From Anaeromyxobacter dehalogenans 2CP-C (lineage in GTDB: Bacteria; Myxococcota; Myxococcia; Myxococcales; Anaeromyxobacteraceae), in assembly GCF_000013385.1 (NCBI RefSeq), contig NC_007760.1:2419001-2483000 (forward strand): a stretch of DNA of 64,000 nucleotides, in the 5' to 3' direction. How positions within the stretch are numbered: the stretch's first letter is position 1; every line of letters begins with the position of its first letter. Shown here one piece after another: positions 1 to 64,000 of this stretch. Under the pieces are notes generated by a model that saw only the letters and a program-made list of their open reading frames with translations, was not told the DNA's origin and made no database searches. Made by a program: the position numbers and the translations under genes.

Positions 1-368
1 ACCTTGAGCGGCTGCGGCTCGGCGATGCCGTCCACCACCACGGTGTTGTCCGGCCCGAGCAGCAGGCGCATCTGCCCGTAGTGGCCCGCCGCGATGGGTG
101 CGTTCTCGGCCAGCGTCTGGCTCACGCCGTTGGTGAGCGTGAGCAGGTCGATGGGGCCGCCGGACCAGGTGCCCAGCGTCTGCCAGCCGTCCGGTCCGTT
201 GATCTGCACCTCGCGGACGTCGAGGAACAGCTGCACGTAGTCGCCGGGCGCGTCCACCAGCCGGACGTTGATCCGGGCGGGAGCGTCGTTGCTGCTGGAC
301 GAGCCGCACGCGGCGAGGCCGAGCGCGAGCGCGCCAGCGAGCGCGATGCGAAGACCCTGAAGCTTCAT
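1..368 (-). CDS. DUF4382-like lipoprotein, C-terminus cut by window edge
   Basis: Reading from an ATG at 368, 122 residues are visible before the window ends. They begin with a lipoprotein signal peptide (hydrophobic stretch ALAGALALGLAAC, lipobox Cys at about residue 21), followed by a Ser-rich linker and a beta-rich segment with INVRLVDAPGDY and LFLDVREVQI. Those motifs resemble the DUF4382 family of extracytoplasmic proteins of unknown function. The protein is probably anchored in an envelope membrane. The C-terminal part is missing. The family call rests on motif memory. Confidence 0.72.
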   Translation of the reverse strand, partial: MKLQGLRIALAGALALGLAACGSSSSNDAPARINVRLVDAPGDYVQLFLDVREVQINGPDGWQTLGTWSGGPIDLLTLTNGVSQTLAENAPIAAGHYGQMRLLLGPDNTVVVDGIAEPQPLK

Positions 369-660
369 GTACGAACCTCCTTCGATGACCAGGGGAGCGA
401 CGCCAGCAACCGGGCTGGCGGTCGCAACCTTGAACACTCGGGCCCGGGGAACGCTCGTCTCAGGCCCTGAATTTCCGGATAACGACCTTCACCCACCTCG
501 GACGACCACGGCGCCCCCGGGTTGCGCGACACCACGCCAGGGCACAGCCCGCACCGCGCGGGCGCGACGCGCCGACGCAGCGGGGAGAAGCTCCAGGCCG
601 ACGCGGGTGCGGCGCGCCGGAGCAGCGCGCGCGGCGGTCGGATCCGGTGGCCGGCCGGGC

Positions 661-1164
661 CTAGGCGAGGTCCTCGAAGATCCCGGTTTGCCGGTTCTTG
701 CGAACCTTGTCGCCCGCGAACACGCGGCCGTTCATGGCCACGTAGACGCCCGGCGGCAGCACCTGCACGAACGAGAGCGCGCTGCCGAGGTTGAACAGGC
801 CATCGGAGCTGCCGAACGCGTACGGGATCATCGCGCCGGTGAGCACCACCGTCTTGCCCAGACCGGCGGCGAGGAGCGCCCGCGCCGTCTCGGCCATGGT
901 GTCGGTGCCGTGGGTCACGACGATTCGATCCTCGGCGGCGGCGCGGCAGCTCTCCACGATGATCCGCCGGTCGCCGTCGGTCATGTCGAGGCTGTCCACC
1001 ATCATGAGGTTCCGGACGCTCACCTCGAGGCGGCAGCGCGCCAGCCGCAGCATCTCCGGCAGGTGCGTGTCCTTGAAGTAGAGCCGACCGGACAGCTCGT
1101 CGTACTCCTTGTCGAAGGTACCGCCGGTGACGAACACGCGGATGGGCTGGCTCACGGGGCGCAT
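661..1164 (-). CDS. Asparaginase-domain protein (N-terminal domain only)
   Basis: This 167-residue protein matches the N-terminal catalytic domain of bacterial L-asparaginases. It has the TGGT motif at residues 13-16 carrying the first nucleophilic Thr, HGTDTM at 85-90 carrying the second Thr-Asp pair, and the GKTVVLTGAMIP segment at about 103-114 with the conserved Lys. Full-length asparaginases are about 330 residues; the C-terminal domain that completes the active site is absent, as in other stand-alone asparaginase-domain proteins. Substrate is therefore uncertain. It starts one base after the stop of the upstream MFS gene, so the two are probably translationally coupled. Confidence 0.85.
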   Translation of the reverse strand: MRPVSQPIRVFVTGGTFDKEYDELSGRLYFKDTHLPEMLRLARCRLEVSVRNLMMVDSLDMTDGDRRIIVESCRAAAEDRIVVTHGTDTMAETARALLAAGLGKTVVLTGAMIPYAFGSSDGLFNLGSALSFVQVLPPGVYVAMNGRVFAGDKVRKNRQTGIFEDLA

Positions 1165-1165
1165 T

Positions 1166-2374
1166 CTAATCCCCCCGGGCCGGGTTGCCGCCGGATCCGT
1201 CGCGCGCCGCGACGGGAGCGCGCCGCAGCCCGAGCGCCCAGATGGCCAGCGCCGCCGCGAGGAACGCCGCGCCCGCCGCGCACACGCCGGCCCAGCCGCG
1301 GGCCGTCCACGCCCAGGTGCCCACCGCGGTCCCGAGCGCGCCGCCGGCGAAGTAGGTCACCATGTAGATGGTGTTCATGCGGCTGCGCGCCTCCGGCCGC
1401 CGGGCGTGCACGCGCGCCAGGTTGGAGACGTGGTTGCCCTGCACCCCCACGTCGAGGAGCAGCACCCCCGCGACCAGCGCGGGGACGCTCCCGCTCGCGG
1501 CGAACACCGCGAACCCGGCCAGCGCCACCACGATCGAGATCCCGGCGTTCGCGCGCGGGCTGGTCCGGTCGGCGAGCCGGCCCAGCACCGGGGCCGCCAG
1601 GGCGCCCGCCGCACCCAGCACCCCGAACAGCCCGGCCACGTCCGGCCCGAGCCCGTGCCGCGCCTCGAGCTGGAACGCGAGCGTGCTCCAGAACACGCTG
1701 AACGCCGCGAACCCGAGCGCGCCGAGCGCCGCCGCCTCGCGCAGCACCGGCTCCTCGCGCGCGATGTCGAGCATCGACCGGAGCAGCGCCGGGTACGGCA
1801 TGGACGCGTCCGGTTCGCTGCGCGGGAGCAGCGCCCGGAGCGCCGCCGCCAGCGCCAGCATCAGCGCCGCCGCGACCACGTACACCGCGCGCCACCCCAG
1901 GTGCGCGCCCAGGAAGCCGCTCGCGGTGCGCGCGAGCAGGATGCCCACCAGCAGCCCGCCCATCACCGCGCCCACCGCGCGGCCGCGCTCCTCCGCCGGC
2001 GCCACGTGCGCGGCGAGCGGAAGCGCCAGCTGCGGCACCACCGTCGTCATCCCGACCGCCAGCGACGCGCCCGCCAGCACCGGCAGCGTCGGCGCGGCGG
2101 CCACCCCGAGCAGCGCCACCGCGACCGCGCCGAGCAGCGCCAGCATGAGCCGGCGCCGCTCCACCACGTCGCCGAGCGGCACGAACAGGAACATGCCCGC
2201 GCCGTAGCCGACCTGCGTCAGCATCGAGACCAGCCCGACCGCCCGCGGCGAGGTCGAGAACGCGCGCGCCACCTCGGGCAGGAGCGGCTGCAGCAGGTAC
2301 AGGTTGCCCACGCTGGCGCCGGCCGCGACGGCGAGCACGATCACGATGAACCGGACGGAGGGGGAGGCGCGCAC
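1166..2374 (-). CDS. MFS transporter
   Basis: The 402-residue protein has about 12 hydrophobic segments and major facilitator features: a GYGAGMFLFVPLGDVVERRRLML loop 2-3 motif, a second copy of that type (GRLADRTSPRAN) after the central loop, and a PLLPEVARAF helix-1 pattern. It resembles the AraJ/YnfM-type drug or sugar exporters; the substrate cannot be read from the sequence. The GTG at 2374 is chosen because it begins just before the first membrane helix; no upstream ATG in frame is convincing. It is followed one base later by the asparaginase-domain gene, forming a two-gene unit. Confidence 0.85.
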   Translation of the reverse strand: MRASPSVRFIVIVLAVAAGASVGNLYLLQPLLPEVARAFSTSPRAVGLVSMLTQVGYGAGMFLFVPLGDVVERRRLMLALLGAVAVALLGVAAAPTLPVLAGASLAVGMTTVVPQLALPLAAHVAPAEERGRAVGAVMGGLLVGILLARTASGFLGAHLGWRAVYVVAAALMLALAAALRALLPRSEPDASMPYPALLRSMLDIAREEPVLREAAALGALGFAAFSVFWSTLAFQLEARHGLGPDVAGLFGVLGAAGALAAPVLGRLADRTSPRANAGISIVVALAGFAVFAASGSVPALVAGVLLLDVGVQGNHVSNLARVHARRPEARSRMNTIYMVTYFAGGALGTAVGTWAWTARGWAGVCAAGAAFLAAALAIWALGLRRAPVAARDGSGGNPARGD

Positions 2375-2480
2375 GGCCCGACGTTGTAGATCCGATCGGG
2401 CCGCGGCGCTCGCCCGAAGCGCTCGCGGGTTCCCGGAAATCCGCTCGCGGTGAGCCGGTCGAACCGCGGGCGGTCCCCGG

Positions 2481-3224
2481 TCAGCCGCGCGGCGCGTCGA
2501 ACAGCGCCAGGAGCGCCGGCGGGTCCAGCTCCGACACCGCCAGCGCCGGCCGCCCCAGCGGCACCGCGCAGATCCGCTCGCCGAGCGGCCCCGCGGTGCA
2601 GCTCGCGCCGCCGCGCGACACGCGCTCCACCGCCGCCGACGCCGGCGAGCCGGCCCCTGGCACGAGCACGGTGAGCGCGCGCTCGCCCACCCGGTACAGG
2701 AGGTGCGCGGCCGGCTGCCCGCCCAGCGCGCACCGCCGCGCGCCCAGCAGCGTCGCGCCGGGCAGATCCGGCACCGGGACCGAGAAGCCCAGCGCGCCCT
2801 CCAGCCAGGAGGCCACCGCGCCCGCGTCGCGCGACTCGAACTCGCACGGCGAGGCGCGGGAGAACGAGCGCAGGTGCGTGCGCTCCGCGTCGGAGGCGAG
2901 GCCGCGGTCCAGCCCCACCCCGCCCCGCCCCGCCAGCCAGGCGCCGCCGGCGACCCCGCCCGCCACGAGCGCGAGCCCCGCCGCGAGCGCCGCCGCGCGG
3001 AGGGCCGGCCGGACCCGTCGCCGGGCCGGCAGGCCATGCTGCGCCCGGGCCAGGCCCGCGCCGCGCCGGAGCGCCGCGCCGAGGCGCCCGAAGGCCGCCG
3101 CCGCCGCCGCGCAGCCCGGGCAGCCGGCGAGGTGGGCCTCCACCCGCACCCGCTCCATCCGCTCCACCTCGCCGTCGAGCCAGGCCGAGACCCGCTCGTT
3201 CCACTCCGGGCTACAGGCCGACAT
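2481..3224 (-). CDS. Anti-sigma factor, zinc-finger (zf-HC2) type, membrane-anchored
   Basis: The first 45 residues contain the anti-sigma zinc-finger pattern: Cys4, WLDGEV, then HLAGCPGC at about 31-38. A single membrane helix lies at about 76-98 (ALRAAALAAGLALVAGGVAGGAWL), followed by a periplasmic domain of about 150 residues with three or more cysteines (CEFES, RRCALGG, SCTAGP, RICAVP). It overlaps the 3-prime end of the ECF sigma gene by 14 bases, the usual arrangement for a sigma factor and its cognate inhibitor. The periplasmic cysteines suggest a redox or envelope signal, which is inference. Confidence 0.85.
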   Translation of the reverse strand: MSACSPEWNERVSAWLDGEVERMERVRVEAHLAGCPGCAAAAAAFGRLGAALRRGAGLARAQHGLPARRRVRPALRAAALAAGLALVAGGVAGGAWLAGRGGVGLDRGLASDAERTHLRSFSRASPCEFESRDAGAVASWLEGALGFSVPVPDLPGATLLGARRCALGGQPAAHLLYRVGERALTVLVPGAGSPASAAVERVSRGGASCTAGPLGERICAVPLGRPALAVSELDPPALLALFDAPRG

Positions 3225-3744
3225 GGCGGTCCTCCGCGCGCAGGCGGCCGGCGAGCTCCCGCCGCGCCCGCGCCAGGCGCGAGCGCACCGTGCCCACCGG
3301 GCACCCCTGCACCCGCGCGATCTCCTGGTACGACAGCTCCTCCACCTCGCGCAGCCACAGCGCCTCGCGCCACTCCGGCGGGAGCGCGCCGAGCGCCGCC
3401 GCGAGCCCGTCGCCGAGCGCGCGGGCCAGCAGCGCCTCCTCGGCGGTGGGGGCGGCGTCCGGCGTCGCCTCCGCGGCGCGCCCGCCCTCCAGCACCTCCA
3501 GCCGCGGCCGCAGCCCGCGCACCGCGTTCAGGTGGATGGAGCGCTGCAGCGTGCCGAGCCAGCCGCGCAGGCGGGCCGGGTCGCGCAGCTCCGCCTGGCG
3601 CTCCAGCGCGCGCACCAGCGTCTCCTGCACCAGGTCGTCCGCGTCGGCGGCGTTGCGCGCGAGGCGGCGCCCGTTCCGGCGGAGGAACGGGACCTGCGCG
3701 AGCGCACGCTGGAGGAAGCCGCCGGGCACCGGTGGGTGAGACAC
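3211..3744 (-). CDS. ECF-family RNA polymerase sigma factor
   Basis: This 177-residue protein has sigma region 2 (RNAADADDLVQETLVRALERQ, residues about 30-50) and region 4 (ALPPEWREALWLREVEELSYQEIARVQGCPVGTVRSRLARARRELA), joined by a short linker, as in ECF sigma-70 factors. The GTG at 3744 gives a product of normal ECF length. Its end overlaps the anti-sigma gene, so the pair is co-translated. Several GGAAC-like boxes occur upstream and after the anti-sigma gene, but none has a convincing matching -10 element. Confidence 0.88.
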   Translation of the reverse strand: MSHPPVPGGFLQRALAQVPFLRRNGRRLARNAADADDLVQETLVRALERQAELRDPARLRGWLGTLQRSIHLNAVRGLRPRLEVLEGGRAAEATPDAAPTAEEALLARALGDGLAAALGALPPEWREALWLREVEELSYQEIARVQGCPVGTVRSRLARARRELAGRLRAEDRHVGL

Positions 3745-3920
3745 GCGAAACCGCGAAAAGGTTCCCGGCGAGAGGCGGCGGGCCCGCCGGGGCGCGTCGT
3801 TCCGGGAACTTTCCGGGCGCCCGGCCGTGTCCGGGGGTGCGCCGGCCCGCGCTCGCGGGCGGCCGGGGCCTCCCACATCGGCCCCGTGACGCCGGGCCCG
3901 CGCCCGGGGAGAATCCATCG

Positions 3921-5129
3921 ATGGGCTTCGATCTGCCCGGCCTGTTCGGCGCCGGGATCCTCACCTTCGCGTCCCCCTGCGTCCTCCCGCTGGTCCCGGT
4001 CTACCTGTCGCTGCTGGGCGGCGCCTCGGTGGACGCGCTCCGCCGGGGCGAGCGCCCGCGCGGGCTGGTCCCGTCGGCGATCGCGTTCTCGCTCGGCCTC
4101 GCCGCGGTGTTCGTGGCGCTCGGCGCCGGCGCGAGCGCGGCGGGCGAGGCGCTCTCGGCGCACCGGGACGCGCTGCTCGCCGTGTCCGGCGCGCTGGTCG
4201 TCGCGCTCGGCCTGAAGGTGCTCGGCGTGCTCCGGCTGCCCGCGCTCGACGTGGAGCGGCGGCCGTGGCTGGCGCGCGTGCGGCCCGGCGGCTCGCTCGC
4301 CGCGTCGTTCGCGTTCGGCGGCGCGTTCGCGCTCGGCTGGACCCCCTGCGTCGGCCCGGTCCTCGGCTCGGTGCTCACCTGGACCGCGTCCGCCGGCGCG
4401 AGCCCGGCCCGCGGCGCGCTCTACCTCGGCACGTACGCGGCGGGGCTGGTGACGCCGCTCGTCCTCACGGCGGTGTTCGCGGGCCGCGCGCTCGGCTGGC
4501 TCGACCGGCTGAAGCGGCAGCTGCCGCGGCTCGAGAAGGCGACCGGGCTGCTGCTGGTCGGCGCCGGGATCCTGCTCGCGTCCGACCGGCTCATGCTGCT
4601 CATGCCGCGGGCCGGCGGCGGCGCGCCGGCGGAGCAGGTCGCGGCGGGCGTTCCCGCGGTTCCGGCGGTCCCCTCGACGCCATCCGTCGCGGCCGCCAAG
4701 CCCGACGCGGCCGGCGAGCCCGCGGTCTGCACCGACGCGTCCTCGGCCGCCTGCGCGGTCGCCGTGCCCGACGCCGCCGGCGCGGCCCCCGCGCAGCTCG
4801 CGCCGCGGCACGGCCCGGCGCTGGTGGAGATCGTGAGCCGGAGCTGCCCGGTGTGCCGGCGGATGGAGCCGGTGGTGGCGGCCGCGGAGCACGGCTGCCC
4901 GGGGGCGCGGGTGGAGCGGCACACGGTGGAGACGCCCGAGGGCGCGGCGCTGGCGCGGGCGCACCGGGTGGTGGCGGTGCCCACGTTCCTCGCGCTCGAC
5001 GGCGCCGGCCGCGAGGTGCAGCGCCTGGTCGGCGAGCAGCCGCTCGAGACGCTCGTGGACGCGCTGCAGCGCCTCTCCGGCCGGCTGTGCCAGGCCGCGC
5101 CGGCGGCGCCGCGGCCCGCCGCGGGCTGA
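3921..5129 (+). CDS. CcdA-thioredoxin fusion (transmembrane thiol-disulfide protein)
   Basis: Residues 1-230 form a CcdA/DsbD-gamma-like membrane domain of about six helices with the redox cysteines Cys20 (FASPC) and Cys143 (GWTPC). After an Ala/Pro-rich linker (about 231-297), which also holds two extra cysteines, comes a thioredoxin-like domain with CPVC at 309-312 and the cis-proline region AVPTF at about 352-356. CcdA carries reducing equivalents across the membrane for cytochrome c maturation; here its acceptor is covalently attached. It is divergent from the ECF operon. The ATG at 3921 follows a GGGGAG ribosome binding site. Confidence 0.9.
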   Translation: MGFDLPGLFGAGILTFASPCVLPLVPVYLSLLGGASVDALRRGERPRGLVPSAIAFSLGLAAVFVALGAGASAAGEALSAHRDALLAVSGALVVALGLKVLGVLRLPALDVERRPWLARVRPGGSLAASFAFGGAFALGWTPCVGPVLGSVLTWTASAGASPARGALYLGTYAAGLVTPLVLTAVFAGRALGWLDRLKRQLPRLEKATGLLLVGAGILLASDRLMLLMPRAGGGAPAEQVAAGVPAVPAVPSTPSVAAAKPDAAGEPAVCTDASSAACAVAVPDAAGAAPAQLAPRHGPALVEIVSRSCPVCRRMEPVVAAAEHGCPGARVERHTVETPEGAALARAHRVVAVPTFLALDGAGREVQRLVGEQPLETLVDALQRLSGRLCQAAPAAPRPAAG

Positions 5130-5291
5130 GCGGCCCGCCGCGGCCTGAGCGCTGCGCCGCGCGCCCCGTGGGCACGCCCGCCCGCGGCAACCCCGAAGAC
5201 CCACCCTCGCCCTCAGAAGCGGGCGCGCCGCGACCTGGCAACGGGGGCACGATCGTGGCGTAGCCATCTCTCGAGACGGGAGCGAACGGTC

Positions 5292-5759
5292 ATGATCCCG
5301 ATGATGATCGAGGCGCACCTGAAGGAGCATCACCGGGGGTACGAGCTGCACACGCACCCCTTCGCCATGTCCGCGCAGGACCTCGCCGCCACCGAGCACA
5401 TCTCCGGCCACCGCGTCGCGAAGGCGGTGGTGGTGCGGCTCGACGGCCGGTACGCGCTCGCGGTGGTGTCGGCCGCCGAGAAGGTCCGGCTCGGCGTGCT
5501 CGAGGAGGCGACGGGCGCCGCCGCCGAGCTGGTCCCCGAGCACGAGCTCGCGGAGCACTTCCGCCCGTGCGACCCCGGCGCCGAGCCGCCGCTCGGCCTG
5601 TTCGGCGTGCCGATCTTCGTGGACGCCACGCTCGCCCACGCGCCGCGGCTGCTCATGCCCGCCGGCACCTACATGGACTCGGTCCTGCTCGACACCGCCG
5701 AGTGGATGCGCTGCGAGCAGGTGCAGCCGGTCGCCAACCTGGGCGCGCCGGTGCACTGA
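5292..5759 (+). CDS. YbaK/EbsC-type aminoacyl-tRNA deacylase
   Basis: This 155-residue single-domain protein has the YbaK/ProX-type editing fold signatures: HISGHRVAKAVVVRLDGRYALAVVSA, in which the Lys of AKAV is the catalytic-site lysine of the family, and GLFGVPIFVDATLA near the C-terminus. Such proteins hydrolyse mischarged Pro- or Cys-tRNAs in the cytoplasm. The HVHP-like N-terminal part (YELHTHPFAMSAQDLA) matches the group often annotated as YbaK/prolyl-tRNA synthetase associated domain. The exact tRNA specificity is not readable. Two direct copies and one inverted copy of the dispersed repeat follow it. Confidence 0.85.
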   Translation: MIPMMIEAHLKEHHRGYELHTHPFAMSAQDLAATEHISGHRVAKAVVVRLDGRYALAVVSAAEKVRLGVLEEATGAAAELVPEHELAEHFRPCDPGAEPPLGLFGVPIFVDATLAHAPRLLMPAGTYMDSVLLDTAEWMRCEQVQPVANLGAPVH

Positions 5760-5770
5760 GGCGCGTCCCC

Positions 5771-5850
5771 GCTCCCGACCCAGAGTCGTTTGCCGTTCCG
5801 GACCTGACCCGCTCCCGACCCAGAGTCGTTCGCCGTTCCGGACCTGGAGT
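5771..5850 (+). repeat. Tandem 40-bp duplication carrying two dispersed-repeat copies
   Basis: Two nearly identical 40-bp units begin at 5771 and 5811. Each contains the 17-bp core (5775-5791 and 5815-5831) followed by gccgttccggacctg. The core CCGACCCAGAGTCGTTT recurs elsewhere in the first 24 kb of the window. An inverted copy follows at 5909-5925. Confidence 0.9.
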
Positions 5851-5908
5851 CGTGCACCGGGCGGGGCACGCCACGGCGTGCCGTGGATTCACGCCCTCCG
5901 GGGGCGCC

Positions 5909-5925
5909 AAACGACTCTGGGTCGG
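5909..5925 (-). repeat. Dispersed repeat core, inverted copy
   Basis: The sequence is the exact reverse complement of the 17-bp core found at 5775-5791. With the two direct copies upstream it makes an inverted pair about 120 bp apart, just before the glycine-zipper lipoprotein gene. Confidence 0.9.
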
Positions 5926-6049
5926 GGGACGGGGCACGTAAGTGCTCGGTTCCACTGGGGGCCCGGGCGGACCGTGGGTGGTGCGGCGCATGCAAACCCG
6001 GGAGGTGGATGCCCGGCGCCCGCACGCCGGCCCGGCCCGGAGACGCTCC

Positions 6050-6538
6050 ATGAAGAAGCCCGCCCTGCTCGCCCTCGCGCTGGTCCCGACGCTGCTCCTC
6101 CCCGCCTGCGTGACGACGACCACCACCACGCGTACCTGGGGAGACCCGTACGGCAATGGCGGCGACTGGGTCCGCTACGGCCGCGTCGAGTCGATCCGCG
6201 AGGTGGTCCAGAAGCAGCAGGGCAACCCCGGCGCCGGCGCCGTGGCCGGCGCGGTGATCGGCGGCCTGCTCGGCAGCGCCCTCGGCGGCCACACGCACTA
6301 CGACCGCTACGGCTACGCGCACACGCACGCGAGCGCGGGCGGCGCGGTCGTCGGCGCGGTCGGCGGCGCCATGATCGGCGCGGCGGCCAGCCAGGGCTCG
6401 AACGCCGAGTACCGCAGCTACGAGGTGTTCGTGCGCTACGAGGACGGCGGCGTGGAGCGCTACGTGTACCAGGGCTACGCGCCGTTCCGCGTGGGCGACG
6501 CGGTGGCGCTCACGGCGAGCGGCCTCGCCCGCGAGTAG
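6050..6538 (+). CDS. Glycine-zipper outer-membrane lipoprotein (SlyB-like)
   Basis: The 162-residue product starts with a lipoprotein signal peptide (MKKPALLALALVPTLLLPAC; lipid Cys about 20) followed by a Thr run. Two glycine-zipper segments follow: GAVAGAVIGGLLGSALGG and GGAVVGAVGGAMIGAAAS. A beta-like C-terminal domain with many Tyr residues (YEVFVRYEDGGVERYVYQG) completes it. This is the layout of SlyB/Rick_17kDa_Anti envelope lipoproteins, probably structural in the outer membrane. The ATG at 6050 is preferred over upstream starts because it begins the signal peptide. Confidence 0.82.
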   Translation: MKKPALLALALVPTLLLPACVTTTTTTRTWGDPYGNGGDWVRYGRVESIREVVQKQQGNPGAGAVAGAVIGGLLGSALGGHTHYDRYGYAHTHASAGGAVVGAVGGAMIGAAASQGSNAEYRSYEVFVRYEDGGVERYVYQGYAPFRVGDAVALTASGLARE

Positions 6539-6678
6539 CCCCTCGCCGGCGCCCGAGGCGCACGCAGCCTCGCGCGTCCGGCGCGCGCTGCGGCGGCCGC
6601 GCCCTCCACACCGGGGGTGAACCCGGCGTTCCGGGGCGCGGCGCCCGGCCGCGCTTCCCGCGGGTGTAGGATGCCGCC

Positions 6679-7071
6679 ATGGCCACCGTCCGCGCCCGGC
6701 TCCTCGCGGCCGGCCGCGCCGCCCGCGGCGCGACCCTGCTCCTCGCCTCCGCCCTCGCGTGCGCCGGCCCGCCGGCCGCCACCGCGCCGCTGCCGGAGCG
6801 CCGGACCGCCCTCGCCCGCCCGGAGCAGGATCCGGCGCTGCGGTCCCTGCCGCTGGACGAGCGCCTGCTGACCGGCGCCGAGCGCGTGGTGGTGCGGCTC
6901 TCGCCCGGCCCGCGCGGCGGGGTCCGGCTGGTGGAGGTCGTCTCGCCGGACCTCACGCCCGCGGAGCGCGCCGATCTCGCGCGCGCCATCGAGGCCGGCG
7001 AGGTGAAGCCGGAGACCGGGCCGGAGCGCCAGGGCACGAGCTGGACCAGCACCGTGCTCCGCCGGCGCTGA
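6679..7071 (+). CDS. Hypothetical exported protein
   Basis: No family is recognised in this 130-residue protein. It has a positively charged N-terminus and a hydrophobic stretch ending ASALACAGP (Cys about 28), so it is a likely lipoprotein or secreted protein. The rest is a mixed alpha/beta region, including VRLSPGPRGGVRLVEVVSPDLTPAERADLARAIEAGEV, and ends in a basic tail. It is convergent with the next gene (19-bp gap). Codon use fits neighbouring genes, so the ORF is probably real. Confidence 0.6.
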   Translation: MATVRARLLAAGRAARGATLLLASALACAGPPAATAPLPERRTALARPEQDPALRSLPLDERLLTGAERVVVRLSPGPRGGVRLVEVVSPDLTPAERADLARAIEAGEVKPETGPERQGTSWTSTVLRRR

Positions 7072-7090
7072 TCACCGGCCCGGTGGCCGC

Positions 7091-7618
7091 TCAGCGCCCA
7101 TCCTGGGTGGGATCGGGGTTCGAGGTCCCCGACCAGCCGCCCGTGGCGGTGTCGCCGCCGGACGACGTGCCGCCCCCCGCGTGCGACTCCACCTGGCCCT
7201 CCGTCGGCGGCGCGGGCGGCTCCACCGGGCTCTCGGCGCTCGCGCCGGACGCGGCGCCCACCTGCCCGCCCGCGGTCGTGCCGCGCTCGGCCCCGGTCCC
7301 GCCCCGCGGTCCGTGCACCGCACGCCGGAGCTCCTGCGCGCTGCGCTGCTGCGGGACGGCCTTGCGCGCGCCCGGCGTTCCGGCCGCCTCGCCGCCCTTC
7401 GCGCGCGGCGCCTGCCTCGCGCCGGGCTTGGAACCGGCCTTGGCGCCGGGCTTCGCGGCCTTCGCGCCGGCCTTCGGGTCGGCGGGGCGCTGCGCGCGCT
7501 CGCCGCTCGCCGGCCCGCGGCCGTCCTGCTGCGCGCGCTCCCCCTGCGCCCGCGCGCCGGACGCGAGCAGCACGCCCGCCGAGAGGGTCGCCCAGATCGC
7601 CCATCGCCGCCCCATCAT
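7091..7618 (-). CDS. Hypothetical secreted low-complexity protein
   Basis: The 175-residue product begins with a clear Sec signal peptide (MMGRRWAIWATLSAGVLLASGARA, cleavage about 24). The mature part is nearly all Ala, Gly, Lys, Pro, Arg and Gln, with a KAGAKAAKPGAKAGSKPGARQ lysine-rich repeat, and then a Gly/Ser/Thr-rich tail. No fold or catalytic motif can be seen; it is likely disordered in the periplasm. Function unknown. Confidence 0.6.
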   Translation of the reverse strand: MMGRRWAIWATLSAGVLLASGARAQGERAQQDGRGPASGERAQRPADPKAGAKAAKPGAKAGSKPGARQAPRAKGGEAAGTPGARKAVPQQRSAQELRRAVHGPRGGTGAERGTTAGGQVGAASGASAESPVEPPAPPTEGQVESHAGGGTSSGGDTATGGWSGTSNPDPTQDGR

Positions 7619-7778
7619 GATCGCCTCCGCCCGCGGCGAACCCGCCGCGCTCCCTCACGGTGGGGAGCGGCGGGCGGCTTCGCAGCGGCGGCGGGCGCCC
7701 GGACGGCGGGCGCCGGGGCGAGCGCTCCGGGCGACGGAGCGGCGGCGAGCGCTTCCGCGCCCGCCGCACGTCGGCGGC

Positions 7779-9548
7779 TCACCCCAGCTCGAGCCAGGAG
7801 AACCACACCGGGTGGTTCGCCTTGTACCACTCGAGCACGCGGCGGACCGCCTCCTGCTTGTGGCGCGGCACCACCTTCTCGTCCACGCGGTCGAAGTGGA
7901 CGCGGATCTTCTCGCGATCGTGCTCGAGCGCCTGCGAGAACATGGTCTGCAGCTCGTTCCGGATCCGGCCCGAGTCGGAGATCTTCACCGGCCGCTGCGT
8001 GTGGTCCACCCCGGACATGAAGCGCACCAGCAGCGGGCTGAAGACGTGCCGCGCCTGCTCGAGGGGTTCCATCAGCCGGAACGTGAACGCGATCTCCGCG
8101 GACGCGTTGTGCGTGGCGAGCCGGGTGGTGACCCGGTAGACGCCGTCGCGCACCTTCGTGACGCCCGGGCTCCCGGTGTACGGGTCGTCGCACATGTACC
8201 CGGTGCTCGCGAGCACGCGCCAGCTCTTCTCCGGCAGGAAGTCGGCCGCGCGCAGCACCCGCCGCCCGAGCGGCATGTTGGAGGACTCCGCCTCGCGGAT
8301 GGCCTCCGCGTAGCTCTCGACCTTGCCCACCTCGAGCTCGCGCCCGCCGAACACCTCGGCGAGCTTGCGCCCGAAGTCCGGCGCGGCCGGGTCGAGCTGC
8401 ATGATCCGCCCCTCGGCGTCGCAGGGCAGCTCGAACGACGGCGAGAACGGCGCCATGGTGGTCTCGACGTCGAGCACCTCCGAGAGGCTGGCCGCCTGGA
8501 CCGCCTCGGCGGTCGCGGCGTAGCCGTCGGTGAGGAACACGTGCGTCGCGCCCTCGGCGTCCTTCCAGCTCCCCACCAGGAACGTCGGCGCGTAGGTGCC
8601 CGAGTCGGTGAACACCTCCACGCCGGACGGCGCCTTCCAGCCGTCCTCGACGAGATCCACGCCGAGCGACTTCCACTCCTCCCACAGCTTCCCGAGCCGG
8701 GCCACGCGGCTCTTCCCGCGCAGCGTCCACACGTGGACGTTCTCGCGGCGGATGCCGGGGTACGTCGCCTCGATCGCCTCGACGACCTGGCGGCGCGGGG
8801 TGCGGTAGTCGAGCAGCACCGAGGCGCGCTCGGCCGACTGCGCCACCGCGCGCGGCACGGTGAGGCTGCCCATGTACGACTCGTACGGCCGCGACATGGT
8901 CAGCGGCGAGTCGAACAGGTGGAACACCGCCATCGGCCCGGTGGGCTTCCCCTCGGCGAAGCGCGAGGTGTTCTCGAGCGTGTCCACCGCGGCGCCCCAC
9001 ACCGTGATGCCGCGCTTCTGCAGCCAGGCGTAGAAGTCCACGAACGAGTGCGAGGGGTCGTTGAGCAGGCGGCGCACCGCGCGATCGACCAGCCGCGCCA
9101 CCTCGGGCCGGGCGTACACGCGCCCGAAGCCGAGCAGCGGGTTCGCGCCCATCTCCGGCGTCTCGCCGGCCTTCGGCATGAGCCCCTCGCCCAGCGACAC
9201 CATGATGGCGTGGTTCTCGGGGAGCGTGCGGGTGAGGTGCCAGAGCCCCTCGCTCATCACGTAGGCGCTGATGGCGTCGGCGCCCTTCTTCACCTGGTTG
9301 TAGGTGGACTTGTCCTTGCCCGCGCCGCCGCCGTAGTCGCCGAACAGCCGCGTGCCGAGCGCGGTGGCGGCCGAGGTCATGGCCAGGCAGCGCGCGATGC
9401 CGCGCGGCGTGAAGGAGAAGGCCGAGACCGGCTCGCTCTGCGCGCGCTCCACCTCGACGTCCTCCAGCCAGAGGTGGAAGCGGAGGAGCACGGGCCGGGT
9501 GTCGAACGCCCACTGCGCGACCAGGTTTCGCTTTTCCGTGTCGGTCAC
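7779..9548 (-). CDS. Conserved-looking protein of unknown function, 589 aa
   Basis: I do not recognise the family. The protein is soluble, without signal peptide or membrane helix, rich in aromatic residues and evenly folded in composition, so it is a real gene. Notable segments are MSEGLWHLTRTLPENHAIMVSLGEG, a possible nucleotide- or acyl-binding region HVWTLRGKSRVARLG, and EVFTDSGTYAPTFLVGSWKD. The GTG at 9548 is chosen because GGAGATCC lies about 7 bases upstream; a longer form from 9593 would add a low-complexity Ala-rich leader. It is monocistronic, between a secreted-protein gene and a divergent membrane-protein gene. Confidence 0.7.
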   Translation of the reverse strand: MTDTEKRNLVAQWAFDTRPVLLRFHLWLEDVEVERAQSEPVSAFSFTPRGIARCLAMTSAATALGTRLFGDYGGGAGKDKSTYNQVKKGADAISAYVMSEGLWHLTRTLPENHAIMVSLGEGLMPKAGETPEMGANPLLGFGRVYARPEVARLVDRAVRRLLNDPSHSFVDFYAWLQKRGITVWGAAVDTLENTSRFAEGKPTGPMAVFHLFDSPLTMSRPYESYMGSLTVPRAVAQSAERASVLLDYRTPRRQVVEAIEATYPGIRRENVHVWTLRGKSRVARLGKLWEEWKSLGVDLVEDGWKAPSGVEVFTDSGTYAPTFLVGSWKDAEGATHVFLTDGYAATAEAVQAASLSEVLDVETTMAPFSPSFELPCDAEGRIMQLDPAAPDFGRKLAEVFGGRELEVGKVESYAEAIREAESSNMPLGRRVLRAADFLPEKSWRVLASTGYMCDDPYTGSPGVTKVRDGVYRVTTRLATHNASAEIAFTFRLMEPLEQARHVFSPLLVRFMSGVDHTQRPVKISDSGRIRNELQTMFSQALEHDREKIRVHFDRVDEKVVPRHKQEAVRRVLEWYKANHPVWFSWLELG

Positions 9549-9854
9549 AGGATCTCCGGAAGGTGCGGCCGCGGCGGTGCGGCGCGGCGGCATTGTAGAG
9601 GAAGGTCGGGCACTTTTGGGTCAGGATCGAAAAGCCGTCAATCCGGACTTCGAGTGACGGTGGGATCCCTCGATCCGGTGGCCAACGCCCCCTGCGGCCC
9701 GCGTGGACCCGCCGCGCCCCGGCCTGTCGAGACGCCGGCGCAGCACGGTCCGGCGCCGCGCCACCGCGGCCCGCGCCCGCACGCACCCGGGGCGTCCGTG
9801 CGGCGGGGCATCGCCCGGACCGAGTGTCCACCGTCATGAGACGAGGGCTCGATC
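9549..9854. other. Intergenic gap between divergent genes, no feature identified
   Basis: The 306 bp separate the divergent 589-residue unknown gene and the small membrane-protein gene, so promoters in both directions are expected. I see AT-richer bases around 9590-9650 but no -35/-10 pair with acceptable spacing, no repeat core and no RNA gene. Confidence 0.5.
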
Positions 9855-10244
9855 ATGACTGCGCAGCTCATCTCGCCCACGATCCACGGCATCCTCGATT
9901 ACCTGCTCGGAGCGGTGCTCGTCGTGGCCCCCTCCGTGCTCGGACTGCCCACCGGCCCCGCGGTCATCGCGTACGCGGTCGGCGGCGCGCACCTCGCCAT
10001 GTCGCTCCTCACCGGCTACGCCCCCGGCGCCCTGCGCGTGATCCCGTTCTGGGCGCACGGCGCGGTCGAGGCGGCCGGCTGGGCCGGGCTGCTCGTGTTC
10101 CTCGGCCTGCTCACCGCCCCGGCCGACGGGCTGTTCCTCGCGTCCGGCGTGGGGATCCTGGTCGTCTCGGCGCTGACCGACTACGGCGTCGAGACGGACG
10201 GCGTCCGGCTGCGCGCGCGGCGGCACGCGCACGCGCGGCCCTGA
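9855..10244 (+). CDS. Small integral membrane protein, four predicted helices
   Basis: This 129-residue protein has four hydrophobic segments (about 12-30, 36-55, 65-88 and 90-110) and a basic C-terminal tail rich in Arg and His. The pattern SPTIHGILDYLLGAVLVVAPSVLG followed by GGAHLAMSLLTGY resembles small SPW-repeat/DUF-type membrane proteins of unknown role. It is convergent with the NADH dehydrogenase gene. No function is claimed. Confidence 0.72.
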   Translation: MTAQLISPTIHGILDYLLGAVLVVAPSVLGLPTGPAVIAYAVGGAHLAMSLLTGYAPGALRVIPFWAHGAVEAAGWAGLLVFLGLLTAPADGLFLASGVGILVVSALTDYGVETDGVRLRARRHAHARP

Positions 10245-10292
10245 GGCGCGAGACCGGCCACCCCTGGTCGCGCCGGCCGGCCGGCGGCGCGC

Positions 10293-11654
10293 TCAGTCCC
10301 GCGGGCGCTCCGCGTCGCTCTCGTTCGGCGGCCAGGCGTCCACGTCCGGCGGGGCCACGCCCGCGACGGCGCGGAAGCGGATCTCCTCCGGCGTCTCGAG
10401 GATGAGCCGCGCCCCGCGCTTGAACGTGAGGTAGTGCCAGAACCACTGGAACAGCACCGAGGCGCGGTTCCGGAAGTCGATGAGGAACCAGATGTGGATG
10501 AACAGCCAGGCGAGCCAGGCCAGGTAGCCGCTGATGCGGATGCGCCAGAAGCCGGCCACCGCGTGCCCGCGCCCCACCGTCGCCATGACGCCCTTGTCGA
10601 AGTAGGCGAACGGCTTGCGCGGCCGGCCGCGCAGCGTCGCGAGCAGGTTGCGCCCGGCGTGGCGGCCCTGCTGGATGGCGGCCGGGGCGACGCCCGGGAT
10701 GGCGGCGCCGTGCTTGTCGCGGGCCAGCGCCAGGTCACCCACGACGTAGATCTCCTCGTGGCCCGGCACCGTCAGATCCGCGTTCACCGGGACGCGGCCG
10801 GCCGGGTCGAGCGGCACGCCCAGCGTCCGCGCCAGCGGGGCCCCGGCCACGCCCGCGGCCCAGAGCACCGTCCGCGCCGCCACCCGCTCCTCGCCCACCT
10901 GCACGCCGCGCGGGTCGATGCCGGTCACCCGCTTGCCGGTCCACACCTGCACGCCGAGCCGCTCCAGATCGCGCTGGGCCGCCGCCGAGAGGCTGGGCGG
11001 CAGGGCCGGCAGCACGCGCTCGCTCCCCTCGATCAGGATCACGCGCGCGCGCTCGGTGGAGACGGTGCGGAAGTCGCGAGGGATGGTGAAGCGCGCGATC
11101 TCGGCCAGCGCCCCGGCCAGCTCGACGCCGGTGGGCCCGCCGCCCACCACCACGAACGTGAGCAGCGCCTCGCGCCGCTGCCGATCCGGATCCGCCTCGG
11201 CGCGCTCGAAGGCGGTGAGCACGCGGCGCCGGATCTCGAGCGCGTCCTCGAGCGTCTTCAGGCCCGGCGCGAAGCGGGCCCACTCGTCGTGGCCGAAGTA
11301 GGAGTGCGTCGCGCCGGCCGCGACGACCAGGTAGTCGTAGTCGAGCGCGTAGCCGTCGGCGAGGCGAAGCCGGCGCTGCTCCGGCTCGATCGCCGCCGCC
11401 TCGGCGAGCAGCGTCCGCACGTTGCGCTGGCGCGAGAGCACGTGGCGGATGGGCTCGGCGATGTCGGCGGGGCTCAGCGCGGCGGTGGCCACCTGGTAGA
11501 GGAGCGGCTGGAACAGGTGGTGGTTGCGGCGGTCCACCAGCGTGATGCGGACCCGCGCGCCGGCCAGCTCGCGCGCCGCGTACAGCCCGGCGAACCCCCC
11601 GCCCACGATCACCACGTGCGGCGTGTGCTGCTCCTTCTGCTGCTGCGGATCCAC
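10293..11654 (-). CDS. ndh: Type II NADH:quinone oxidoreductase (NDH-2)
   Basis: The 453-residue flavoprotein oxidises NADH and reduces membrane quinone without proton pumping. Visible motifs are the FAD-binding VVIVGGGFAGLYAARELA near the N-terminus, NHHLFQPLLYQVATAALSP (typical of NDH-2), the NAD-binding VVVGGGPTGVELAGAL in the middle, and IYVVGDLA then PAAIQQGRHAGRNL in the C-terminal third. A hydrophobic C-terminal patch (YLAWLAWLFIHIWFLIDF) anchors it to the membrane. The GTG at 11654 follows AAGGAGG. It appears monocistronic; three repeat copies lie in its upstream region. Confidence 0.9.
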   Translation of the reverse strand: MDPQQQKEQHTPHVVIVGGGFAGLYAARELAGARVRITLVDRRNHHLFQPLLYQVATAALSPADIAEPIRHVLSRQRNVRTLLAEAAAIEPEQRRLRLADGYALDYDYLVVAAGATHSYFGHDEWARFAPGLKTLEDALEIRRRVLTAFERAEADPDRQRREALLTFVVVGGGPTGVELAGALAEIARFTIPRDFRTVSTERARVILIEGSERVLPALPPSLSAAAQRDLERLGVQVWTGKRVTGIDPRGVQVGEERVAARTVLWAAGVAGAPLARTLGVPLDPAGRVPVNADLTVPGHEEIYVVGDLALARDKHGAAIPGVAPAAIQQGRHAGRNLLATLRGRPRKPFAYFDKGVMATVGRGHAVAGFWRIRISGYLAWLAWLFIHIWFLIDFRNRASVLFQWFWHYLTFKRGARLILETPEEIRFRAVAGVAPPDVDAWPPNESDAERPRD

Positions 11655-11772
11655 GCCGCCTCCTTGCCCGCGGCCTGTATACACCGGCCCGCCGCGCCCC
11701 GGGGGAGCGCGCCGCCCGCGCCCGGTGCGACACGCGGCCGCCGCCCGGCCCGCCCCTCCTCCTCCTCCCGTT

Positions 11773-11785
11773 CCCAGAGTCATTT
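11773..11785 (+). repeat. Dispersed repeat core, 5-prime-degenerate copy
   Basis: The 13 bp cccagagtcattt match the core, but the leading ccga is replaced by gtt. It is the first of three same-strand copies in this gap. Confidence 0.75.
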
Positions 11786-11838
11786 CCTCCCGCCTCCCCT
11801 CCCCGACCCGGCCCCGGCCCTTCCCCTACCCCCCTTCC

Positions 11839-11957
11839 CCGACCCAGAGTCATTTTCGGGCCTCTGCCGGACGCCTCGACGCCGCGCCGCCTTCCCCCCC
11901 GACCCAGAGTCATTTCCGGGTCCCTGCCGGCGCCTTGACGCCGCCCCCGCGGGCCGG
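11839..11957 (+). repeat. Two 60-bp-spaced dispersed repeat units
   Basis: Core copies at 11839-11855 and 11899-11915 are each followed by a similar tail (ttcgggcctctgccgg or ttccgggtccctgccgg, then cgcctcgacgccg). The unit is thus duplicated with a 60-bp period, longer than the 40-bp period seen at 5771. A strand-biased C tract precedes each core. Confidence 0.85.
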
Positions 11958-12004
11958 CAGGTTCCGCGCACGGCGCCGCCGCCGCACCGGCGCGGGAGGA
12001 CCCG

Positions 12005-12730
12005 ATGCCCCAGCACGCTCACGCGCTCGACGACGGCCTCGCCGCCGGCCCCGACGGGCGGCCGCGCTGCGGCTGGGGCGTCTCGGCCGCGGACTACGTC
12101 CGCTACCACGACGAGGAGTGGGGCTTCCCCGTCTCGGACGACCGCCGCCTGTTCGAGAAGCTGTGCCTGGAGGGCTTCCAGTCCGGGCTGTCGTGGCTCA
12201 CCATCCTGCGCAAGCGCGAGGCGTTCCGGGCCGCGTTCGCCGGCTTCGACTTCGAGAAGGTGGCCGGCTTCGGCGCCCGCGACGTGGCGCGCCTGCTCGG
12301 CGACGCCGGCATCGTGCGCCACCGCGGGAAGATCGAGGCCACGCTGAACAACGCGCGGCGCGCCTGCGACCTCGCCGAGGAGGCCGGCTCGCTCGCGGCC
12401 TACTTCTGGCGGTTCGAGCCGGCGAAGGCGTCGCGGCCGGAGCGGGTCACCTGGGCGGCGCTCCGGGCGCAGCCCGTCACCGCGGAGTCGAAGGCGCTCT
12501 CTCGCGACCTGAAGCGGCGCGGCTGGGCCTTCGTCGGCCCGACCACCTGCTACGCGTTCATGCAGGCGATGGGGCTCGTGAACGATCACCTCGACGGCTG
12601 CGCGCTGCGCGGCCGGGTCGAGCGGGCGCGGCGCGGGTTCGAGCGGCCGACCGTGGCCCCGGGGCCGGCGGCGGAGCCCGAGCCGGCACGCGGGCGGGCA
12701 CGGGCCGCAGGCGGCCGGGCGCGCCGCTAG
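12005..12730 (+). CDS. tag: DNA-3-methyladenine glycosylase I
   Basis: Tag removes 3-methyladenine from alkylated DNA in base-excision repair. The 241-residue product shows the family pattern: RCGWGVSAADYVRYHDEEWGFPVSDDRRLFEKLCLEGFQSGLSWLTILRKREAFR near the N-terminus, with the conserved Glu and Trp of the base pocket, then GDAGIVRHRGKIEATLNNA and WAFVGPTTCYAFMQAMGLVNDH. The zinc-site pattern of Tag appears as Cys22 near the N-terminus and CYAF plus DHLDGC near residues 180-200. A basic, Ala/Pro-rich tail of about 35 residues extends beyond the usual end. Its stop overlaps the stop of the convergent DUF3037 gene in a CTAG. Confidence 0.93.
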   Translation: MPQHAHALDDGLAAGPDGRPRCGWGVSAADYVRYHDEEWGFPVSDDRRLFEKLCLEGFQSGLSWLTILRKREAFRAAFAGFDFEKVAGFGARDVARLLGDAGIVRHRGKIEATLNNARRACDLAEEAGSLAAYFWRFEPAKASRPERVTWAALRAQPVTAESKALSRDLKRRGWAFVGPTTCYAFMQAMGLVNDHLDGCALRGRVERARRGFERPTVAPGPAAEPEPARGRARAAGGRARR

Positions 12731-13137
12731 CGAGGATCCTCGGCGGGCGCGGGCGGGCGCACCAGCCGCTCGAAGAGCCGCTCCAGCGCGCGCGCCGGGT
12801 CGTCGCACAGGCCGGAGTGGACCGGGGAGAGCTGCACCATGGTGCTGCGCGGCGCGGTGAGCCAGTGGAAGCGCTCCCGCACCGACAGCGCGCCGATGGG
12901 CCCGGCGTCCGGCCCGCCCGCGCAGATGCGCGGGATGGCCTCGAGGTGGGCGGCGATCGCGTCCAGATCGGCGTGCGGGCAGAGCGCCGTCACCCGCGCG
13001 CGGTCCAGCTCCACCCGCGCGCCCAGGAAGCCGCGCTCCAGGCAGAACAACACCACGCCCGCGTTCACGAACTCCTCCCGCTCGACGCGCGGGACGACGC
13101 GGACCACCGCGTAGTCAAACGAGCTTCGCGCGGGCAC
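12727..13137 (-). CDS. DUF3037-family protein
   Basis: The 136-residue protein opens with FDYAVVRVVPRVEREEFVNAGVVLFC, the signature of DUF3037, and continues with HLEAIPRICAGGPDAGPIGALSVRERFHWLTAPRSTMVQLSPVHSGLC, which matches the family's second conserved block. Function is unknown. The gene overlaps the 3-prime end of the HipA-like kinase gene by 23 bases. HipA-like/DUF3037 pairs recur in other bacteria, suggesting a joint function. Confidence 0.85.
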   Translation of the reverse strand: MPARSSFDYAVVRVVPRVEREEFVNAGVVLFCLERGFLGARVELDRARVTALCPHADLDAIAAHLEAIPRICAGGPDAGPIGALSVRERFHWLTAPRSTMVQLSPVHSGLCDDPARALERLFERLVRPPAPAEDPR

Positions 13138-13894
13138 GCTCGGCCTCCTCGACGAACGCGGGCGCCGCGGCCAGGCGGCGCGACAGGTGATCGACGTACG
13201 CGGCGCGGTGCGCGGCCGGCGTGCCGAAGCGGGGGACGCCCTCCAGCCAGGCGTCCGGCACCTCGTCGAGCGCGCGGGCGATGGCGCCGTCGGCGAGCCG
13301 GGGCGAGAGCCGGTCGCCCGCCGCGGCCAGCTCGCCCGCGAACGGCAGGAGCACGTGCTGGCCGACCATCGGAAACGGCGCGCGGGCCGGATCGGCGGCG
13401 CGGTCCCAGTCGTGGTGGAAGTAGAGCGCGGCGCCGTGGTCGATGAGCCACAGCCGGCGATGCCACCGGAGCAGGTTCGGGTTGCGCACCGTGCGATCCA
13501 CGTTCGTCACCAGCGCGTCGAACCACACCACCTCCGAGGCCTCGGCGGGCGACGGCGGCGGATCGGCCACCGGGTCGAACGTCAGGCTGCCGGGCAGGTA
13601 GTCGAGGCCGAGGTTCTCGCCCGCGCTCGCCTTCAGCAGGTCGCGGATCTCGCCGTCCGGCTCGTTGCGGCCGAGCGCCGGGTCGATCACCACGCGCACC
13701 CGCTCGGGCACGCGCAGCCCGGCGGCCTCCGCGAGCGCGCCCGCGACCACCTCCGCCACCAGCGCCTTCGGCCCTTGCCCCGCCCCGCGGAACTTCACGA
13801 CGTACAGGCCGTCGTCGTCGCCCTCCACGATCGCCGGCAGGGAGCCGCCCTCGCGCAAGGGGGTGACGTAGCGGGTCGCGACCACCGTCCTCAT
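13115..13894 (-). CDS. HipA-like kinase family protein (HipA_2 type)
   Basis: This 259-residue protein resembles the shortened HipA-like kinases that accompany DUF3037. It has an N-terminal glycine-rich region (EGDDDGLYVVKFRGAGQGPKALVAEVVAG, with the likely ATP-binding Lys of VVKF), then WFDALVTNVDRTVRNPNLL, matching the catalytic NxDR-x-x-x-N loop, and LWLIDHGAALYFHH, matching the metal-binding Asp loop. HipA proper is about 440 residues and phosphorylates GltX; no HipB-like partner is adjacent here. The ATG at 13894 is preferred to the in-frame GTG at 13903; neither has a clear ribosome binding site. Confidence 0.78.
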   Translation of the reverse strand: MRTVVATRYVTPLREGGSLPAIVEGDDDGLYVVKFRGAGQGPKALVAEVVAGALAEAAGLRVPERVRVVIDPALGRNEPDGEIRDLLKASAGENLGLDYLPGSLTFDPVADPPPSPAEASEVVWFDALVTNVDRTVRNPNLLRWHRRLWLIDHGAALYFHHDWDRAADPARAPFPMVGQHVLLPFAGELAAAGDRLSPRLADGAIARALDEVPDAWLEGVPRFGTPAAHRAAYVDHLSRRLAAAPAFVEEAERARAKLV

Positions 13895-13977
13895 GGCGGG
13901 CACCGTAGCGCAGGGCCCGCGCGCCGTCGACGTGCCGGCTTGAACCGGGGCGTGCGGCGTGCGAGAACGCGCGCCTC

Positions 13978-15624
<1,647 letters not shown>

Positions 15625-15658
15625 CCCGAGCGCACGGTCCCGTCTCTCCCCGCCTTTC

Positions 15659-15760
15659 CCGAACCCAGAGTCATTCGCCGGCTCGAAGTTCGGCGTTGCA
15701 ACACCGCGGAAACACGGTGCCCGGCCACGTCTCGGTCCGGTCCCGGACCCAGAGTCGTTT
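15659..15760 (+). repeat. Two direct dispersed-repeat cores
   Basis: Cores at 15659-15675 (one extra A: gaaccc) and 15743-15760 (one extra G: cggaccc) are each followed by gccggct. They form the left half of an inverted cluster with the copies at 15841-15877. Confidence 0.85.
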
Positions 15761-15840
15761 GCCGGCTGACAGCCCGCCGCCAGGGCCGCGGAAGCGTGTT
15801 GAGCGCGCCGGGGCCACACATACCCGATTCGGGGTCGATG

Positions 15841-15877
15841 AATGACTCTGGGTTCGGAGGCAATGACTCTGGGTCGG
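15841..15877 (-). repeat. Two adjacent inverted dispersed-repeat cores
   Basis: Two reverse-complement cores lie 21 bp apart (15841-15857 with an inserted T, 15862-15877). They are opposite in orientation to the two copies 80-200 bp to the left. Confidence 0.85.
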
Positions 15878-15914
15878 GGATCGATCGATCGACGGGCCGA
15901 GCGCCGACGCCCGA

Positions 15915-16370
15915 CTATCCCGGCTCCGCCCCGCGGAGGGCTACGTAGACGCCCTCGTGACGGCCGCCGGCGCGACCGCCGCAGGCCACCTCGCCCTCAA
16001 CGGTGATGCGGGCACGGGAGTGGCGGGCGAGGGTGGAGAGGAACCGGTCCCACTGCGCGGGCGCCGGCAACCGGGCGGAGGCGGTGAAGTCGCCCTCGAT
16101 CGGCTCCAGGAAGTCGAGCGCGCTCCGCTGGATCACGAGCCGGACCTCGAGGCCGCGCTCGCGCAGCGCGAGGTGCAGGACGGCCCAGCCGGCGAGGATG
16201 GCCAGCGCCGAGAGGCTGCCGCCGAACGCCGTGCCGCGGTGGTTCAGGTTGGGCGCGAGCGGCGCCGACAGCCGGATGGCGCTGCCGTCCCACGCCTCCA
16301 CCCGCGCGCCCAGCGCCTGCGTGATCGGGATGTGCTCGTGGAGGTAGGCGGTGATCTCGTCGTGGCGCAT
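15915..16370 (-). CDS. Thioesterase-like hotdog protein (YiiD C-terminal domain family)
   Basis: The 151-residue protein shows the putative thioesterase pattern: LGARVEAWDGSAIRLSAPLAPNLNHRGTAFGGSLSALAILAGWAVLHLALRE, where NxNHRGTAFGGSL is the hotdog helix-start motif. These proteins act on acyl-CoA or acyl-carrier substrates; the actual substrate is unknown. The start is the ATG at 16370, giving a product of normal hotdog length. It is divergent from the ketopantoate-reductase-like gene, with 90 bp between starts. Confidence 0.82.
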   Translation of the reverse strand: MRHDEITAYLHEHIPITQALGARVEAWDGSAIRLSAPLAPNLNHRGTAFGGSLSALAILAGWAVLHLALRERGLEVRLVIQRSALDFLEPIEGDFTASARLPAPAQWDRFLSTLARHSRARITVEGEVACGGRAGGRHEGVYVALRGAEPG

Positions 16371-16460
16371 GGCGCGATGGATACCGCGGAAGGCGGCGGG
16401 GCGCCGCGCTTCCATGCAGGATGCACCGCGCGAGGCGACCTTCGCGGTTACCATGCACGC

Positions 16461-17399
16461 ATGCGGCGCATCGAGAGCGTGGTGGTGTGTGGCGTGGGGG
16501 CGGTGGGCGCGGCCGCGGTCGAGCGGCTGCACTCCATGGATCCGGCGTGCGTGACGGTCGTGGCGGACGGCCGGCGCCGTGAGCGGCTCCAGCGCGAGGG
16601 CCTCACCGTCAACGGACGGCGGTTCTCGCCGCGGGTGGCGGCGCCGGCCGAACTGACGCCGGCGGGTCTCCTCCTCATCGGCGTGAAGCACGGGGACCTC
16701 GCGGCCGCGGTCGAGGATGCCCGCGCCGCGGTCGGTCCGCGGACGGTCATCGTGTCGCTCCTGAACGGGATCTCGAGCGAGGCGACGCTCGCCGACGCGT
16801 ACGGCGCCGACAAGGTGCTCCCGGCCTTCCTCGTCGGAAACGACGTCGTGCGCGAGGGGACGCGCGTCCGCTACCAGAACATCGGACGGCTCGTCTTCGG
16901 CGCGCCCTCGAACGACCCAGCCGACCCGCGCGTCGTCGCCGTCAAGGACCTGCTCGACCGCGCCGGCATTCCGTGCCAGGTCGCCGCCGACATCCGGCGC
17001 GAGCAGTGGTGGAAGTTCATGCTGAACGTGGGTGTGAACCAGGTGTCGGCCCTGCTCCGCGCGCCCTACGGCGCGTTCCGGCTCGAGCAGGTCCGCGCGC
17101 TCGCCCGCCAGGCGGCGCTCGAGGTGGTCGCCGTCTCCCGGCACGAAGGCGTCGGACTCGAGCCGGCGGACGTGGAGCGGATCTTCCCGGTCATCGGCGG
17201 GCTCGCGCCTGCGGGCAAGACCTCGATGCTGCAGGACGTGGAGGCGGGCCGGAAGACCGAGGTGGAGATCTTCGCGGGCACCGTGGTCGAGCTCGGCCGC
17301 CGGCACGGGGTCCCGACGCCGGCGAACGCCTTCCTCGGCCAGGGCATCGCGGCGCTCGACGCGCTCGCGGCCGCGCGCGCCGCCGGGGACGTCCCATGA
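16461..17399 (+). CDS. Ketopantoate reductase-like (ApbA/PanE family)
   Basis: The 312-residue protein has an N-terminal NADP-binding fold (VVVCGVGAVGAAAVERL at 8-24) and the family's mid-region pattern LLIGVKHGDLAAAVEDARAAVGPRTVIVSLLNGISSE, followed by EQWWKFMLNVGVNQVSALL and GKTSMLQDVEAGRKTEVEIFAGTVVELGRRHGVPTPAN, which contain the catalytic Lys (WWKF) and the C-terminal GKTSMLQD signature. The classical role is reducing 2-dehydropantoate for pantothenate synthesis. Many paralogues have other substrates, so panE is not assigned. Its stop overlaps the next start as ATGA. Confidence 0.87.
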   Translation: MRRIESVVVCGVGAVGAAAVERLHSMDPACVTVVADGRRRERLQREGLTVNGRRFSPRVAAPAELTPAGLLLIGVKHGDLAAAVEDARAAVGPRTVIVSLLNGISSEATLADAYGADKVLPAFLVGNDVVREGTRVRYQNIGRLVFGAPSNDPADPRVVAVKDLLDRAGIPCQVAADIRREQWWKFMLNVGVNQVSALLRAPYGAFRLEQVRALARQAALEVVAVSRHEGVGLEPADVERIFPVIGGLAPAGKTSMLQDVEAGRKTEVEIFAGTVVELGRRHGVPTPANAFLGQGIAALDALAAARAAGDVP

Positions 17400-18625
17400 C
17401 CGGCCACCCCGGGCTCGTCGGCCTGCAGGTCCGGCCCGGCCACCCGGACTTCCTCGACCTGCCGTGGGATCTCCCCCTGGCGCGCTGGGGCGAGCGGTGC
17501 GCGCGGATCGTGGAGGTGACGCGCGGGGTCTCGCGGCACGACGTGCTCTTCCTCCAGTACGACCGGGCGCTGTACGTCGTGAAGGAGCTGCCGCCGGCGC
17601 TGGGCGAGCGGGAGTACGGTGCGCTGCGCTGGCTCGAGGACCGCGAGCTCCCGGCGGTCGTCGCGGCGGGGCACGCCCACGTCCGGACCGGCGAGGGGGA
17701 CGCGAGCGTGCTCATCACGCGGTTCCTCGACCGGTCGCTGCCGTTTCGAACCCTGTTCGAGAACGCCGGGCTGGAGACGTACCGCGCGCGCCTGCTCGAC
17801 GCGATCGCAGGGCTGCTGGTCCGGCTCCACCTCGCCGGCTTCTACTGGGGCGACTGCTCGCTCTCGAACACGCTGTTCCGCAGGGACGCGGGCGAGCTGC
17901 GCGCGTACCTGGTGGACGCCGAGACCGCGGAGATGCACGAGCCCCTCTCTGACGGCCAGCGGCGCCACGACGTGGACATCCTGGAGGAGAACGTCACCGG
18001 CGACCTCCTCGACGTCGCCGCCATGCTGGGGCTCGCGCCGCCGCCCTGGCTGTACGAGACCGGCGCTGCGCTGCGCGCCCGCTACGAGCGGCTGTGGAGC
18101 GAGATCACGCGCGAGGAGATCATCTCCGCCGGCGAGAGCTGGCGCATCCACGAGCGCATCCGTGCGCTGAACGCGCTCGGGTTCACGGTGGGAGAGGTGA
18201 AGCTGGAGGCGACGGGCGACGGCAGCCGCCTCCGAATGCGGGCGGTGGTCACCGACCGCGACTACCACCGCGACCTCTTGCACGCGCTCACCGGCCTCGT
18301 GACGGAGGACCGGCAAGCGGCGCTCATGGTGAACGAGATCCAGGAGCTGCGCGCCACGCTCGTGCGCCGCGAGAACCGGAGCGTGGCGCTCGCCGTCGCC
18401 GCCTACCGCTGGCTCAACGAGCGCTGGTTGCCCGCGATCCGCAAGCTCGCTCCCCGCCCCGGCACCGATCCCGCGGAGCTGTACTGTCAGCTGCTCGAGC
18501 ACAAGTGGTACCTCTCCGAGCGCGCCCGTCGCGACGTCGGCTTCGACGCCGCGCTCGACGACTGGCTGCGGCGCTTCCCACCCCCCGCGCCGTCCGCTCC
18601 GCTCCCTCCACCCGACCCAGAGTAG
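17396..18625 (+). CDS. DUF4032 protein with LPS-kinase-like N-terminal domain
   Basis: Residues about 50-190 look like a small kinase fold: LYVVKELPPALGEREYGALRWLE, with the Lys-Glu pair, and FYWGDCSLSNTLFRRDAGELRAYLVDAETAEMH, with the catalytic WGDCSLSN and metal-binding VDAETAE loops of WaaP/RIO-type kinases. The second half, from about 200, matches the DUF4032 region (EENVTGDLLDVAAMLG, GFTVGEVKLEATGDGSRLRMRAVVTDRDYHRDLLHALTGL, LLEHKWYLSERARRDVG). It is coupled to the preceding gene by ATGA. The last residues (PPDPE) and the stop codon lie inside a dispersed-repeat core, so the C-terminus was set by the repeat. Confidence 0.82.
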   Translation: MTGHPGLVGLQVRPGHPDFLDLPWDLPLARWGERCARIVEVTRGVSRHDVLFLQYDRALYVVKELPPALGEREYGALRWLEDRELPAVVAAGHAHVRTGEGDASVLITRFLDRSLPFRTLFENAGLETYRARLLDAIAGLLVRLHLAGFYWGDCSLSNTLFRRDAGELRAYLVDAETAEMHEPLSDGQRRHDVDILEENVTGDLLDVAAMLGLAPPPWLYETGAALRARYERLWSEITREEIISAGESWRIHERIRALNALGFTVGEVKLEATGDGSRLRMRAVVTDRDYHRDLLHALTGLVTEDRQAALMVNEIQELRATLVRRENRSVALAVAAYRWLNERWLPAIRKLAPRPGTDPAELYCQLLEHKWYLSERARRDVGFDAALDDWLRRFPPPAPSAPLPPPDPE

Positions 18626-18628
18626 TTT
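18612..18628 (+). repeat. Dispersed repeat core upstream of the transposase
   Basis: The core has one change, gagtag for gagtcg. That change creates the TAG stop (18623-18625) of the DUF4032 gene. The copy lies 100 bp upstream of the RAYT start and is the only copy beside it; none is found in the 30 bp between its stop and the next gene. Confidence 0.9.
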
Positions 18629-18728
18629 TTCGCGGACGCGGGTCCGTCGCGCGGACCGTTCCCAGCGCCGAACGTCGCTCCAGGACGCTGTTTTCGCGCG
18701 GCACGCCCGGTGCCTGGGGCGACGCCCC

Positions 18729-19616
18729 ATGACCGCGCCCCGCCAGATCTGCCCTGGAAAGACGTACTTCGTGACGCGCCGCTGCACTCAGCGCCAGTTC
18801 CTCCTCCGCCCTTCGCCCGAAACGAACGCCCTGTTCGGCTACGTGCTCGCGGTCGCCGCGGCACGAACCGGCGTCCTCATCCACACGTGCGTCGTCATGT
18901 CGAGCCACGTGCACCTCGTGCTCACCGACCCCGAAGCGCGCCTCCCCGAGTTCTCGCAGTACCTCTGGTCGCTCGTCGCTCGCGCGCTGAACGCGTCCCA
19001 CGGGCGCTGGGAGTCGTTCTGGGCCCCGTCCAGCTACAGCGCCGTCCAGCTCGAGACCGACGAGAGCGTCGTGCGGGAGACGGTGTACGCGCTCGCAAAT
19101 CCGGTGAAGGCCGGGCTGGTGCGTTCGGGACGCGAGTGGCCGGGCCTGTGGTTGGCCCCCGAGCACGTCGGGGCGACGATGGCCTTCGAGCGGCCCGCGT
19201 TCTTTCGCGCCGAGGGCCCCATGCCCGAGTACGCCCAGCTCACGCTCACGCCGCCGCCAGGCTTCACGGCGGACGAGTACCGTACCCAGGTCGAGGTGGA
19301 GCTCGCGGCGCGCGAGGAGGACGCGCGCGCGGCGGTGTCGTCCAGCGGACGGGGATTTCTCGGGATCCGGCGCGTGCTCGCGCAGGACCCGACGGCCTCC
19401 CCCAGGACGCACGAGCCGCGCCGCAACCTGAGCCCGCGGGTCGCCGCGCGCGACCGCTGGCGCCGGATGGAGGCGCTCGCCCGCCTGCGATCGTTCCAGA
19501 GCGCCTATCGCGACGCGCGAGCGCGCTTCAGCGCCGGGGTGCGCGATGCGCTGTTCCCGGCCGGCACGTACCTGCTCCGCGTGACGCACGGCGTACGGTG
19601 CGAGGCCCCTTCGTAG
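18729..19616 (+). CDS. REP-associated tyrosine transposase (RAYT, Y1/IS200-like)
   Basis: The 295-residue protein carries the Y1 transposase core: an N-terminal beta strand region (QICPGKTYFVTRRCTQRQFLL), the HUH metal-binding motif MSSHVHLVL with His60 and His62, and SVVRETVYALANPVKAGLV with Tyr120 in the position of the catalytic tyrosine before the family NPVKAGLV motif. RAYTs are single-copy, domesticated relatives of IS200 transposases that cleave REP sequences. A long C-terminal extension (about 180-295) ends in a basic, helical region. The gene is single and intact, with no IS ends recognised; a dispersed-repeat core precedes it. Confidence 0.9.
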   Translation: MTAPRQICPGKTYFVTRRCTQRQFLLRPSPETNALFGYVLAVAAARTGVLIHTCVVMSSHVHLVLTDPEARLPEFSQYLWSLVARALNASHGRWESFWAPSSYSAVQLETDESVVRETVYALANPVKAGLVRSGREWPGLWLAPEHVGATMAFERPAFFRAEGPMPEYAQLTLTPPPGFTADEYRTQVEVELAAREEDARAAVSSSGRGFLGIRRVLAQDPTASPRTHEPRRNLSPRVAARDRWRRMEALARLRSFQSAYRDARARFSAGVRDALFPAGTYLLRVTHGVRCEAPS

Positions 19617-19649
19617 CGCGCCGATGCGACCTCCCGGCGTCCGCCGCGG

Positions 19650-20495
19650 TCACGCCGCGCTCGCCGTGGGCCGGTACACCTGCACCTGGACGGCTGCCGT
19701 CACTCGAACGGGCTCGTCGAGCGCGGCGACGCGCGCGGCGAGGACCTCGGCGGCGGTGTGGTGGGCGGACGGGCCCATCCGCGCGACGGCGATCACGTCC
19801 GCACGCGCGAGCGAGAGCGTCCAGGCGAGCGGCTCCGACGAGGCGAGCGCGAATCGACCCTCCAGCGCCTCCGAGACCCGTCGTGCCTTGTTGGGATCGA
19901 CCTCGATCAGCCCGAGCGGCCCGCGCAGCTCGGCGAGGTGCGCAGGCGCGGGCGTGACGAGCAGCAGCGCGCCATCGGGCGCCAGCACGCGCCGGAACTC
20001 GGCGGCGTTCCGCGGCGCGAAGACGTCGAGGACCAGCGCGGCGCACGCGTCCGCGACGGGCAGCGGCTCCCATGCGTCAGCGATGACGGCGGCGAGGCGC
20101 GGATGTGCCCGCGCAGCCCGCCGCGCCGCGTAACGGGAGAGATCCAGCGCGAGGCCGAACCGATCCGGAAGCGCCTCGAGCACGGAGCGGAGGTGATGTC
20201 CCGTGCCGGCGCCGACCTCCAGCACGAGGCCGTCGCGCCCGGCGTGCTCCTCGGCCGCCCGAGCGAGCGCGGCCCCGAGCGGCGCGAAGAGCCCCGCGCC
20301 GAGGAACGTCTCCCTGGCGGCTATCATCGCAGCGTCGTCGCCGGTTCCCGGCGAGCGGCCGCGGAGCAGGTTCACGTACCCCTGGCGTGCGAGATCGAAC
20401 GCGTGCCCCGCCGGACAGCGCAGGGCGCCGGGAGCCGCGGCGAGCGGCGCCTTGCAGATCGGGCAGCGCAGGTGTCGGAGGACCTCGGGGAGCAC
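19650..20495 (-). CDS. RlmA-like 23S rRNA (guanine-N1) methyltransferase
   Basis: The N-terminus is a zinc finger, CPICKAPL (Cys11, Cys14) and RCPAGHAFD (Cys27, His31), followed by LARQGYVNLL. Both are diagnostic of RlmA/RrmA-type enzymes. The SAM-binding motif LVLEVGAGTGHHL follows the linker GDDAAMIAARETFLGAGLF, again as in RlmA. RlmA methylates G745 (or G748 in some bacteria) of 23S rRNA; in related producers such enzymes give macrolide tolerance. The GTG at 20495 is chosen because it begins 10 residues before the zinc finger. The 281-residue length is normal. Confidence 0.85.
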   Translation of the reverse strand: MLPEVLRHLRCPICKAPLAAAPGALRCPAGHAFDLARQGYVNLLRGRSPGTGDDAAMIAARETFLGAGLFAPLGAALARAAEEHAGRDGLVLEVGAGTGHHLRSVLEALPDRFGLALDLSRYAARRAARAHPRLAAVIADAWEPLPVADACAALVLDVFAPRNAAEFRRVLAPDGALLLVTPAPAHLAELRGPLGLIEVDPNKARRVSEALEGRFALASSEPLAWTLSLARADVIAVARMGPSAHHTAAEVLAARVAALDEPVRVTAAVQVQVYRPTASAA

Positions 20496-20552
20496 GGGTC
20501 GCGGATGATACGCGAATCCCACCCGGTCGCCCCGACGCGCTACGCTTCTCGC

Positions 20553-20966
20553 ATGCGCCTCGCCTCCCACCTCACCGGCATCGGCCTGGCCGCCCTCGCC
20601 GCCGCCACCGCGGGCCTCGCGGCCTGCTCCTCGTCCGCGCCCTACACGCTCGGGGCCGCAGCCGTGAACACGAGCCTCGCGCTCGGGGTGGCTGCAGGCC
20701 AGCGCGCCAGCGGTGGCTGCTATGCGACCTGCACCGGCGGCACGGTGTGCAACCCGGTCAACGGCATGTGCGAGGCCGCTGCGGCGGAGCAGGTGTGCCA
20801 GGAGGCGCCGGGCGGCGGGATGCGGTGCGTGCCGGTCTCGGTCCGAGGCCTGACCCGCGAGAAGGAAGGCGGGCAGGTGCCGCCGCCGGTGCGGGCCGGC
20901 GTGTCGCCCGCCACCGGAACCGTGGCGCCGCCGCCGAACGAAGCGTCCCCGCGCACCGCGCCTTGA
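20553..20966 (+). CDS. Cys-rich lipoprotein of unknown function
   Basis: The 137-residue product has a lipoprotein signal peptide (LAALAAATAGLAAC, lipid Cys about 25). The mature part has six cysteines: CYATCTGGTVCNPVNGMC then VCQEA and MRCVP. Such a pattern suggests two small disulfide-bonded loops, similar to short Cys modules seen in myxobacterial surface proteins. A Pro-rich tail ends the protein. No function is assigned. It is divergent from the RlmA-like gene (57 bp). Confidence 0.7.
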   Translation: MRLASHLTGIGLAALAAATAGLAACSSSAPYTLGAAAVNTSLALGVAAGQRASGGCYATCTGGTVCNPVNGMCEAAAAEQVCQEAPGGGMRCVPVSVRGLTREKEGGQVPPPVRAGVSPATGTVAPPPNEASPRTAP

Positions 20967-20991
20967 GACGCGCGCATCGCGCGCACCGGAT

Positions 20992-21222
20992 TCAGGGCTC
21001 CGGGTCCTCGGGCGCGCTCGCGGCCTCGGGGTCCGTCGCCGCTGCTTCGGCCGAGGTCCTTCCAGGGCCTGCTCCGGGCGGCCAGACGGGGGCCGGCACC
21101 TGGCCGTCCTGGAACTTCACCTTGCCGACGAGGATGCAGCCCTTCATCCCCGGACGGCAGTACGCGCCCGCGACCTTCTTGCAGATGCCCTTCAGCTCGT
21201 AGCGGCAGCTCCAGGAGCTCAA
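20992..21222 (-). CDS. Small Cys-containing protein, TTG start
   Basis: This 76-residue ORF contains four cysteines in its first 30 residues (SCRYELKGICKKVAGAYCRPGMKGCIL), then VGKVKFQDGQVPAPVW and an acidic, disordered tail. No family is recognised; the Cys pattern suggests metal binding or disulfides. The only useful start upstream is TTG at 21222, which has GAGGGA three bases before it and an in-frame TGA just upstream. It is convergent with the Cys-rich lipoprotein gene, 25 bp apart. Confidence 0.55.
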   Translation of the reverse strand: MSSWSCRYELKGICKKVAGAYCRPGMKGCILVGKVKFQDGQVPAPVWPPGAGPGRTSAEAAATDPEAASAPEDPEP

Positions 21223-21281
21223 GATCCCTCAGGAGGCGGTCCACCCGGGAGGTAGCCCGCCGGCGCAGGCCGCGGCGGGCG

Positions 21282-21298
21282 AAACGACTCTGGGTCGG
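21282..21298 (-). repeat. Dispersed repeat core, inverted copy
   Basis: An exact reverse-complement core lies in the 268-bp gap between the small Cys protein and bactofilin. It is followed by gtggt, partly repeated at 21310-21318 (gtcgggtggt), suggesting local slippage. Confidence 0.9.
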
Positions 21299-21490
21299 GT
21301 GGTGTTGGGGTCGGGTGGTGCGGGACAGTTTAGCCGAACGGGGCGGCGGCGCACTCCCGCGGTGGCGCCAGGCGCGGGCGGGGCCTCGCCTGCTTCGGGG
21401 TTCGACGCTGGCCGCGCCGGCGGCGGGTGCCTAACTCACAGCGCGGCCGGGTGGACCCGGCCGACCGACCGCGTGAGGAGAGCACCACCC

Positions 21491-21907
21491 ATGGCCATGA
21501 TCCCGAAGCGCGACGACCCCATGCAGGCGCCGGCCGGAGACCTGCTGCTGGGCAAGGGCGTCGAGTTCGACGGCAAGCTCACCTTCGCCGGGACCGTCCG
21601 CATCGACGCGAAGTTCACGGGCTCGATCACCACCGAGGACGTCCTGGTCGTCGGCGAGCAAGCCCGCATCGACGCGCAGATCACCTGCGGCACGGTCATC
21701 GTCCACGGCGAGGTGAACGGCGACATCAAGGCGAAGACCTCCGTCGAGCTGCACCACACGGCGCGCGTCCGCGGCGACATCGAGACGCCGTCGCTCTCCA
21801 TCGAGAAGGGCGTCGTCTTCCAGGGCTCCACCCGCATGCCGGGCGCCGGCGGAGAGCGCGGCGGCGGGCCGGTGAAGTCCGTGGCGCCGCCCGCGGGCGC
21901 GCCATAG
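21491..21907 (+). CDS. Bactofilin (polymer-forming cytoskeletal protein)
   Basis: The 138-residue protein is a bactofilin: a central right-handed beta-helix (about 20-115) built from short repeats such as GKLTFAGTVRIDAKFTGSITTEDVLVVGEQARIDAQITCGTVIVHGEVNGDIKAKTSVELHHTARVRGDIETPSLSIEKGVVFQG. Short disordered ends flank it: Pro/Ala N-terminus and a GGERGGGPVKSVAPP C-terminus. Bactofilins self-assemble without nucleotide into filaments that scaffold cell shape, polarity or chromosome position. GAGGAGAGC precedes the ATG at 21491. Confidence 0.92.
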   Translation: MAMIPKRDDPMQAPAGDLLLGKGVEFDGKLTFAGTVRIDAKFTGSITTEDVLVVGEQARIDAQITCGTVIVHGEVNGDIKAKTSVELHHTARVRGDIETPSLSIEKGVVFQGSTRMPGAGGERGGGPVKSVAPPAGAP

Positions 21908-21946
21908 CCGCTCGGCCCGGCCGCCGGCGGTGTAGCATCCGGGCGA

Positions 21947-22564
21947 ATGCCCGGCTCCCCCTCCCCGGCTCCGCGCCCGCCCGTCCACCCGTCGCTCGTC
22001 CAGCGCTGCGCCCGGAGCATCCTCCGCGCCGCCGGCTGGCGCGTGGACCTGCCCTGGCCGTCCACCCCGCGCTGCGTGATCGTCGTCTACCCGCACACGT
22101 CCAACTGGGACTTCGTGCTCGGTTACCTCGCGAAGCTCGCTACGGCGCTGCCGGTGCGGTGGGTGGGAAAGCACTCCCTGTTCCGTCCGCCGTTCGGCGC
22201 CCTGCTCCGGCGGATGGGCGGCATCCCCGTGGACCGGAGCGCGCCCTCCGGCTTCCTCGCGCAGCTCGGCCGCGAGCTGGCCGAGGCGCCGTGGATGTGG
22301 CTGGCGCTCGCGCCGGAGGGCACGCGCGCGCGCACGGATCACTGGAAGTCCGGCTTCTACCGGCTGGCCCTCGCCGCGCGCGTTCCGGTGGGCCTCGCGT
22401 CCATCGACTATCGCAGCCGGACCATCGCCCTGTCCCGGTACCTCGACCTGACCGGCGACGAGGCGACGGATCTCGAGGCGATCCGGGCCGCCTACGCCGG
22501 CAAGATCGGCCGTCACCCCGCCCAGGCGAGCGACATCCGGTTCCGCCCCGGCGCCACGCCCTGA
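21947..22564 (+). CDS. Lysophospholipid acyltransferase family protein (PlsC-like)
   Basis: The 205-residue protein has the acyltransferase HX4D motif at PHTSNWD (His50, Asp55) and the second block ALAPEGTRARTDHWKSGFYRLALAARVPV, where PEGTR binds the glycerol phosphate. The remaining segment GGIPVDRSAP is typical of this family, which includes distant 1-acylglycerol-3-phosphate acyltransferases. No transmembrane helix is obvious apart from a hydrophobic region near 43-60. Acyl acceptor unknown. It follows bactofilin with a 39-bp gap and is convergent with the hemerythrin gene. Confidence 0.87.
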   Translation: MPGSPSPAPRPPVHPSLVQRCARSILRAAGWRVDLPWPSTPRCVIVVYPHTSNWDFVLGYLAKLATALPVRWVGKHSLFRPPFGALLRRMGGIPVDRSAPSGFLAQLGRELAEAPWMWLALAPEGTRARTDHWKSGFYRLALAARVPVGLASIDYRSRTIALSRYLDLTGDEATDLEAIRAAYAGKIGRHPAQASDIRFRPGATP

Positions 22565-22566
22565 GG

Positions 22567-23121
22567 TCAGGGCGTCGTCTGCCCGGAGGCCTCGGCGACC
22601 CCGCGGCGCGCGCGGATCTCGCGGACGATCTCGGCGTCGATCGCGCCCGCCAGCAGCCGCCGCATGGCGGGGAAGATGATCTCCTCCTCGCGCCGCAGGT
22701 GGATCTCGAAGTGACGCTCCAGCTCGCCGACCGCGGCGCCCATCCCGCCGGCGAGCGCCGCGTGACGCGACGGATCGCGGGCGACCGTCTCGCAGGCGGC
22801 GACCAGCCGGCCCAGGGGCTCCTCGTGCTCGGCGTGCTCGTGGGCCATCGACGCGAGCGCGGCGTCCACGGCGGCCTCGCGCCCGCGCAGCCGCGGCAGG
22901 ATGGACTCCTCCTCGTCCTGCGCGTGCAGCGGCAGCGCCTGCGTGAAGTAGCGGCGCACCCGGGTCGCCGCCTCCGGCACCTCGGCGAGCTGATCCGGCC
23001 GCGCCTCGGCCACCCGGCGCCCGAGCGCCAGGAACTGCCGGATGCGGTCGTGGCACTCGAGCAGGAGGTCCACCGCGTCCGCGGGCGCCGCCCGCTTTCC
23101 GATCACGTTCAGCATGGTCAC
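22567..23121 (-). CDS. Hemerythrin-like HHE-domain protein
   Basis: The 184-residue all-helical protein has the hemerythrin metal-binding pattern: CHDRIRQFL, LPLHAQDEEESILP, MAHEHAEHEEPLGRLV and LERHFEIHLRREEEIIFP, supplying His and Glu/Asp ligands for a di-iron centre. Such proteins sense or store O2, NO or iron. The GTG at 23121 overlaps the stop of the PAS gene (GTGA) and has AAGG seven bases upstream; an ATG at 23115 is an alternative start. The pair sits next to, and is divergent from, the nitrate reductase operon. Confidence 0.86.
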   Translation of the reverse strand: MTMLNVIGKRAAPADAVDLLLECHDRIRQFLALGRRVAEARPDQLAEVPEAATRVRRYFTQALPLHAQDEEESILPRLRGREAAVDAALASMAHEHAEHEEPLGRLVAACETVARDPSRHAALAGGMGAAVGELERHFEIHLRREEEIIFPAMRRLLAGAIDAEIVREIRARRGVAEASGQTTP

Positions 23122-23552
23122 GTCCCCGCCTTGGCCTCCAGCTCCTTCACGCGCCGCGCGAGCTCCCGCTCGCGCTGAAAGCGCTTCGTCACGTCACGGA
23201 TGATCGCGAGCGGTCCGAGCAGCTCGCCGCCCGCGGTCCGCAGCATCTGGATCGTGAACTCGATCGAGATGTTCCGGCCGTCCTTCGTGATCGCCGGCAC
23301 CGCGAGCACGTCGCCCGCGCCGTAACGGCTCTTGCCGGTCTGCATGGTCTTCGTGTAGCCGTCCCAGTGCCGGCCGCGGAGCCGCTCCGGGATGATGATG
23401 TCCATCGACTGGCCCAGCGCCTCGGCGGCGGTGAAGCCGAAGATCGCCTCCGCGCCCGCGTTCCAGATCCGGATGCGCCCCTCGCGATCCCCGAGGACGA
23501 ACGCGTCCGGGCTGCCGTCGACGATCTGCTGGTAGATGGCCGTGTCGGTCAT
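23118..23552 (-). CDS. PAS-domain sensor protein
   Basis: The 144-residue protein is a single PAS domain with a short coiled-coil tail: IVDGSPDAFVLGDREGRIRIWNAGAEAIFGFTAAEALGQSMDIIIPERLRGRHWDGYTKTMQTG, then PAITKDGRNISIEFTIQMLR and PLAIIRDVTKRFQRERELARRVKELE. There is no kinase or DNA-binding domain, so it must act through a partner. It resembles the FixL/PpsR-type PAS with a possible heme or flavin site, but no axial ligand is certain. It is coupled to the hemerythrin gene. AGAGGAG precedes the ATG at 23552. Confidence 0.85.
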   Translation of the reverse strand: MTDTAIYQQIVDGSPDAFVLGDREGRIRIWNAGAEAIFGFTAAEALGQSMDIIIPERLRGRHWDGYTKTMQTGKSRYGAGDVLAVPAITKDGRNISIEFTIQMLRTAGGELLGPLAIIRDVTKRFQRERELARRVKELEAKAGT

Positions 23553-23617
23553 TCGGCTCCTCTGCGGGCGGGCGGGCGCTCGGGCACCCGTCCGGAAGGG
23601 GCTGCATGGCGGCCGCC

Positions 23618-23656
23618 AAATGACTCTGGGTCGGGTCGAGACGACCGAGAGTCGTT
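23618..23656 (-). repeat. Dispersed repeat core plus adjacent degenerate inverted copy
   Basis: A good minus-strand core at 23618-23634 is followed by cgaccgagagtcgtt (23642-23656), a plus-strand variant that lacks the CCA. The two face each other at 8 bp. Confidence 0.8.
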
Positions 23657-23751
23657 GGGAGCGGTGGCAACCTTCCCGCAGTGCGAGCCCCCTGCCATCG
23701 ACCGGACCAGTCCAATTTCGCGGACTTAACGCCCCATCCCCGATTGGGCCA

Positions 23752-23787
23752 CCCATTGTTCGGTGAATTGCGACCCATCATTCGGTG
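23752..23787 (+). promoter_or_regulatory. 22-bp-period direct repeat, candidate operator
   Basis: cccattgttcggtg (23752-23765) is repeated as cccatcattcggtg (23774-23787), 12 of 14 bases identical, with start-to-start spacing of exactly 22 bp (two helical turns). The ACCCAT heptamer portion resembles the NarL-type heptamer TACYYMT. It lies about 250 bp upstream of the first nar-operon gene and 200 bp upstream of the PAS gene. A regulator-binding role is inference. Confidence 0.45.
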
Positions 23788-24037
23788 TTCAAACGGCCGG
23801 CGGGTGTCGCGAAGCGCTCCATACGGGCCGTGGCGGCGATGAGCCCCGAAGCGCTTCCCTAGCAGAAGCGAGCAGCGTCACGGCGGATTTCGCGCCGGAC
23901 GCCGCGCGCAGCGGGGCGCGCCGGGCGCGTTGGCACACGGCGCGAAGACGTCCCGAACGTCCGCTTACGGTGAGGCCGAGGGCGTCACCGACCGCTGCCG
24001 CGCACCCGCTGCCCAGAGTCGTCGAAAGGACTGCCTC

Positions 24038-24739
24038 ATGGCCTCCGAGCACCTGCTCCGCGCCGGGGCGCTCGCGCTGCTGCTCACCGCGCCGACCCCG
24101 TGGCTCGCGGCGCAGCAGCCCGCCGCGGACGCGCCCGTCCCCGCGCCGGCGGAGCCCGCCGCAGCCGCCCAGGACACCGCCGCGCAGGAACCCGCCGCCC
24201 CCCCGGGCGACCCTGCCATCGGCCGCGACCTCTTCATCGGCTCGCGCGCGCTCCGGAACGGCGGCGCGCCCTGCGGCGCCTGCCACGCGATCGGCGGCGA
24301 GGGCTCCGCGTTCGCCGCGTCGTTCGGCCCGGGCCTGCGCGCCAGCTTCGACGGGCTCGACGCCGCCGCGCTGGACGGGCTGCTCTCCGACCCGCCCTTC
24401 CCGTCGATGGTCCCGGTCTACGCGGGCCACCCGATCGACCCGGACGAGCGCGCCCACCTCTCGGCGTTCCTGCTCGGCGGGGCGGGGAAGGTGGAGCCGG
24501 GCGCCGGCCGCGCCGCGGGCATCGCCGCGCTCATCGCGCTCGCCTGCCTCGCCTTCATCGGCCTGGGCGCGCGCCGCATCCCGGGCTCCGCGCGCGCCGA
24601 GCTCGTCGCCCGCGCCCGCCTCGCGCCGCCGCCCCGGCGGTCGCACCCCTCACAACCCACCCGGCCCGCAACCTCCGCCGGTTCCCCCGCACCGGCCGCG
24701 CCGGCGAAGGCCACGCGCGCGCAGGGAGGTGTCCGATGA
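24038..24739 (+). CDS. Membrane-anchored c-type cytochrome of the nitrate reductase operon
   Basis: The 233-residue protein has a signal peptide (about 1-26), an Ala/Pro-rich linker, a monoheme cytochrome c domain with CGACH at 79-83 and a likely axial Met124 (FPSMVP), and a C-terminal membrane helix (about 157-176) followed by a Pro/Ala tail. It overlaps narG by ATGA. A cytochrome gene leading a narGHJI operon is known from Thermus (NarC), where the cytochrome contributes electron transfer and attachment. Here it is monoheme, so equivalence is only suggested. Confidence 0.88.
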
Positions 24740-27700
24740 GCTGGATCGAGGACGTCATCGCCCCGTCGCAGCGCACCTGGGAGGACCTGTACCGGAGCCG
24801 CCACCAGGTGGACAAGGTCGTGCGCAGCACGCACGGCGTGAACTGCACCGGCGGCTGCTCCTGGAACATCCACGTGAAGAACGGGATCGTGGCGCTCGAG
24901 ACGCAGGCGCTCGACTACCCGCGCTTCTCCTGCGACGTGCCGGGGTACGAGCCGCGCGGCTGCCAGCGCGGGATCTCCGCCTCCTGGTACCTCTACAGCC
25001 CGCTGCGCGTGAAGCACCCCTACCTGCGCGGGGCGCTGATGGACCTGTGGCGCGCCGCCCGCAAGGCGCACGCGGACCCGGTGGACGCCTGGGCGTCGAT
25101 CGTGGACGACCCGGCCTCGCGCGCCCGCTACCAGCAGGCGCGCGGCCAGGGCGGCCTGCGGCGCGCGAGCTGGGACGAGGCGCTCGAGCTGGTGGCGGCC
25201 TCCACCATCCACACGCTGAAGCGCCACGGCGCCGATCGCATCGTCGGCTTCTCGCCCATCCCGGCCATGTCGATGCTGTCCTTCGCCGGCGGCTCGCGCT
25301 TCCTGCAGCTCCTCGGCGCGGTGAACCTGTCGTTCTACGACTGGTACTGCGACCTGCCCAACGCGTCGCCCGAGGTGTGGGGCGAGCAGACGGACGTGGC
25401 CGAGAGCGCCGACTGGTATCACTCCAAGTACATCGTCTCGATGGGCTCGAACGTCGGGATGACCCGCACGCCGGACGTGCACTTCCTGGCCGAGGCGCGC
25501 CACGACGGCGCCAAGGTGGTGGTGCTCTCGCCCGACTACAGCATGACGTCGAAGTACGCGGACGAGTGGCTGCCGGTGCACGCCGGCCAGGACGGCGCGT
25601 TCTGGCTGGCGGTGAACCACGTCCTCCTGAAGGAGTTCCACGCCGACCGGCAGGTCCCGTTCTTCGCCGACTACCTGCGCCGCTACAGCGACGCGCCGTT
25701 CCTCGTCGAGCTGGAGGAGCAGGACGGTCAGGTGACCCCGGGCCGCATGCTCCCGGCGAGCCGCCTGGAGCGCTACGCCGGCGAGGAGCACGGGGACTTC
25801 AAGTTCCTGGTGTGGGACGAGACCGCGGACGCGCCGCGCATGCCGCAGGGCACGCTCGGCTTCCGCTGGCAGCAGAAGAAGGGCCAGTGGAACCTGGAGA
25901 TGAAGGACGGCGTGGACGGCGCGGCGCTCTCGCCGCGGCTGGGCCTCCTCGACGCGCACGACGACGTGGTGCAGGTCTCGTTCGTGGATCACGCCACCGG
26001 CCGGGTCTCCCTGCGCGGCGTGCCGGTGCGGCGCATCCCCACGGCGCGCCGCACGGTGACCGTCACCACCGTCCACGACCTGCTCTTCGCGCGCCACGGC
26101 GTGTCGCGCGGCCTGCCGGGCGACTACCCGGCGAGCTACGACGACGCGGACGCGGCCTACACGCCCGCCTGGCAGGAGCGCCACACCGGCCTCGACCGGC
26201 GGGACGTGATCCGCTTCGCGCGCGAGTGGGCCGGCACCGCGGAGCGCACCAAGGGCAAGTGCTCCATCATCATCGGCGCCGGCGTGAACCAGTGGTTCCA
26301 CGCCGACCTCGCCTACCGCGCCGCCATCACCGGCCTCGTCCTGTGCGGCTGCGTGGGCCGGAACGGCGGCGGCCTGAACCACTACGTCGGCCAGGAGAAG
26401 CTCGCGCCGGTGGCGCCCTGGCAGGCGCTCGCGTTCGGCCTGGACTGGTCGCGCCCGCCGCGGCTCCAGAACGCCCCCAGCTTCCACTACGTCCACTCCG
26501 ACCAGTGGCGCTACGAGGGCGCCGCCGACCTCGGCCAGCTCGACCCGGCGCGGAACGGCCATCCCCTCACCCAGGGTCACACGCTCGACCACCAGGTCCG
26601 CGCGGTGCGGCGCGGCTGGCTGCCGTTCTTCCCGCAGTTCGACCGGAGCCCGGCGCAGGTGGTGCGCGAGGCCGAGGCGGCCGGGGCGCGCAGCGACGCC
26701 GAGGTGGTGGACCACGCCGTGCGCGCGCTGCGCGACCGGAAGCTCCGCTTCGCGGTGGAGGACCCGGACGCGCCGGCGAGCTGGCCGCGGCTGTGGTTCA
26801 TCTGGCGCGGCAACGCGCTCATGTCGAGCGCGAAGGGGCACGAGTACTTCCTGCGCCACTACCTGGGCACGCGACACGGCACGGTGGCGCCGGAGGCGGC
26901 GAAGGGCGCGGTCTCCGAGGCGACGTTCCGCGACCAGGCGCCGGAGGGGAAGCTCGACCTGGTGGTGGACCTCAACTTCCGGATGGACACGACCGCGCTC
27001 TACTCCGACGTCATCCTCCCGGCGGCGAGCTGGTACGAGAAGGACGACCTCAACACCACCGACATGCACTCGTTCATCCACCCCCTGCAGGCGGCGGTGC
27101 CGCCGTGCTGGGAGTCGAGGAGCGACTGGGACATCTTCAAGGCGCTCGCGGAGCGGGTGAGCGCGCTCGCCCGCACGCACCTGCCGGAGAAGGTGCGCGA
27201 CCTGGTGGCGACGCCGCTCATGCACGACACGCCGGCGGAGCTGGCGCAGCGCGAGGTGCTCGACTGGAGCCGCGGCGAGTGCGAGCCGGTGCCGGGCAAG
27301 ACCATGCCCGGCCTGGCGGTGGTGGAGCGCGACTACGTGCACCTCCACGACCGCTTCGTCTCGCTCGGCCCGACCATCCGCACTGCCGGCCTCTCGGCGC
27401 ACGGGATCAGCTGGCCGGTGGACGACCTGTACGACGAGCTGGTGCGCACCCGGCCCACGGTGGAGTGGGGCGGCGCGCGCTACCCGTCCATCGCCGAGGC
27501 GCGCGACGCGGCCAACGCCATCCTGCACCTCGCCCCCGAGACCAACGGCGAGTCGGCCTGGCGCGCCTACCACGCGGAGGAGAAGAAGGTCGGGCTGCCG
27601 CTCGCCGACCTCGCGGAGAAGACCCGCGGCGTGCGCATCACGTTCGAGGAGCTGGCGCGGCAGCCGCGGCGGCTGCTCGACAGCCCGTGCTGGACCGGGA

Positions 27701-28359
27701 TCACCGGGGGCGGGCGGACCTACTCGGCCTACTGCCTGAACGTGGAGCGGCTGGTGCCCTGGCGGACGCTCACCGGGCGGCAGCACTTCTACCTCGACCA
27801 CCCCGGCTTCATCGCGTTCGGCGAGGCGCTGCCCACCTACAAGCCGAAGCCGGAGCGCGACGCGGTGCGCGACCTCACCGCCGCGGCCGGCGGCGAGCCG
27901 GCGCTCACGCTCAACTTCCTCACCCCGCACGGCAAGTGGGGCATCCACTCCACCTACGGCGACAACCTGCGGATGCTCACGCTCTCCCGCGGCATCCACC
28001 CGCTGTGGGTGAACGACGAGGACGCCGCCGAGATCGGGCTCGCCGACAACGACTGGGTGGAGGTGGTGAACGACAACGGCGCGGTGGTCACGCGCGCGGT
28101 GGTGAGCGCGCGCATGCCGCGCGGCGTCTGCTACCTGTACCACGCGCCGGAGCGCACCATCGGCGTGCCCCGCTCGCCCTCGCGCGGCGGCCTGCGCGGC
28201 GGGAGCCACAACAGCCTCACCCGCGTCCGCCTGAAGCCCACGCTGATGATGGGCGGCTACGGCCAGTTCACCTTCGCCCTCAACTACTGGGGGCCCACCG
28301 GCAACAACCGCGACACCTACGTCCGCGTCACCAAGCTCGAGGGCGAGCCGCAGTGGTGA
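24736..28359 (+). CDS. narG: Membrane-bound nitrate reductase alpha subunit
   Basis: NarG is the molybdenum catalytic subunit that reduces nitrate to nitrite on the cytoplasmic face. The 1207 residues contain the FS0 cluster ligands His33, Cys37, Cys41 and Cys76 (HX3CX3CX34C) and the molybdenum ligand region [21 protein letters not shown] with Asp206, which aligns with Asp222 of the E. coli enzyme. No twin-arginine signal is present, unlike periplasmic relatives. The length is slightly below E. coli NarG (1246). The start overlaps the cytochrome stop. Confidence 0.96.
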
Positions 28360-28382
28360 CGGCGGCCCGGCCGAGGACCCCC

Positions 28383-29852
28383 ATGAACGTCCGCGCGCAG
28401 ATCTCGTCGGTGTTCCACCTCGACAAGTGCATCGGGTGCCACACCTGCAGCGTCGCCTGCAAGAACCAGTGGACCGACCGGAAGGGCGTCGAGTACGCGT
28501 GGTGGAACAACGTGGAGACCCGGCCCGGCACCGGGTACCCGGTGCTCTGGGAGGACCAGGAGCGCCACCAGGGCGGCTGGAAGCTCGAGGGCGGTGAGCT
28601 CGCGCTCCGCCAGGCGAGCCCCGGCGCCACGCTGGGCCGGTTGTTCCACAACCCCAACCTGCCGGTGCTCCAGGACTACTACGAGCCCTGGACGTACAAG
28701 TACGACGACCTGTTCACCGCGCCGGCCGGCGACGTGCAGCCCACCGCGCGGCCGGTCTCGCTGGTGGACGGCAAGCCCATCGACATCGCCTCCGGGCCGG
28801 CCTGGGACGACGACCTGGGCGGCTCCGGCACCTACGCCGCGAACGATCCGGGCCTGGCCGCGCTCACCGAGGCGGAGCGGTCGCAGCTGTTCGACCTCGA
28901 GCGGATGGTGTTCTTCTACCTGCCGCGCATCTGCAACCACTGCCTGAACGCGGCCTGCGTGGCGGCCTGTCCCTCCGGCGCGATCTACAAGCGCGGCGAG
29001 GACGGCGTGGTGCTGATCTCGCAGGACGTCTGCAAGGGCTGGCGCATGTGCGTCTCGGCCTGCCCGTACAAGAAGGTCTACTTCAACTGGGAGACGGGCA
29101 AGTCCGAGAAGTGCATCCTGTGCTACCCGCGGCTCGAGGCGGGCGAGGCGCCGGCCTGCTTCCACACCTGCGTCGGCCGGATCCGCTACCTGGGCGTGCT
29201 GCTCTACGACGCCGACCGGATCGCGCAGGCCGCCTCGCGGCCGGACCAGGACCTGGTGGCCGCGCAGCGCTCGCTCATCCTCGACCCCTCGGACCCGGCG
29301 GTGATCGCGGCGGCGCGGGCCAGCGGCGTGCCGGACGCGATGGTCGAGTCGGCGCGGCGCTCGCCGGTGTACCGGTTCGTGAAGGAGTGGGAGATCGCGC
29401 TGCCGCTCCACCCGGAGTACCGCACGCTGCCCATGCTGTTCTACGTGCCGCCGCTCCTCCCGGCGCTCGCGCGCTCGGCGTCCGATCCGGACGGCCGGTT
29501 CTTCACCTCGCTCGAGTCGGCGCGCCTCCCGCTCCGCTACCTGGCCGGCCTGTTCGGCGGCGGGAACGAGGCGGTGGTGGAGGCCGCCTACCGCCGGCTC
29601 ATCTCGGTGCGCGTGCACCGCCGCGCCGGCCAGGTGGGCGACGTGAGCCCGGCGCAGGCCGCGGCCGCGCTGGAGGCGGCCGGGCTCCGCGCCGAGCAGG
29701 CGGACGAGATCCACCGCATGACCACGCTCGCGCCCATGGAGGAGCGGATCGTCATCCCGCCCATGGCGCGCGAGGCGGAGACCGAGCCGACCGTGGAGCC
29801 GCAGTCGCGCTCGGCGAGCGGGCTCGGCTTCCTGCGCCCGCTGGGGAGGTGA
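28383..29852 (+). CDS. narH: Nitrate reductase beta subunit (iron-sulfur)
   Basis: The 489-residue subunit carries electrons from NarI to NarG. It has the four cluster motifs in order: CIGCHTCSVACK (Cys16, 19, 22, 26), CNHCLNAACVAACP, CKGWRMCVSACP, where Trp replaces a Cys as in E. coli NarH to give a [3Fe-4S] centre, and CILCYPRLEAGEAPACFHTC. The ATG at 28383 matches the usual NarH N-terminus (MNVRAQISSVFHLDKCIGCHTC) and has GAGGA upstream; the GTG overlapping the narG stop would add nine residues and is less likely. Confidence 0.95.
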   Translation: MNVRAQISSVFHLDKCIGCHTCSVACKNQWTDRKGVEYAWWNNVETRPGTGYPVLWEDQERHQGGWKLEGGELALRQASPGATLGRLFHNPNLPVLQDYYEPWTYKYDDLFTAPAGDVQPTARPVSLVDGKPIDIASGPAWDDDLGGSGTYAANDPGLAALTEAERSQLFDLERMVFFYLPRICNHCLNAACVAACPSGAIYKRGEDGVVLISQDVCKGWRMCVSACPYKKVYFNWETGKSEKCILCYPRLEAGEAPACFHTCVGRIRYLGVLLYDADRIAQAASRPDQDLVAAQRSLILDPSDPAVIAAARASGVPDAMVESARRSPVYRFVKEWEIALPLHPEYRTLPMLFYVPPLLPALARSASDPDGRFFTSLESARLPLRYLAGLFGGGNEAVVEAAYRRLISVRVHRRAGQVGDVSPAQAAAALEAAGLRAEQADEIHRMTTLAPMEERIVIPPMAREAETEPTVEPQSRSASGLGFLRPLGR

Positions 29853-29856
29853 GCCC

Positions 29857-30405
29857 ATGGAACGCACGCACGCCGAGCTCTGCCGCACCCTCTCCGCGCT
29901 GCTCTCCTACCCGACCGGCGACGCCGCCGCGCTGGCGCACGAGGCGCGGGGCCTCGCCGGGCCCGGCCCCGCCGCCGCGGCGCTGGGCCGCTTCGAGGAC
30001 GCCGCCCGCGAGGCCGGCCGCGAGGGGCTGGAGGAGCTGTACACCGCCGCGTTCGACCTGCGCCCGGCCTGCGCGCCGTACCTGGGCGCGCAGCTGCTCG
30101 CCGAGGACAGCCCGGTGCGCGGCCCGCTGCTCGCGAAGCTCGCGGAGGTCTACGCCGCCGAGGGCTACCGGCCGCGCGAGGAGCTGGCCGACCACGTGGC
30201 CGAGGTGCTCGGGTTCCTCGCGGTGGCGCGGCCGGGCCCGGTGCGCGACGACCTGGTCCAGGACGGCCTCGCGCCGGCCCTCGACAAGATGATCCACGCG
30301 TTCGCGGATCGTGCGAACCCCTACCGCGAGCTGCTGGTGGCGGTGCGCGCGGTGTTCGCCGCGCCGGCCGCCGCCCGGCCCCGCGGCGCGGAGGCGAGGC
30401 CATGA
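29857..30405 (+). CDS. narJ: Nitrate reductase assembly chaperone
   Basis: NarJ is a cytoplasmic chaperone needed to insert the molybdenum cofactor into NarG. The 182-residue helical protein has the family start LCRTLSALLSYP, followed by LEELYTAAFDLRPACAPYLGAQLL (the TorD/NarJ signature region around D-x-R-P) and a second helical block REELADHVAEVLGFLA. Its place between narH and narI is standard. It overlaps narI by ATGA. The length is shorter than E. coli NarJ (236). Confidence 0.9.
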   Translation: MERTHAELCRTLSALLSYPTGDAAALAHEARGLAGPGPAAAALGRFEDAAREAGREGLEELYTAAFDLRPACAPYLGAQLLAEDSPVRGPLLAKLAEVYAAEGYRPREELADHVAEVLGFLAVARPGPVRDDLVQDGLAPALDKMIHAFADRANPYRELLVAVRAVFAAPAAARPRGAEARP

Positions 30406-31100
30406 GCGACACGTTCCTGTTCGCGGTCTTCCCCTACCTCGCGACCGTCTTCGCGGTCGGCGGCGCGATCTACCGGCGGCGGGCGCTGGGCGGCTCGGTG
30501 AGCGCCCGCTCGTCGCAGCTCATCGAGGGGCGCGCGCTGCGCTGGGGCTCGATCGCGTGGCACCACGGCATCCTCGCCATCCTGGCCGCCCACCTGATCG
30601 CGGCGGTCGCGCCGGGCGCCTGGGGCCGGCTGCTCGGCGCGCCGGCCCGGCTCTACGCGCTGGAGATCACCGGGATGGCGCTGGCGATGCTGGCGGTGTT
30701 CGGGATCGCGCTCCTGCTCGTCCGGCGCGCGGCGCTGGCCCGGCTGACCGCGCCGATGGACTGGGTGGTGCTCGCGCTGCTGCTCCTGCAGGCCGCGACC
30801 GGGCTGTGGATCGCCTACGCGCTCCGCTGGGGTGGCCTCTGGTACCTGCACACCGCGGCGCCGTGGCTCGCGTCGCTCGCGACGCTCTCGCCGCGGGTGG
30901 ACGCGATGGCGGTGCTGCCGCCGCTGGTGAAGGTGCACGTGGTGAACGCGTTCGTGCTGCTCGCGCTCGTGCCGGTGTCGCGCCTCGTCCACGCCACCAG
31001 CCTGCCGCTCGCGTACCTGTGGCGCGCGCCGCAGCGGGTGGTGTGGCGCCGCGCGCCCGCGCCCTCCGCCGCGCCCGCGGCCTCCCATGACGCGAGGTGA
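30402..31100 (+). CDS. narI: Nitrate reductase gamma subunit (cytochrome b)
   Basis: NarI anchors NarGH to the membrane and oxidises menaquinol through two b hemes. The 232-residue protein shows five membrane helices (TFLFAVFPYLATVFAVGGAIYR, WHHGILAILAAHLIAAVAP, LYALEITGMALAMLAVFGIALLLV, VVLALLLLQAATGLWIAYAL, VVNAFVLLALVPVSRLVHATSLPL). Heme-ligand histidines are visible in WHHGIL, AHLIAA, VKVHVVNAF and RLVHATSLP, matching the E. coli pattern. The Ala/Pro C-terminal tail is longer than usual. Confidence 0.92.
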   Translation: MSDTFLFAVFPYLATVFAVGGAIYRRRALGGSVSARSSQLIEGRALRWGSIAWHHGILAILAAHLIAAVAPGAWGRLLGAPARLYALEITGMALAMLAVFGIALLLVRRAALARLTAPMDWVVLALLLLQAATGLWIAYALRWGGLWYLHTAAPWLASLATLSPRVDAMAVLPPLVKVHVVNAFVLLALVPVSRLVHATSLPLAYLWRAPQRVVWRRAPAPSAAPAASHDAR

Positions 31101-31103
31101 CCG

Positions 31104-32531
31104 ATGAGCCCCGTCCCCGCCCCGGCGCCCCTCCCCGCCCCCGCCGCGCCGCCCCGCCGGCGCGCGCACCTCATCACGCAGTGGGACCCGGAGGACCGCG
31201 CCTTCTGGAGCGCCGCGGGCCGCCGGGTGGCCCGCCGGAACCTCTGGCTGTCGATCTTCGCCCTGTTCCTCGCGTTCGCGGTCTGGATGGTGTGGAGCGT
31301 GGTGGCGGTGAAGCTGCCCGCCATCGGCTTCCGCTTCACCACCAACCAGCTCTTCTGGCTGGCCGCCCTCCCCGGCCTCTCCGGCGCGACGCTGCGCATC
31401 TTCTACGCGTTCGCGGTGCCGGTCTTCGGCGGCCGGCGCTTCACCGCGCTCTCCACCGCCTCGCTGCTCCTGCCGGCGATCGGCATCGGCGTCGCCGTGC
31501 AGGACCCGGACACCTCCTACGCGACGTTCCTGGTGCTCGCGCTCCTCACCGGCCTCGGGGGCGCGAACTTCGCCTCGAGCATGTCCAACATCAGCTTCTT
31601 CTTCCCGCGCGCGGAGAAGGGCACCGCGCTCGGCCTGAACGCCGGCCTCGGCAACCTGGGCGTCTCCGGCGTCCAGCTGGCGGTCCCGCTGGTGGTGGCG
31701 GCGGCGCTGCTCGGGCCGCTCGCGGGCGGGCCGCAGCTGCTGCCCGGCGGCAAGCAGGTCTGGCTGCAGAACGCCGCGTTCGTGTGGGTGCCGCTCATCG
31801 TGGTGGCGTCGCTCCTCGCCTGGTTCGGCATGGACGACCTCGCCACCGCGAAGGCCTCCTTCCGCGAGCAGTCGGTGATCTTCCGGCGCAAGCACAACTG
31901 GCTCGTGTCGCTGCTCTACCTCGGCACCTTCGGCTCCTTCATCGGCTACTCCGCCGGCCTGGCGCTCCTCACGCAGGCGTCGTTCCCGGCGGTGGACCCG
32001 ACCCGCTACGCGTTCGTGGGGCCGCTGGTGGGCGGCCTGGCGCGGCCGGTGGGCGGGTGGCTGGCGGACCGGCTCGGCGGCGCCCGCGTGACGCTGGTCA
32101 CGTTCCTGGTGATGGGGCTCGCGGCGATGGGCGTGCTCGCGGCGCTCCCGCGCGGCGGCGGGGCCGGCAGCTTCGGCGGCTTCCTCGCGGCGTTCGTGGT
32201 CCTGTTCACCGCCACCGGCATCGGGAACGGCTCGGTGTACCGGATGATCCCGGTGATCTTCTCCACCTTCCACCAGCGGCGGGCGGGCTCCGATCCGGCC
32301 GCGCTGGCGCAGGCCCAGAAGGACGCGCTCCGCGAGGGCGGCGCGGTGGTCGGGTTCGTCTCCGCCATCGCCGCCTACGGCGCGTTCTTCGTGCCGCGCA
32401 CGTTCGGCATGTCGGTGGAGCTCACCGGCGCGCCGCACGGCGCCGTGCTCGCGTTCGTGGCCTACTACGCGGGCTGCATCGCGCTGGTGTGGTGGTACTA
32501 CGCCCGGCCGCGGGCCGAGATCCCCGCCTGA
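31104..32531 (+). CDS. narK: Nitrate/nitrite transporter, NarK family MFS
   Basis: The 475-residue MFS protein has about 12 helices and the NarK signatures: a conserved N-terminal stretch WMVWSVVAVKLPAIGFRFTTNQLFWLAALPGLSGATLRIFYAF, and the nitrate motif GLGGANFASSMSNISFFFPRAEKGTALGLNAGLGNLGVSGVQL. It exchanges nitrate for nitrite or imports nitrate with protons; which mode is not decided. A cytosolic N-terminal extension (about 60 residues, Pro/Ala-rich then HLITQWDPEDRAFW) precedes helix 1. It closes the operon, followed by a strong hairpin. Confidence 0.93.
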   Translation: MSPVPAPAPLPAPAAPPRRRAHLITQWDPEDRAFWSAAGRRVARRNLWLSIFALFLAFAVWMVWSVVAVKLPAIGFRFTTNQLFWLAALPGLSGATLRIFYAFAVPVFGGRRFTALSTASLLLPAIGIGVAVQDPDTSYATFLVLALLTGLGGANFASSMSNISFFFPRAEKGTALGLNAGLGNLGVSGVQLAVPLVVAAALLGPLAGGPQLLPGGKQVWLQNAAFVWVPLIVVASLLAWFGMDDLATAKASFREQSVIFRRKHNWLVSLLYLGTFGSFIGYSAGLALLTQASFPAVDPTRYAFVGPLVGGLARPVGGWLADRLGGARVTLVTFLVMGLAAMGVLAALPRGGGAGSFGGFLAAFVVLFTATGIGNGSVYRMIPVIFSTFHQRRAGSDPAALAQAQKDALREGGAVVGFVSAIAAYGAFFVPRTFGMSVELTGAPHGAVLAFVAYYAGCIALVWWYYARPRAEIPA

Positions 32532-32532
32532 C

Positions 32533-32556
32533 GGCGCGGCGCCGGGGCGCCGCGCC
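32533..32556. terminator. Hairpin after narK (convergent)
   Basis: ggcgcggcgcc at 32533-32543 and ggcgccgcgcc at 32546-32556 are perfect complements, giving 10 bp with a 4-base loop. It sits between convergent narK and the transglycosylase gene. No U tract follows on either strand, so a factor-assisted or bidirectional barrier is likelier than a simple intrinsic terminator. Confidence 0.6.
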
Positions 32557-32571
32557 CGCGCCCGCCCCGGC

Positions 32572-33429
32572 TCACCGCCGCGCGTCCGCCTGCGCACCCA
32601 TCCGCGCGAACGCCGCCGCCAGCCCGTCCACGCGCGCGAGGTAGGCGGCCAGCTCGTGATCGCCGCAGCGCTCCCCCGGGGCCGCGGCGAACCCGCGCCG
32701 CGCGAAGGCCGCGCCGCGCTCCCGCCCGCACAGGTGGATGACCGCGGCGAGCCGGCGCGCCTCCGCGGAGCCCGCGCCGGTGGCCCCCGAGGCCGCGATC
32801 GCGTCGGCGGCGCACACGTGCAGCCACGCGGCGGTCATCTCCACCGCGTGGCTCGGCACGGTGCGCAGGTAGAGCGCGTTGAACCAGCACGCGTCCGGGT
32901 CCCACCAGGCCCCGTCGCGCGCCACGCGGTGATCGTGGATGCAGAGCCGGCGCGCCTGCGCGTAGGTGCCGTCGGTGATCTGCAGGATCCCCACCGCGCT
33001 CGAGGCGGGCGCCCACACCCGCAGCGGATCGGTGGTCCAGCGCCAGCGCCAGTAGGTCCGCGCCAGCGGGTCCCCCGCGCTCTCCACCTGCACCAGCGCG
33101 GCGAGCAGCTCCGGCCGGACGAGGTCGGTGGCGTGCGCCTCGAAGAGGCCGCCGTACTCGGCCCAGGTCTCGGCCGGCGGCTTCGGCGACGTCGGAACGA
33201 CCGCGCCGAGGAGCTCGGTCGGCTTGCGGATCACCTGGACCGCCAGGTTCAGCGCGAGGAGCAGCGCGACGGCGAGGAGCGCCCAGGCCGCCACCGGCAG
33301 CTCCGCCCAGCGCCGCGTCCCGAGCCAGGCCCGAGCGCGCGCGACGACGCCGCGCCGCGCCGTCCCGCGTCCACGGCCGGATCGCCGCCGCCCCGCGCTC
33401 CCGGTGCCCCGCGCCCGCCGCCGCGCCAT
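32572..33429 (-). CDS. Membrane-anchored lytic transglycosylase-like protein
   Basis: The 285-residue protein starts with an Arg-rich cytoplasmic segment and a membrane helix at about 45-66, then a SLT-fold domain: LLAALVQVESAGDPLA with catalytic Glu116, followed by SSAVGILQITDGTYAQA and YLRTVPSHAVEMTAAWLH. The family cleaves peptidoglycan glycan strands with formation of 1,6-anhydro ends. Cysteines later in the domain (CIHDH, DACWFN, VCAAD, LCGRE, GERCGD) suggest disulfides. It is monocistronic and convergent with narK. Confidence 0.82.
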   Translation of the reverse strand: MARRRARGTGSAGRRRSGRGRGTARRGVVARARAWLGTRRWAELPVAAWALLAVALLLALNLAVQVIRKPTELLGAVVPTSPKPPAETWAEYGGLFEAHATDLVRPELLAALVQVESAGDPLARTYWRWRWTTDPLRVWAPASSAVGILQITDGTYAQARRLCIHDHRVARDGAWWDPDACWFNALYLRTVPSHAVEMTAAWLHVCAADAIAASGATGAGSAEARRLAAVIHLCGRERGAAFARRGFAAAPGERCGDHELAAYLARVDGLAAAFARMGAQADARR

Positions 33430-33479
33430 GCCCGCATGCTACCGCGGACCGGCCCCGCCGCCCGCCCGGAGCGGGACGC

Positions 33480-34310
33480 TCAGACGAACAGGTCGCCGGG
33501 CAGCGGCGGCGCGTCCGGGTTCACCTGCCGGTACACGTCGAGCAGCGTCCCCACCGCGCGCCGGCCCGCCTCGCCCAGGTCCACCGAGAAGGCGTTCACG
33601 TACAGGTCGATGTGCTGGCGCATGACCGCCTCGTCCATCTCCTGCGCGTGGCACCGCACGTACTCGCTGACGAGCGGGCGCCGGGCCAGCGCGTGCTCCG
33701 CGCTGGCGCGCACCAGGCGTTGCAGCTCGCCCAGCACCTCCGGCCCGAGCGACCGGCGCGCCACGATGCCGCCCAGCGGGATGGGCGAGCGGGTCCGGGA
33801 CTCCCAGTGCTCGCCCAGGTCCATCAGGCGCTCGAGCCCCTTCGACTGGTACGTGAAGCGGCCCTCGTGGATGATCACGCCCGCGTCCACGGCGCCGGAG
33901 AGCACCGCCCGCTCGATCTCCGAGAAGACCATGAACGCCTTGTGCGCGGCGCCCGGGTACGCGAGCGAGAACAGCAGGTGCGCGGTGGTGTTCCGGCCCG
34001 GGATCGCGACGCGCATCCGCGCCGGGTCGAACGCGCCCAGGCCCGGCCGCGCCACCAGCAGCGGCCCGACCCCGAGGCCGAGCGCGCCGCCCGACGCGAG
34101 CACCGCGTACTCGCGCGCGACGAGCGGCAGCACCCCGTAGCTGATCTTGCTGACGTCGAGCCGCCCGGCGAGCGCCCACTCGTTCAGCGTCTGCACGTCC
34201 TCGAGCCGGACGTCCAGGTCGAGCCCCTGCGCGTCCACGCCTCCGTTCACCAGGGCGTCGAAGATGAACGTGTCGTTCGGGCAGGGCGAGAAGCCGAGCG
34301 TGAGCCTCAT
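33480..34310 (-). CDS. mqnD: 1,4-dihydroxy-6-naphthoate synthase
   Basis: The 276-residue protein has the MqnD signature FSPCPNDTFIFDALV at the N-terminus, with the pattern DVSKISYGVLPLVAREYAVLASGGALGLGVGPLLVAR and the ligand loop IPGRNTTAHLLFSLAYP. MqnD converts cyclic de-hypoxanthine futalosine to 1,4-dihydroxy-6-naphthoate in the futalosine route to menaquinone. That is the quinone expected to feed NarI. The fold is periplasmic-binding-protein-like but has no signal peptide. It begins with ATG at 34310. No other mqn gene is in the window. Confidence 0.92.
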   Translation of the reverse strand: MRLTLGFSPCPNDTFIFDALVNGGVDAQGLDLDVRLEDVQTLNEWALAGRLDVSKISYGVLPLVAREYAVLASGGALGLGVGPLLVARPGLGAFDPARMRVAIPGRNTTAHLLFSLAYPGAAHKAFMVFSEIERAVLSGAVDAGVIIHEGRFTYQSKGLERLMDLGEHWESRTRSPIPLGGIVARRSLGPEVLGELQRLVRASAEHALARRPLVSEYVRCHAQEMDEAVMRQHIDLYVNAFSVDLGEAGRRAVGTLLDVYRQVNPDAPPLPGDLFV

Positions 34311-34960
34311 GCGGCGCGGTCCTCCGGCGGCCGCCACGGCCGCGGGCCGCGCATCATACGCCCGGGCGCGCCGGCGCGCAGCGGTGGCCGCCTCGGCGGG
34401 CTCCGGGTTCGCGCATCCGCCTCCAGCGGGCCCTGTCCTGGAGCGGGCCGCCAGGTCGGCGGTCCGGGCATTCGCGGCGGTGCTCGCTCCGCAAGGCCCG
34501 GGACGTGGATGGGAAGCGTGGCAGGGAACGTGGCAGATCTTCTCCCCGACCCCCCAGCAACCCTCGAAGCCGCCAGTACGCCCACCCCGTCCGCCAAGCG
34601 GACGCCCTCGCCCGCGACCGCGACTGTCGGCGCAGGCGCAGCCCGCGACGACCACCTCTCGCGCGCGTATCCAGCCGGCGTGCGCGGCGAGCATGTCTGA
34701 GGCCGCGCGCCGCGAAGCGATACGCGCGGCCGAGTTTGCGAGCCGCGCCCAAGTACGTCGAGCGCGATCCGCGCGCGTCCTACGACCGAAGGCCCGCGCC
34801 GAGCATTCCTTCTCCACGTCGCGCGAGCGGGCGAGGGCGGGAGCGCCCACGAGGACCCGCGCCCACGGACACCCGGCTTCGAGAGGACGCGAGCCCCCGC
34901 TCACCCTTCGACACAGGCTCAGGGTGAGCGGATCGTCAGACTACTCCCGGGTCCGCTGAC
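34311..34960. other. 650-bp region without a recognised gene
   Basis: The six frames hold only Arg/Ala-rich ORFs without family features, typical shadow or non-coding sequence. The segment is somewhat lower in G+C bias than neighbours in its central part. It ends in a hairpin at 34898-34930. A minus-strand motif around 34505-34580 encodes GVGEKICHVPCHASHP, which I could not place; it may be a decayed gene. Confidence 0.5.
34898..34930. repeat. REP-like palindrome
   Basis: cgctcaccct (34898-34907) and agggtgagcg (34921-34930) are perfect 10-bp complements around a 13-base loop, ttcgacacaggctc. The sequence closely resembles the TTCGACAGGCTCAGGGTGAGC palindromes common in intergenic DNA of many proteobacteria. 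It is the only copy in this window, and it differs from the CCGACCCAGAGTC repeat. Confidence 0.75.
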
Positions 34961-35677
34961 TCACGCCGTATCGCGCAGGTACTCGCGGATGAGCTCGTCC
35001 ACGACCTCGGCGCGCCGCCCGGCGTCGAGGACGATGACCGGCGCGACCGGATGCGGCGTGCCCTCGCGCGCGAAGTCCGTGAGGACCGCGAACGCGCGCC
35101 GCCAGCCCTCCGGATCGGCGGTCGGCCGCGCGACCGTGACGGTGCCCGCGGCCAGCAGCGCGAGCACCGCGTCCGCGCCGGACTGCGAGCAGGCGATGAG
35201 GCCCAGCGGATCGCCGCGGCGCACGCGCCGCAGCACCGCCGTCTCCGCCTCGCCCAGCGCGACGCCCGGCGGGGCGCCGAGCTGGAGCTGGACCGCGCCG
35301 AGCGCGCCCAGCCGCCCGCCGCGCCGCAGCACCGTCCGGAGCCGCTCCGCCAGCAGGCCGTCCAGCCACGCGCCGTGCCCCGCCTCCGGCGCCGGCCCGC
35401 CGCGGACGTCGCCCGCGAACGCCACGCCGATCTCGAGCGGCGCGGTCCGCCGGGCCCACACCACCTGGCCCACCGCGAGGAGCGGCGCGGCCCCCGTCTC
35501 GATGGCGATCTGCACCAGCGCGCCCGGGCTCACCGGCCGCCGCGCCGTCAGGCGGCAGCCGCGGGCGGCGATGTCGAGCGTCTCGCCCGTCCACTCCGCC
35601 AGCTTCTCGGTGACGACCACCCGGCAGGCGAGCGGGATCCGCGCCAGCCGGCGACGCTCGTCGTTGCCCGATGCCAT
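34961..35677 (-). CDS. PilZ-domain protein
   Basis: The first 100 residues of this 238-residue protein have the PilZ pattern: RRRLARIPLACRVVV, with the RxxxR-like motif, and TLDIAARGCRLTA, matching D/NxSxxG with Ala for Ser. PilZ domains bind c-di-GMP and regulate motility, polysaccharide or development. The C-terminal half (about 110-238) is a second domain of unknown function (LDGLLAERLRTVLRRG...IVLDAGRRAEVVDELIREYLRDTA). The degenerate D/N-x-S motif makes c-di-GMP binding uncertain. Confidence 0.78.
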   Translation of the reverse strand: MASGNDERRRLARIPLACRVVVTEKLAEWTGETLDIAARGCRLTARRPVSPGALVQIAIETGAAPLLAVGQVVWARRTAPLEIGVAFAGDVRGGPAPEAGHGAWLDGLLAERLRTVLRRGGRLGALGAVQLQLGAPPGVALGEAETAVLRRVRRGDPLGLIACSQSGADAVLALLAAGTVTVARPTADPEGWRRAFAVLTDFAREGTPHPVAPVIVLDAGRRAEVVDELIREYLRDTA

Positions 35678-35862
35678 CCCGCCTCCTCGCGCCCGGCGCC
35701 GCCCCTCCGGCGCTCGCCCCAGTTGCTCAGCTTCCCGGGCGGCGCGGCATCGAGCGGTGAGGTGTCACCGGATCGCGGCGGTGGGACCGTGTCGGGCGCG
35801 CGGCGCGGCAGCCCCACGTGCCGGGGCGCCTCGCCACGCCGCCGGGGCGCGACGCCCCGGGA

Positions 35863-36636
35863 TCAGCCCCGCGCGAAGAACGCGGCCGCCATGGCGAGGC
35901 CCGTGGCGACGATGCCGCGGCGGAGCCACGCCCCGGGGATGTGCCGCGCGACGCGCGCGCCCAGGTAGCCGCCCGCCGTCGCGCCCGCGGTCATGAGCGC
36001 CGCCTCCGGCCAGCGGACGAGACCGCCCGCCGCGTAGAGCGCCACCGCGATCGCGGCGAGCGCGGCCGAGAGCAGGTTCTTCAGGCCGTTCATCGCGTTG
36101 AGATCGGTCTGGCCCAGGAGCGCGAACAGGGCCAGCAGGAGCACGCCCAGGCCGCCGTTGAAGTAGCCCCCGTAGGCGCTCACCGCGAGCACGCCCGCCG
36201 CCGCCCAGCGGGCCGGCGATCCCGCCGCGTCCTGCGCCGCGTGCGCCGCCTCGCCGCGCGCCGCCCGGAGCAGGCGCGGCGCGAGCGCGAACAGCGCCGT
36301 CGCCGCGAGCAAGAGCCACGGGACGAGGCGCCGGAAGGCCGGCGCCGGCGTGAGCAGCAGCAGGGCCGCGCCGGCCGCGCCGCCTGCGAGGCCGAGCAGC
36401 AGCAGCGCGCGCAGCGACAGGCCCGGCGGCGGCCGGATGTCCTCGCGGAAGCCCCAGGTGCCCGACAGGTAGCCCGGCAGCAGCGCCACCGTGCCGGTCG
36501 CGTTCGCGACGATGGGCGAGGCGCCCACCACCACCAGCGCCGGGAGGGTGAGGAAGCTCCCCCCGCCCGCCACCGCGTTGAGGGCGCCCGCCCCGAAGGC
36601 CGCGGCCGAGAGCAACGCCGCCTCCGCGAGGCTCAC
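35863..36636 (-). CDS. TSUP/TauE-SafE family membrane transporter
   Basis: The 257-residue protein has eight or so hydrophobic helices and the TauE/SafE signature: FGAGALNAVAGGGSFLTLPALVVVGASPIVANATGTVALLPG near the N-terminus and YGGYFNGGLGVLLLALFALLGQTDLNAMNGLKNLLSAAL at the start of the second half, an internal duplication typical of the family. Such proteins export sulfite, sulfoacetate or related anions; the substrate is not readable here. It is monocistronic and divergent from the liv operon. Confidence 0.85.
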   Translation of the reverse strand: MSLAEAALLSAAAFGAGALNAVAGGGSFLTLPALVVVGASPIVANATGTVALLPGYLSGTWGFREDIRPPPGLSLRALLLLGLAGGAAGAALLLLTPAPAFRRLVPWLLLAATALFALAPRLLRAARGEAAHAAQDAAGSPARWAAAGVLAVSAYGGYFNGGLGVLLLALFALLGQTDLNAMNGLKNLLSAALAAIAVALYAAGGLVRWPEAALMTAGATAGGYLGARVARHIPGAWLRRGIVATGLAMAAAFFARG

Positions 36637-36941
36637 CGCCCCACCTCGGCGCGACCCCGCGCAGGCCGGACGCGCACGGATGGCGCGCCCCGGCCCGCGG
36701 TCGATTCACCCAGCGTCCGGGCTCGCCCCGCGGCTTGCCCCTCCGAGTCGGGGACGTATCCCGTTGACCTCAAAAGCATTCTCTCGCTCCGTCCGACCCG
36801 GAGTCCGGCGGGTTCGGCTCGACCGGCCCCAGCAGGGTGACTGATTCGTCGTGCTAGCGTATCTCGCCCGCGCTTATTTTGCGTGTCCCGCAAGGTATTT
36901 TTTGCGTTTCACTCCGCGTCACCACCCACGGAGCACCATCC
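36637..36941. other. 305-bp gap with AT-rich direct repeats upstream of the liv-type operon
   Basis: This divergent gap contains TTGACC at about 36769. It also has an unusually AT-rich stretch at 36874-36907, where tattttgcgt (36875-36884) recurs as tattttttgcgt (36896-36907). The repeats sit 35-65 bp upstream of the livJ-like start and are plausible operator or promoter-discriminator sequence. A decayed repeat-like segment at 36797-36815 (gacccggagtcc) matches the dispersed core only partly. Confidence 0.45.
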
Positions 36942-38174
36942 ATGACCAAGCTGTTGGGTACCCTGCTTCTCTGTGCACTTGCCCTGCCCGCCCGGGCAGC
37001 CGACACCGTCAAGATCGCCGTCACCGGGCCGTTCAGCGGCGGGTCCGCGCCGATGGGCTCCTCGATGCGGGACGGCGCCAAGCTCGCCATCGCCGAGATC
37101 AACGCGGCCGGCGGCATCCAGGTCGGCGCCCGCAAGCTGAAGATCGAGGTCGTCGAGCGCGACGACGAGGCCAAGAACGAGCGCGGCGCGCTCATCGGCC
37201 AGGAGCTGGCCTCGATGGCCGACCTCGCCGGCGTGATCGGCTCGGTCAACACCGGCGTGGTGATGGCCGGCGACAAGCACCTCCAGGAGAAGGGCATCAC
37301 CAAGATCATCACGCCCGCCGCCGGCTCGGCCTCGATGACCCAGTGGGCCAAGGGCGCCGAGGGGCCGAAGACGCTCTCCATCTTCCGCTTCGCCGCGCAC
37401 GACGGCATCCAGGCCGCCATGGTGGTCGAGGAGGCGATCAACCGGAAGCTCACCAAGGTCGCGCTCCTGCACGACTCGACGAACTACGGCGTGTCCGGCC
37501 GCGACGACCTGCTCCGGCAGATCAAGCTGCAGGGCGACAAGCTCCAGGTGATCGCCACCGAGAAGTTCAACATCGGCGACAAGGACATGACCGCGCAGCT
37601 GCTCCGGGCCAAGGCCGGCGGCGCGCAGGCGATCCTGATCTGGGGCATCGGGCCGGAGCTGGCCGTGGCCGCGAACGGCATGGCCAAGCTGAACATCAAG
37701 GCGCCGCTCATCGGCGGCTGGACGCTGTCGATGTCCAACTACATCGACAACGCCGGCAAGAACGGCAACGGCACGCTCATGCCGCAGACGTTCATCGAGG
37801 AGCCGGTCACGCCGAAGGCGAAGGCGTTCATCGACGCGTACCACAAGGCGTACGGCGTGACCCGCATCCCGTCGCCCGTCTCCGCCGCGCAGGGCTACGA
37901 CGCCGTGTACCTGTTCGCCGCCGCGGTGAAGCAGGCCGGCACCACCGACACCCGCAAGATCACCGAGGCGCTCGAGGATCTGAAGGAGCCGGTGCAGGGC
38001 GTGATCGCGACCTGGGTCCACCCGTACAAGAAGTGGGACCCGTCGAACGTCGAGACGCACGAGGCGTTCCGCCGCGAGCAGGTGGTGATGGGCATGGTCA
38101 AGGACGGGCGCGTCGTGTTCGCGAACGAGTCCGATCGCGCCCGCCTCGCGAAGGGCGCCCAGAACAAGATGTAG
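36942..38174 (+). CDS. Branched-chain amino-acid-type ABC transporter substrate-binding protein
   Basis: The 410-residue protein begins with a Sec signal (MTKLLGTLLLCALALPARAA, about 1-20) and continues as a Leu/Ile/Val-binding-type periplasmic protein: VKIAVTGPFSGGSAPMGSSMRDGAKLAIAEINAAGGIQVGARKLKIEVVERDDEA, then VIGSVNTGVVMAGDKHLQEKGITKIITPAAGS. It delivers an amino acid or related ligand to the permeases encoded next. Many paralogues bind other small molecules, so the ligand is not assigned. The ATG at 36942 is preferred to an upstream in-frame start because it opens the signal peptide. Confidence 0.9.
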   Translation: MTKLLGTLLLCALALPARAADTVKIAVTGPFSGGSAPMGSSMRDGAKLAIAEINAAGGIQVGARKLKIEVVERDDEAKNERGALIGQELASMADLAGVIGSVNTGVVMAGDKHLQEKGITKIITPAAGSASMTQWAKGAEGPKTLSIFRFAAHDGIQAAMVVEEAINRKLTKVALLHDSTNYGVSGRDDLLRQIKLQGDKLQVIATEKFNIGDKDMTAQLLRAKAGGAQAILIWGIGPELAVAANGMAKLNIKAPLIGGWTLSMSNYIDNAGKNGNGTLMPQTFIEEPVTPKAKAFIDAYHKAYGVTRIPSPVSAAQGYDAVYLFAAAVKQAGTTDTRKITEALEDLKEPVQGVIATWVHPYKKWDPSNVETHEAFRREQVVMGMVKDGRVVFANESDRARLAKGAQNKM

Positions 38175-38183
38175 CCGGGCGGC

Positions 38184-38214
38184 GCGCGGGGAGGAGCTCC
38201 CCTCCTCCCCGCGC
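38184..38214 (+). terminator. Intercistronic hairpin between the binding-protein and permease genes
   Basis: gcgcggggaggag (38184-38196) and ctcctccccgcgc (38202-38214) are perfect 13-bp complements with a 5-base loop (ctccc). It lies 9 bp after the binding-protein stop and 41 bp before livH. Such structures commonly stabilise the upstream message or attenuate transcription, giving more binding protein than permease. Confidence 0.7.
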
Positions 38215-38255
38215 CCGCAGGCCTCTCCCCCCGCCACCCCGAGGACCACCCCCGC

Positions 38256-39134
38256 GTGCCAGCGTCGATCATCGCGCAGATGGCCGTCAGCGGAGCGTTG
38301 ATGGGGCTCGTCTACGCCCTCATCGCCTACGGCTTCCAGCTCACCTACGCCACCAGCAAGAGCCTGAACTTCGGCCAGGGCGAGCTGGTGATGGTGTCCG
38401 CCTTCTTCAGCCTGACGCTGCTCGACCTGGGCGTGCCCTACTGGCTCATGGTGCCGGGCGGGCTCGTCTTCGGGGCGCTGCTCGGCCTCGCGGTGGAGCG
38501 CGCCGGCGTGCGGCTCGCGCTGGAGCAGAAGAGCGAGGGCTGGATCCTCCTCACCATCATCCTCGGGCTGTTCCTGTTCTCCGCGGCGGAGAACGTGTGG
38601 GGCCGCGACGACCGGCCCTTCCCCACGCCCATCTCCTCCGATCCGATCCACGTCCTCGGCGTGGACGTGACCCCGCTCGAGCTGTCCGTCGCGGTGGGCG
38701 TCATCGCGGTGATGGCGCTCATCGAGGTGTTCAAGCGGCGCACCCTGCTCGGCAAGGCGTTCGAGGCGGTGTCCGCCGATCGCGACGCGGGCGAGCTGAT
38801 GGGCATCTCCGCCACGCGCACCGTGATGCTCTCCTACGCGCTGTCCGGCACGGTCGCGGCGCTCGCCGGCATCCTGGTCTCGCCCATCACCACGGTGGGG
38901 CCGACCATGGCGTCCGCGCTGGTGCTGAAGGCGTTCTCGGTGGCGGTGGTGGCCGGGCTCGACTCCGGCTTCGGCGTGGTGCTCATCGGCCTGCTGCTCG
39001 GCGCGCTGGAGAGCCTGGCGAGCTTCTACGTGGGCAGCGGCTGGCGCGAGGCGCCGGGGCTCGTCCTCCTCATCCTGGCCCTGGCCGTGCGCCCGACCGG
39101 CGTGTTCGGCAAGGCCGCCATCCGCAAGGTCTGA
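38256..39134 (+). CDS. Branched-chain amino-acid ABC transporter permease (LivH-like)
   Basis: The 292-residue membrane protein has about eight helices and the LivH family opening MAVSGALMGLVYALIAYGFQLTYATSKSLNFGQGELVMVSAFF, plus the EAA-like cytoplasmic loop TLLGKAFEAVSADRDAGELMGISATRTVMLSYALSGTVAALAGILV. The start is GTG at 38256. With the fused LivM-LivG and LivF products it forms the translocation complex. The spacing to the next gene is 14 bp. Confidence 0.92.
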   Translation: MPASIIAQMAVSGALMGLVYALIAYGFQLTYATSKSLNFGQGELVMVSAFFSLTLLDLGVPYWLMVPGGLVFGALLGLAVERAGVRLALEQKSEGWILLTIILGLFLFSAAENVWGRDDRPFPTPISSDPIHVLGVDVTPLELSVAVGVIAVMALIEVFKRRTLLGKAFEAVSADRDAGELMGISATRTVMLSYALSGTVAALAGILVSPITTVGPTMASALVLKAFSVAVVAGLDSGFGVVLIGLLLGALESLASFYVGSGWREAPGLVLLILALAVRPTGVFGKAAIRKV

Positions 39135-39148
39135 CCGGAGCCGCCCCC

Positions 39149-41107
39149 ATGCTGAGACGACTGCTCCTGGTCCGCGGCGCCGAGGTGGTGCTGTTCGCGC
39201 TGCTCGCCGCGGTCCCGCTCGCCGTCCACAACCCGTACGCGCTCGGCCTGCTCACGCTGCTCGCCATCTACGGCATCCTGCTCATCGGCCTCGACGTCAC
39301 CGTCGGCTACCTGGGCCAGGTCAACCTGGCGCACGCCGCGTTCCTGGGGCTGGGCGCCTACACCGCCGGCATCGCGGTGACGAAGCTCGGCCTCGGGCTC
39401 GTGCCGGTGCTGCTCCTCGCGCCCACCGTCGCGTTCGTGATCGGCGCGCTCCTCGCGCTCCCCTCGCTGCGCCTGGAGGGGCCGCAGTTCGCGCTCGCCA
39501 CCCTCAGCTTCCTGGCGCTCACCACCACCGCGCTGAACGAGCTGGAGTGGCTGACCGCCGGCGCGCAGGGCCTGAGCCTGGATCGCCCGCCGCTCCTCGG
39601 CCACGAGCTCAGCCCGCGCGACTTCTACTGGCTGTGCATGCTGCTGCTCGCCTGCGTCTGGGTGGCCATGCGCAACCTGCTCTCCTCGCAGTGGGGCCGC
39701 GCCTTCGAGGCGCTCCGCGACAGCCCCATCGCCACCGACGCCATGGGCGTCGGCACCTACCGCCACAAGGTGGCCGCGTTCGCGTTCGGCTCCGGCCTGG
39801 GCGGCCTGGCCGGCGCGCTCTACGCGTTCAACTTCGAGTACCTGCAGCCGCAGTCGTTCGTGTACGAGCTCACCATCACGCTGCTGCTCGGCGTGGTGCT
39901 GGGCGGGCGCAAGAGCCTGTGGGGCGCGTTCGTGGGCGCGACGCTGGTGGCGCTGCTCCCGAACCTGCTCTCCAACCGCGTCCTGTTCCAGGTGTTCTCG
40001 GGCCTCGGCCTGGCGGTGGCGCTCGCGGCCGGCGCCCGCGGCCTGGCCCGCCGCACGATGCGGCCGTTCCAGGCCATCGCCCCGGCGGTCGCCACCGGCG
40101 CGCTGGTGGTGGGCGGCATGCTGGTGGAGAACACCGAGGACTGGCGCAAGGCGATCTTCGCGCTGATGCTGTTCGCGGTGGTGGTGGGCCTGCCCGAGGG
40201 GCTGATGGGCTTCGCCGGCAAGTTCCTGGCGCGCCTGTTCCGCGTGGCGCCGCCGCCCCTCCCCGCCCCCGCCCCGCTCGATCACGTGCTCCCACCGCGC
40301 ACCGCCGACGGCGCCGCCATCCTCGAGCTGCGCGACCTGAAGCGCCACTTCGGCGGCGTGAAGGCGGTGGACGGGGTGAGCCTCACGGTGCGCGCCGGCG
40401 CGGTGCACGGCCTCATCGGCCCGAACGGCTCGGGCAAGAGCACGCTCGTGAACGTGGTCTCCGGGCTGTACACGCCCAGCTCCGGCGAGATGGCGCTGCG
40501 CGGGAAGCCGCTCCCGGCGGGCAGCCTGTTCCACACCGCCCGCACCGGCCTCGCCCGCACCTTCCAGAACCTGCAGCTCTTCGTCGGCCTCACCGCGCTC
40601 GAGAACGTGATGGTGGCGCTCCAGGGCGTGTACCGCGCGCCGCTCCCGCTCGTCCTGCTCGGCCTCGGCCGCGCCGAGGAGCGCCGGGCGCAGGCCGACG
40701 CGCTCGCGCTGCTCGAGTTCGTGGGGCTGGCCGACCAGGCGCGCACGCCGGCGAGGGACCTCACCTACGGCGCGCAGCGCTTCCTGGAGATCGCCCGGGC
40801 CCTGGCGCGGCGCCCCGAGGTGCTCATCCTCGACGAGCCGGCCGCCGGCCTGGCCCACCCCGACGTGGTGAAGCAGGTGGAGCTGATCCGGCGGATCCAC
40901 CAGCGCGGCGTCACCGTGGTGCTCATCGAGCACCACATGGACGTGGTCACCTCGCTCTGCAGCACGGTGACCGCGCTCGACGGCGGCAGGCTCATCGCCG
41001 AGGGCACGCCGGACGAGGTGAAGCGCAACCCCAGGGTGGTCGAGGCCTACCTCGGCAACGTGGCGCCCGACCCGGCGCCGCAGCCCGCCGCCGGCGCGCC
41101 GGCCTGA
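39149..41107 (+). CDS. Fused LivM permease and LivG ATPase
   Basis: Residues about 1-375 are a LivM-type permease: TVGYLGQVNLAHAAFLGLGAYTAG and the EAA-loop WGRAFEALRDSPIATDAMGVGTYRHKVAAFAFGSGLGGLAGALYAF. After a Pro-rich linker (PPPLPAPAPLDHVLPP, about 368-385) comes a LivG ABC domain: Walker A GPNGSGKST, signature region LTYGAQRFLEIARAL, Walker B VLILDEPAAGL and a final IEHHMDVV switch. The fusion joins one permease and one ATPase of the heteromeric importer into a 652-residue chain. There is no stop or frameshift between them, so it is a genuine fusion. Confidence 0.92.
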   Translation: MLRRLLLVRGAEVVLFALLAAVPLAVHNPYALGLLTLLAIYGILLIGLDVTVGYLGQVNLAHAAFLGLGAYTAGIAVTKLGLGLVPVLLLAPTVAFVIGALLALPSLRLEGPQFALATLSFLALTTTALNELEWLTAGAQGLSLDRPPLLGHELSPRDFYWLCMLLLACVWVAMRNLLSSQWGRAFEALRDSPIATDAMGVGTYRHKVAAFAFGSGLGGLAGALYAFNFEYLQPQSFVYELTITLLLGVVLGGRKSLWGAFVGATLVALLPNLLSNRVLFQVFSGLGLAVALAAGARGLARRTMRPFQAIAPAVATGALVVGGMLVENTEDWRKAIFALMLFAVVVGLPEGLMGFAGKFLARLFRVAPPPLPAPAPLDHVLPPRTADGAAILELRDLKRHFGGVKAVDGVSLTVRAGAVHGLIGPNGSGKSTLVNVVSGLYTPSSGEMALRGKPLPAGSLFHTARTGLARTFQNLQLFVGLTALENVMVALQGVYRAPLPLVLLGLGRAEERRAQADALALLEFVGLADQARTPARDLTYGAQRFLEIARALARRPEVLILDEPAAGLAHPDVVKQVELIRRIHQRGVTVVLIEHHMDVVTSLCSTVTALDGGRLIAEGTPDEVKRNPRVVEAYLGNVAPDPAPQPAAGAPA

Positions 41108-41119
41108 GACGGAGCCCAG

Positions 41120-41836
41120 ATGCTGGTCGTCGAGGATCTCTACGCAGGATACGGGCTGAGCGAGGTGCTGGTGGGGACCTCGCTCGAGGTGAAGGCCGGC
41201 TCGGTGGTCGCGCTCATCGGCGCGAACGGCGCCGGCAAGACCACCACCATGCGGGCGGTGTCCGGGCTGCTCCGGCCCGCGCGCGGGCGCGTGCTGCTCG
41301 ACGGCGCGCCGGTGCAGGGGCAGGCGGCCTCGCGGATCGCGCGGCTCGGCCTCGCCCACGCGCCGGAGGGGCGCAAGGTGTTCGGCCCGCTGCCCGTGGA
41401 GGACAACCTGCTGCTCGGCGCCTACCGCCGGCTGCCCCGCTTCTTCGGGTTCCACCGCCGGGCCGCGGCCGACCTGGAGCACGTCTACGAGCTGTTCCCG
41501 CGCCTGAAGGAGCGGCGCCGGCAGGCCGCCGGCACGCTCTCCGGCGGCGAGCAGCAGATGCTCGCCATCGGCCGCGCGCTCATGGCCCGGCCGAAGGTGA
41601 TGCTGCTCGACGAGCCGTCGATGGGGCTCGCGCCGGTGATCGTCCAGGAGGTCTTCCGGACCATCCGCCGCCTCAAGGCCGAGGGCATGACCATGCTGCT
41701 CGTGGAGCAGTTCGCGAAGACCGCGCTCGAGGTGGCCGACTACGCGTACGTGATGGAGCGCGGCCGGATCGCCATCGAGGGGACGCCCGCCGAGCTCGCC
41801 CGCGACGAGCGCGTGCTCGCGGCCTACCTCGGGTGA
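41120..41836 (+). CDS. Branched-chain amino-acid ABC transporter ATPase (LivF-like)
   Basis: The 238-residue ABC ATPase has Walker A GANGAGKTT at about 35-43, signature LSGGEQQMLAIGRALM, Walker B VMLLDEPSMGLAP and a switch His-equivalent region LLVEQFAKTALEVADYAYVMERGRIAIEGTP, typical of LivF. It pairs with the ATPase half of the preceding fusion. Its stop codon overlaps the next gene start as GTGA. Confidence 0.93.
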   Translation: MLVVEDLYAGYGLSEVLVGTSLEVKAGSVVALIGANGAGKTTTMRAVSGLLRPARGRVLLDGAPVQGQAASRIARLGLAHAPEGRKVFGPLPVEDNLLLGAYRRLPRFFGFHRRAAADLEHVYELFPRLKERRRQAAGTLSGGEQQMLAIGRALMARPKVMLLDEPSMGLAPVIVQEVFRTIRRLKAEGMTMLLVEQFAKTALEVADYAYVMERGRIAIEGTPAELARDERVLAAYLG

Positions 41837-42777
41837 GCGCGCCCCCCGCGGCGGCCGCCGCCGGTCCGCGGGCGCGCGGCACGGCCGCCGCGTACCTGTT
41901 CCTCGCGCTCGCGGCCGCGTTCTGGTCCGGCAACTTCGTGGTGGGCCGGGCCGTCCACGGCCGCGTGCCGCCCGTCGGGCTCGCGTTCTGGCGCTGGGCG
42001 GTGGCGCTCGCGCTGCTCCTCCCGCTGGCGCGCCGCCCGCTCGCGGCGCAGTGGCGCACGATCCTCCGCGCGTGGCGGATCGTGATCCCGCTCGGCGTCC
42101 TGGGCGTCGGCAACTTCAACCTGTTCGTCTACCTCGGCCTCACCCGCACCACCGCCACCAGCGCGCTCCTGCTCCAGTCGGCCTGCCCCGCGTTCATCGC
42201 GGCGCTGTCGCCGCTCCTCGGCGGCGGCCGCCCCGGGCGGCGGCAGCTCGCGGGCATCGCGGTCTCGCTCGCCGGCGTGCTGGTCATCCTGGGCCGCGGC
42301 ACGCTCTCGGCGCTGGCCGGCCTCGCGTTCGGCCCGGGCGACCTGTGGGTGCTCGCCGCGGTGCTGAGCTGGGCGCTCTACACGCTGCTCCTCGCGCGCC
42401 GGCCGGCCGGGGTGGACCCGGTGGCGCTGCTCGCGGCGCTGGTGGCGGTGGGCGTCGCCTGGATCGCGCCGTTCTACGCCTGGGAGCTGGCCTCGGGGGC
42501 GCGGATGGCGCTCGACGGCGTGACCGCGGCGAGCGTGGCGTACGTGGCGGTGTTCGCCTCGGTGCTGGCGTACCGGCTCTGGAACGAAGGGGTGGCCCGC
42601 GTCGGCGCGAACCGGGCCGGCCCGTTCATCCACCTCATGCCGGCGTTCGGCTCGCTGCTCGCGGTGGCGCTGCTCGGCGAGGCGTTCCGGCCCTTCCACC
42701 TGGCCGGCCTGGCGCTGGTGCTCGGGGGCGTGACGCTCGCCGGGACCTCCGGGCGCCGCGGGCGCGCCGCGGCCTGA
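41833..42777 (+). CDS. EamA/DMT-family transporter
   Basis: The 314-residue protein has ten helices in two EamA repeats: YLFLALAAAFWSGNFVVGRAVHGRVPPVGLAFWRWAVALALLLPLA opens the first, and FGPGDLWVLAAVLSWALYTLLLARR opens the second. The drug/metabolite superfamily exports amino acids or other small solutes. Its start at GTG 41833 overlaps the LivF stop, so it is co-translated with the importer operon; an export partner to the uptake system is plausible, but the substrate is unknown. Confidence 0.87.
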   Translation: MSAPPAAAAAGPRARGTAAAYLFLALAAAFWSGNFVVGRAVHGRVPPVGLAFWRWAVALALLLPLARRPLAAQWRTILRAWRIVIPLGVLGVGNFNLFVYLGLTRTTATSALLLQSACPAFIAALSPLLGGGRPGRRQLAGIAVSLAGVLVILGRGTLSALAGLAFGPGDLWVLAAVLSWALYTLLLARRPAGVDPVALLAALVAVGVAWIAPFYAWELASGARMALDGVTAASVAYVAVFASVLAYRLWNEGVARVGANRAGPFIHLMPAFGSLLAVALLGEAFRPFHLAGLALVLGGVTLAGTSGRRGRAAA

Positions 42778-42817
42778 TCGCAGCCCGCGGAGCCTCCCCG
42801 GCCCAGGGCCGGCCCGC

Positions 42818-42839
42818 CCGGCCGCCCGCCGGCGGCCGG
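42818..42839 (+). terminator. GC-rich hairpin after the transporter operon
   Basis: ccggccgcc (42818-42826) and ggcggccgg (42831-42839) form a perfect 9-bp stem with a 4-base loop, 41 bp after the DMT stop and 103 bp before yebC. No U tract follows, so termination strength is uncertain. Confidence 0.5.
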
Positions 42840-42941
42840 GACACGGCTGCGGGAAGGTGTTGCGTCCGGGGCCGCGGGTGAGATATCCGCCGGGCGCGGG
42901 GGCGACGGGCTGGACGCCGGTCCCCGGAGCGAGGACAGCCC

Positions 42942-43664
42942 ATGGGTCGCATCTTCGAGACGCGCAAGGCCACCATGTTCGCCCGGTGGAACAAGATGGC
43001 GAAGGCCTTCACGCGGATCAGCAAGGACATCGCCATCGCGGTGAAGGGGGGCGGCCCGAACCCGGACAACAACCCCGCCCTGCGCCGCGTGCTGCAGAAC
43101 GCCCGGCACCTCAACATGCCGAAGGACAAGGTCGAGGCCGCCATCAAGCGGGCCAGCGGCCAGGACCAGCAGGCCTACGAGGTGGTGGTCTACGAGGGCT
43201 ACGCGCCGCACGGCGTCGCGGTCATGGTCGAGACCGCGACGGACAACGTGGTCCGCACCGTCGCGAACGTGCGCATGCACTTCAAGAACAACGGCGGCAA
43301 CATGGGGAACACGGGCAGCGTGGCGTTCCAGTTCCGCCGCATGGGCGTGTTCCGCCTCGCGCCCGAGGGCATCGACCAGGACGCGCTCGAGCTCGACCTC
43401 ATCGACCACGGCCTGGAGGAGATGGGCGAGAGCACCGGCGAGAAGGGCGAGAAGGTGCTCGTCATCCGCTGCGCGTTCGAGAGCTTCGGCCAGCTCCAGG
43501 CGGCGCTGGAGCAGCGGAAGCTGAACGTGCTCTCCTCCGAGTCGGAGTACGTGGCGCAGACGCCGGTGCAGCTCCCGGAGGAGCAGGCGCGCGAGGTGCT
43601 CGAGCTGGTGGACGCGCTCGAGCAGGACGAGGACGTCCAGCACGTCTTCCACAACCTGGCCTGA
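42942..43664 (+). CDS. yebC: YebC/PmpR family regulatory protein
   Basis: The 240-residue protein is the universally conserved YebC/TACO1 family: [71 protein letters not shown], followed by [30 protein letters not shown]. YebC proteins act in transcription control or translation of proline-rich stretches; recent work favours a ribosome-linked role. The opening [16 protein letters not shown] replaces the usual MAGHSKWANIKHRK, as in one family branch. The gene is free-standing, with the GAGCGAGGAC ribosome-binding region just upstream. Confidence 0.92.
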
Positions 43665-43673
43665 CGCCGCCGC

Positions 43674-43931
43674 TCAGCGCGCCGCGCCGGCGCCTTCCAC
43701 CGTCCGGGTCCCCACCTCGTAGGCCAGCCGGAGCGCCTCCCGGAGCAGCGTGAAGCGCTCGCGCTCGCGCAGCGCCGGGCAGAGCCGCACCAGCTCGCGG
43801 ACCTCGGCGTCGAACCGGGCCGCGATGGCGGGCCGGCTCGCCTCGACCCGCTGCAGGTCGGCCTCCACCCCGAAGTAGGCGAACAGCCGCGGCAGGTCCA
43901 GCTTCCGCACGGCCTCCAGCGCTCGTCCCAT
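43674..43931 (-). CDS. Small protein resembling NifW (nitrogenase-stabilising)
   Basis: This 85-residue ORF has the pattern LDLPRLFAYFGVEADLQRVEASRPAIAARFDAEVRELVRLCPALRERERFTLLREALRLAYEVGTRTVEG. The FxYFGVxxD...VxxxR..I..RF..E..EL...........LLREAL..AYE sequence recalls NifW, a protector of the nitrogenase MoFe protein. There is no other nif gene in the window, and the match is by memory of a short family, so confidence is low. It is convergent with yebC at 9 bp and starts at the ATG at 43931. Confidence 0.45.
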   Translation of the reverse strand: MGRALEAVRKLDLPRLFAYFGVEADLQRVEASRPAIAARFDAEVRELVRLCPALRERERFTLLREALRLAYEVGTRTVEGAGAAR

Positions 43932-44073
43932 GGCCCGGCACCTCCGCGCCGTGGGGATGCGCGCCGCGTGCCAGCGCCGCGGGAGCGCGAACGCGCGACG
44001 CCAGCGCGGCCTGGACCGCGCCGGCGTCGCCGCGGCGACGCCCGGTGCCGGGTTTCCGGGCAGCCCGAGCCCG

Positions 44074-44658
44074 TCAGGCCGGCGGGGCCGCTGCCTCGGC
44101 GGCCTCGACCGCGGGGCCCTCCGGCGGCTCCGCCGCCACCGCCGGGACGTCGCCCTGCCCGTCCGCCGCGGGGTCACCGGCGCGCTCCGGCTCCGCGTCG
44201 CCCGCGGCGAGGGCCCGGTCGAGGTCGAGGAGGAGCACGAAGCCGCGCCCCACCTTGCCCATGCCGACGAGGTACTCCACGCTCACGCCGGTGCCGAAGG
44301 ACGGCGAGGGCTCGATCTCGTCCGGGCGAAGCGCCACCACCTCGTTGACGGCGTCGGCCAGCACGCCGAGCGTGAGGCTCCCGCCCGCCACCTCCACCTC
44401 GACCACCAGCACGCAGGTGAAGCGCCCGGGCCGGGAGGCGGACCCGCCGAACTTCACGGCCAGGTCCACCACCGGCACCACCGCCCCGCGCACGTTGAGC
44501 ACGCCGCGGACCGACGGCGGCGTCCCCGGCACGCGGGTGATCTCCTCGTGCTGCAGGATCTCCCGGACCTTCAGGATCGGGACCGCGTAGTCGATCCCGT
44601 CGATCCGGAACGAGAGGTACTGCGCCTGCTCGCCGGCCACCTCCACCGCGTCGCGCAT
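44074..44658 (-). CDS. cheW: CheW-type chemotaxis coupling protein
   Basis: The first 150 residues form a CheW domain: YLSFRIDGIDYAVPILKVREILQHEEITRVPGTPPSVRGVLNVRGAVVPVVDLAVKFG, followed by VLVVEVEVAGGSLTLGVLADAVNEVVALRPDEIEP. CheW links chemoreceptors to the histidine kinase CheA. A Pro/Ala/Glu-rich tail of about 40 residues (from about 155) is unusual. It lies 9 bp downstream of the chemoreceptor gene and is co-transcribed with it. No CheA is in the window. Confidence 0.93.
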   Translation of the reverse strand: MRDAVEVAGEQAQYLSFRIDGIDYAVPILKVREILQHEEITRVPGTPPSVRGVLNVRGAVVPVVDLAVKFGGSASRPGRFTCVLVVEVEVAGGSLTLGVLADAVNEVVALRPDEIEPSPSFGTGVSVEYLVGMGKVGRGFVLLLDLDRALAAGDAEPERAGDPAADGQGDVPAVAAEPPEGPAVEAAEAAAPPA

Positions 44659-44667
44659 GGCCGCCCC

Positions 44668-46329
44668 CTAGAACCGCTTGAACTCGCCCGCCGCGGCCGG
44701 CTTGCCGTTGCGCTGCTCGGCCTGCGGCCAGGGGCGGTCGAGCGCCGGGAGCGGCGCGGGCGCCGGCGGGCGCGGGGGGACGTAGCGCGCCGCGCTCCGC
44801 CGCTCCTCGCGGACCGTGAAGAAGCCCATGAGCTGCTGCAGGCCCTCGGCCTGCGAGGCCAGCTCCTCGGCGGTGGAGCTCAGCTCCTCGGCCGCGGTGG
44901 CGTTCCGCTGCGTGACCTGGTCCACCACCCCCATGGCCTTGCTGACCTGCGAGACGCGCTCGCTCTGCTCCTGCGACGCCGCCGCCACCTCCTGCACCAG
45001 GTCGGCCGTCTTCTGGATGGCCGGGACGAGGTCGGTGATGAGCCGGCCGCTCTCCTCGGCCACCGAGAGCGAGCTCTCGGCCAGCGTGCCGATCTCGCCC
45101 GCCGCCTTCTGCGCGCGCTCGGCGAGCTTGCGCACCTCGGTGGCGACCACCGCGAATCCCCGCCCGTGGTCGCCGGCGCGGGCCGCCTCGATGGCCGCGT
45201 TCAGGGCGAGCAGGTTGGTCTGGTAGGCGATCTCCTCGATGATCGAGATCTTCTCCGCGATGGAGCGCATCGCCGAGACCGTCTCGGTGACCGCGGTGCC
45301 GCTGCGCCCCGCGCTGGCGGCCTGCGCCTTCGCGGCGCCCTCGGTCTGGCGCGCGCTGTCGGCGTTCTGCGTGATGGAGGCGTGCATCGCCTCGAGCGAG
45401 GAGGTCGTCTCCTCGACGCTGGCCGCCTGCTCGCCGGTGCCCTGCGAGAGGGTCTGGGCGGTGGAGGAGACCTGCGACGAGGCGCCGGCCAGCGCGTCGG
45501 CGCCGGAGCGGACCTCCGAGATGACCTGCGCCAGCTTCTCGCCCATGGTCTTCATGGCGGCGAGCAGCTTGCCGAGCTCGTCCCGGCCGGTGACCTCCAC
45601 CGTGTCGCGCAGGTCGCCCGCGGCGATCCGGTCGGCGGCCTTCACCGCGCTGCCGAGCGGCAGGACGATGGTGCGCGTCACCCAGAACGAGAGCACGATG
45701 GCGAGCACCGCGGTGGAGAGCAGCACCCCCACCACCAGCACCCGGGCCGACTCGTACATGGCGTGCCCGGCCTCGGCCGCCTCCTGCATCTGCGCGCCCT
45801 GGGCCTTCGTGTAGTCGGACCAGCCGAACTCCACCGCGGTCAGCGCCGGCACGAGGTCGTCGCGCGTCACGCGCTTCGTCTCGGGCAGGTTCAGCGTGCG
45901 GGCGGTGTCGAGCGTCTTCTGGAACGTCTTGCCGAGGTGGGCGCGGCGCACCGCGAGCTCCGCCAGCACCTGCTTGGTGCGCTCGTTGTCCACCACGGTG
46001 ATGCCGCCCTCCATGGCGGCGAGCTTGTCGCCCTCCTCGTTCGCCCGCTGCGCCTCCTTGCGCAGCTCGACGATGGTCTCCATGCGGCGGAGCGCCTCGG
46101 CGGGATCGTCGGTCGAGAGCATCACGCCGACGTGGTTCGCCTGCTGCGCCGTCACGTGGAGCCCGCGGATCGCCATCTCGAGCGAGCGCAGGCGCTGCCG
46201 CGCCACCTCGTCGAGCCCCTGGTCGAGCTGGGCCAGGCGCGAGAGCGCGAAGAAGCCGACCGCCACGAACGCGGCGGTGACGAGCATGAAGGCGAAGGTG
46301 AGGCGGACGCCGATCGAGAACTTCCGCAT
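44668..46329 (-). CDS. Methyl-accepting chemotaxis protein
   Basis: The 553-residue receptor has an N-terminal membrane helix (about 7-30), a periplasmic four-helix-bundle sensor (about 30-200) rich in charged residues, a second helix ([22 protein letters not shown], about 200-222), a HAMP-like segment ([23 protein letters not shown]) and a long signalling coiled coil. The hairpin tip [49 protein letters not shown] is fully conserved. Its C-terminus ([21 protein letters not shown]) lacks the usual pentapeptide for CheR binding. It is coupled to cheW. Confidence 0.94.
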
Positions 46330-46416
46330 GGTGACCTCTGGTGAAGGAAGCGGGCGTGACGGGGGTGGACCGCCGCCCCGCCGGGAGCTCCGGCGGGACG
46401 GCGATCCGGCCGCGGG

Positions 46417-47733
46417 CTAGATCACGCCCATCGCGGCGCGGAGCTGGGGGTGGAAGATGCGCTTCGGGATGACGCCGTAGATGCCCTTCTGCCCGTTCAC
46501 CACCTGCGTCACGCGGAAGCTGACCGCGAGGCTGCAGAGGGCGTAGGCGTCGAGCCGGGTCAGGCCGGCGCGGGCCTCGAGGAAGTCGATCGCGTTCAGC
46601 AGGGCGATCCGGAACGCGATGTCGAGGTCCGGGTTGGTGCCGTGGACGATCCAGGCGTCCGGCGTCTCGTGCATCGGCCAGGCGAGCGCGACCTGCTTGT
46701 GGAGGATCACGCGGACGCGGATCTCCTTCATCGCGGTCTCCATCGCGGTGAGCGTCACCTCGCCGTCGCCCTGGAGCGCGTGCGAGTCACCGGTGAAGAT
46801 CTTGCCGCCCCGCTGGAACACCGGGACGAACAGGCGCGAGCCCTCGCCCGCCTCGCGGCAGTCCACGTTGCCGGCGTGCTGCCCCGGCGGGACCGAGCTG
46901 ATCACGCCGTAGGCGTGGCCCGGGGGCGTGGGGAACACGCCGTTCGCCGGCGCGACGCCCATGGTGCCCTGGAACGGCGCCAGCCGGAGCTGGATGCCCG
47001 GCGCGAACTCCGAGGTGTTGTTGGCGGTGTCGAGGTCGAAGTACTTCGCCTGGCCCTGCGGGAAGGCGTCCGGCAGCGCGCCGGTGCCGAGGGCGCCCGG
47101 GTTGTTGAAGCAGACCGCCCAGTCGGTGGGGCGGACGCGCAGGTACTGGATCTCGAGCACGTCGCCGGGCTCGGCGTCGCGGACGCCGACCGGGCCGATG
47201 ATCGAGTGCGGGCCCACGCCCGGGTGGGCGAGGCGGAGGCGCGCGATCTCCTCGATGGGCATGCCCGGCTGCAGGTCGTTGAGGAAGTGGCTCCAGGTGT
47301 TCGGGTACGAGACGACGTCCCCGGACTCGATCTGGACGATGTCGGGCAGGTTGGAGTCGAAGATGCCCCACTTCGTGGTCTCGTAGCTCGACTCGACCAC
47401 GTGCACCCGGCCGCCGCCCTGCTGGAACAGGCTGTAGCCGCCGTTGCCCTCCGCGCGGGCGCGAGAGAGGACCGGGGCCGCCGCCGCCAGCGCGCCGAAC
47501 AGGCCGCCGGCCTTCAGGAACCCGCGGCGGCTGCGCGCCGAGAGCAGGTGGTCCACGTCGTCGCCGCGCACCTCGTCGAGCCGGGTGAGGCGCTCGCCGC
47601 GCTGCTCGATGGCGAGGTCCACCTCGGCGCCGGACATCCCGCGCGTCGCGCTCGGCCCGCAGCAGCCGCAGATGCCGCCGTGGAAGTCGTGCGTCGCCCC
47701 GGCCTCGTGCCCCTTGTCGTGCTTCACGCTCAT
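46417..47733 (-). CDS. Tat-exported acetamidase/formamidase-family protein
   Basis: The 438-residue protein has a long leader with CGCCGPSATRG (residues 22-32), then a Tat motif SRRGFLK at 68-74 and hydrophobic GGLFGALAAAAPVLSRARA. The FmdA/AmdA-type domain follows (about 110-438): SIIGPVGVRDAEPGDVLEIQYLRVR, GNVDCREAGEGSRLFVPVFQRGGKIFTGDSHALQGDGEVTLTAMET and the family C-terminal region. Family members hydrolyse short amides such as formamide; this one is periplasmic, so the substrate is uncertain. A candidate c-di-GMP riboswitch lies in its leader. The 66-residue extension before the Tat motif is odd. Confidence 0.85.
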   Translation of the reverse strand: MSVKHDKGHEAGATHDFHGGICGCCGPSATRGMSGAEVDLAIEQRGERLTRLDEVRGDDVDHLLSARSRRGFLKAGGLFGALAAAAPVLSRARAEGNGGYSLFQQGGGRVHVVESSYETTKWGIFDSNLPDIVQIESGDVVSYPNTWSHFLNDLQPGMPIEEIARLRLAHPGVGPHSIIGPVGVRDAEPGDVLEIQYLRVRPTDWAVCFNNPGALGTGALPDAFPQGQAKYFDLDTANNTSEFAPGIQLRLAPFQGTMGVAPANGVFPTPPGHAYGVISSVPPGQHAGNVDCREAGEGSRLFVPVFQRGGKIFTGDSHALQGDGEVTLTAMETAMKEIRVRVILHKQVALAWPMHETPDAWIVHGTNPDLDIAFRIALLNAIDFLEARAGLTRLDAYALCSLAVSFRVTQVVNGQKGIYGVIPKRIFHPQLRAAMGVI

Positions 47734-47774
47734 TGACGCCTCTCCTGGCTGGTCCGTCCTCACCGCGATCGCCC

Positions 47775-47819
47775 CGTCGAAACGACGAAGCCCACGCGTG
47801 CTCAGGGCAGACGTGGGCT
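47775..47819 (-). terminator. Hairpins in the acetamidase leader, possible expression platform
   Basis: On the minus-strand RNA, bases 47819-47812 pair with 47796-47789 in an 8-bp stem, followed by UUCGUCGUUU and a second short hairpin at 47787-47775 (5-bp stem, 3-base loop). They lie between the GEMM-like aptamer and the start codon, where a switch could form a terminator or an anti-terminator. A clear U tract is absent. Confidence 0.4.
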
Positions 47820-47831
47820 GGGCCGGAGGAC

Positions 47832-47930
47832 CGGTCTCGCCACGGCGGCCACGGCCGTCCGGCGTTCACCGGACCCGCGGCTTTGCGCTTCACCCTGGGT
47901 ACGGGTGAATTGCCCTGAAGCGTGGTGCCT
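47832..47930 (-). ncRNA. Candidate c-di-GMP-I (GEMM-I) riboswitch aptamer
   Basis: On the minus strand the RNA reads CACGCUUC-AGGGCAA, then a perfect 7-bp hairpin (47909-47903 with 47895-47889), then GCGCAAAGCC (47888-47879) and a GC-rich P3-like hairpin (through about 47850). AGGGCAA and GCAAAGCC are the two most conserved single-stranded GEMM-I motifs, in the right order and separated by P2 as expected. P1-like pairing is possible (47921-47925 with 47840-47844). The position equivalent to G20 is G, favouring c-di-GMP over cGAMP. The 3-prime side is less consensus-like. Confidence 0.62.
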
Positions 47931-48061
47931 TCACCGTAAGGAACTCCCCCGACGAGGTCAAGACTCGGCGTCACAGTACCGACGGTGTACCCAAGGGGAG
48001 TCGTGAGGCGGTCTGCGCGCGGAGCACCCGCGGGCCCACATCCGCTCACCGTGAAATGCGC

Positions 48062-48916
48062 TCAGGCGAGGGTGGTGAACGCGCCGGACGCGTGGAGGCG
48101 GCCGCCGGCGCCGTCGCGCAGCGCGAACCCGAGGCCGTCCGCCACCGGCCAGTGCCGCAGCGTCACGGCGGCGGGCAGCAGCACCGGCGCCTTGAAGCCG
48201 GCGTCCAGGCGGACCGGCCCCGCCGCCAGGGCCGGGCCGAGCTCCGCGGCGATCCGCGCGAGGGACCACATCCCGTGCGCGATGGCCCGCTCGAACCCGA
48301 ACGCCCGGGCGGTGAGCGCGGAGAGGTGGATCGGGTTGAAGTCGCCCGACGCGCGCGCGTAGCGGCGCCCGGTGCCGGCCGGCACCTCCCAGCGCCGCTC
48401 GGCGGCGCCACCGGGATCCGCCTCCGCGGGCGCCGGCGGCCCGCGGCTCGCGCCGGGGCGGCGGGCGAGCAGCACCGCCTGCTCCCGCCACGCCAGCTCC
48501 CCGCCGGCCCAGGCCTCGGTGAGGAGGTCCAGCTCCTGGCCGCGCGCGGTCTCGCGCGGTCCGGAGAGGCGCGCGCGCAGCTCGACGGGCTCGCGCGCGG
48601 GCAGCGGGCGCAGCGCCTCGATCCGGTTGCGCAGGTGGACGAGCCCGAGCGCCCGCACCGGGAGCTCCGGCGCGGTGAGGAGCGCGAGGTGCAGCGGCCA
48701 CGCGAGCACGTGCGGGTACGTGACCGGCAGGTCGGGGCCGGCGGCGAACCCGCACGCGGCGCGGTAGGCGGCGAGCCGCGGCGGCGCGGCGAGGATCCCG
48801 GCGGCGCACCGCTCCAGCGTGAAGCCGCCCTGCCCCGGCGCGGCGACTCGGGGCTTCCGCGAGAGGAGCGCCCGGGCGTAGCGGGACCAGGTTCCGGGGA
48901 GCGGGGCGGCGCGCAC
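48062..48916 (-). CDS. MaoC-like hydratase/dehydratase
   Basis: The 284-residue protein carries a MaoC/hotdog hydratase domain in its C-terminal half: RRYARASGDFNPIHLSALTARAFGFERAIAHGMWSLARIAAEL, with the catalytic SGDxNPIH motif, then AGPVRLDAGFKAPVLLPAAVTLR. The N-terminal half is a second hotdog-like domain lacking the motif, as in other two-domain enoyl-CoA-type hydratases. It likely hydrates or dehydrates an acyl-CoA or acyl-carrier substrate. The GTG at 48916 with AAGAAGGG five bases upstream is chosen over a longer GTG start at 48994. Confidence 0.82.
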   Translation of the reverse strand: MRAAPLPGTWSRYARALLSRKPRVAAPGQGGFTLERCAAGILAAPPRLAAYRAACGFAAGPDLPVTYPHVLAWPLHLALLTAPELPVRALGLVHLRNRIEALRPLPAREPVELRARLSGPRETARGQELDLLTEAWAGGELAWREQAVLLARRPGASRGPPAPAEADPGGAAERRWEVPAGTGRRYARASGDFNPIHLSALTARAFGFERAIAHGMWSLARIAAELGPALAAGPVRLDAGFKAPVLLPAAVTLRHWPVADGLGFALRDGAGGRLHASGAFTTLA

Positions 48917-49195
48917 GGCCCTTCTTACCCGATCCGCGGCGCCGCGGCCCGACGGCGCGCCCCGCCGCGGGAACGCCGGGGCGAACGCGACCACCCGGGC
49001 GGCCGGCCCGGCGCCTCGGCGGAGGCCAGCGGGCGGTTACGCCCTCTCCGGCCGCGCACGGCCCGTACGAATGTCGGATGTCCCTGCCGTCGCGTCGGGC
49101 GTAGCGTGCGCGCCCATGTGCGACGGCGGCGCCGTGCGGGGGCACGGCGGCGGCGGCGCCGAACGGCGCGGGCGTTCGCTCGCGGAGGGACACGG

Positions 49196-49801
49196 ATGAC
49201 TTCGAGGCGCAATCGGACGAGGTTCGGAGCGATGGCGGGCGCGGCGGCGCTGGCGGCGGTGGCCGCCGGCTGCGGCGGACAGGCGCCGGAGGACGCGGCG
49301 GCATCGTCGTCGGCGGCGGCGGCGGCGCGCGCCGCGGCGGAGAGCCAGGCGCTGGCGGCCGCGCGCGCGGCGAGCGCGCGCTACCACGACGTCGCGGTGG
49401 CCGAGGCGGACGGCTTCGTCCCGCTCAGCCCGTGCGTCTCGCTGCCGGGAGTCGGCGCGATGGGCATCCACTACATCAACCTGGCGCGGCTGCTCGATCC
49501 GGCGATCTCGGCCGACGCGCCCGAGGCGCTGCTGTACTTCCCCACCGCGGACGGCCTCGCGCTCGCCGGCGTCGAGTACGTCCGGCCCGTCTTCCACGAC
49601 GGCGCCCCGTGGATCGGGAGCACGCCGCCCGCGCCCGAGGACGTGCCGCCCCGGCCCAGCCTGTTCGGCCAGGCGTTCCAGGGCCCGATGGAAGGCCACG
49701 GGCCCGGCGAGCCCTGGCACTACGACCTGCACGTGTGGGTCTGGCGCAACAACCCGGCGGGCACGTTCGCGCAGTGGAACCCGGCGCTGTCCTGTCCGTA
49801 G
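49196..49801 (+). CDS. Lipoprotein of unknown function
   Basis: The 201-residue product has a lipoprotein signal (AGAAALAAVAAGC, lipid Cys about 26), a Ala-rich helical segment (EDAAASSSAAAAARAAAESQALAAARAASARY) and a folded domain: YHDVAVAEADGFVPLSPCVSLPGVGAMGIHYINLARLLDP, then EALLYFPTADGLALAGVEYV and WHYDLHVWVWRNNPAGTFAQWNPALSCP, with two or three His and two Cys. The pattern resembles a family of conserved exported proteins I cannot name. It is divergent from the MaoC-like gene and convergent with the LuxR gene. Confidence 0.72.
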   Translation: MTSRRNRTRFGAMAGAAALAAVAAGCGGQAPEDAAASSSAAAAARAAAESQALAAARAASARYHDVAVAEADGFVPLSPCVSLPGVGAMGIHYINLARLLDPAISADAPEALLYFPTADGLALAGVEYVRPVFHDGAPWIGSTPPAPEDVPPRPSLFGQAFQGPMEGHGPGEPWHYDLHVWVWRNNPAGTFAQWNPALSCP

Positions 49802-49829
49802 CCGCCGGCGAGGCCGCGCTCCCGCAGGC

Positions 49830-50954
49830 TCAGGCCTCCTCGCGCGCGCCGGGCCCGGCCAGGATCGCGCCGGGCCCGGCCTCGCGGGCGCGCTCGGGCG
49901 GGCGCGCCGCGACGAGGCGGGCGAACAGCTGCGCGCGGCTGCGGGCGCCGGTCTTGTCGAACACGTGGGTCAGGTGATCGCGCGCGGTGTAGGGCGAGAT
50001 GCCCAGGGCCGCCGCGATCTCCTTCGTGCACAGGCCCTGGAGCGTGAGCTGCAGCACCCGCCGCTCGGCCGGCGTCAGCCCGAACGCGCAGACCTGCAGC
50101 TCGGCCAGCTCCACCGGCGCGGCCGGCTCGATCACCGCCGCGAGCTCCACGCCGGGGCTGCCGGCGGGCCGGAAGCCGTGCACGGTCAGCCAGCGCCCCG
50201 AGCGCGCACGCGCCCTCACCCGCGCCGGCCCGGTCGCGTCCCCTGCCTCGTCGCGCCGGCGCGCGGCGGCGGCCACGGCCTGCAGGACGAGCGGCGGCGA
50301 CGATCCGCCGCCGCCCAGCTCCTCGAGCCAGCGCTCCGCGGCCGCGTCCGCCGCGACGCGCTCCAGCCCGGGCCCGAGCAGCACCAGCCCGGGCGCGTCC
50401 TCCGCCGCCCGCGCCGACGCGCCCTCCAGCAGCAGCGACGCGCGGAGCGCCTCGGCCAGCGTCCCTGCGATGCGCCCGAGCGCGCGGGCCTCCGGCGCGG
50501 TGAACTCCGGCCGCCCGCGCTCGCGGTACAGGTCGAGCCAGGCCCAGCAGCCGCCGCCGGCCACGCACGCGCTGCGCGCCTGCCGCCCGAGCCCGATGGG
50601 CGCGAGCACCTCGCGGAAGCGCGCGCTCCGCTCCGGCCGCCCGGCGGTGCTCACGCCGAGGACCCCCACGTGGCGCCGCCCGCGGACGAGCGCGGACAGC
50701 TTGTCGTAGTCGTCCTCGCGGATCTCGTTGTCGAGGATGGCGGCGCAGTAGCGCTCGGGCAGCTCGTGGAGCACGCCGGCGGTGGGCAGGAGCGTGGCGG
50801 GGTCGGTGGCCGCGAACGCCGCCGCCTCGAACGGGATCGCGCCGGCGATCCGGCCGCGGGCGGCCTCCCAGAGCGTGGTCCAGGGCAGGCCCTGCCGGCA
50901 CAGCGCCGCCACCTCCCGCTCGACCCGCTCCGTCACGGTGCGTCGGTCCGGCAT
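49830..50954 (-). CDS. LuxR-family transcriptional regulator
   Basis: The 374-residue protein ends in a LuxR-type helix-turn-helix: LTPAERRVLQLTLQGLCTKEIAAALGISPYTARDHLTHVFDKTGARSRAQLFARL (about 290-350). The N-terminal 270 residues look GAF/PAS-like (IPFEAAAFAATDPATLLPTAGVLHELPERYCAAILDNEIREDDYDKL) and may bind a ligand. No phospho-receiver is seen. It starts at the ATG 50954, divergent from the SnoaL-like gene (205 bp between starts), whose expression it may control; this is inference. Confidence 0.85.
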   Translation of the reverse strand: MPDRRTVTERVEREVAALCRQGLPWTTLWEAARGRIAGAIPFEAAAFAATDPATLLPTAGVLHELPERYCAAILDNEIREDDYDKLSALVRGRRHVGVLGVSTAGRPERSARFREVLAPIGLGRQARSACVAGGGCWAWLDLYRERGRPEFTAPEARALGRIAGTLAEALRASLLLEGASARAAEDAPGLVLLGPGLERVAADAAAERWLEELGGGGSSPPLVLQAVAAAARRRDEAGDATGPARVRARARSGRWLTVHGFRPAGSPGVELAAVIEPAAPVELAELQVCAFGLTPAERRVLQLTLQGLCTKEIAAALGISPYTARDHLTHVFDKTGARSRAQLFARLVAARPPERAREAGPGAILAGPGAREEA

Positions 50955-51159
50955 CGGTCCCCCTCGGCCGGGGCGCGGGCGCCACCGGTCCCGGGTCCCA
51001 TAGCCGCCCTGCCGGCCGCGGCGCCAGGGACCGCTCCAACGTGGTGCAGCGGCGGGCGGCGCGGCCCGTGCCCCTACGACCGTCGGATGGTGGCGAGCCC
51101 CGGGCGGCGCGAGATTGGGCGCACGCGCGGCGGCGGAGCCGGCCGGCGGAGGAGGCGAC

Positions 51160-51630
51160 ATGACGCGGGACGAGATGGATCGGCTGGTGAACCGGCACTT
51201 CGAGCAGGAGGCGCAGGACGACCTCGAGGGCGTGCTCTCCACGGTCACCGAGGACGTGCAGCACCGCTGCGTCGGGTCGATCTGCGGCCCGCTCTCCGGC
51301 AAGGAGGCGGCCAGGGGCTTCTACCGCCAGCTCTTCGCCGACCTGCGCGGCGAGGGCGTGCGCCCGATCGCGCGCCACTACGGCGAGGACTTCCTGGTGG
51401 ACGAGGCCGAGTGGACCGGGACGATCGCCGACGCGAGCTTCTGCGGGCTGGCCGGCTGGTCGGGCCGCGCCACGTTCCGGATGCTCCACGTGTTCGAGCT
51501 GCGCGGCGAGCGGATCTCGCGCGAGGAGCTCTGGTTCGACGTGACCGCGCTCCGGGCGCAACTCGCGCCGCCGGCGCGCGCCCAGCGGGCCGACGGGGCC
51601 GCGGCGCGCGGCGCCGCGACCCCGGGCTGA
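51160..51630 (+). CDS. SnoaL/NTF2-like protein
   Basis: The 156-residue protein has the NTF2-like cone fold: MDRLVNRHFEQEAQDDLEGVLSTVTEDVQHRCVGSICGPLSGKEAARGFYRQLFADL, followed by IARHYGEDFLVDEAEWTGTI and FRMLHVFELRGERISREELWFD. It belongs to the SnoaL-like polyketide cyclase group, most members of which have unrelated enzymatic or binding roles. No catalytic residue set is evident. It is divergent from the LuxR gene and convergent with rubrerythrin (7 bp). GGAGG precedes the ATG. Confidence 0.8.
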   Translation: MTRDEMDRLVNRHFEQEAQDDLEGVLSTVTEDVQHRCVGSICGPLSGKEAARGFYRQLFADLRGEGVRPIARHYGEDFLVDEAEWTGTIADASFCGLAGWSGRATFRMLHVFELRGERISREELWFDVTALRAQLAPPARAQRADGAAARGAATPG

Positions 51631-51637
51631 GCCGGCG

Positions 51638-52138
<501 letters not shown>

Positions 52139-52188
52139 CGGCTGTCTCCTGTGCGGGTGGATGAAGCGATCCCTGGGCGGACGCGGGC

Positions 52189-54438
52189 CTACCCCGCCAG
52201 GCCCGGGCGGCCCTGCGCGCGGCGCTGGGCGAACCCGCCCCACGCCAGGAACGCGATCTCGGCCAGCGCGATGAGGACCATCCAGATCACGATGGGCGAG
52301 TCGCCGAAGCCGTACGCGTGGAGCCCGGTCCCGAGGACGTAGTTCACCCCCAGGTACGTCATGAGGATGGTCTGGAAGGCGATGATGCTCCAGGCCGCCA
52401 CGCCGAACCGCCCGAGGAGCCGGTCGGAGCGGGCGTGCAGGATGGCCATGTACGCGAGGAAGGCGACCAGCGACCAGACCTCCTTCGGATCCCAGCCCCA
52501 GTACCGGCCCCACGACGACGCCGCCCAGATCGAGCCGGTGAGGATGCCGGCGATGAGCAGGATCGACCCGACCATCGTGTACCAGTAGTTCAGGTCTGCC
52601 ATCTTCTCGATGAGGTCCTCGCGCTTCGGCGCCAGCGCGCCGAACGCGATCTGCATGTGCGCGATGATCACCCCGAGCGCCAGCACCGCGTAGCTCACCA
52701 TGATGATGGGCACGTGGATGGCGAGCCAGGGCGTGCCGGTGAGCACCGGCGGCATCGGGTGGATGAAGCCGTCCATCGGCAGCAGGTCCACGAGCAGCAT
52801 GGTGAGCGCGGCGCCGGCGCTCGCGTTCACCAGCACGAGCCGGTTGCGGATGAACACGAGCGCGACGAGCGCGAACAGGCCCACGCCCCACGCCAGGAAC
52901 ATCATCGACTCGTACATGTTGGACGCAGGCACGCGGCCGCCCACCGCCCAGCGCACGCCCAGCCCCCAGGTCATCACGCCGAACCCGATCACGAGCAGCA
53001 CCGCCGCGGCCGCGTCGAGCGTGCGGTTCCGCGTGCGCCAGCCCGCGATCGCGGCCACCAGCGCGCCCACCAGGACGATCCAGGCGATGCGGCTCGGGCG
53101 CGTGGCGTTGTACGAGACCTCGCGGTCCATCGCGGCGGCCGCGGGCCAGCCCTCCAGGCGCGGCCCGCGGGCCAGCTCGAGCAGGCCGGGCAGCCCCGGC
53201 TGCGCCGCCGGGTTCCAGCGCGCCTCCGCCGGCCCGCCCACCGGCACCGGGCGCACGCCGCCGGAGATGAGGTCGCCCATGCGCTGGGCGCGCTCGTAGA
53301 GCTTCTCGACGTCGGCGAGGACGCCGCGGCGCGGCTCGTTGCGCGCCTCCTGCTCGGAGGCCTGCCGCATGAGCTGCCCGAACTGCGGGCTGCGCGCCAC
53401 CTGCACCAGCGCCGCGTGCGTGGCGCCGGAGAGCCCGATCGCCTCGGCGAGCTTGGCGTCGTCGAGCGCGATCACCGGCTCGTTCGCGGCGGCCTGCGGG
53501 TTCGCCAGCCAGCGCGCCGCGACGGCCACCGCGTCCCGGCCCTGCCACTGGCGGCGGCCGGTGATCTTCCAGACGTTCTCGCGCGCCCACGTGTCGAGCG
53601 GCATGACGCGGCCGTCGTACTGCACCGGCAGGCGGCGCAGCGCGTCCAGGTCCACCTTCGTGACCTCGTCGGGCGCGGCGGCGGCGGGGCGCGCCAGCGC
53701 GAGCAGCGCCAGGCCGGCGAGCAGCGCGGCGGCGCGGCGGCGCTGCACGATGCGCGTGCCGAACACCACGCACATGCCCAGCACCAGCAGCACGTACCCG
53801 GCGAACACGATGGGCTGGCCCGGGTCCTTCGACACCGAGAAGACCGACGCCTCGCGCCCGTTCTCCTGCTGGTAGCTCGACTGGAAGATGGTGTAGCCGC
53901 CGACCTCCAGCGGGTGGTTCATCCAGAGCGCGCCGGGCGTGCCGGCCCCGGTCTGCGGGTCGAGGATGACCACGTAGCTGCGGAACTGCGCCGGCCGCAT
54001 GGTCCCGGGGTAGTGGTCGATCTGGAAGTCCATCAGCCGGACCGAGAACGGCAGCGTGTGGCGGGCCACCAGCTGGCCGTTCTCCACCTGGTCGATCTCG
54101 TTGCCGGTCTGGCCCTCCCACAGGCCGAGCGTCCCCTCCACCTTGAAGAAGTACGTGACGAGCGCGCCGACGAGGATCAGCACCAGCGAGCCGTGGGTGA
54201 GCAGGTAGCCGATCCGCATCTTCCCGTAGGGGAAGAGCGAGAGCAGGGACGCCACCACGTTCACCGTGAACAGCGCCTGCAGCGCCAGGAACCACGGCGC
54301 GTAGTAGACGAGCCGCCCCGCCACCGCGACGCCGGACCGCGACTCGATGATGGTGCCCGCCGAGAGCCCGAGCAGCAGCAGCACGAGCAGGATCACGGCG
54401 AGCTTCAGGGAGGACAGCAGGGCGAGGAGCTTCGGCAT
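52189..54438 (-). CDS. ccsBA: Fused system II cytochrome c synthase (CcsB-CcsA/ResBC)
   Basis: The 749-residue membrane protein fuses ResB/CcsB and ResC/CcsA. The N-terminal half (about 1-250) has helices and a periplasmic loop of ResB (YLLTHGSLVLILVGALVTYFFKVEGTLGLWEG...). A periplasmic segment of about 200 residues follows. The C-terminal half has the CcsA heme-handling core, including a tryptophan-rich WWD-type motif (SIWAASSWGRYWGWDPKEVWSLVAFLAY) with flanking His-containing helices. It attaches heme to apocytochromes c, required for the cytochrome of the nar operon. It is followed by rubrerythrin. Confidence 0.93.
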   Translation of the reverse strand: MPKLLALLSSLKLAVILLVLLLLGLSAGTIIESRSGVAVAGRLVYYAPWFLALQALFTVNVVASLLSLFPYGKMRIGYLLTHGSLVLILVGALVTYFFKVEGTLGLWEGQTGNEIDQVENGQLVARHTLPFSVRLMDFQIDHYPGTMRPAQFRSYVVILDPQTGAGTPGALWMNHPLEVGGYTIFQSSYQQENGREASVFSVSKDPGQPIVFAGYVLLVLGMCVVFGTRIVQRRRAAALLAGLALLALARPAAAAPDEVTKVDLDALRRLPVQYDGRVMPLDTWARENVWKITGRRQWQGRDAVAVAARWLANPQAAANEPVIALDDAKLAEAIGLSGATHAALVQVARSPQFGQLMRQASEQEARNEPRRGVLADVEKLYERAQRMGDLISGGVRPVPVGGPAEARWNPAAQPGLPGLLELARGPRLEGWPAAAAMDREVSYNATRPSRIAWIVLVGALVAAIAGWRTRNRTLDAAAAVLLVIGFGVMTWGLGVRWAVGGRVPASNMYESMMFLAWGVGLFALVALVFIRNRLVLVNASAGAALTMLLVDLLPMDGFIHPMPPVLTGTPWLAIHVPIIMVSYAVLALGVIIAHMQIAFGALAPKREDLIEKMADLNYWYTMVGSILLIAGILTGSIWAASSWGRYWGWDPKEVWSLVAFLAYMAILHARSDRLLGRFGVAAWSIIAFQTILMTYLGVNYVLGTGLHAYGFGDSPIVIWMVLIALAEIAFLAWGGFAQRRAQGRPGLAG

Positions 54439-54648
54439 CGAACGACCTCTGCAGCGGAAGGACTCCGGGCCGGGGTGTGTGCCGGCGCGGCGCTTTCGGG
54501 GGAAAGCGGCGGCATGGTACCACCAGGGGCGTCCCCGCCGCGCCCCGAACCGGCGGTGGCAGGCCGGCGCGCGGCGGGCGTAAGTGCCCGAGGCGACGCT
54601 GCTTCTGGTCAGGGTGGGCCGGGCGCGACATCGCGCCGCAGGGCCCCG

Positions 54649-55887
54649 TCAGCGCCGGGGATGGCGCCGCGGACCCGGGGGACGGGACCCCGGTGCGCGA
54701 CCGTGCTGGGAGGGCGCCGCGGACGCCGGGCGCGGCGGCTGCGCGTGCCCGGGCCGGTCGCGGGGGCCGGCGAGCGGGAGGCGCTCGACGCGGATCACCT
54801 CGGGGCCGGGAACGGGCCCGCCGCGGCGCCGTTCGCCGCCGCGTTCGCCGCCGTGCTCGCGGCGATCCGCGGGACGGCCGCCGCGCTCCGGAGGGCGGCC
54901 GCCGCGATCCGGCGGACGGCCGCCGCGATCGGCGGGACGGCCACCCCGGTCGCCGGGGCCGGACCCGCGCCGGTTCCCGGGCCCGCGCCGCTGCGGCGCG
55001 TCGTCGCGAGCGGGCGCGGCGCGCGGGGCGGCCGCGTGCGCGGGCGTCGGTGCCGCGTGCGCAGGCGCGGCGTGCGGCCGCGGGGGCTGGCCGCGACGTC
55101 CACCCGCGCCGGACGGGTGTGCGGGCGCGCGGGGCGCGGGCTCCGGGGCGCGGCCGGACGGGACGAAGTCGGGGGTCAGCTCGCGCCGGACGTAGGCGCG
55201 CCAGATCTCCCGCGCGTCGCCCGCGGCGGCCTCGAGCGCGGGGTCGAGCGCGGCGAAGAAGCGGCGCAGGTTCTCGAGGTCGCGCCGGAAGAACGCCTCC
55301 GCCTGCCCGTTGTGCGCGGCGCCGACCACCTGCGGGAAGTCGATGACCACGGGCCCGTCGTGCCCGAGCAGCACGTTGTAGGGCGACAGGTCGCCGTGGA
55401 TGAGGTCGCAGCAGAGCATGCGCACCGCCTGGGCGCGCAGGTCGGCGTAGAGCGCGGCGGCGCGCTCGCGCGGCACGTGCGCGTCCACCAGGCGCGGCGC
55501 CGGGTGGCCGTCCGGGCCGACCACGAGCTCCATGAGCAGCACGCCCTCGTAGAACAGCACCGGGCGCGGGACCCGCACGCCCGCGGCGTGGAGCGCGTGC
55601 AGCGCGTCGGCCTCGCGCGCCTTCCAGGCCTCCTCCGCGGCCGCCTGCCCGAAGCGGCTCCCGCGATCCATGGCGCGCTGCGTGCGGCTGTCGCGGACGC
55701 GCCGGCCCTCGCGGTAGGCCGCGTCGTTGCGGAACGTGCGCGTCTGGCGGGCCTTGTAGACCTTGGCCGCGACCACCTCGCCGCCGGCCTGGACCAGCCA
55801 GACCTCGGCCTCCTTGCCGGTCTTCAGGCGCGCGCCGACGGCTTCGACCACGCCGTCGGCGAGGAGCGGTGCGAGGGGATCGTGCAT
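54649..55887 (-). CDS. RIO-type protein kinase with repetitive disordered tail
   Basis: Residues 1-230 form a RIO1-like kinase: KTGKEAEVWLV (22-32), AAKVYK with Lys42, the catalytic HGDLSPYN (His164-Asn171) and metal-binding VIDFPQ (Asp183). The remaining 180 residues are disordered Pro/Ala/Arg-rich sequence with four 7-residue GGRPxDR-type repeats, encoded by 21-bp tandem units at 54862-54945. Bacterial RIO kinases are rare and their substrates unknown. The ATG at 55887 lies seven bases after the stop of the RGG-rich gene. The two are a likely operon. Confidence 0.9.
   Translation of the reverse strand: MHDPLAPLLADGVVEAVGARLKTGKEAEVWLVQAGGEVVAAKVYKARQTRTFRNDAAYREGRRVRDSRTQRAMDRGSRFGQAAAEEAWKAREADALHALHAAGVRVPRPVLFYEGVLLMELVVGPDGHPAPRLVDAHVPRERAAALYADLRAQAVRMLCCDLIHGDLSPYNVLLGHDGPVVIDFPQVVGAAHNGQAEAFFRRDLENLRRFFAALDPALEAAAGDAREIWRAYVRRELTPDFVPSGRAPEPAPRAPAHPSGAGGRRGQPPRPHAAPAHAAPTPAHAAAPRAAPARDDAPQRRGPGNRRGSGPGDRGGRPADRGGRPPDRGGRPPERGGRPADRREHGGERGGERRRGGPVPGPEVIRVERLPLAGPRDRPGHAQPPRPASAAPSQHGRAPGSRPPGPRRHPRR
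54862..54945 (-). repeat. Four tandem 21-bp units inside the RIO kinase tail
   Basis: Units at 54862-54882, 54883-54903, 54904-54924 and 54925-54945 encode the 7-residue GGRPxDR/ER repeat. The unit preserves the reading frame, and the variants differ mostly at one codon. It looks like a slipped, in-frame minisatellite in an otherwise conserved kinase gene. Confidence 0.8.
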
Positions 55888-55894
55888 GCGCGAG

Positions 55895-56662
55895 CTACTT
55901 CTTCGGCGCGCCGCCGCCGGGGCCACCCGGACCGCGCCCGCCGCCGGGACCGCCCGGCCGCCGGCCGCCGCCGCCGCCCGGCCGCCCGCGCCCGCCGCCG
56001 CGCTCGTTGCGTCGGTCCTCGCGGAGCGAGTCCATCGAGAAGCCGCCGGTCGCGCCGGCTCCCTTGCCGCCGCCGCCACCGCCGCCCGGGCCGCGGCCGC
56101 CGCCGCCCCCGCCCCGGCCGCCGCGGCCACCCCGGCGCCCGCCGCGATCGTCGCGGTCGCCGCCGGCGGTCTGCTTCATGCTCGCGGGGAACAGGTCCAC
56201 CAGGAACTGGTGGTCGCCGAGCGTCTTGGCGCCCGCGACCGGCTCCTCGGCCCCGAAGACCCGCACCAGCCGGACGTCCTCGGCGCGGCGGCCCACCACC
56301 TCGACCGCGGCGCGGAGGAGCGCCAGGCGATCGCCGGAGACCCCGGTCGCCTCGGACACCGCGGCGTCGAGCGCGGCCTTCACGGCCTCGCTCTCGCCCT
56401 TGGGCGCCGCCTGCGCGGGCGCCGCGGCGGCCTCGGGCTGCGCGGCCTCGGGCTGCGCGGCGTCGGAAGGCGCCGCTTCGGCCGGCGCGGCCGCCTCGGG
56501 CGCGGCCTCGGGCGCGGCCTCCGGCGCCGGCTCGGTCGTGGCCGCCGGGGCGGGCGGCGCCGCGACGGGCTCGGGCTCGGCCGGGAGGTTGCGCCGCGCG
56601 GCCGCGATCGCCGCCGCCGCCGTCCGGATCAGGGTGCCGCTCAGCTCGGTCAGGGTCTTCAT
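55895..56662 (-). CDS. RGG-rich low-complexity protein
   Basis: The 255-residue product has an N-terminal helix (LTELSGTLIRTAAAAIAAARR), then a Pro/Glu/Ala repeat region (PEAAPEAAPEAAAP, AAQPEAAQPEAA), a folded alpha/beta segment (GESEAVKAALDAAVSEATGVSGDRLALLRAAVEVVGRRAEDVRLVRVFGAEEPVAG, about 100-160) and a C-terminal 80 residues of RGG/GRG repeats. Such RGG tails bind RNA in other proteins. It ends seven bases before the RIO kinase. The start is the ATG at 56662 (MKTLTEL). No named family. Confidence 0.68.
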   Translation of the reverse strand: MKTLTELSGTLIRTAAAAIAAARRNLPAEPEPVAAPPAPAATTEPAPEAAPEAAPEAAAPAEAAPSDAAQPEAAQPEAAAAPAQAAPKGESEAVKAALDAAVSEATGVSGDRLALLRAAVEVVGRRAEDVRLVRVFGAEEPVAGAKTLGDHQFLVDLFPASMKQTAGGDRDDRGGRRGGRGGRGGGGGGRGPGGGGGGGKGAGATGGFSMDSLREDRRNERGGGRGRPGGGGGRRPGGPGGGRGPGGPGGGAPKK

Positions 56663-56729
56663 GGGGCCGTAGCCATACACCATCGGCCCGCGCCGACAAA
56701 GCGCCGCGGGGTCACCCCTCGGCGCCGGC

Positions 56730-57632
56730 CTAGGGCCTGGGCGGCGGGTGCTGGCGGGACCAGGCCTGGAACCGTCCGGCGGCCCCCTGGAGGCGGGGCG
56801 AGGCGGTCGCCCAGGAGAACGACCGGGTCAGGCGCAGGTCGCGGAGCGGGAGGATCCGGAGCGTGCCGGCCGCCACCTCGAGCTGCACGCTCCAGCGCGA
56901 GACGAACGCCACGCCCAGCCCCGCCACCGCGGCCATCTTGATCGACTGGTTGGAGCCGAACAGGAGCTCGGACCGGCGCACCGAGCGGGCCCCGAGGACC
57001 CCGGCCAGCGCCTCCTCGACCACCGCGCGGGTGTTGGACCCGGGCTCGCGGAGCAGCAGCGGGGCCGAGGCGAGGTCGGCCGCGCGGGAGATGCGCAGGA
57101 GGTCGCGCGCGGACGCGGCGGCGACCGCCACCAGCTCGTCCTCCAGGTAGCGCTCCAGGTGGACGCGCGGCGAGCGCAGCCGGCCCTCCACGATCCCGAG
57201 CGGCACCTTCCCGTCCGCCACCCACTCCAGCACGCGGGCCGTGTTCGCGACCTGGAGCCGGAACGGGACGCGGCCGTGCACGGCGCGGTAGCCGGCCACG
57301 AGCGGCGGGGCGACGTAGGACGCGGTGGTCATGCTGGCGCCGAGCACCACCTCCTCGCCCACGCCCGGCTCGTCCTGGAACGCGCCCTCCACCTCGCCGA
57401 GCAGCGCGTGCACCTGCTTGGCGGTGTCGAGCAGCCGCAGCCCCCAGTCGTTCGGCGTGACGCCCTTCGACGAGCGGACCAGCAGCGCGCGGCCGCACTC
57501 CTCCTCCAGGGCGCGGATCTGCGCGGTGACCGCCGGCTGCGACAGGTGGAGCAGCTTGGCGGCGGTGGAGATCTTCCGGGCCTGCGCGACCACGCGGAAG
57601 GTCTCGAGCTTGCGGGGATCGAGGCGGCGCAC
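56730..57632 (-). CDS. LysR-family transcriptional regulator
   Basis: The 300-residue protein has an N-terminal winged helix: LETFRVVAQARKISTAAKLLHLSQPAVTAQIRALEEECGRALLVRS. A LysR substrate-binding domain follows (VVLGASMTTASYVAPPLVAGYRAVHGRVPFRLQVANTARVLEWVADGKVPLGIVEG). It starts with GTG at 57632. The gene is not divergent from an obvious target; the CBS gene starts 160 bp away in the opposite direction. The target is unknown. Confidence 0.93.
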   Translation of the reverse strand: MRRLDPRKLETFRVVAQARKISTAAKLLHLSQPAVTAQIRALEEECGRALLVRSSKGVTPNDWGLRLLDTAKQVHALLGEVEGAFQDEPGVGEEVVLGASMTTASYVAPPLVAGYRAVHGRVPFRLQVANTARVLEWVADGKVPLGIVEGRLRSPRVHLERYLEDELVAVAAASARDLLRISRAADLASAPLLLREPGSNTRAVVEEALAGVLGARSVRRSELLFGSNQSIKMAAVAGLGVAFVSRWSVQLEVAAGTLRILPLRDLRLTRSFSWATASPRLQGAAGRFQAWSRQHPPPRP

Positions 57633-57792
57633 GCGCGCAGGCTATCAGATCCCCTGCGCGCCCGGGAGCCGACCATCAGCTCTGCCTATGGTCCATCGGA
57701 TCTTGCGTGGAGGCGCGCCGCGCGGGCGGGCGCATCATCGCCTCCGGAACGCCGGGCCGCGCCCGGCCGCTCAGCCCCGGAGGGCACCGCAC

Positions 57793-58275
57793 ATGGCCTC
57801 GATCCAGACCCGCGTCACCCGCACCGTCGTCGCGCTCGACGACACCGCCAGCTGCGCCGAGGCCGCCCGCCTCATGACCGACCGCGGCATCGGCTCGGTC
57901 GGCGTGCGCCGCGGCGGGGCGCTCACGGGCCTGGTGACCGAGCGCGACCTGGTCGCGGCCATCGCGCGCGGGGTGGACCCGGCGAAGACGCCGCTCGCGG
58001 CGGTGCTGCGCCCCGACTTCCCCGCCGTCGCGCCGCAGGCCACCGACGCCGAGTGCGCCCAGCTCATGCGCACCCGCCGCACCCGCCACCTGGCGGTGCG
58101 CGAGGGCGGCGCGGTGGTGGGCGTCATCTCGATGCTCGACCTCGTGGACCTGGTGGTCGAGGAGAAGCAGTCGGACATCGAGCAGCTCGAGAGCTACATC
58201 CGCGGCGGCCGCGCCCACCAGCTGAGCGAGCCCATCACCACGCTCTTCAGCCACGCGGCCAACTCCGCCTACTAG
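57793..58275 (+). CDS. CBS-domain pair protein
   Basis: The 160-residue protein consists of two CBS domains: VVALDDTASCAEAARLMTDRGIGSVGVRRGGALTGLVTERDLVAAIA and APQATDAECAQLMRTRRTRHLAVREGGAVVGVISMLDLVDLVV, followed by a short helical tail. Tandem CBS modules bind adenine nucleotides and control partner activity. No fused output domain is present, so the partner is unknown. It is convergent with the SDR gene. Confidence 0.88.
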   Translation: MASIQTRVTRTVVALDDTASCAEAARLMTDRGIGSVGVRRGGALTGLVTERDLVAAIARGVDPAKTPLAAVLRPDFPAVAPQATDAECAQLMRTRRTRHLAVREGGAVVGVISMLDLVDLVVEEKQSDIEQLESYIRGGRAHQLSEPITTLFSHAANSAY

Positions 58276-58285
58276 GGCCTCCCCC

Positions 58286-59905
58286 TCACCACGGCACCGG
58301 CCGGTAGTCCTTGAAGAACTGCCCGGCCGGGTGCCGCCCGGTGCGGAAGCCCTCGAAGATGGGCGCGACGATCCGCGCCGCCCCGTCCACGATGTCGAGC
58401 GGCGGCGAGAACGCGTGCTCCTCCGCCTTGCGCGCGGCGAGGTGGGCCGGGTCCTCGTCGGTCACCCAGCCGGTGTCCACCGCGTTCAGGAAGATCCCGT
58501 CCTTCGCGTAGTCCGCCGCGCTGGTCCGCACCAGCATGTTGAGCGCCGCCTTCGCCATGTTGGTGTGCGGGTGCCGGTCGGTCTTGTGCTCGCGGTAGAA
58601 CTGCCCCTCCATCGCCGACACCATCACCACGTGCCGGGCCGCGTCGCCGCTGGTGGCGGTCCCCGGGGGCGCGCCGGGCGCCCGCGTCATGAGCGGCTTC
58701 AGCCGCGACGCCATCACGAACGGCGCCGTCGCGTTCACCAGCAGCACCTCCAGCAGCTCCAGGGTGGGCACCTCGTGCAGGCGCAGGCGCCACGAGTTGT
58801 GCGCGCGCAGGTCCACCTGCTGCAGGTCCTGGTCGAGCACGCCGCGCGGGAACAGCTCCAGCGCGCTCCTCCCCGGCAGGAGCAGGTCCGCGTCGCTGCG
58901 CGCCTGCGAGAGCAGCGCGGGCCCGGTCACGCCCGCCGCGCCGCCCTGGCCGCGGAGCGCGTCCCGGAACGCCTCCCAGTCGCGCAGCAGCGCGCGCTCG
59001 GCCGGCGGCAGCGCGGACGGCGGCGCCTGCTCGGCCTCGAGCAGGTGCGCGTAGAACCCCGGGGGCCGCCGCACCGTCTGGCAGGCGTTGTGGAGCTGGA
59101 AGTCGAGCCGCGGCAGCGTCGCCTCGAGCCGCTGGCAGAGCAGCTCGACGCTGGGGGTGTGGCGCAGGTCCACGCCGTGGATCGAGAGCCGGTCCCGCCA
59201 GCGCTCGAAGTCCGCCTCGCGCGCGTAGCGCGCCGCGGCGTCGCGCGGGAACCGGGTCAGCGCCACCACGCTGCACCCGGCGCGGAGCAGCAGCAGCGCC
59301 GCCTGGTAGCCGATCTTCACGCGCGCGCCGGTCACGAGCGCCACCCGGCCCCGCAGGTCCGCGCCGGCGGTGCGGCGCGCCTGGTTCTCGTCCCCGCAGG
59401 CGCGGCACAGCTGATCGTAGAACGGGTGCAGGCGGCGGAACGTCGCCTTGCACACGTAGCACTTGCGCGGCTCCGACAGCTCCGGCCCGGTGTTCTCCTC
59501 GGCGCCCGGCGCGCCCGCCCCTGCCCCGGCGCCGCCCTCGCCCGCGCCGGGCAGGCGCGGCCACCAGCCGGACGCGTCGGCGCCTGGCGGCGGCAGCGCG
59601 GGGAGCGGCGCCACGAACACCGGCGCCTGCCGGAGCCGCTGGATGCCGGTGTCCCGGCGCAGGTCCGCGTCCCGCGACCGGCGCGCGCGGTGCTCCTCCT
59701 TGAGCAGGGCCTTCTGCAGCTTCTTGCGGGCCTTCAGGTCCGGCCGCGCCACCTCGCCGGCCAGCCGCTGCAGCGCCACGCGCGCGTCCGCGTCCACGCG
59801 CGCGAGCACGGTGCGGTCCTCGGCCACCCGCGCCAGCACGCGGAGCGCCGCCGCGAGGTCGGCCGGATCGAGGTCCGGCCCGCCGCCGTCGCCAGGTGTC
59901 GCCAT
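58286..59905 (-). CDS. Zinc-ribbon SDR-like protein lacking the catalytic tyrosine
   Basis: The 539-residue protein has an N-terminal helical region (1-90), a Gly/Ala-rich linker, a zinc ribbon with Cys149, Cys152, Cys167 and Cys170, then an SDR Rossmann domain: TGARVKIG at 192-199 and LHNACQT at the NNAG position. The active-site Ser is in VMVSAMEG, but the expected YxxxK is TNMAK, so the catalytic Tyr is replaced by Thr. A roughly 130-residue insertion lies between the cofactor and catalytic segments. The function may be non-oxidoreductase. It ends 10 bp from the CBS gene. Confidence 0.85.
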   Translation of the reverse strand: MATPGDGGGPDLDPADLAAALRVLARVAEDRTVLARVDADARVALQRLAGEVARPDLKARKKLQKALLKEEHRARRSRDADLRRDTGIQRLRQAPVFVAPLPALPPPGADASGWWPRLPGAGEGGAGAGAGAPGAEENTGPELSEPRKCYVCKATFRRLHPFYDQLCRACGDENQARRTAGADLRGRVALVTGARVKIGYQAALLLLRAGCSVVALTRFPRDAAARYAREADFERWRDRLSIHGVDLRHTPSVELLCQRLEATLPRLDFQLHNACQTVRRPPGFYAHLLEAEQAPPSALPPAERALLRDWEAFRDALRGQGGAAGVTGPALLSQARSDADLLLPGRSALELFPRGVLDQDLQQVDLRAHNSWRLRLHEVPTLELLEVLLVNATAPFVMASRLKPLMTRAPGAPPGTATSGDAARHVVMVSAMEGQFYREHKTDRHPHTNMAKAALNMLVRTSAADYAKDGIFLNAVDTGWVTDEDPAHLAARKAEEHAFSPPLDIVDGAARIVAPIFEGFRTGRHPAGQFFKDYRPVPW

Positions 59906-60087
59906 GGGGGCGCATCCATACCCCGGCCGCGGGCGCGTGCCCACCCCCGCCGCGCGGCGGCGTGCCACGGGCGTCCCTCGTCCGCGCGTCCCGGCCCTGC
60001 GGGTCGGGCGCTCGCGCGACTTTCCCGGCGCGGGCCGGCGGGCGACGCTGGGCACGGTCGCAGCGTCGGGCGACCCGGGGGGACGCG

Positions 60088-60288
60088 ATGATCCACTTCT
60101 ACGAAGAGGCGGCGGGCGGCGCGGCGTGCCGGGCGGAGAACGGCCGGTTCTGGACCATCGTCCCCGTCACCGTCTCCTGCCCCGCCTGCCAGGCGGTGCT
60201 GGCCGAGCGCGAGGCGGAGCGCCGGGCGCAGCGGGCCCCGCCGCCCCCGTGCGCGCCGGCGCTGCTCGGCCGGCTGCGCTCCGCCTGA
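60088..60288 (+). CDS. Small CPAC-motif protein
   Basis: The 66-residue protein has MIHFYEEAAGGAACRAENGRFWTIVPVTVSCPACQAVLAEREAER, with a CPxC pair and a third Cys at 14. It looks like a short zinc-ribbon or thioredoxin-motif peptide. No family is recognised. The ATG at 60088 follows GGGGGGAC and codon use is as in its neighbours. It lies 182 bp from the divergent SDR gene and 8 bp from the convergent histidine kinase gene. Confidence 0.62.
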   Translation: MIHFYEEAAGGAACRAENGRFWTIVPVTVSCPACQAVLAEREAERRAQRAPPPPCAPALLGRLRSA

Positions 60289-60295
60289 CGGCGTC

Positions 60296-62842
60296 TCACG
60301 GATCGGCCGTCCCGTCGCCCGGCGCCGCGCGGCAGCCCGCCTCGAGGACCCGCGCGAGCGTGGCGGGATCGAGGGGCTTCTCCACCCGGGCGTTCGGGAC
60401 CCGCTCCAGGAACTCGCGCGCGCGCGCGGTGAAGGCGCCGCCGGTCATGAACACGATGCGCGCCGCCTGGCCGGGGTCGAGCTCCTGGACCGACGCGTGG
60501 ACGTCCATCCCGGCCAGCTCCGGCATCATCAGGTCGCAGAGGATGACGTCCCAGCGCTCGCCCGAGTGGAGCCGCCGCAGCGCCTGCGCCGGGTCGGTGC
60601 TCACGTCCACCGTGCAGTCGCGCGACAGCGTCCGGCCGATGGCGCGCGCCACCAGCGGATCGTCGTCGAGCACCAGCACCCGCCGCCGCGGCGGCACGGC
60701 CGGCCTCGCGGACGCCTCGTCGGGACCGGCCGCGGCGCCGGCCGGCGCCGGCGGGAGCAGCACCCGGAACCGGCTCCCCCGCCCGACCTCCGTCTCGACG
60801 TGGATCTCGCCGCCCAGCGCCTTCACGATGCCGTGGCAGATCGACAGGCCCAGCCCCGTCCCCTCCCCCACGCCCTTGGTGGTGAAGAACGGGTCGAAGA
60901 TCCGGGGCAGCACGTCGGGCGCGATGCCGGTGCCGGTGTCGGCCACCGCCACCTCGACGCGCCCGTCCGCGGCGAGCGCGGTGGAGACCTCGATCCGGTT
61001 CGCGCCCGGGTCGCCCTCGGGGATGGCGTGGGCGGCGTTCACGATCAGGTTGAGCATCACCTGGCCGATCCGCGCCTCGCTCGCCAGGACCCGCGGGACC
61101 GGCCCGAACCGCACGATCACCTGCGCGCGCCCGGCGGTGAGCGTGCCCGTCATCTTGAGGCAGCCCTCGACGACGCGCACCACGTCCACCGGCTCGAGCC
61201 GGTCGTCCTCGGCGCGCGAGAACGCCTTCAGGTCGCGCACGATGTGGCGGACGCGGTCGGCGCCGGCCAGCGCCTCGCGCAGCGCCTGGAGCGCCTCGAC
61301 CAGCGGCGCCTCCCGCCGCGCGTCCACCGACCGCAGCCGCTCCAGCGCGAAGGCCACGTTGCCGTACACGTAGGTGAGCGGGTTGTTCACCTCGTGGGCC
61401 ACGCCGGCCGCCATCGTCCCCAGCGACGCCATGCGCTCGGCGACCTGCACCCGCGCCTGCATCTCCCGCCGCTCGGTGACGTCGCGGGTGACGCCGATGG
61501 CGCCGAGCACCTGCCCGCCGGCGCTCCACAGCAGGCTGAAGCGCGACTCCGCCTGGACCCGCCGCCCGTCCTTCGCCACCACCTCGTGCTCGATGAGAGC
61601 GTCGGCGAACGGCTGCGCGTGCGGCGCCACCGCGCCGAGCCGCGCGAGCGCCGAGCGGATCCGCTCGATCGACGGCGGCGAGAGGAGCCGCGGCCAGCGG
61701 ACGCGGCAGGCCTCCTCCGGCGTCCACCCGGCCAGCCGCTGCACCGCCGGGCTCACGTAGGTGAGGCGGCGCGCGGCGTCCACCATCCAGATCACGTCGG
61801 TGGCGCTCTCGGCCAGCAGCCGGAACCGGGTCTCCTGCTCGGCGAGGTCCTGCACCGCCGCCTGGTGCCGGCGCCAGGCGCGCAGCGTCAGCCAGGCCGC
61901 GGCGGCGGTGAGCAGGCCGAAGGCGGCCAGCACGGTCGTGGCGAGCAGCGTGGAGCGGCGCCAGGCGGCGAGGTAGTCGTCGAACGCGAGCCCCACGATC
62001 ACGAGGTGCCCGGTGCGCGGCATCCGCCGGAACGTGAAGGTGCGCTCGATGCCGTCCACCGCCACGCCGGAGTAGGTCGCGGACCGGTGGCCGTCGCGGA
62101 GCAGCGCCTGCAGCTCGGGGGAGACGGTGCGGTCGCCGAGCGCGATGGACGCGCCGGAGCTCTGCCGGCGCACGACGACGCCGAGGTCGGGGTCGCGCAG
62201 CACGATGACGCCCCGCGCGCCCACGTCGTAGCCGTCGAACGCGCGGGCGAGGTCCTCCAGCAGCACGCTCGCGACCGCCACGCCGGCGAAGGTCCCGTCG
62301 GCGTGCCGGAGCGCGCGCGCCAGGACCAGCTGCGGCCGGTCGGTGAGCCGGCCGACGATGGGCCTCGAGACGACCACGCCGAGGCCGGGCTCGGCCCGCA
62401 GCCGCCGGAAGTAGTCGCGGTCGGAGACGTCGGTCACGATGCCCGGGGGCGTGTCGCGGCCGTGCGCCAGCACGCCGTCCGCGTCGAACGTGTCGAGCGC
62501 GTGGAGCTGCGGGATGCGGCCGCGCTGGCGGGCCAGGAAGTCGTCGAACGCGGGCCCGTCCACCCGGCCCCCGGCCGACTCGCGCTCGTACTCGTCCGCC
62601 ACGGTGAGCAGCGTCAGCCCGACCTTCTCGAAGACGCCGTCGAGGTACTGCTCCAGCGCGGCGGCGAGGTTCTGCGTGGCCGCGGTGGCGCGCTCGCGGT
62701 TGTGCAGGCGGCTCGCCTCCACGGACGAGCCGACCAGCAGGACGGCCAGCAGGTCGATGATCGCGACCGCCACCACCAGCGCCCCGGCTGCCCGGGACGA
62801 TGACCAGGCCGGCACCGGGGACCGTCTTTCTCCGTCGCTCAC
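60296..62842 (-). CDS. Cache-PAS hybrid histidine kinase with receiver
   Basis: The 848-residue sensor has a membrane helix at about 20-40, a large extracytoplasmic Cache-type domain (about 45-290), a second helix (about 299-320), a PAS domain (FRLLAESATDVIWMVDAARRLTYVSPAV..., about 340-460), the H-box VAHEVNNPLTYVYGNVAF with His483, an HATPase with N, G1 and G2 boxes (NAAHAI, DTGTGI, GEGTGLGLSI), and a C-terminal REC domain (VLVLDDDPLVARAIG, phospho-Asp in LCDLMMP). The GTG at 62842 has GGAG upstream and starts just before the first helix; a longer form begins at 62962. Confidence 0.9.
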   Translation of the reverse strand: MSDGERRSPVPAWSSSRAAGALVVAVAIIDLLAVLLVGSSVEASRLHNRERATAATQNLAAALEQYLDGVFEKVGLTLLTVADEYERESAGGRVDGPAFDDFLARQRGRIPQLHALDTFDADGVLAHGRDTPPGIVTDVSDRDYFRRLRAEPGLGVVVSRPIVGRLTDRPQLVLARALRHADGTFAGVAVASVLLEDLARAFDGYDVGARGVIVLRDPDLGVVVRRQSSGASIALGDRTVSPELQALLRDGHRSATYSGVAVDGIERTFTFRRMPRTGHLVIVGLAFDDYLAAWRRSTLLATTVLAAFGLLTAAAAWLTLRAWRRHQAAVQDLAEQETRFRLLAESATDVIWMVDAARRLTYVSPAVQRLAGWTPEEACRVRWPRLLSPPSIERIRSALARLGAVAPHAQPFADALIEHEVVAKDGRRVQAESRFSLLWSAGGQVLGAIGVTRDVTERREMQARVQVAERMASLGTMAAGVAHEVNNPLTYVYGNVAFALERLRSVDARREAPLVEALQALREALAGADRVRHIVRDLKAFSRAEDDRLEPVDVVRVVEGCLKMTGTLTAGRAQVIVRFGPVPRVLASEARIGQVMLNLIVNAAHAIPEGDPGANRIEVSTALAADGRVEVAVADTGTGIAPDVLPRIFDPFFTTKGVGEGTGLGLSICHGIVKALGGEIHVETEVGRGSRFRVLLPPAPAGAAAGPDEASARPAVPPRRRVLVLDDDPLVARAIGRTLSRDCTVDVSTDPAQALRRLHSGERWDVILCDLMMPELAGMDVHASVQELDPGQAARIVFMTGGAFTARAREFLERVPNARVEKPLDPATLARVLEAGCRAAPGDGTADP

Positions 62843-63005
62843 GCGCGCGCTCCGGGGGACCGGGGCCACGAGCCGACGGTCGAGCGGCGAGAGTACCCTC
62901 CGGACCGCGCGCTCGGAAGCGCCGGCCGGCTCCGGCGCGCCGCGGGCCGCCCCCGCGCTCACGGGACGGCCGGGCAGGTGCTCCCTCCTCCCACCCGGCG
63001 ACGCG

Positions 63006-63335
63006 CTACCCGGGGAGGAGCTCGCGGACCGCGTCCTCCAGGCGCGCCCGCGGCACCGCGCCGACGAGCTGCCGGGCCACCTTGCCGCCCATGAAGAAGA
63101 GCAGCGTCGGCATCGAGCGGATCCCGTACCGCTCGGCGGTGGCCGGGTGCCGCTCCACGTCGAGCGCGGCGACCTTCACGCGGCCGCGGTAGCCGCTCGC
63201 CAGCGCCTCCAGCGTGGGCGCGAGCGCCTTGCAGGGCGCGCACCACGCGGCGGTGAACTCCACCAGCACCGGCTCCGGCGCGGCCAGCACCTCGCGCTCG
63301 AACTCCGCGTCGCCGATCTCCATCACCGCCGCCAT
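63006..63335 (-). CDS. Thioredoxin
   Basis: The 109-residue protein is a canonical thioredoxin: EPVLVEFTAAWCAPCKALAPTLEALA with WCAPC at 31-35, the central VKVAALDVERHPATAERYGIRSMPTLLFF with cis-Pro76, and the C-terminal VGAVPRARLEDAVRELL. WCAPC instead of WCGPC occurs in some thioredoxins. It provides cytoplasmic disulfide reduction, perhaps as donor to the CcdA-type proteins; which partner is unknown. The start may be 63335 or the in-frame ATG at 63323. Confidence 0.92.
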   Translation of the reverse strand: MAAVMEIGDAEFEREVLAAPEPVLVEFTAAWCAPCKALAPTLEALASGYRGRVKVAALDVERHPATAERYGIRSMPTLLFFMGGKVARQLVGAVPRARLEDAVRELLPG

Positions 63336-63390
63336 GGCCGCCTCCGCCGCGCCGCCGGGCGGAGTGCCCGGCCGCCGCGCGGGACCGGAT

Positions 63391-64000
63391 CTACCCGCGC
63401 CGGCGCGCCGGGGCGACCGCCCGCGCCGGAACGCTGCGTTCCACGGCGGCCCCCGGACCCTCGGCCGGCGCGCGCCCCGGCGGATCCCAGGGCAGCGCCG
63501 CGGCGCCGCCCGACACCAGCTCGAGGAAGGCGCGGACCTTGGGCGCGAGGTGCCGGCCGCTCGGGTACACCGCGTGGACCGGCATGCCGGGCGGCGTCTC
63601 CGCCTCGAGCACGGCCACGAGCCGCCCGGACCGGACGTCCTCCGCGACGAGCGCCGCGGGCAGGCGCACCACGCCCAGCCCGGCGCGGGCGGCGAGCTGC
63701 CCCGCGCGCACGCTGGGCACGCGCAGGCGGCCGGCGGGGCGCACGGTCCGCGCCGTCGCGCCCGCGCCGAAGAACCACACCTCGTCGGTGCCCGCCTCGG
63801 CGAGCAGGATGCAATCATGCGCGCCCGCGTCCCCCTCGCCGCGCAGCGCGTCCGCGGTCGCGGGCGTGCCGCGGCGGGCCAGGTAGGCGGGGCTGGCGTA
63901 GCAGCCGGTGCGCAGCGTCCCGAGGCGCCGCGCCACCAGCGAGGAGTCGGCGAGCGGGCCGGTGCGCAGCGCGAGGTCGTGCTCCTCCGCGAGCAGGTCC
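63391..64000 (-). CDS. LysR-family regulator, N-terminal part beyond window
   Basis: The visible residues belong to a LysR-type substrate-binding domain: EHDLALRTGPLADSSLVARRLGTLRTGCYASPAYLARRGTPATADALRG, and SVRAGQLAARAGLGVVRLPAALVAEDVRSGRLVAVLEAETPPGMPVHAVYPSGRHLAPKVRAFLELV. This matches the co-inducer-binding half of regulators of the CrgA/DsdC/PecT subgroup. The winged helix lies outside the window. It is downstream of, and on the opposite strand to, nothing informative. Confidence 0.88.
   Translation of the reverse strand, partial: DLLAEEHDLALRTGPLADSSLVARRLGTLRTGCYASPAYLARRGTPATADALRGEGDAGAHDCILLAEAGTDEVWFFGAGATARTVRPAGRLRVPSVRAGQLAARAGLGVVRLPAALVAEDVRSGRLVAVLEAETPPGMPVHAVYPSGRHLAPKVRAFLELVSGGAAALPWDPPGRAPAEGPGAAVERSVPARAVAPARRRG

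Follow-up and report, generated by a model that had tools for sequence, protein, structure and literature searches.

The locus analysed here raises the question of whether an exported amide hydrolase of Anaeromyxobacter dehalogenans 2CP-C is placed under the control of a c-di-GMP riboswitch and, if so, in which direction the ligand would act. The window (the whole 64-kb stretch of DNA that was analysed) carries on its minus strand an acetamidase/formamidase family gene, in whose leader a sequence-only reading had proposed a candidate GEMM riboswitch. Our results suggest, with a probability of about 0.8, that a GEMM-I riboswitch is located in the 5′ leader of this Tat-exported acetamidase/formamidase gene, with c-di-GMP as the proposed ligand and, with moderate confidence, an OFF mechanism. 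The RNA class is an ordinary one and the apparent target gene an unusual one for c-di-GMP, the switching itself being plausible.

Class assignment and anatomy of the leader RNA

The covariance-model check of the candidate came out positive. Indeed, when the whole window was scanned on both strands with all 4227 Rfam families (cmscan), the c-di-GMP-I model RF01051 matched over its full length (model positions 1-87; 47924-47841, minus strand) with 38.9 bits and an E-value of 4.4e-4, above the curated gathering score of 35 bits at or over which a sequence is counted as a member of the family. RF01051 was the sole family above its own gathering score in the window, where the c-di-GMP-II riboswitch model gave no match, and no other RF01051 match was found in the rest of the genome (one contig of 5,013,479 bases), even at E<=10, nor any over the cut-off in 14 control genomes. 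Altogether, the leader RNA almost certainly belongs to the c-di-GMP-I (GEMM-I) class.

On the minus strand, the aptamer reads CACGCUUC-AGGGCAA-UUCACCC-loop-GGGUGAA-GC-GCAAAGCC-GCGGGUCCGG-loop-CCGGAC-GGCCGUGGCCGCCGUG, with AGGGCAA at 47916-47910; the elements first recognized from the letters (AGGGCAA, a perfect 7-bp hairpin, GCAAAGCC and a GC-rich hairpin) are thus all present at the place given for them and in the correct order. The core A-G-G20-G-C-A, CGCAAAGCC and the 3′ GCC, which form invariant or nearly invariant columns across 20 myxobacterial GEMM RNAs, are retained, and the 3′ half is closely similar to Myxococcus-type GEMM RNAs. The 3′ strand had also been described as less consensus-like, rightly so: the U of gGcUgCC is a C here, which leaves one A-C mismatch in P3, and P1 pairs in a shifted register only (CCACG/CGUGG), the canonical register pairing poorly. 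In other myxobacterial GEMM RNAs, P1 pairing follows directly after GCCGAA (e.g., GCCATC/GAUGGC in L028).

The Rfam P2/P3 structure was further evaluated on a set of 20 aptamers, in which the three RNAs of the genus were joined by 17 GEMM RNAs of other Myxococcota. The covariation score was 0.368, compared to 0.160 +- 0.016 for shuffles (none of 500 reached it), with 85.8% of the P2/P3 cells paired and two-sided changes in 15 of the 22 pairs, while sliding the partner by 1-3 columns as a control lowered the paired cells to 28-48%. The window aptamer itself adds to this covariation, as its P2 has C-G pairs where most other aptamers have G-C.

Table 1. Positions of the leader RNA elements and neighboring features in the window, listed from upstream to downstream
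Feature	Coordinates	Strand	Remarks
Possible promoter TTGACC-N17-TACGGT (weak -10)	47933..47961	-	just 5′ of aptamer; kept in relatives; below scan threshold
P1-like 5′ strand CCACG (strand P)	47921..47925	-	in the alternative fold, pairs with terminator 3′ arm
c-di-GMP-I (GEMM-I) aptamer, model positions 1-87	47841..47924	-	cmscan 38.9 bits; covariation with myxobacterial GEMM RNAs
Ligand-selectivity base, G20 equivalent (A-G-G20-G-C)	47914	-	G, c-di-GMP type, from sequence; A in cGAMP-type GEMM-Ib
P2 hairpin UUCACCC-GUACCCA-GGGUGAA, 7 bp	47889..47909	-	the three columns that vary among relatives lie in loop
P3 helix GCCGCGGGUCCGG.../...CCGGACGGCCGUGGC with apical loop	47847..47882	-	
P1-like 3′ strand CGUGG (strand A)	47840..47844	-	
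Terminator-like hairpin AGCCCACG...CGUGGGCU	47789..47819	-	-19.7 kcal/mol; shuffles -9.5 +- 2.3
Switching strand UGCCCUGAG-CAC-GCGUGG (hairpin loop and 3′ arm)	47792..47809	-	15 bp complementary to aptamer CCACGCUUCAGGGCA
Shine-Dalgarno AGGAG	47742..47746	-	free of predicted pairing in either alternative fold of window RNA
Exported acetamidase/formamidase family gene, 438 aa, ATG at 47733	46417..47733	-	FmdA_AmdA; twin-arginine motif SRRGFLKAG
18-bp GC hairpin of very high stability, amidase-MCP intergenic stretch	46367..46407	-	no U-tract; kept in three genomes
Methyl-accepting chemotaxis protein (4HB_MCP_1, HAMP, MCPsignal)	44668..46329	-	possible second operon gene
CheW-like protein	44074..44658	-	9 bases after chemoreceptor gene

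Putative expression platform and proposed direction of control

The aptamer lies ~107 bases 5′ of the ATG, and the terminator-like hairpin between them has the full sequence AGCCCACG-UCUGCCCUGAGCA-CGCGUGGGCU, with the imperfect, U-poor tract UCGUCGUUU as its tail. The duplex between the aptamer strand CCACGCUUCAGGGCA and the switching strand reaches -25.8 kcal/mol (shuffles, -14.3 +- 2.2; 0 of 2000 reach it) and is composed of the segments CCACGC/GCGUGG and UCAGGGCA/UGCCCUGA, the aptamer 5′ strand engaged in it including the ligand-binding AGGGCA. Because the switching strand is complementary to this 5′ strand, the aptamer together with the hairpin on one side and the alternative helix on the other are mutually exclusive. 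In prefix folding, the alternative helix becomes the minimum-energy fold once ~130 bases are transcribed; for the leader with 45 coding bases, the two states lie within a few kcal/mol of each other, and the free ensemble makes no clear choice. In one relative (G001), a U-to-A change costs the alternative helix one pair, and the hairpin fold is favoured there.

From these predicted folds, the following mechanism may be proposed. Without ligand, the aptamer strand CCACGCUUCAGGGCA would pair with UGCCCUGAGCACGCGUGG, and RNA polymerase could read through the downstream hairpin opened in this way; ligand binding would engage the aptamer strand, whereupon the hairpin AGCCCACG/CGUGGGCU would form and transcription would stop. 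The amidase would then be made at low c-di-GMP, the condition of motile cells, and this would agree with the chemoreceptor-CheW pair downstream. We lean toward such a transcriptional OFF-switch, in which the ligand would let the terminator-like hairpin form, because of the aptamer/hairpin complementarity and of a Shine-Dalgarno sequence that none of the predicted states of the window RNA sequesters. Translational control as the first choice was dropped on the latter ground.

The same aptamer could also act with the opposite sign or at another level: the hairpin would then serve as anti-structure instead of a terminator, in an ON-switch or a translational switch, and the ligand would raise expression. 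We consider this a serious but rather unlikely alternative: the U-tract is weak, the strict intrinsic-terminator scan did not call the hairpin at 47789..47819, both ON- and OFF-type GEMM-I RNAs are known (PMC9262584), and the Shine-Dalgarno region is partly paired in the G001 fold (unpaired 0.44 free and 0.71 with the aptamer enforced), but no state predicted for the window RNA or for the other relative (G006) pairs the Shine-Dalgarno sequence, and the strong complementarity joins the aptamer to the hairpin and not to that sequence. Note that no promoter passed the threshold of the sigma-70 scan at the leader.

Probable ligand selectivity and cyclases

The base at 47914, which we take to be equivalent to position 20 in the numbering of the Vc2 RNA, is G in all three RNAs of the genus, and the A20 that serves as the criterion of GEMM-Ib occurs in none of them. 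In the GEMM-Ib RNA of Geobacter Gmet_0970, the A20G change turned the selectivity from cGAMP to c-di-GMP (PMC6456294). From G20 and this change of specificity, we infer that c-di-GMP rather than cGAMP is the more likely main ligand. In addition, c-di-GMP is likely made by the host, since the genome holds ten GGDEF-domain matches, several of which display all canonical motifs.

A GGDEF domain encoded outside the window (L066; G000:C1:2699994-2700455) carries the Hypr signature, Ser and GGDEY, as described in PMC6456294, and such a Hypr-type cyclase is found in 9 of 9 Anaeromyxobacter genomes, so that cGAMP may also be present in the genus. The best PDB match of L066 is 6d9m (1.6e-47, the next match being at 3.9e-28). 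This T4-lysozyme/GGDEF fusion is presumably the Hypr GacA construct from Geobacter of PMC6456294. A response of the RNA mainly to cGAMP, as this genus-wide relative of Geobacter GacA could suggest, is nevertheless doubtful, given the G20 of the aptamer, and the cyclase (9/9 genomes) and the riboswitch (3/9 genomes) have distributions that do not track each other.

Conservation of the aptamer in the genus

The aptamer was found in three of the nine genomes of the genus (the window genome, with 38.9 bits, as well as G001 and G006), the two lower scores being 36.3 and 35.6 bits. A near-identical amidase gene (99% identity) occurs in exactly these three genomes, and both are missing in the other six; G002 has a distant member of the amidase family (29%). 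The case that had been named beforehand as refuting the riboswitch, a gene kept in relatives without the leader motifs, is thus absent in the genus. The upstream MaoC-like hydratase is likewise confined to the three RNA-carrying genomes among the nine, as are close orthologues of the chemoreceptor (96-98%), and the shared restriction of amidase, hydratase and chemoreceptor orthologues indicates that the whole block is clade-specific.

Among the three leaders, variable columns represent 8% of the aptamer, 6% of the putative expression platform (n=3 close relatives, too few for covariation) and 32% of the upstream intergenic stretch, and the third codon positions of the amidase gene differ by 5-7% between pairs. 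The leader thus varies to a degree similar to that of the silent sites of this strongly conserved gene, and the placement of the changes provides the stronger argument: all 7 variable aptamer columns fall in the P2 loop or the P3 apex, including the pair closing the P3 loop, while the rest is invariant. The same placement bears on the idea of a decayed GEMM relic, in which the sequence would be kept and the switching lost. The 38.9 bits are modest relative to 63 for the best match of the phylum, P3 has its A-C mismatch and P1 is out of register, but all of the aptamer outside the apical loops and the closing pair of the P3 loop is free of substitutions in the relatives, and scores close to that of the window aptamer are found for many GEMM RNAs of myxobacteria, which makes such decay improbable. 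Finally, GC-rich sequences form hairpins readily, but a chance resemblance to a GEMM RNA is very improbable in view of an E-value computed over every Rfam family and both strands of the window, the conservation in relatives and the Myxococcus-like 3′ half.

Apparent target gene and GEMM RNAs of the Myxococcota

The amidase matches PF03069 (FmdA_AmdA) with 124 bits, for a curated cut-off of 27, and its best PDB relative is 3b9t (E 7.2e-32), also named as a Tat-signal protein. The chemoreceptor gene starts 87 bases after the amidase gene, and the strong conserved hairpin between the two (46367-46407) may end or weaken the amidase transcript, so that a single amidase-MCP-CheW operon is uncertain. 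In our literature search, we found no link between a c-di-GMP riboswitch and a formamidase, and no described c-di-GMP riboswitch in Anaeromyxobacter; Anaeromyxobacter and riboswitch are named once each alongside c-di-GMP, in an article on globin-coupled cyclases.

Elsewhere in the Myxococcota, GEMM RNAs were observed in front of genes for exported PD40/WD40-like propeller proteins of ~500 aa (L034-L039, L042, L044-L046, L049 and others), and a description of a conserved GEMM-propeller regulon of the phylum was not found in the literature. The GEMM RNAs of other Myxococcota mostly precede such PD40-type beta-propeller genes, so an amidase is an unusual target within the phylum too, in agreement with the surprise already voiced from the sequence. 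The top GEMM match of the phylum set (L023, 1501-1582; 63.2 bits) precedes a gene whose exported product weakly matches Peptidase_M11 (gametolysin). Another GEMM RNA, located upstream of a propeller-like exported protein (L048, 1501-1580, minus strand, in G156), reads AGAGCAA, thus A20, and is a candidate cGAMP-type riboswitch.

The search for GEMM RNAs near the ~40%-identical amidases in other families of the order found none, which suggests that the GEMM control of the amidase is a recent, clade-specific arrangement. The beta-propeller gene was not found in the three Anaeromyxobacter genomes with the aptamer, and no decayed GEMM was found beside the beta-propeller genes of other Anaeromyxobacter species; another genus of the family shows weak, sub-threshold c-di-GMP-I-GGC-like matches (L004 and L005). 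As a speculative scenario, which we consider unlikely as a whole, the A. dehalogenans clade might have recruited its GEMM RNA from an exported beta-propeller gene to the amidase and chemoreceptor-CheW unit, the canonical P1 being lost and the ligand-binding AGGGCA core itself taking on the switching role by invasion of the terminator loop. If true, this would mean that c-di-GMP, possibly together with cGAMP made by the Hypr cyclase of the genus, shuts down a chemotaxis-linked, amide-degrading unit. The riboswitch reading would extend the known GEMM targets to an exported amide hydrolase family and would provide one clean c-di-GMP target in Anaeromyxobacter, in a genome that combines just one GEMM RNA with cyclases of both the Hypr and the canonical type.

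Comparison with known riboswitch systems

With typical GEMM-I RNAs (RF01051), the window RNA shares the A-G-G-G-C-A-A and GCAAAGCC core, the P2/P3 architecture and the location immediately ahead of a gene, in its 5′ leader, whereas it differs by its modest score, the shifted register of P1 and a target of the amidase family, for which we found no precedent in this class. Closer at hand, Myxococcota GEMM-I RNAs (e.g., L036, L039 and L044) have a very similar 3′ half and core and also stand in leaders of genes for exported proteins, but these are mostly PD40/WD40-like propeller genes instead of an amidase gene. The Geobacter GEMM-Ib RNAs for cGAMP have the same fold, belong to the same clan and likewise occur in a genus with a Hypr GGDEF cyclase, but have A at base 20 where the window RNA has G. 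Copy numbers also differ, as the window genome has one GEMM RNA and G. sulfurreducens has 17 GEMM-I RNAs (PMC8835794). For the predicted OFF mechanism, the nearest parallel is the OFF-type Cd1 of Clostridioides difficile with its P+A / T+H scheme (PMC9262584); the window RNA would share with it the four-strand P/A/T/H logic, and in both the downstream hairpin could coexist with the ligand-bound aptamer. In contrast to Cd1, the hairpin of the window RNA has a U-poor tail, and its loop and 3′ arm would be bound by the 5′ ligand-core strand itself.

Follow-up and report, generated by a model that had tools for sequence, protein, structure and literature searches.

A RIO1-type kinase gene and the gene of an RGG-tail protein form a probable operon of one Anaeromyxobacter lineage rather than a conserved system

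Two neighbouring minus-strand genes of the soil myxobacterium Anaeromyxobacter dehalogenans 2CP-C encode a RIO1-type kinase and a protein with a glycine- and arginine-rich tail. They lie in a stretch of 64,000 nucleotides (C1:2419001-2483000), here called the window, of a genome that consists of a single contig of 5,013,479 bases. The gene for the RGG-tail protein (255 aa, 55895-56662) sits 5′ of the kinase gene (412 aa, 54649-55887), and a minus-strand spacer of 7 bp (55888-55894) separates the two. A sequence-only reading of the window had placed the pair at exactly these coordinates (54649-56662), and its 7-bp gap is equally correct, the first gene ending at 55895 and the second starting at 55887. 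Further upstream, a 300-aa ORF of LysR-like appearance (56730-57632, minus strand) ends 67 bp before the RGG gene; among the loci compared, this ORF is common only to the window genome and G004.

The kinase itself falls into an established superfamily. Its residues 34-212 match the Pfam family RIO1 (PF01163) with 129.9 bits, far over the cut-off of 22, which bears out its earlier identification as a RIO kinase, and a sequence search of the PDB ranks Rio1 chains as its best solved relatives, with E values from 2.4e-16 to 3.3e-16. The kinase domain (residues 1-239; 55171-55887, minus strand) contains a TGKEA loop, K42, HGDLSPYN and IDFPQ, and residues K25, K42, H164, D166, N171 and D183 are invariant across 20 aligned homologues. 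We take these elements to represent the GKEA loop, the ATP lysine, the HxDLSxYN motif and the metal-binding Asp. Because the RIO1 domain is accompanied by invariant catalytic residues, an active kinase is expected, and the protein is most likely an active bacterial serine kinase of the RIO1 type.

The closest described family is that of the PA4780-like RIO1-like kinases (NCBIfam NF041645). The window kinase aligns to positions 6-248 of the 274 in this profile (E 3.2e-86), with a score of 289 bits that stays under the equivalog cut-off of 350. Its tail starts after DFVPSG and carries a PEVIRV-like motif, whereas the kinases of seven genomes that pass the PA4780 model (L032, L127-L132) have xL(T/V)G at this point and lack the motif, which is also absent in L133. 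The kinases L127-L133, which pass or nearly pass the model, leave the domain via xL(T/V)G and in several cases finish in runs of arginine, which would fit two bacterial RIO1 lineages existing side by side in Myxococcota. Archaeal and eukaryotic Rio1 proteins (12ez, 1zp9, 4otp) share with the window kinase the RIO kinase sequence, the HxDLSxYN catalytic loop and the GKEA loop; however, its tail is different, and the role in ribosome maturation is not evidenced for the bacterial kinase.

Rio is described as universal in archaea and eukaryotes (PMC1821047). In bacteria, RIO kinases were known from their sequences by 2005 at the latest, with RIO1 proteins reported for Deinococcus, Pseudomonas, Shewanella and Bradyrhizobium, among others (PMC1262709). 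The view that they are uncommon in bacteria, taken in the sequence-only reading, does not hold for Myxococcota: the kinase was detected in 121 of 195 genomes of this phylum, and in 103 of the 149 of high quality. The matches listed in a literature search, which covered mostly open-access papers, contained no mention of PA4780, no paper giving a function for a PA4780-type kinase and none pairing Anaeromyxobacter dehalogenans with RIO1.

Behind the domain, the kinase ends in a low-complexity tail rich in Pro, Arg, Gly and Ala (residues 240-412; 54652-55170, minus strand), with 36 Arg, no Lys, eight Asp and seven Glu. The tandem repeats reported earlier are present as four consecutive GGRPxxR units (residues 315-342; 54862-54945, minus strand), which are also tandem at the DNA level. 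Both the length of the tail and its repeat unit differ between genera, from GGRPxDR in the window to GPRQAQQP in G002 and MNGQPxGENGQ in G058. Between G000 and G004 the tail has 34 synonymous and 31 amino-acid-changing codons, with 21 columns gapped, compared with 27 versus 3 and no gapped column in the kinase domain; between G002 and G005 the counts are 61 versus 81 with 40 gapped columns in the tail, and 22 versus 9 with none in the domain. The tail varies freely apart from one short motif close to its C-terminus.

This motif, PEVIRVERLPL in the window (54772-54804, minus strand), is kept in relatives as PEVIRVxRPPL (f1, the window's family), PQVSYVARP (f4) or GPVVVHVKRL (f6). A pattern that covers such variants, [PG]xV[ISTVE][RYFHQT][VIRK], is matched by 45 of the 61 complete kinase tails against a mean of 1.1 and a maximum of 5 in 500 shuffled trials, a figure that is descriptive because the pattern was composed after inspection of the tails, the tails are related by descent, and nine of the 70, which are cut short by the end of their stretch, were dropped (L004, L033, L047, L059, L134, L144, L149, L160 and L161). 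The G015 kinase falls outside the extraction pattern and is absent from both the gene tree and the tail counts. In the window's genome PEVIRV occurs once, at the kinase tail. An AlphaFold model of the kinase from 20 alignment rows is of low confidence (mean pLDDT 62.1, pTM 0.53); it places a strand at residues 363-365, inside the motif, which is a hint, no more, of docking through strand addition.

Of the two proteins, the RGG protein holds the greater interest. It begins with a conserved strand and helix, MKTLTELSGTLIR... (residues 1-28; 56579-56662), followed by a hypervariable linker rich in Ala, Pro and Glu (residues 29-89; 56396-56578), a folded part of helix-helix-strand-strand-strand order that includes VRLVRVFG and DLFPASMKQ (residues 90-164; 56171-56395) and the G/R-rich tail (residues 165-255; 55898-56170), all on the minus strand. 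AlphaFold gives 85 residues a pLDDT of at least 90, which by block means are mostly residues 1-20 and 91-160, the latter with block means of 91-97. The model predicts a strand at 3-8 and a helix at 9-25, then helices at 89-106 and 110-129 and strands at 130-137, 146-148 and 151-157. Nearly all homologues have MKTLTELSG-like N-termini and VRLVRVFG-like cores. The linker is freely variable in sequence and is missing from three distant homologues (L124-L126), which retain both halves of the domain. Together, the N-terminal strand and helix and the later α/β part would make up a single small domain, interrupted by an acidic linker that can be dispensed with.

Searches of Pfam, NCBIfam and PHROGs with the RGG protein returned no family with a convincing score, nor did a Pfam search with three pieces of its distant homologues. 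Comparison of the model with solved structures gave no Foldseek match with E < 0.001, and the best VIA match, with a Z of 3.3, is likewise not significant. Gyrase A, considered as a PDB relative of residues 1-168, reached a best E of 0.019 in an alignment that spans the linker, and was set aside as a chance match. Profile searches of the 195 Myxococcota genomes found the protein in 33 (A1) or 35 (A2), namely in f1, in f7 and in seven genomes of f13, f14, f15, f28 and f31. Among named relatives, its carriers are A. terrae SG22, A. soli SG29 and A. oryzae Red232; the gene is further present in a large number of assemblies of uncultured Anaeromyxobacter, Myxococcales and Deltaproteobacteria. The protein represents a new Myxococcota family within a known general kind. 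A literature search pairing Anaeromyxobacter with RGG, which covered mostly open-access papers, found no paper. One genome carries a second copy of the gene (L030, G011:C3:172978-173361), which is shortened, diverged and devoid of the G/R tail.

RGG-like tails in bacteria are readily dismissed as GC bias. The tail seen here had been described as an 80-residue RGG/GRG stretch of the RNA-binding kind; its G/R-rich character is borne out by composition (46 Gly and 16 Arg in 91 residues), while its length is 91 residues and 19 of these form a non-repetitive stretch. Composition alone predicts a mean of 4.0 RGG triplets; the tail holds five, a number also attained in 725 of 2000 shuffles. Wrong frames in the GC-rich window contain up to six RGG per 80 residues. 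As the triplets do not exceed composition and wrong frames reach six, the RGG count proves nothing here. A DNA pattern for two RGG units is likewise uninformative, with 144 + 144 matches genome-wide versus 128 + 123 for the control.

The codons of the tail are more telling. Synonymous versus changing codons number 14 to 0 (of 87) between G000 and G004, 14 to 2 (of 85) between G002 and G005 and 28 to 9 (of 81) between G000 and G007; the 22 to 16 (of 87) between G000 and G002 make a weaker case. These counts indicate purifying selection on the tail, less clearly so in wider comparisons, and it is this conservation, rather than any motif count, that would be the sign of function. Compared with RNA-binding proteins of the RGG-tail kind, the window protein likewise has a G/R-rich, disordered-looking tail (low pLDDT), kept by selection, beside a folded domain. 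It differs from them in that its triplets do not go beyond composition and its folded domain matches no recognised RNA-binding family.

Embedded in this tail is a motif, GGFSMDSLREDRRNERGGG (55991-56047, minus strand), for which a helix is predicted at residues 210-222 with less certainty than for the folded part. Its helical core, FSMDSLREDRRNER, is widely kept: FSM[DE] and the following DR are found in f1, f7, f13, f14, f15 and f31, and not in L124 and L125. Serine 209 of FSMDS is conserved in at least 90% of aligned rows. The FSMD core occurs once in the window's genome.

Both genes are present in 24 genomes, 16 of them in f1, four in f7 and four elsewhere; G020 and G055, with fragments or weak hits, were left out of this count. 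The genes are adjacent in five of the 24 (G000, G002, G004, G005 and G007), all of the window's genus, and apart in the other 19. Within Anaeromyxobacter, five of six genomes with both genes keep the order RGG protein to kinase. In the same genus, the genes are 417 kb apart in G006, the kinase stands alone in G003 and neither gene is found in G001; elsewhere in f1 the distance is about 29 kb in G017 and, by coordinates, 3.9 Mb in G010. In f7, four genomes at least 93% complete (G035, G039, G049 and G051) have the RGG protein, and the kinase was not detected in them. Among high-quality genomes, the kinase occurs in 19 of the 25 that carry the RGG protein and in 82 of the 124 that lack it (Fisher p = 0.48, from counts made by hand from the survey tables, with the weak kinase hits in G073 and G166 scored absent), so the two proteins co-occur no more than background predicts.

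The search for co-occurring pairs in other genomes, which the sequence-only reading had proposed, therefore went against a conserved pair: adjacency was found in 0 of 18 genomes carrying both genes outside Anaeromyxobacter, and co-occurrence lies at background. Of its statement that the two belong together, the tight spacing stands and a dedicated pairing is weakly supported. It had also held that separation of the genes in relatives, with tails absent or varying without constraint, would count against the pair; the genes are separated and the kinase tail is mostly unconstrained, whereas the RGG tail is constrained.

Since most relatives keep the genes apart, the two RNA-linked proteins are probably separate and do not make up a dedicated system, and the pair would be an operon at the level of a lineage. 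The explanation we favour, at a probability of roughly 55% for the whole mechanism with its docking steps, is that two separately evolving RNA-linked genes have become an operon in one Anaeromyxobacter lineage. It builds on the anatomy, family membership, conservation and linkage pattern described above, from which we infer the following roles. The RGG protein would act as an accessory protein associated with RNA and the kinase would be active on serine, the two being co-transcribed and co-expressed in that lineage. Most likely, the G/R-rich tail of the RGG protein would contact RNA and its FSMDSLREDR helix would dock a protein partner. The variable arginine-rich tail of the kinase may hold the enzyme close to nucleic acid or ribosomes, and its PEVIRV-like motif may serve as a docking or self-docking strand. 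The kinase would then phosphorylate a serine of some substrate near ribosomes or RNA.

A single rearrangement could instead have joined two unrelated genes by chance, without functional meaning. The separation by 417 kb in G006 fits this explanation, as do the variable neighbours of the RGG gene between genera: ten neighbour proteins in six other genomes, which suggest no common pathway, include a ribonucleotide reductase, a metallo-β-lactamase-fold protein, a hydrogenase, a sigma-54 activator, an OPT transporter, an AMP-binding enzyme and an FHA protein, and three of the ten have no family. Adjacency requires one to two changes on the kinase gene tree, whose deep forks are not resolved. Yet the pair survives divergence while its outer flanks change, with the same gene order in three outer settings (G000/G004, G002/G005 and G007) by a comparison of gross neighbourhoods based on simple gene calls, and the four relatives have spacers of about 12-30 bp, which exceed the 7 bp of the window but look homologous to its spacer. 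Meaningless adjacency is thus unlikely, and an order kept through three outer flanks could reflect real coupling within the genus. In the loci L094, L095 and L096 of three f7 genomes, a gene for a class II ribonucleotide reductase flanks the RGG gene in divergent orientation; it was identified as such in L096 and by similarity in L094 and L095.

At the other extreme, the two proteins could be a dedicated kinase and substrate, with the RIO kinase phosphorylating the RGG protein, for instance at the FSMDS serines, and so controlling RNA binding or condensation. The short spacers, the gene order shared by five species across three kinds of outer setting and the conserved serine 209 speak for such a pair. 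Nonetheless, adjacency in only five of the 24 genomes, co-occurrence without excess and retention of the FSM[DE] serine in the four f7 genomes in which the kinase was not found make it distinctly unlikely.

More speculative still is the proposal that the RGG protein founds an undescribed Myxococcota family of RNP scaffolds that organise RNA condensates, each with an α/β domain split by a variable acidic linker, plus a G/R tail bearing a helical docking motif, and that in Anaeromyxobacter it came under control of the RIO kinase through the operon; we regard this as a long shot. Tails that are functionless by-products of low-complexity slippage in GC-rich sequence would account for the DNA-level repeats and the shifting length and repeat unit of the kinase tail, and are plausible for those repeats alone; for both tails they are very improbable in view of the purifying selection on the RGG tail and the conserved motifs within each.

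With its RGG protein, Anaeromyxobacter provides an example of a bacterial RGG-like tail that is subject to selection. The conserved kinase-tail motif and the RGG protein tail offer two concrete handles, and the bacteria are culturable. Elsewhere in the window, a c-di-GMP-I riboswitch lies at 47841-47924 on the minus strand (38.9 bits versus a gathering threshold of 35), just 5′ of the minus-strand ORF 47763-46417.
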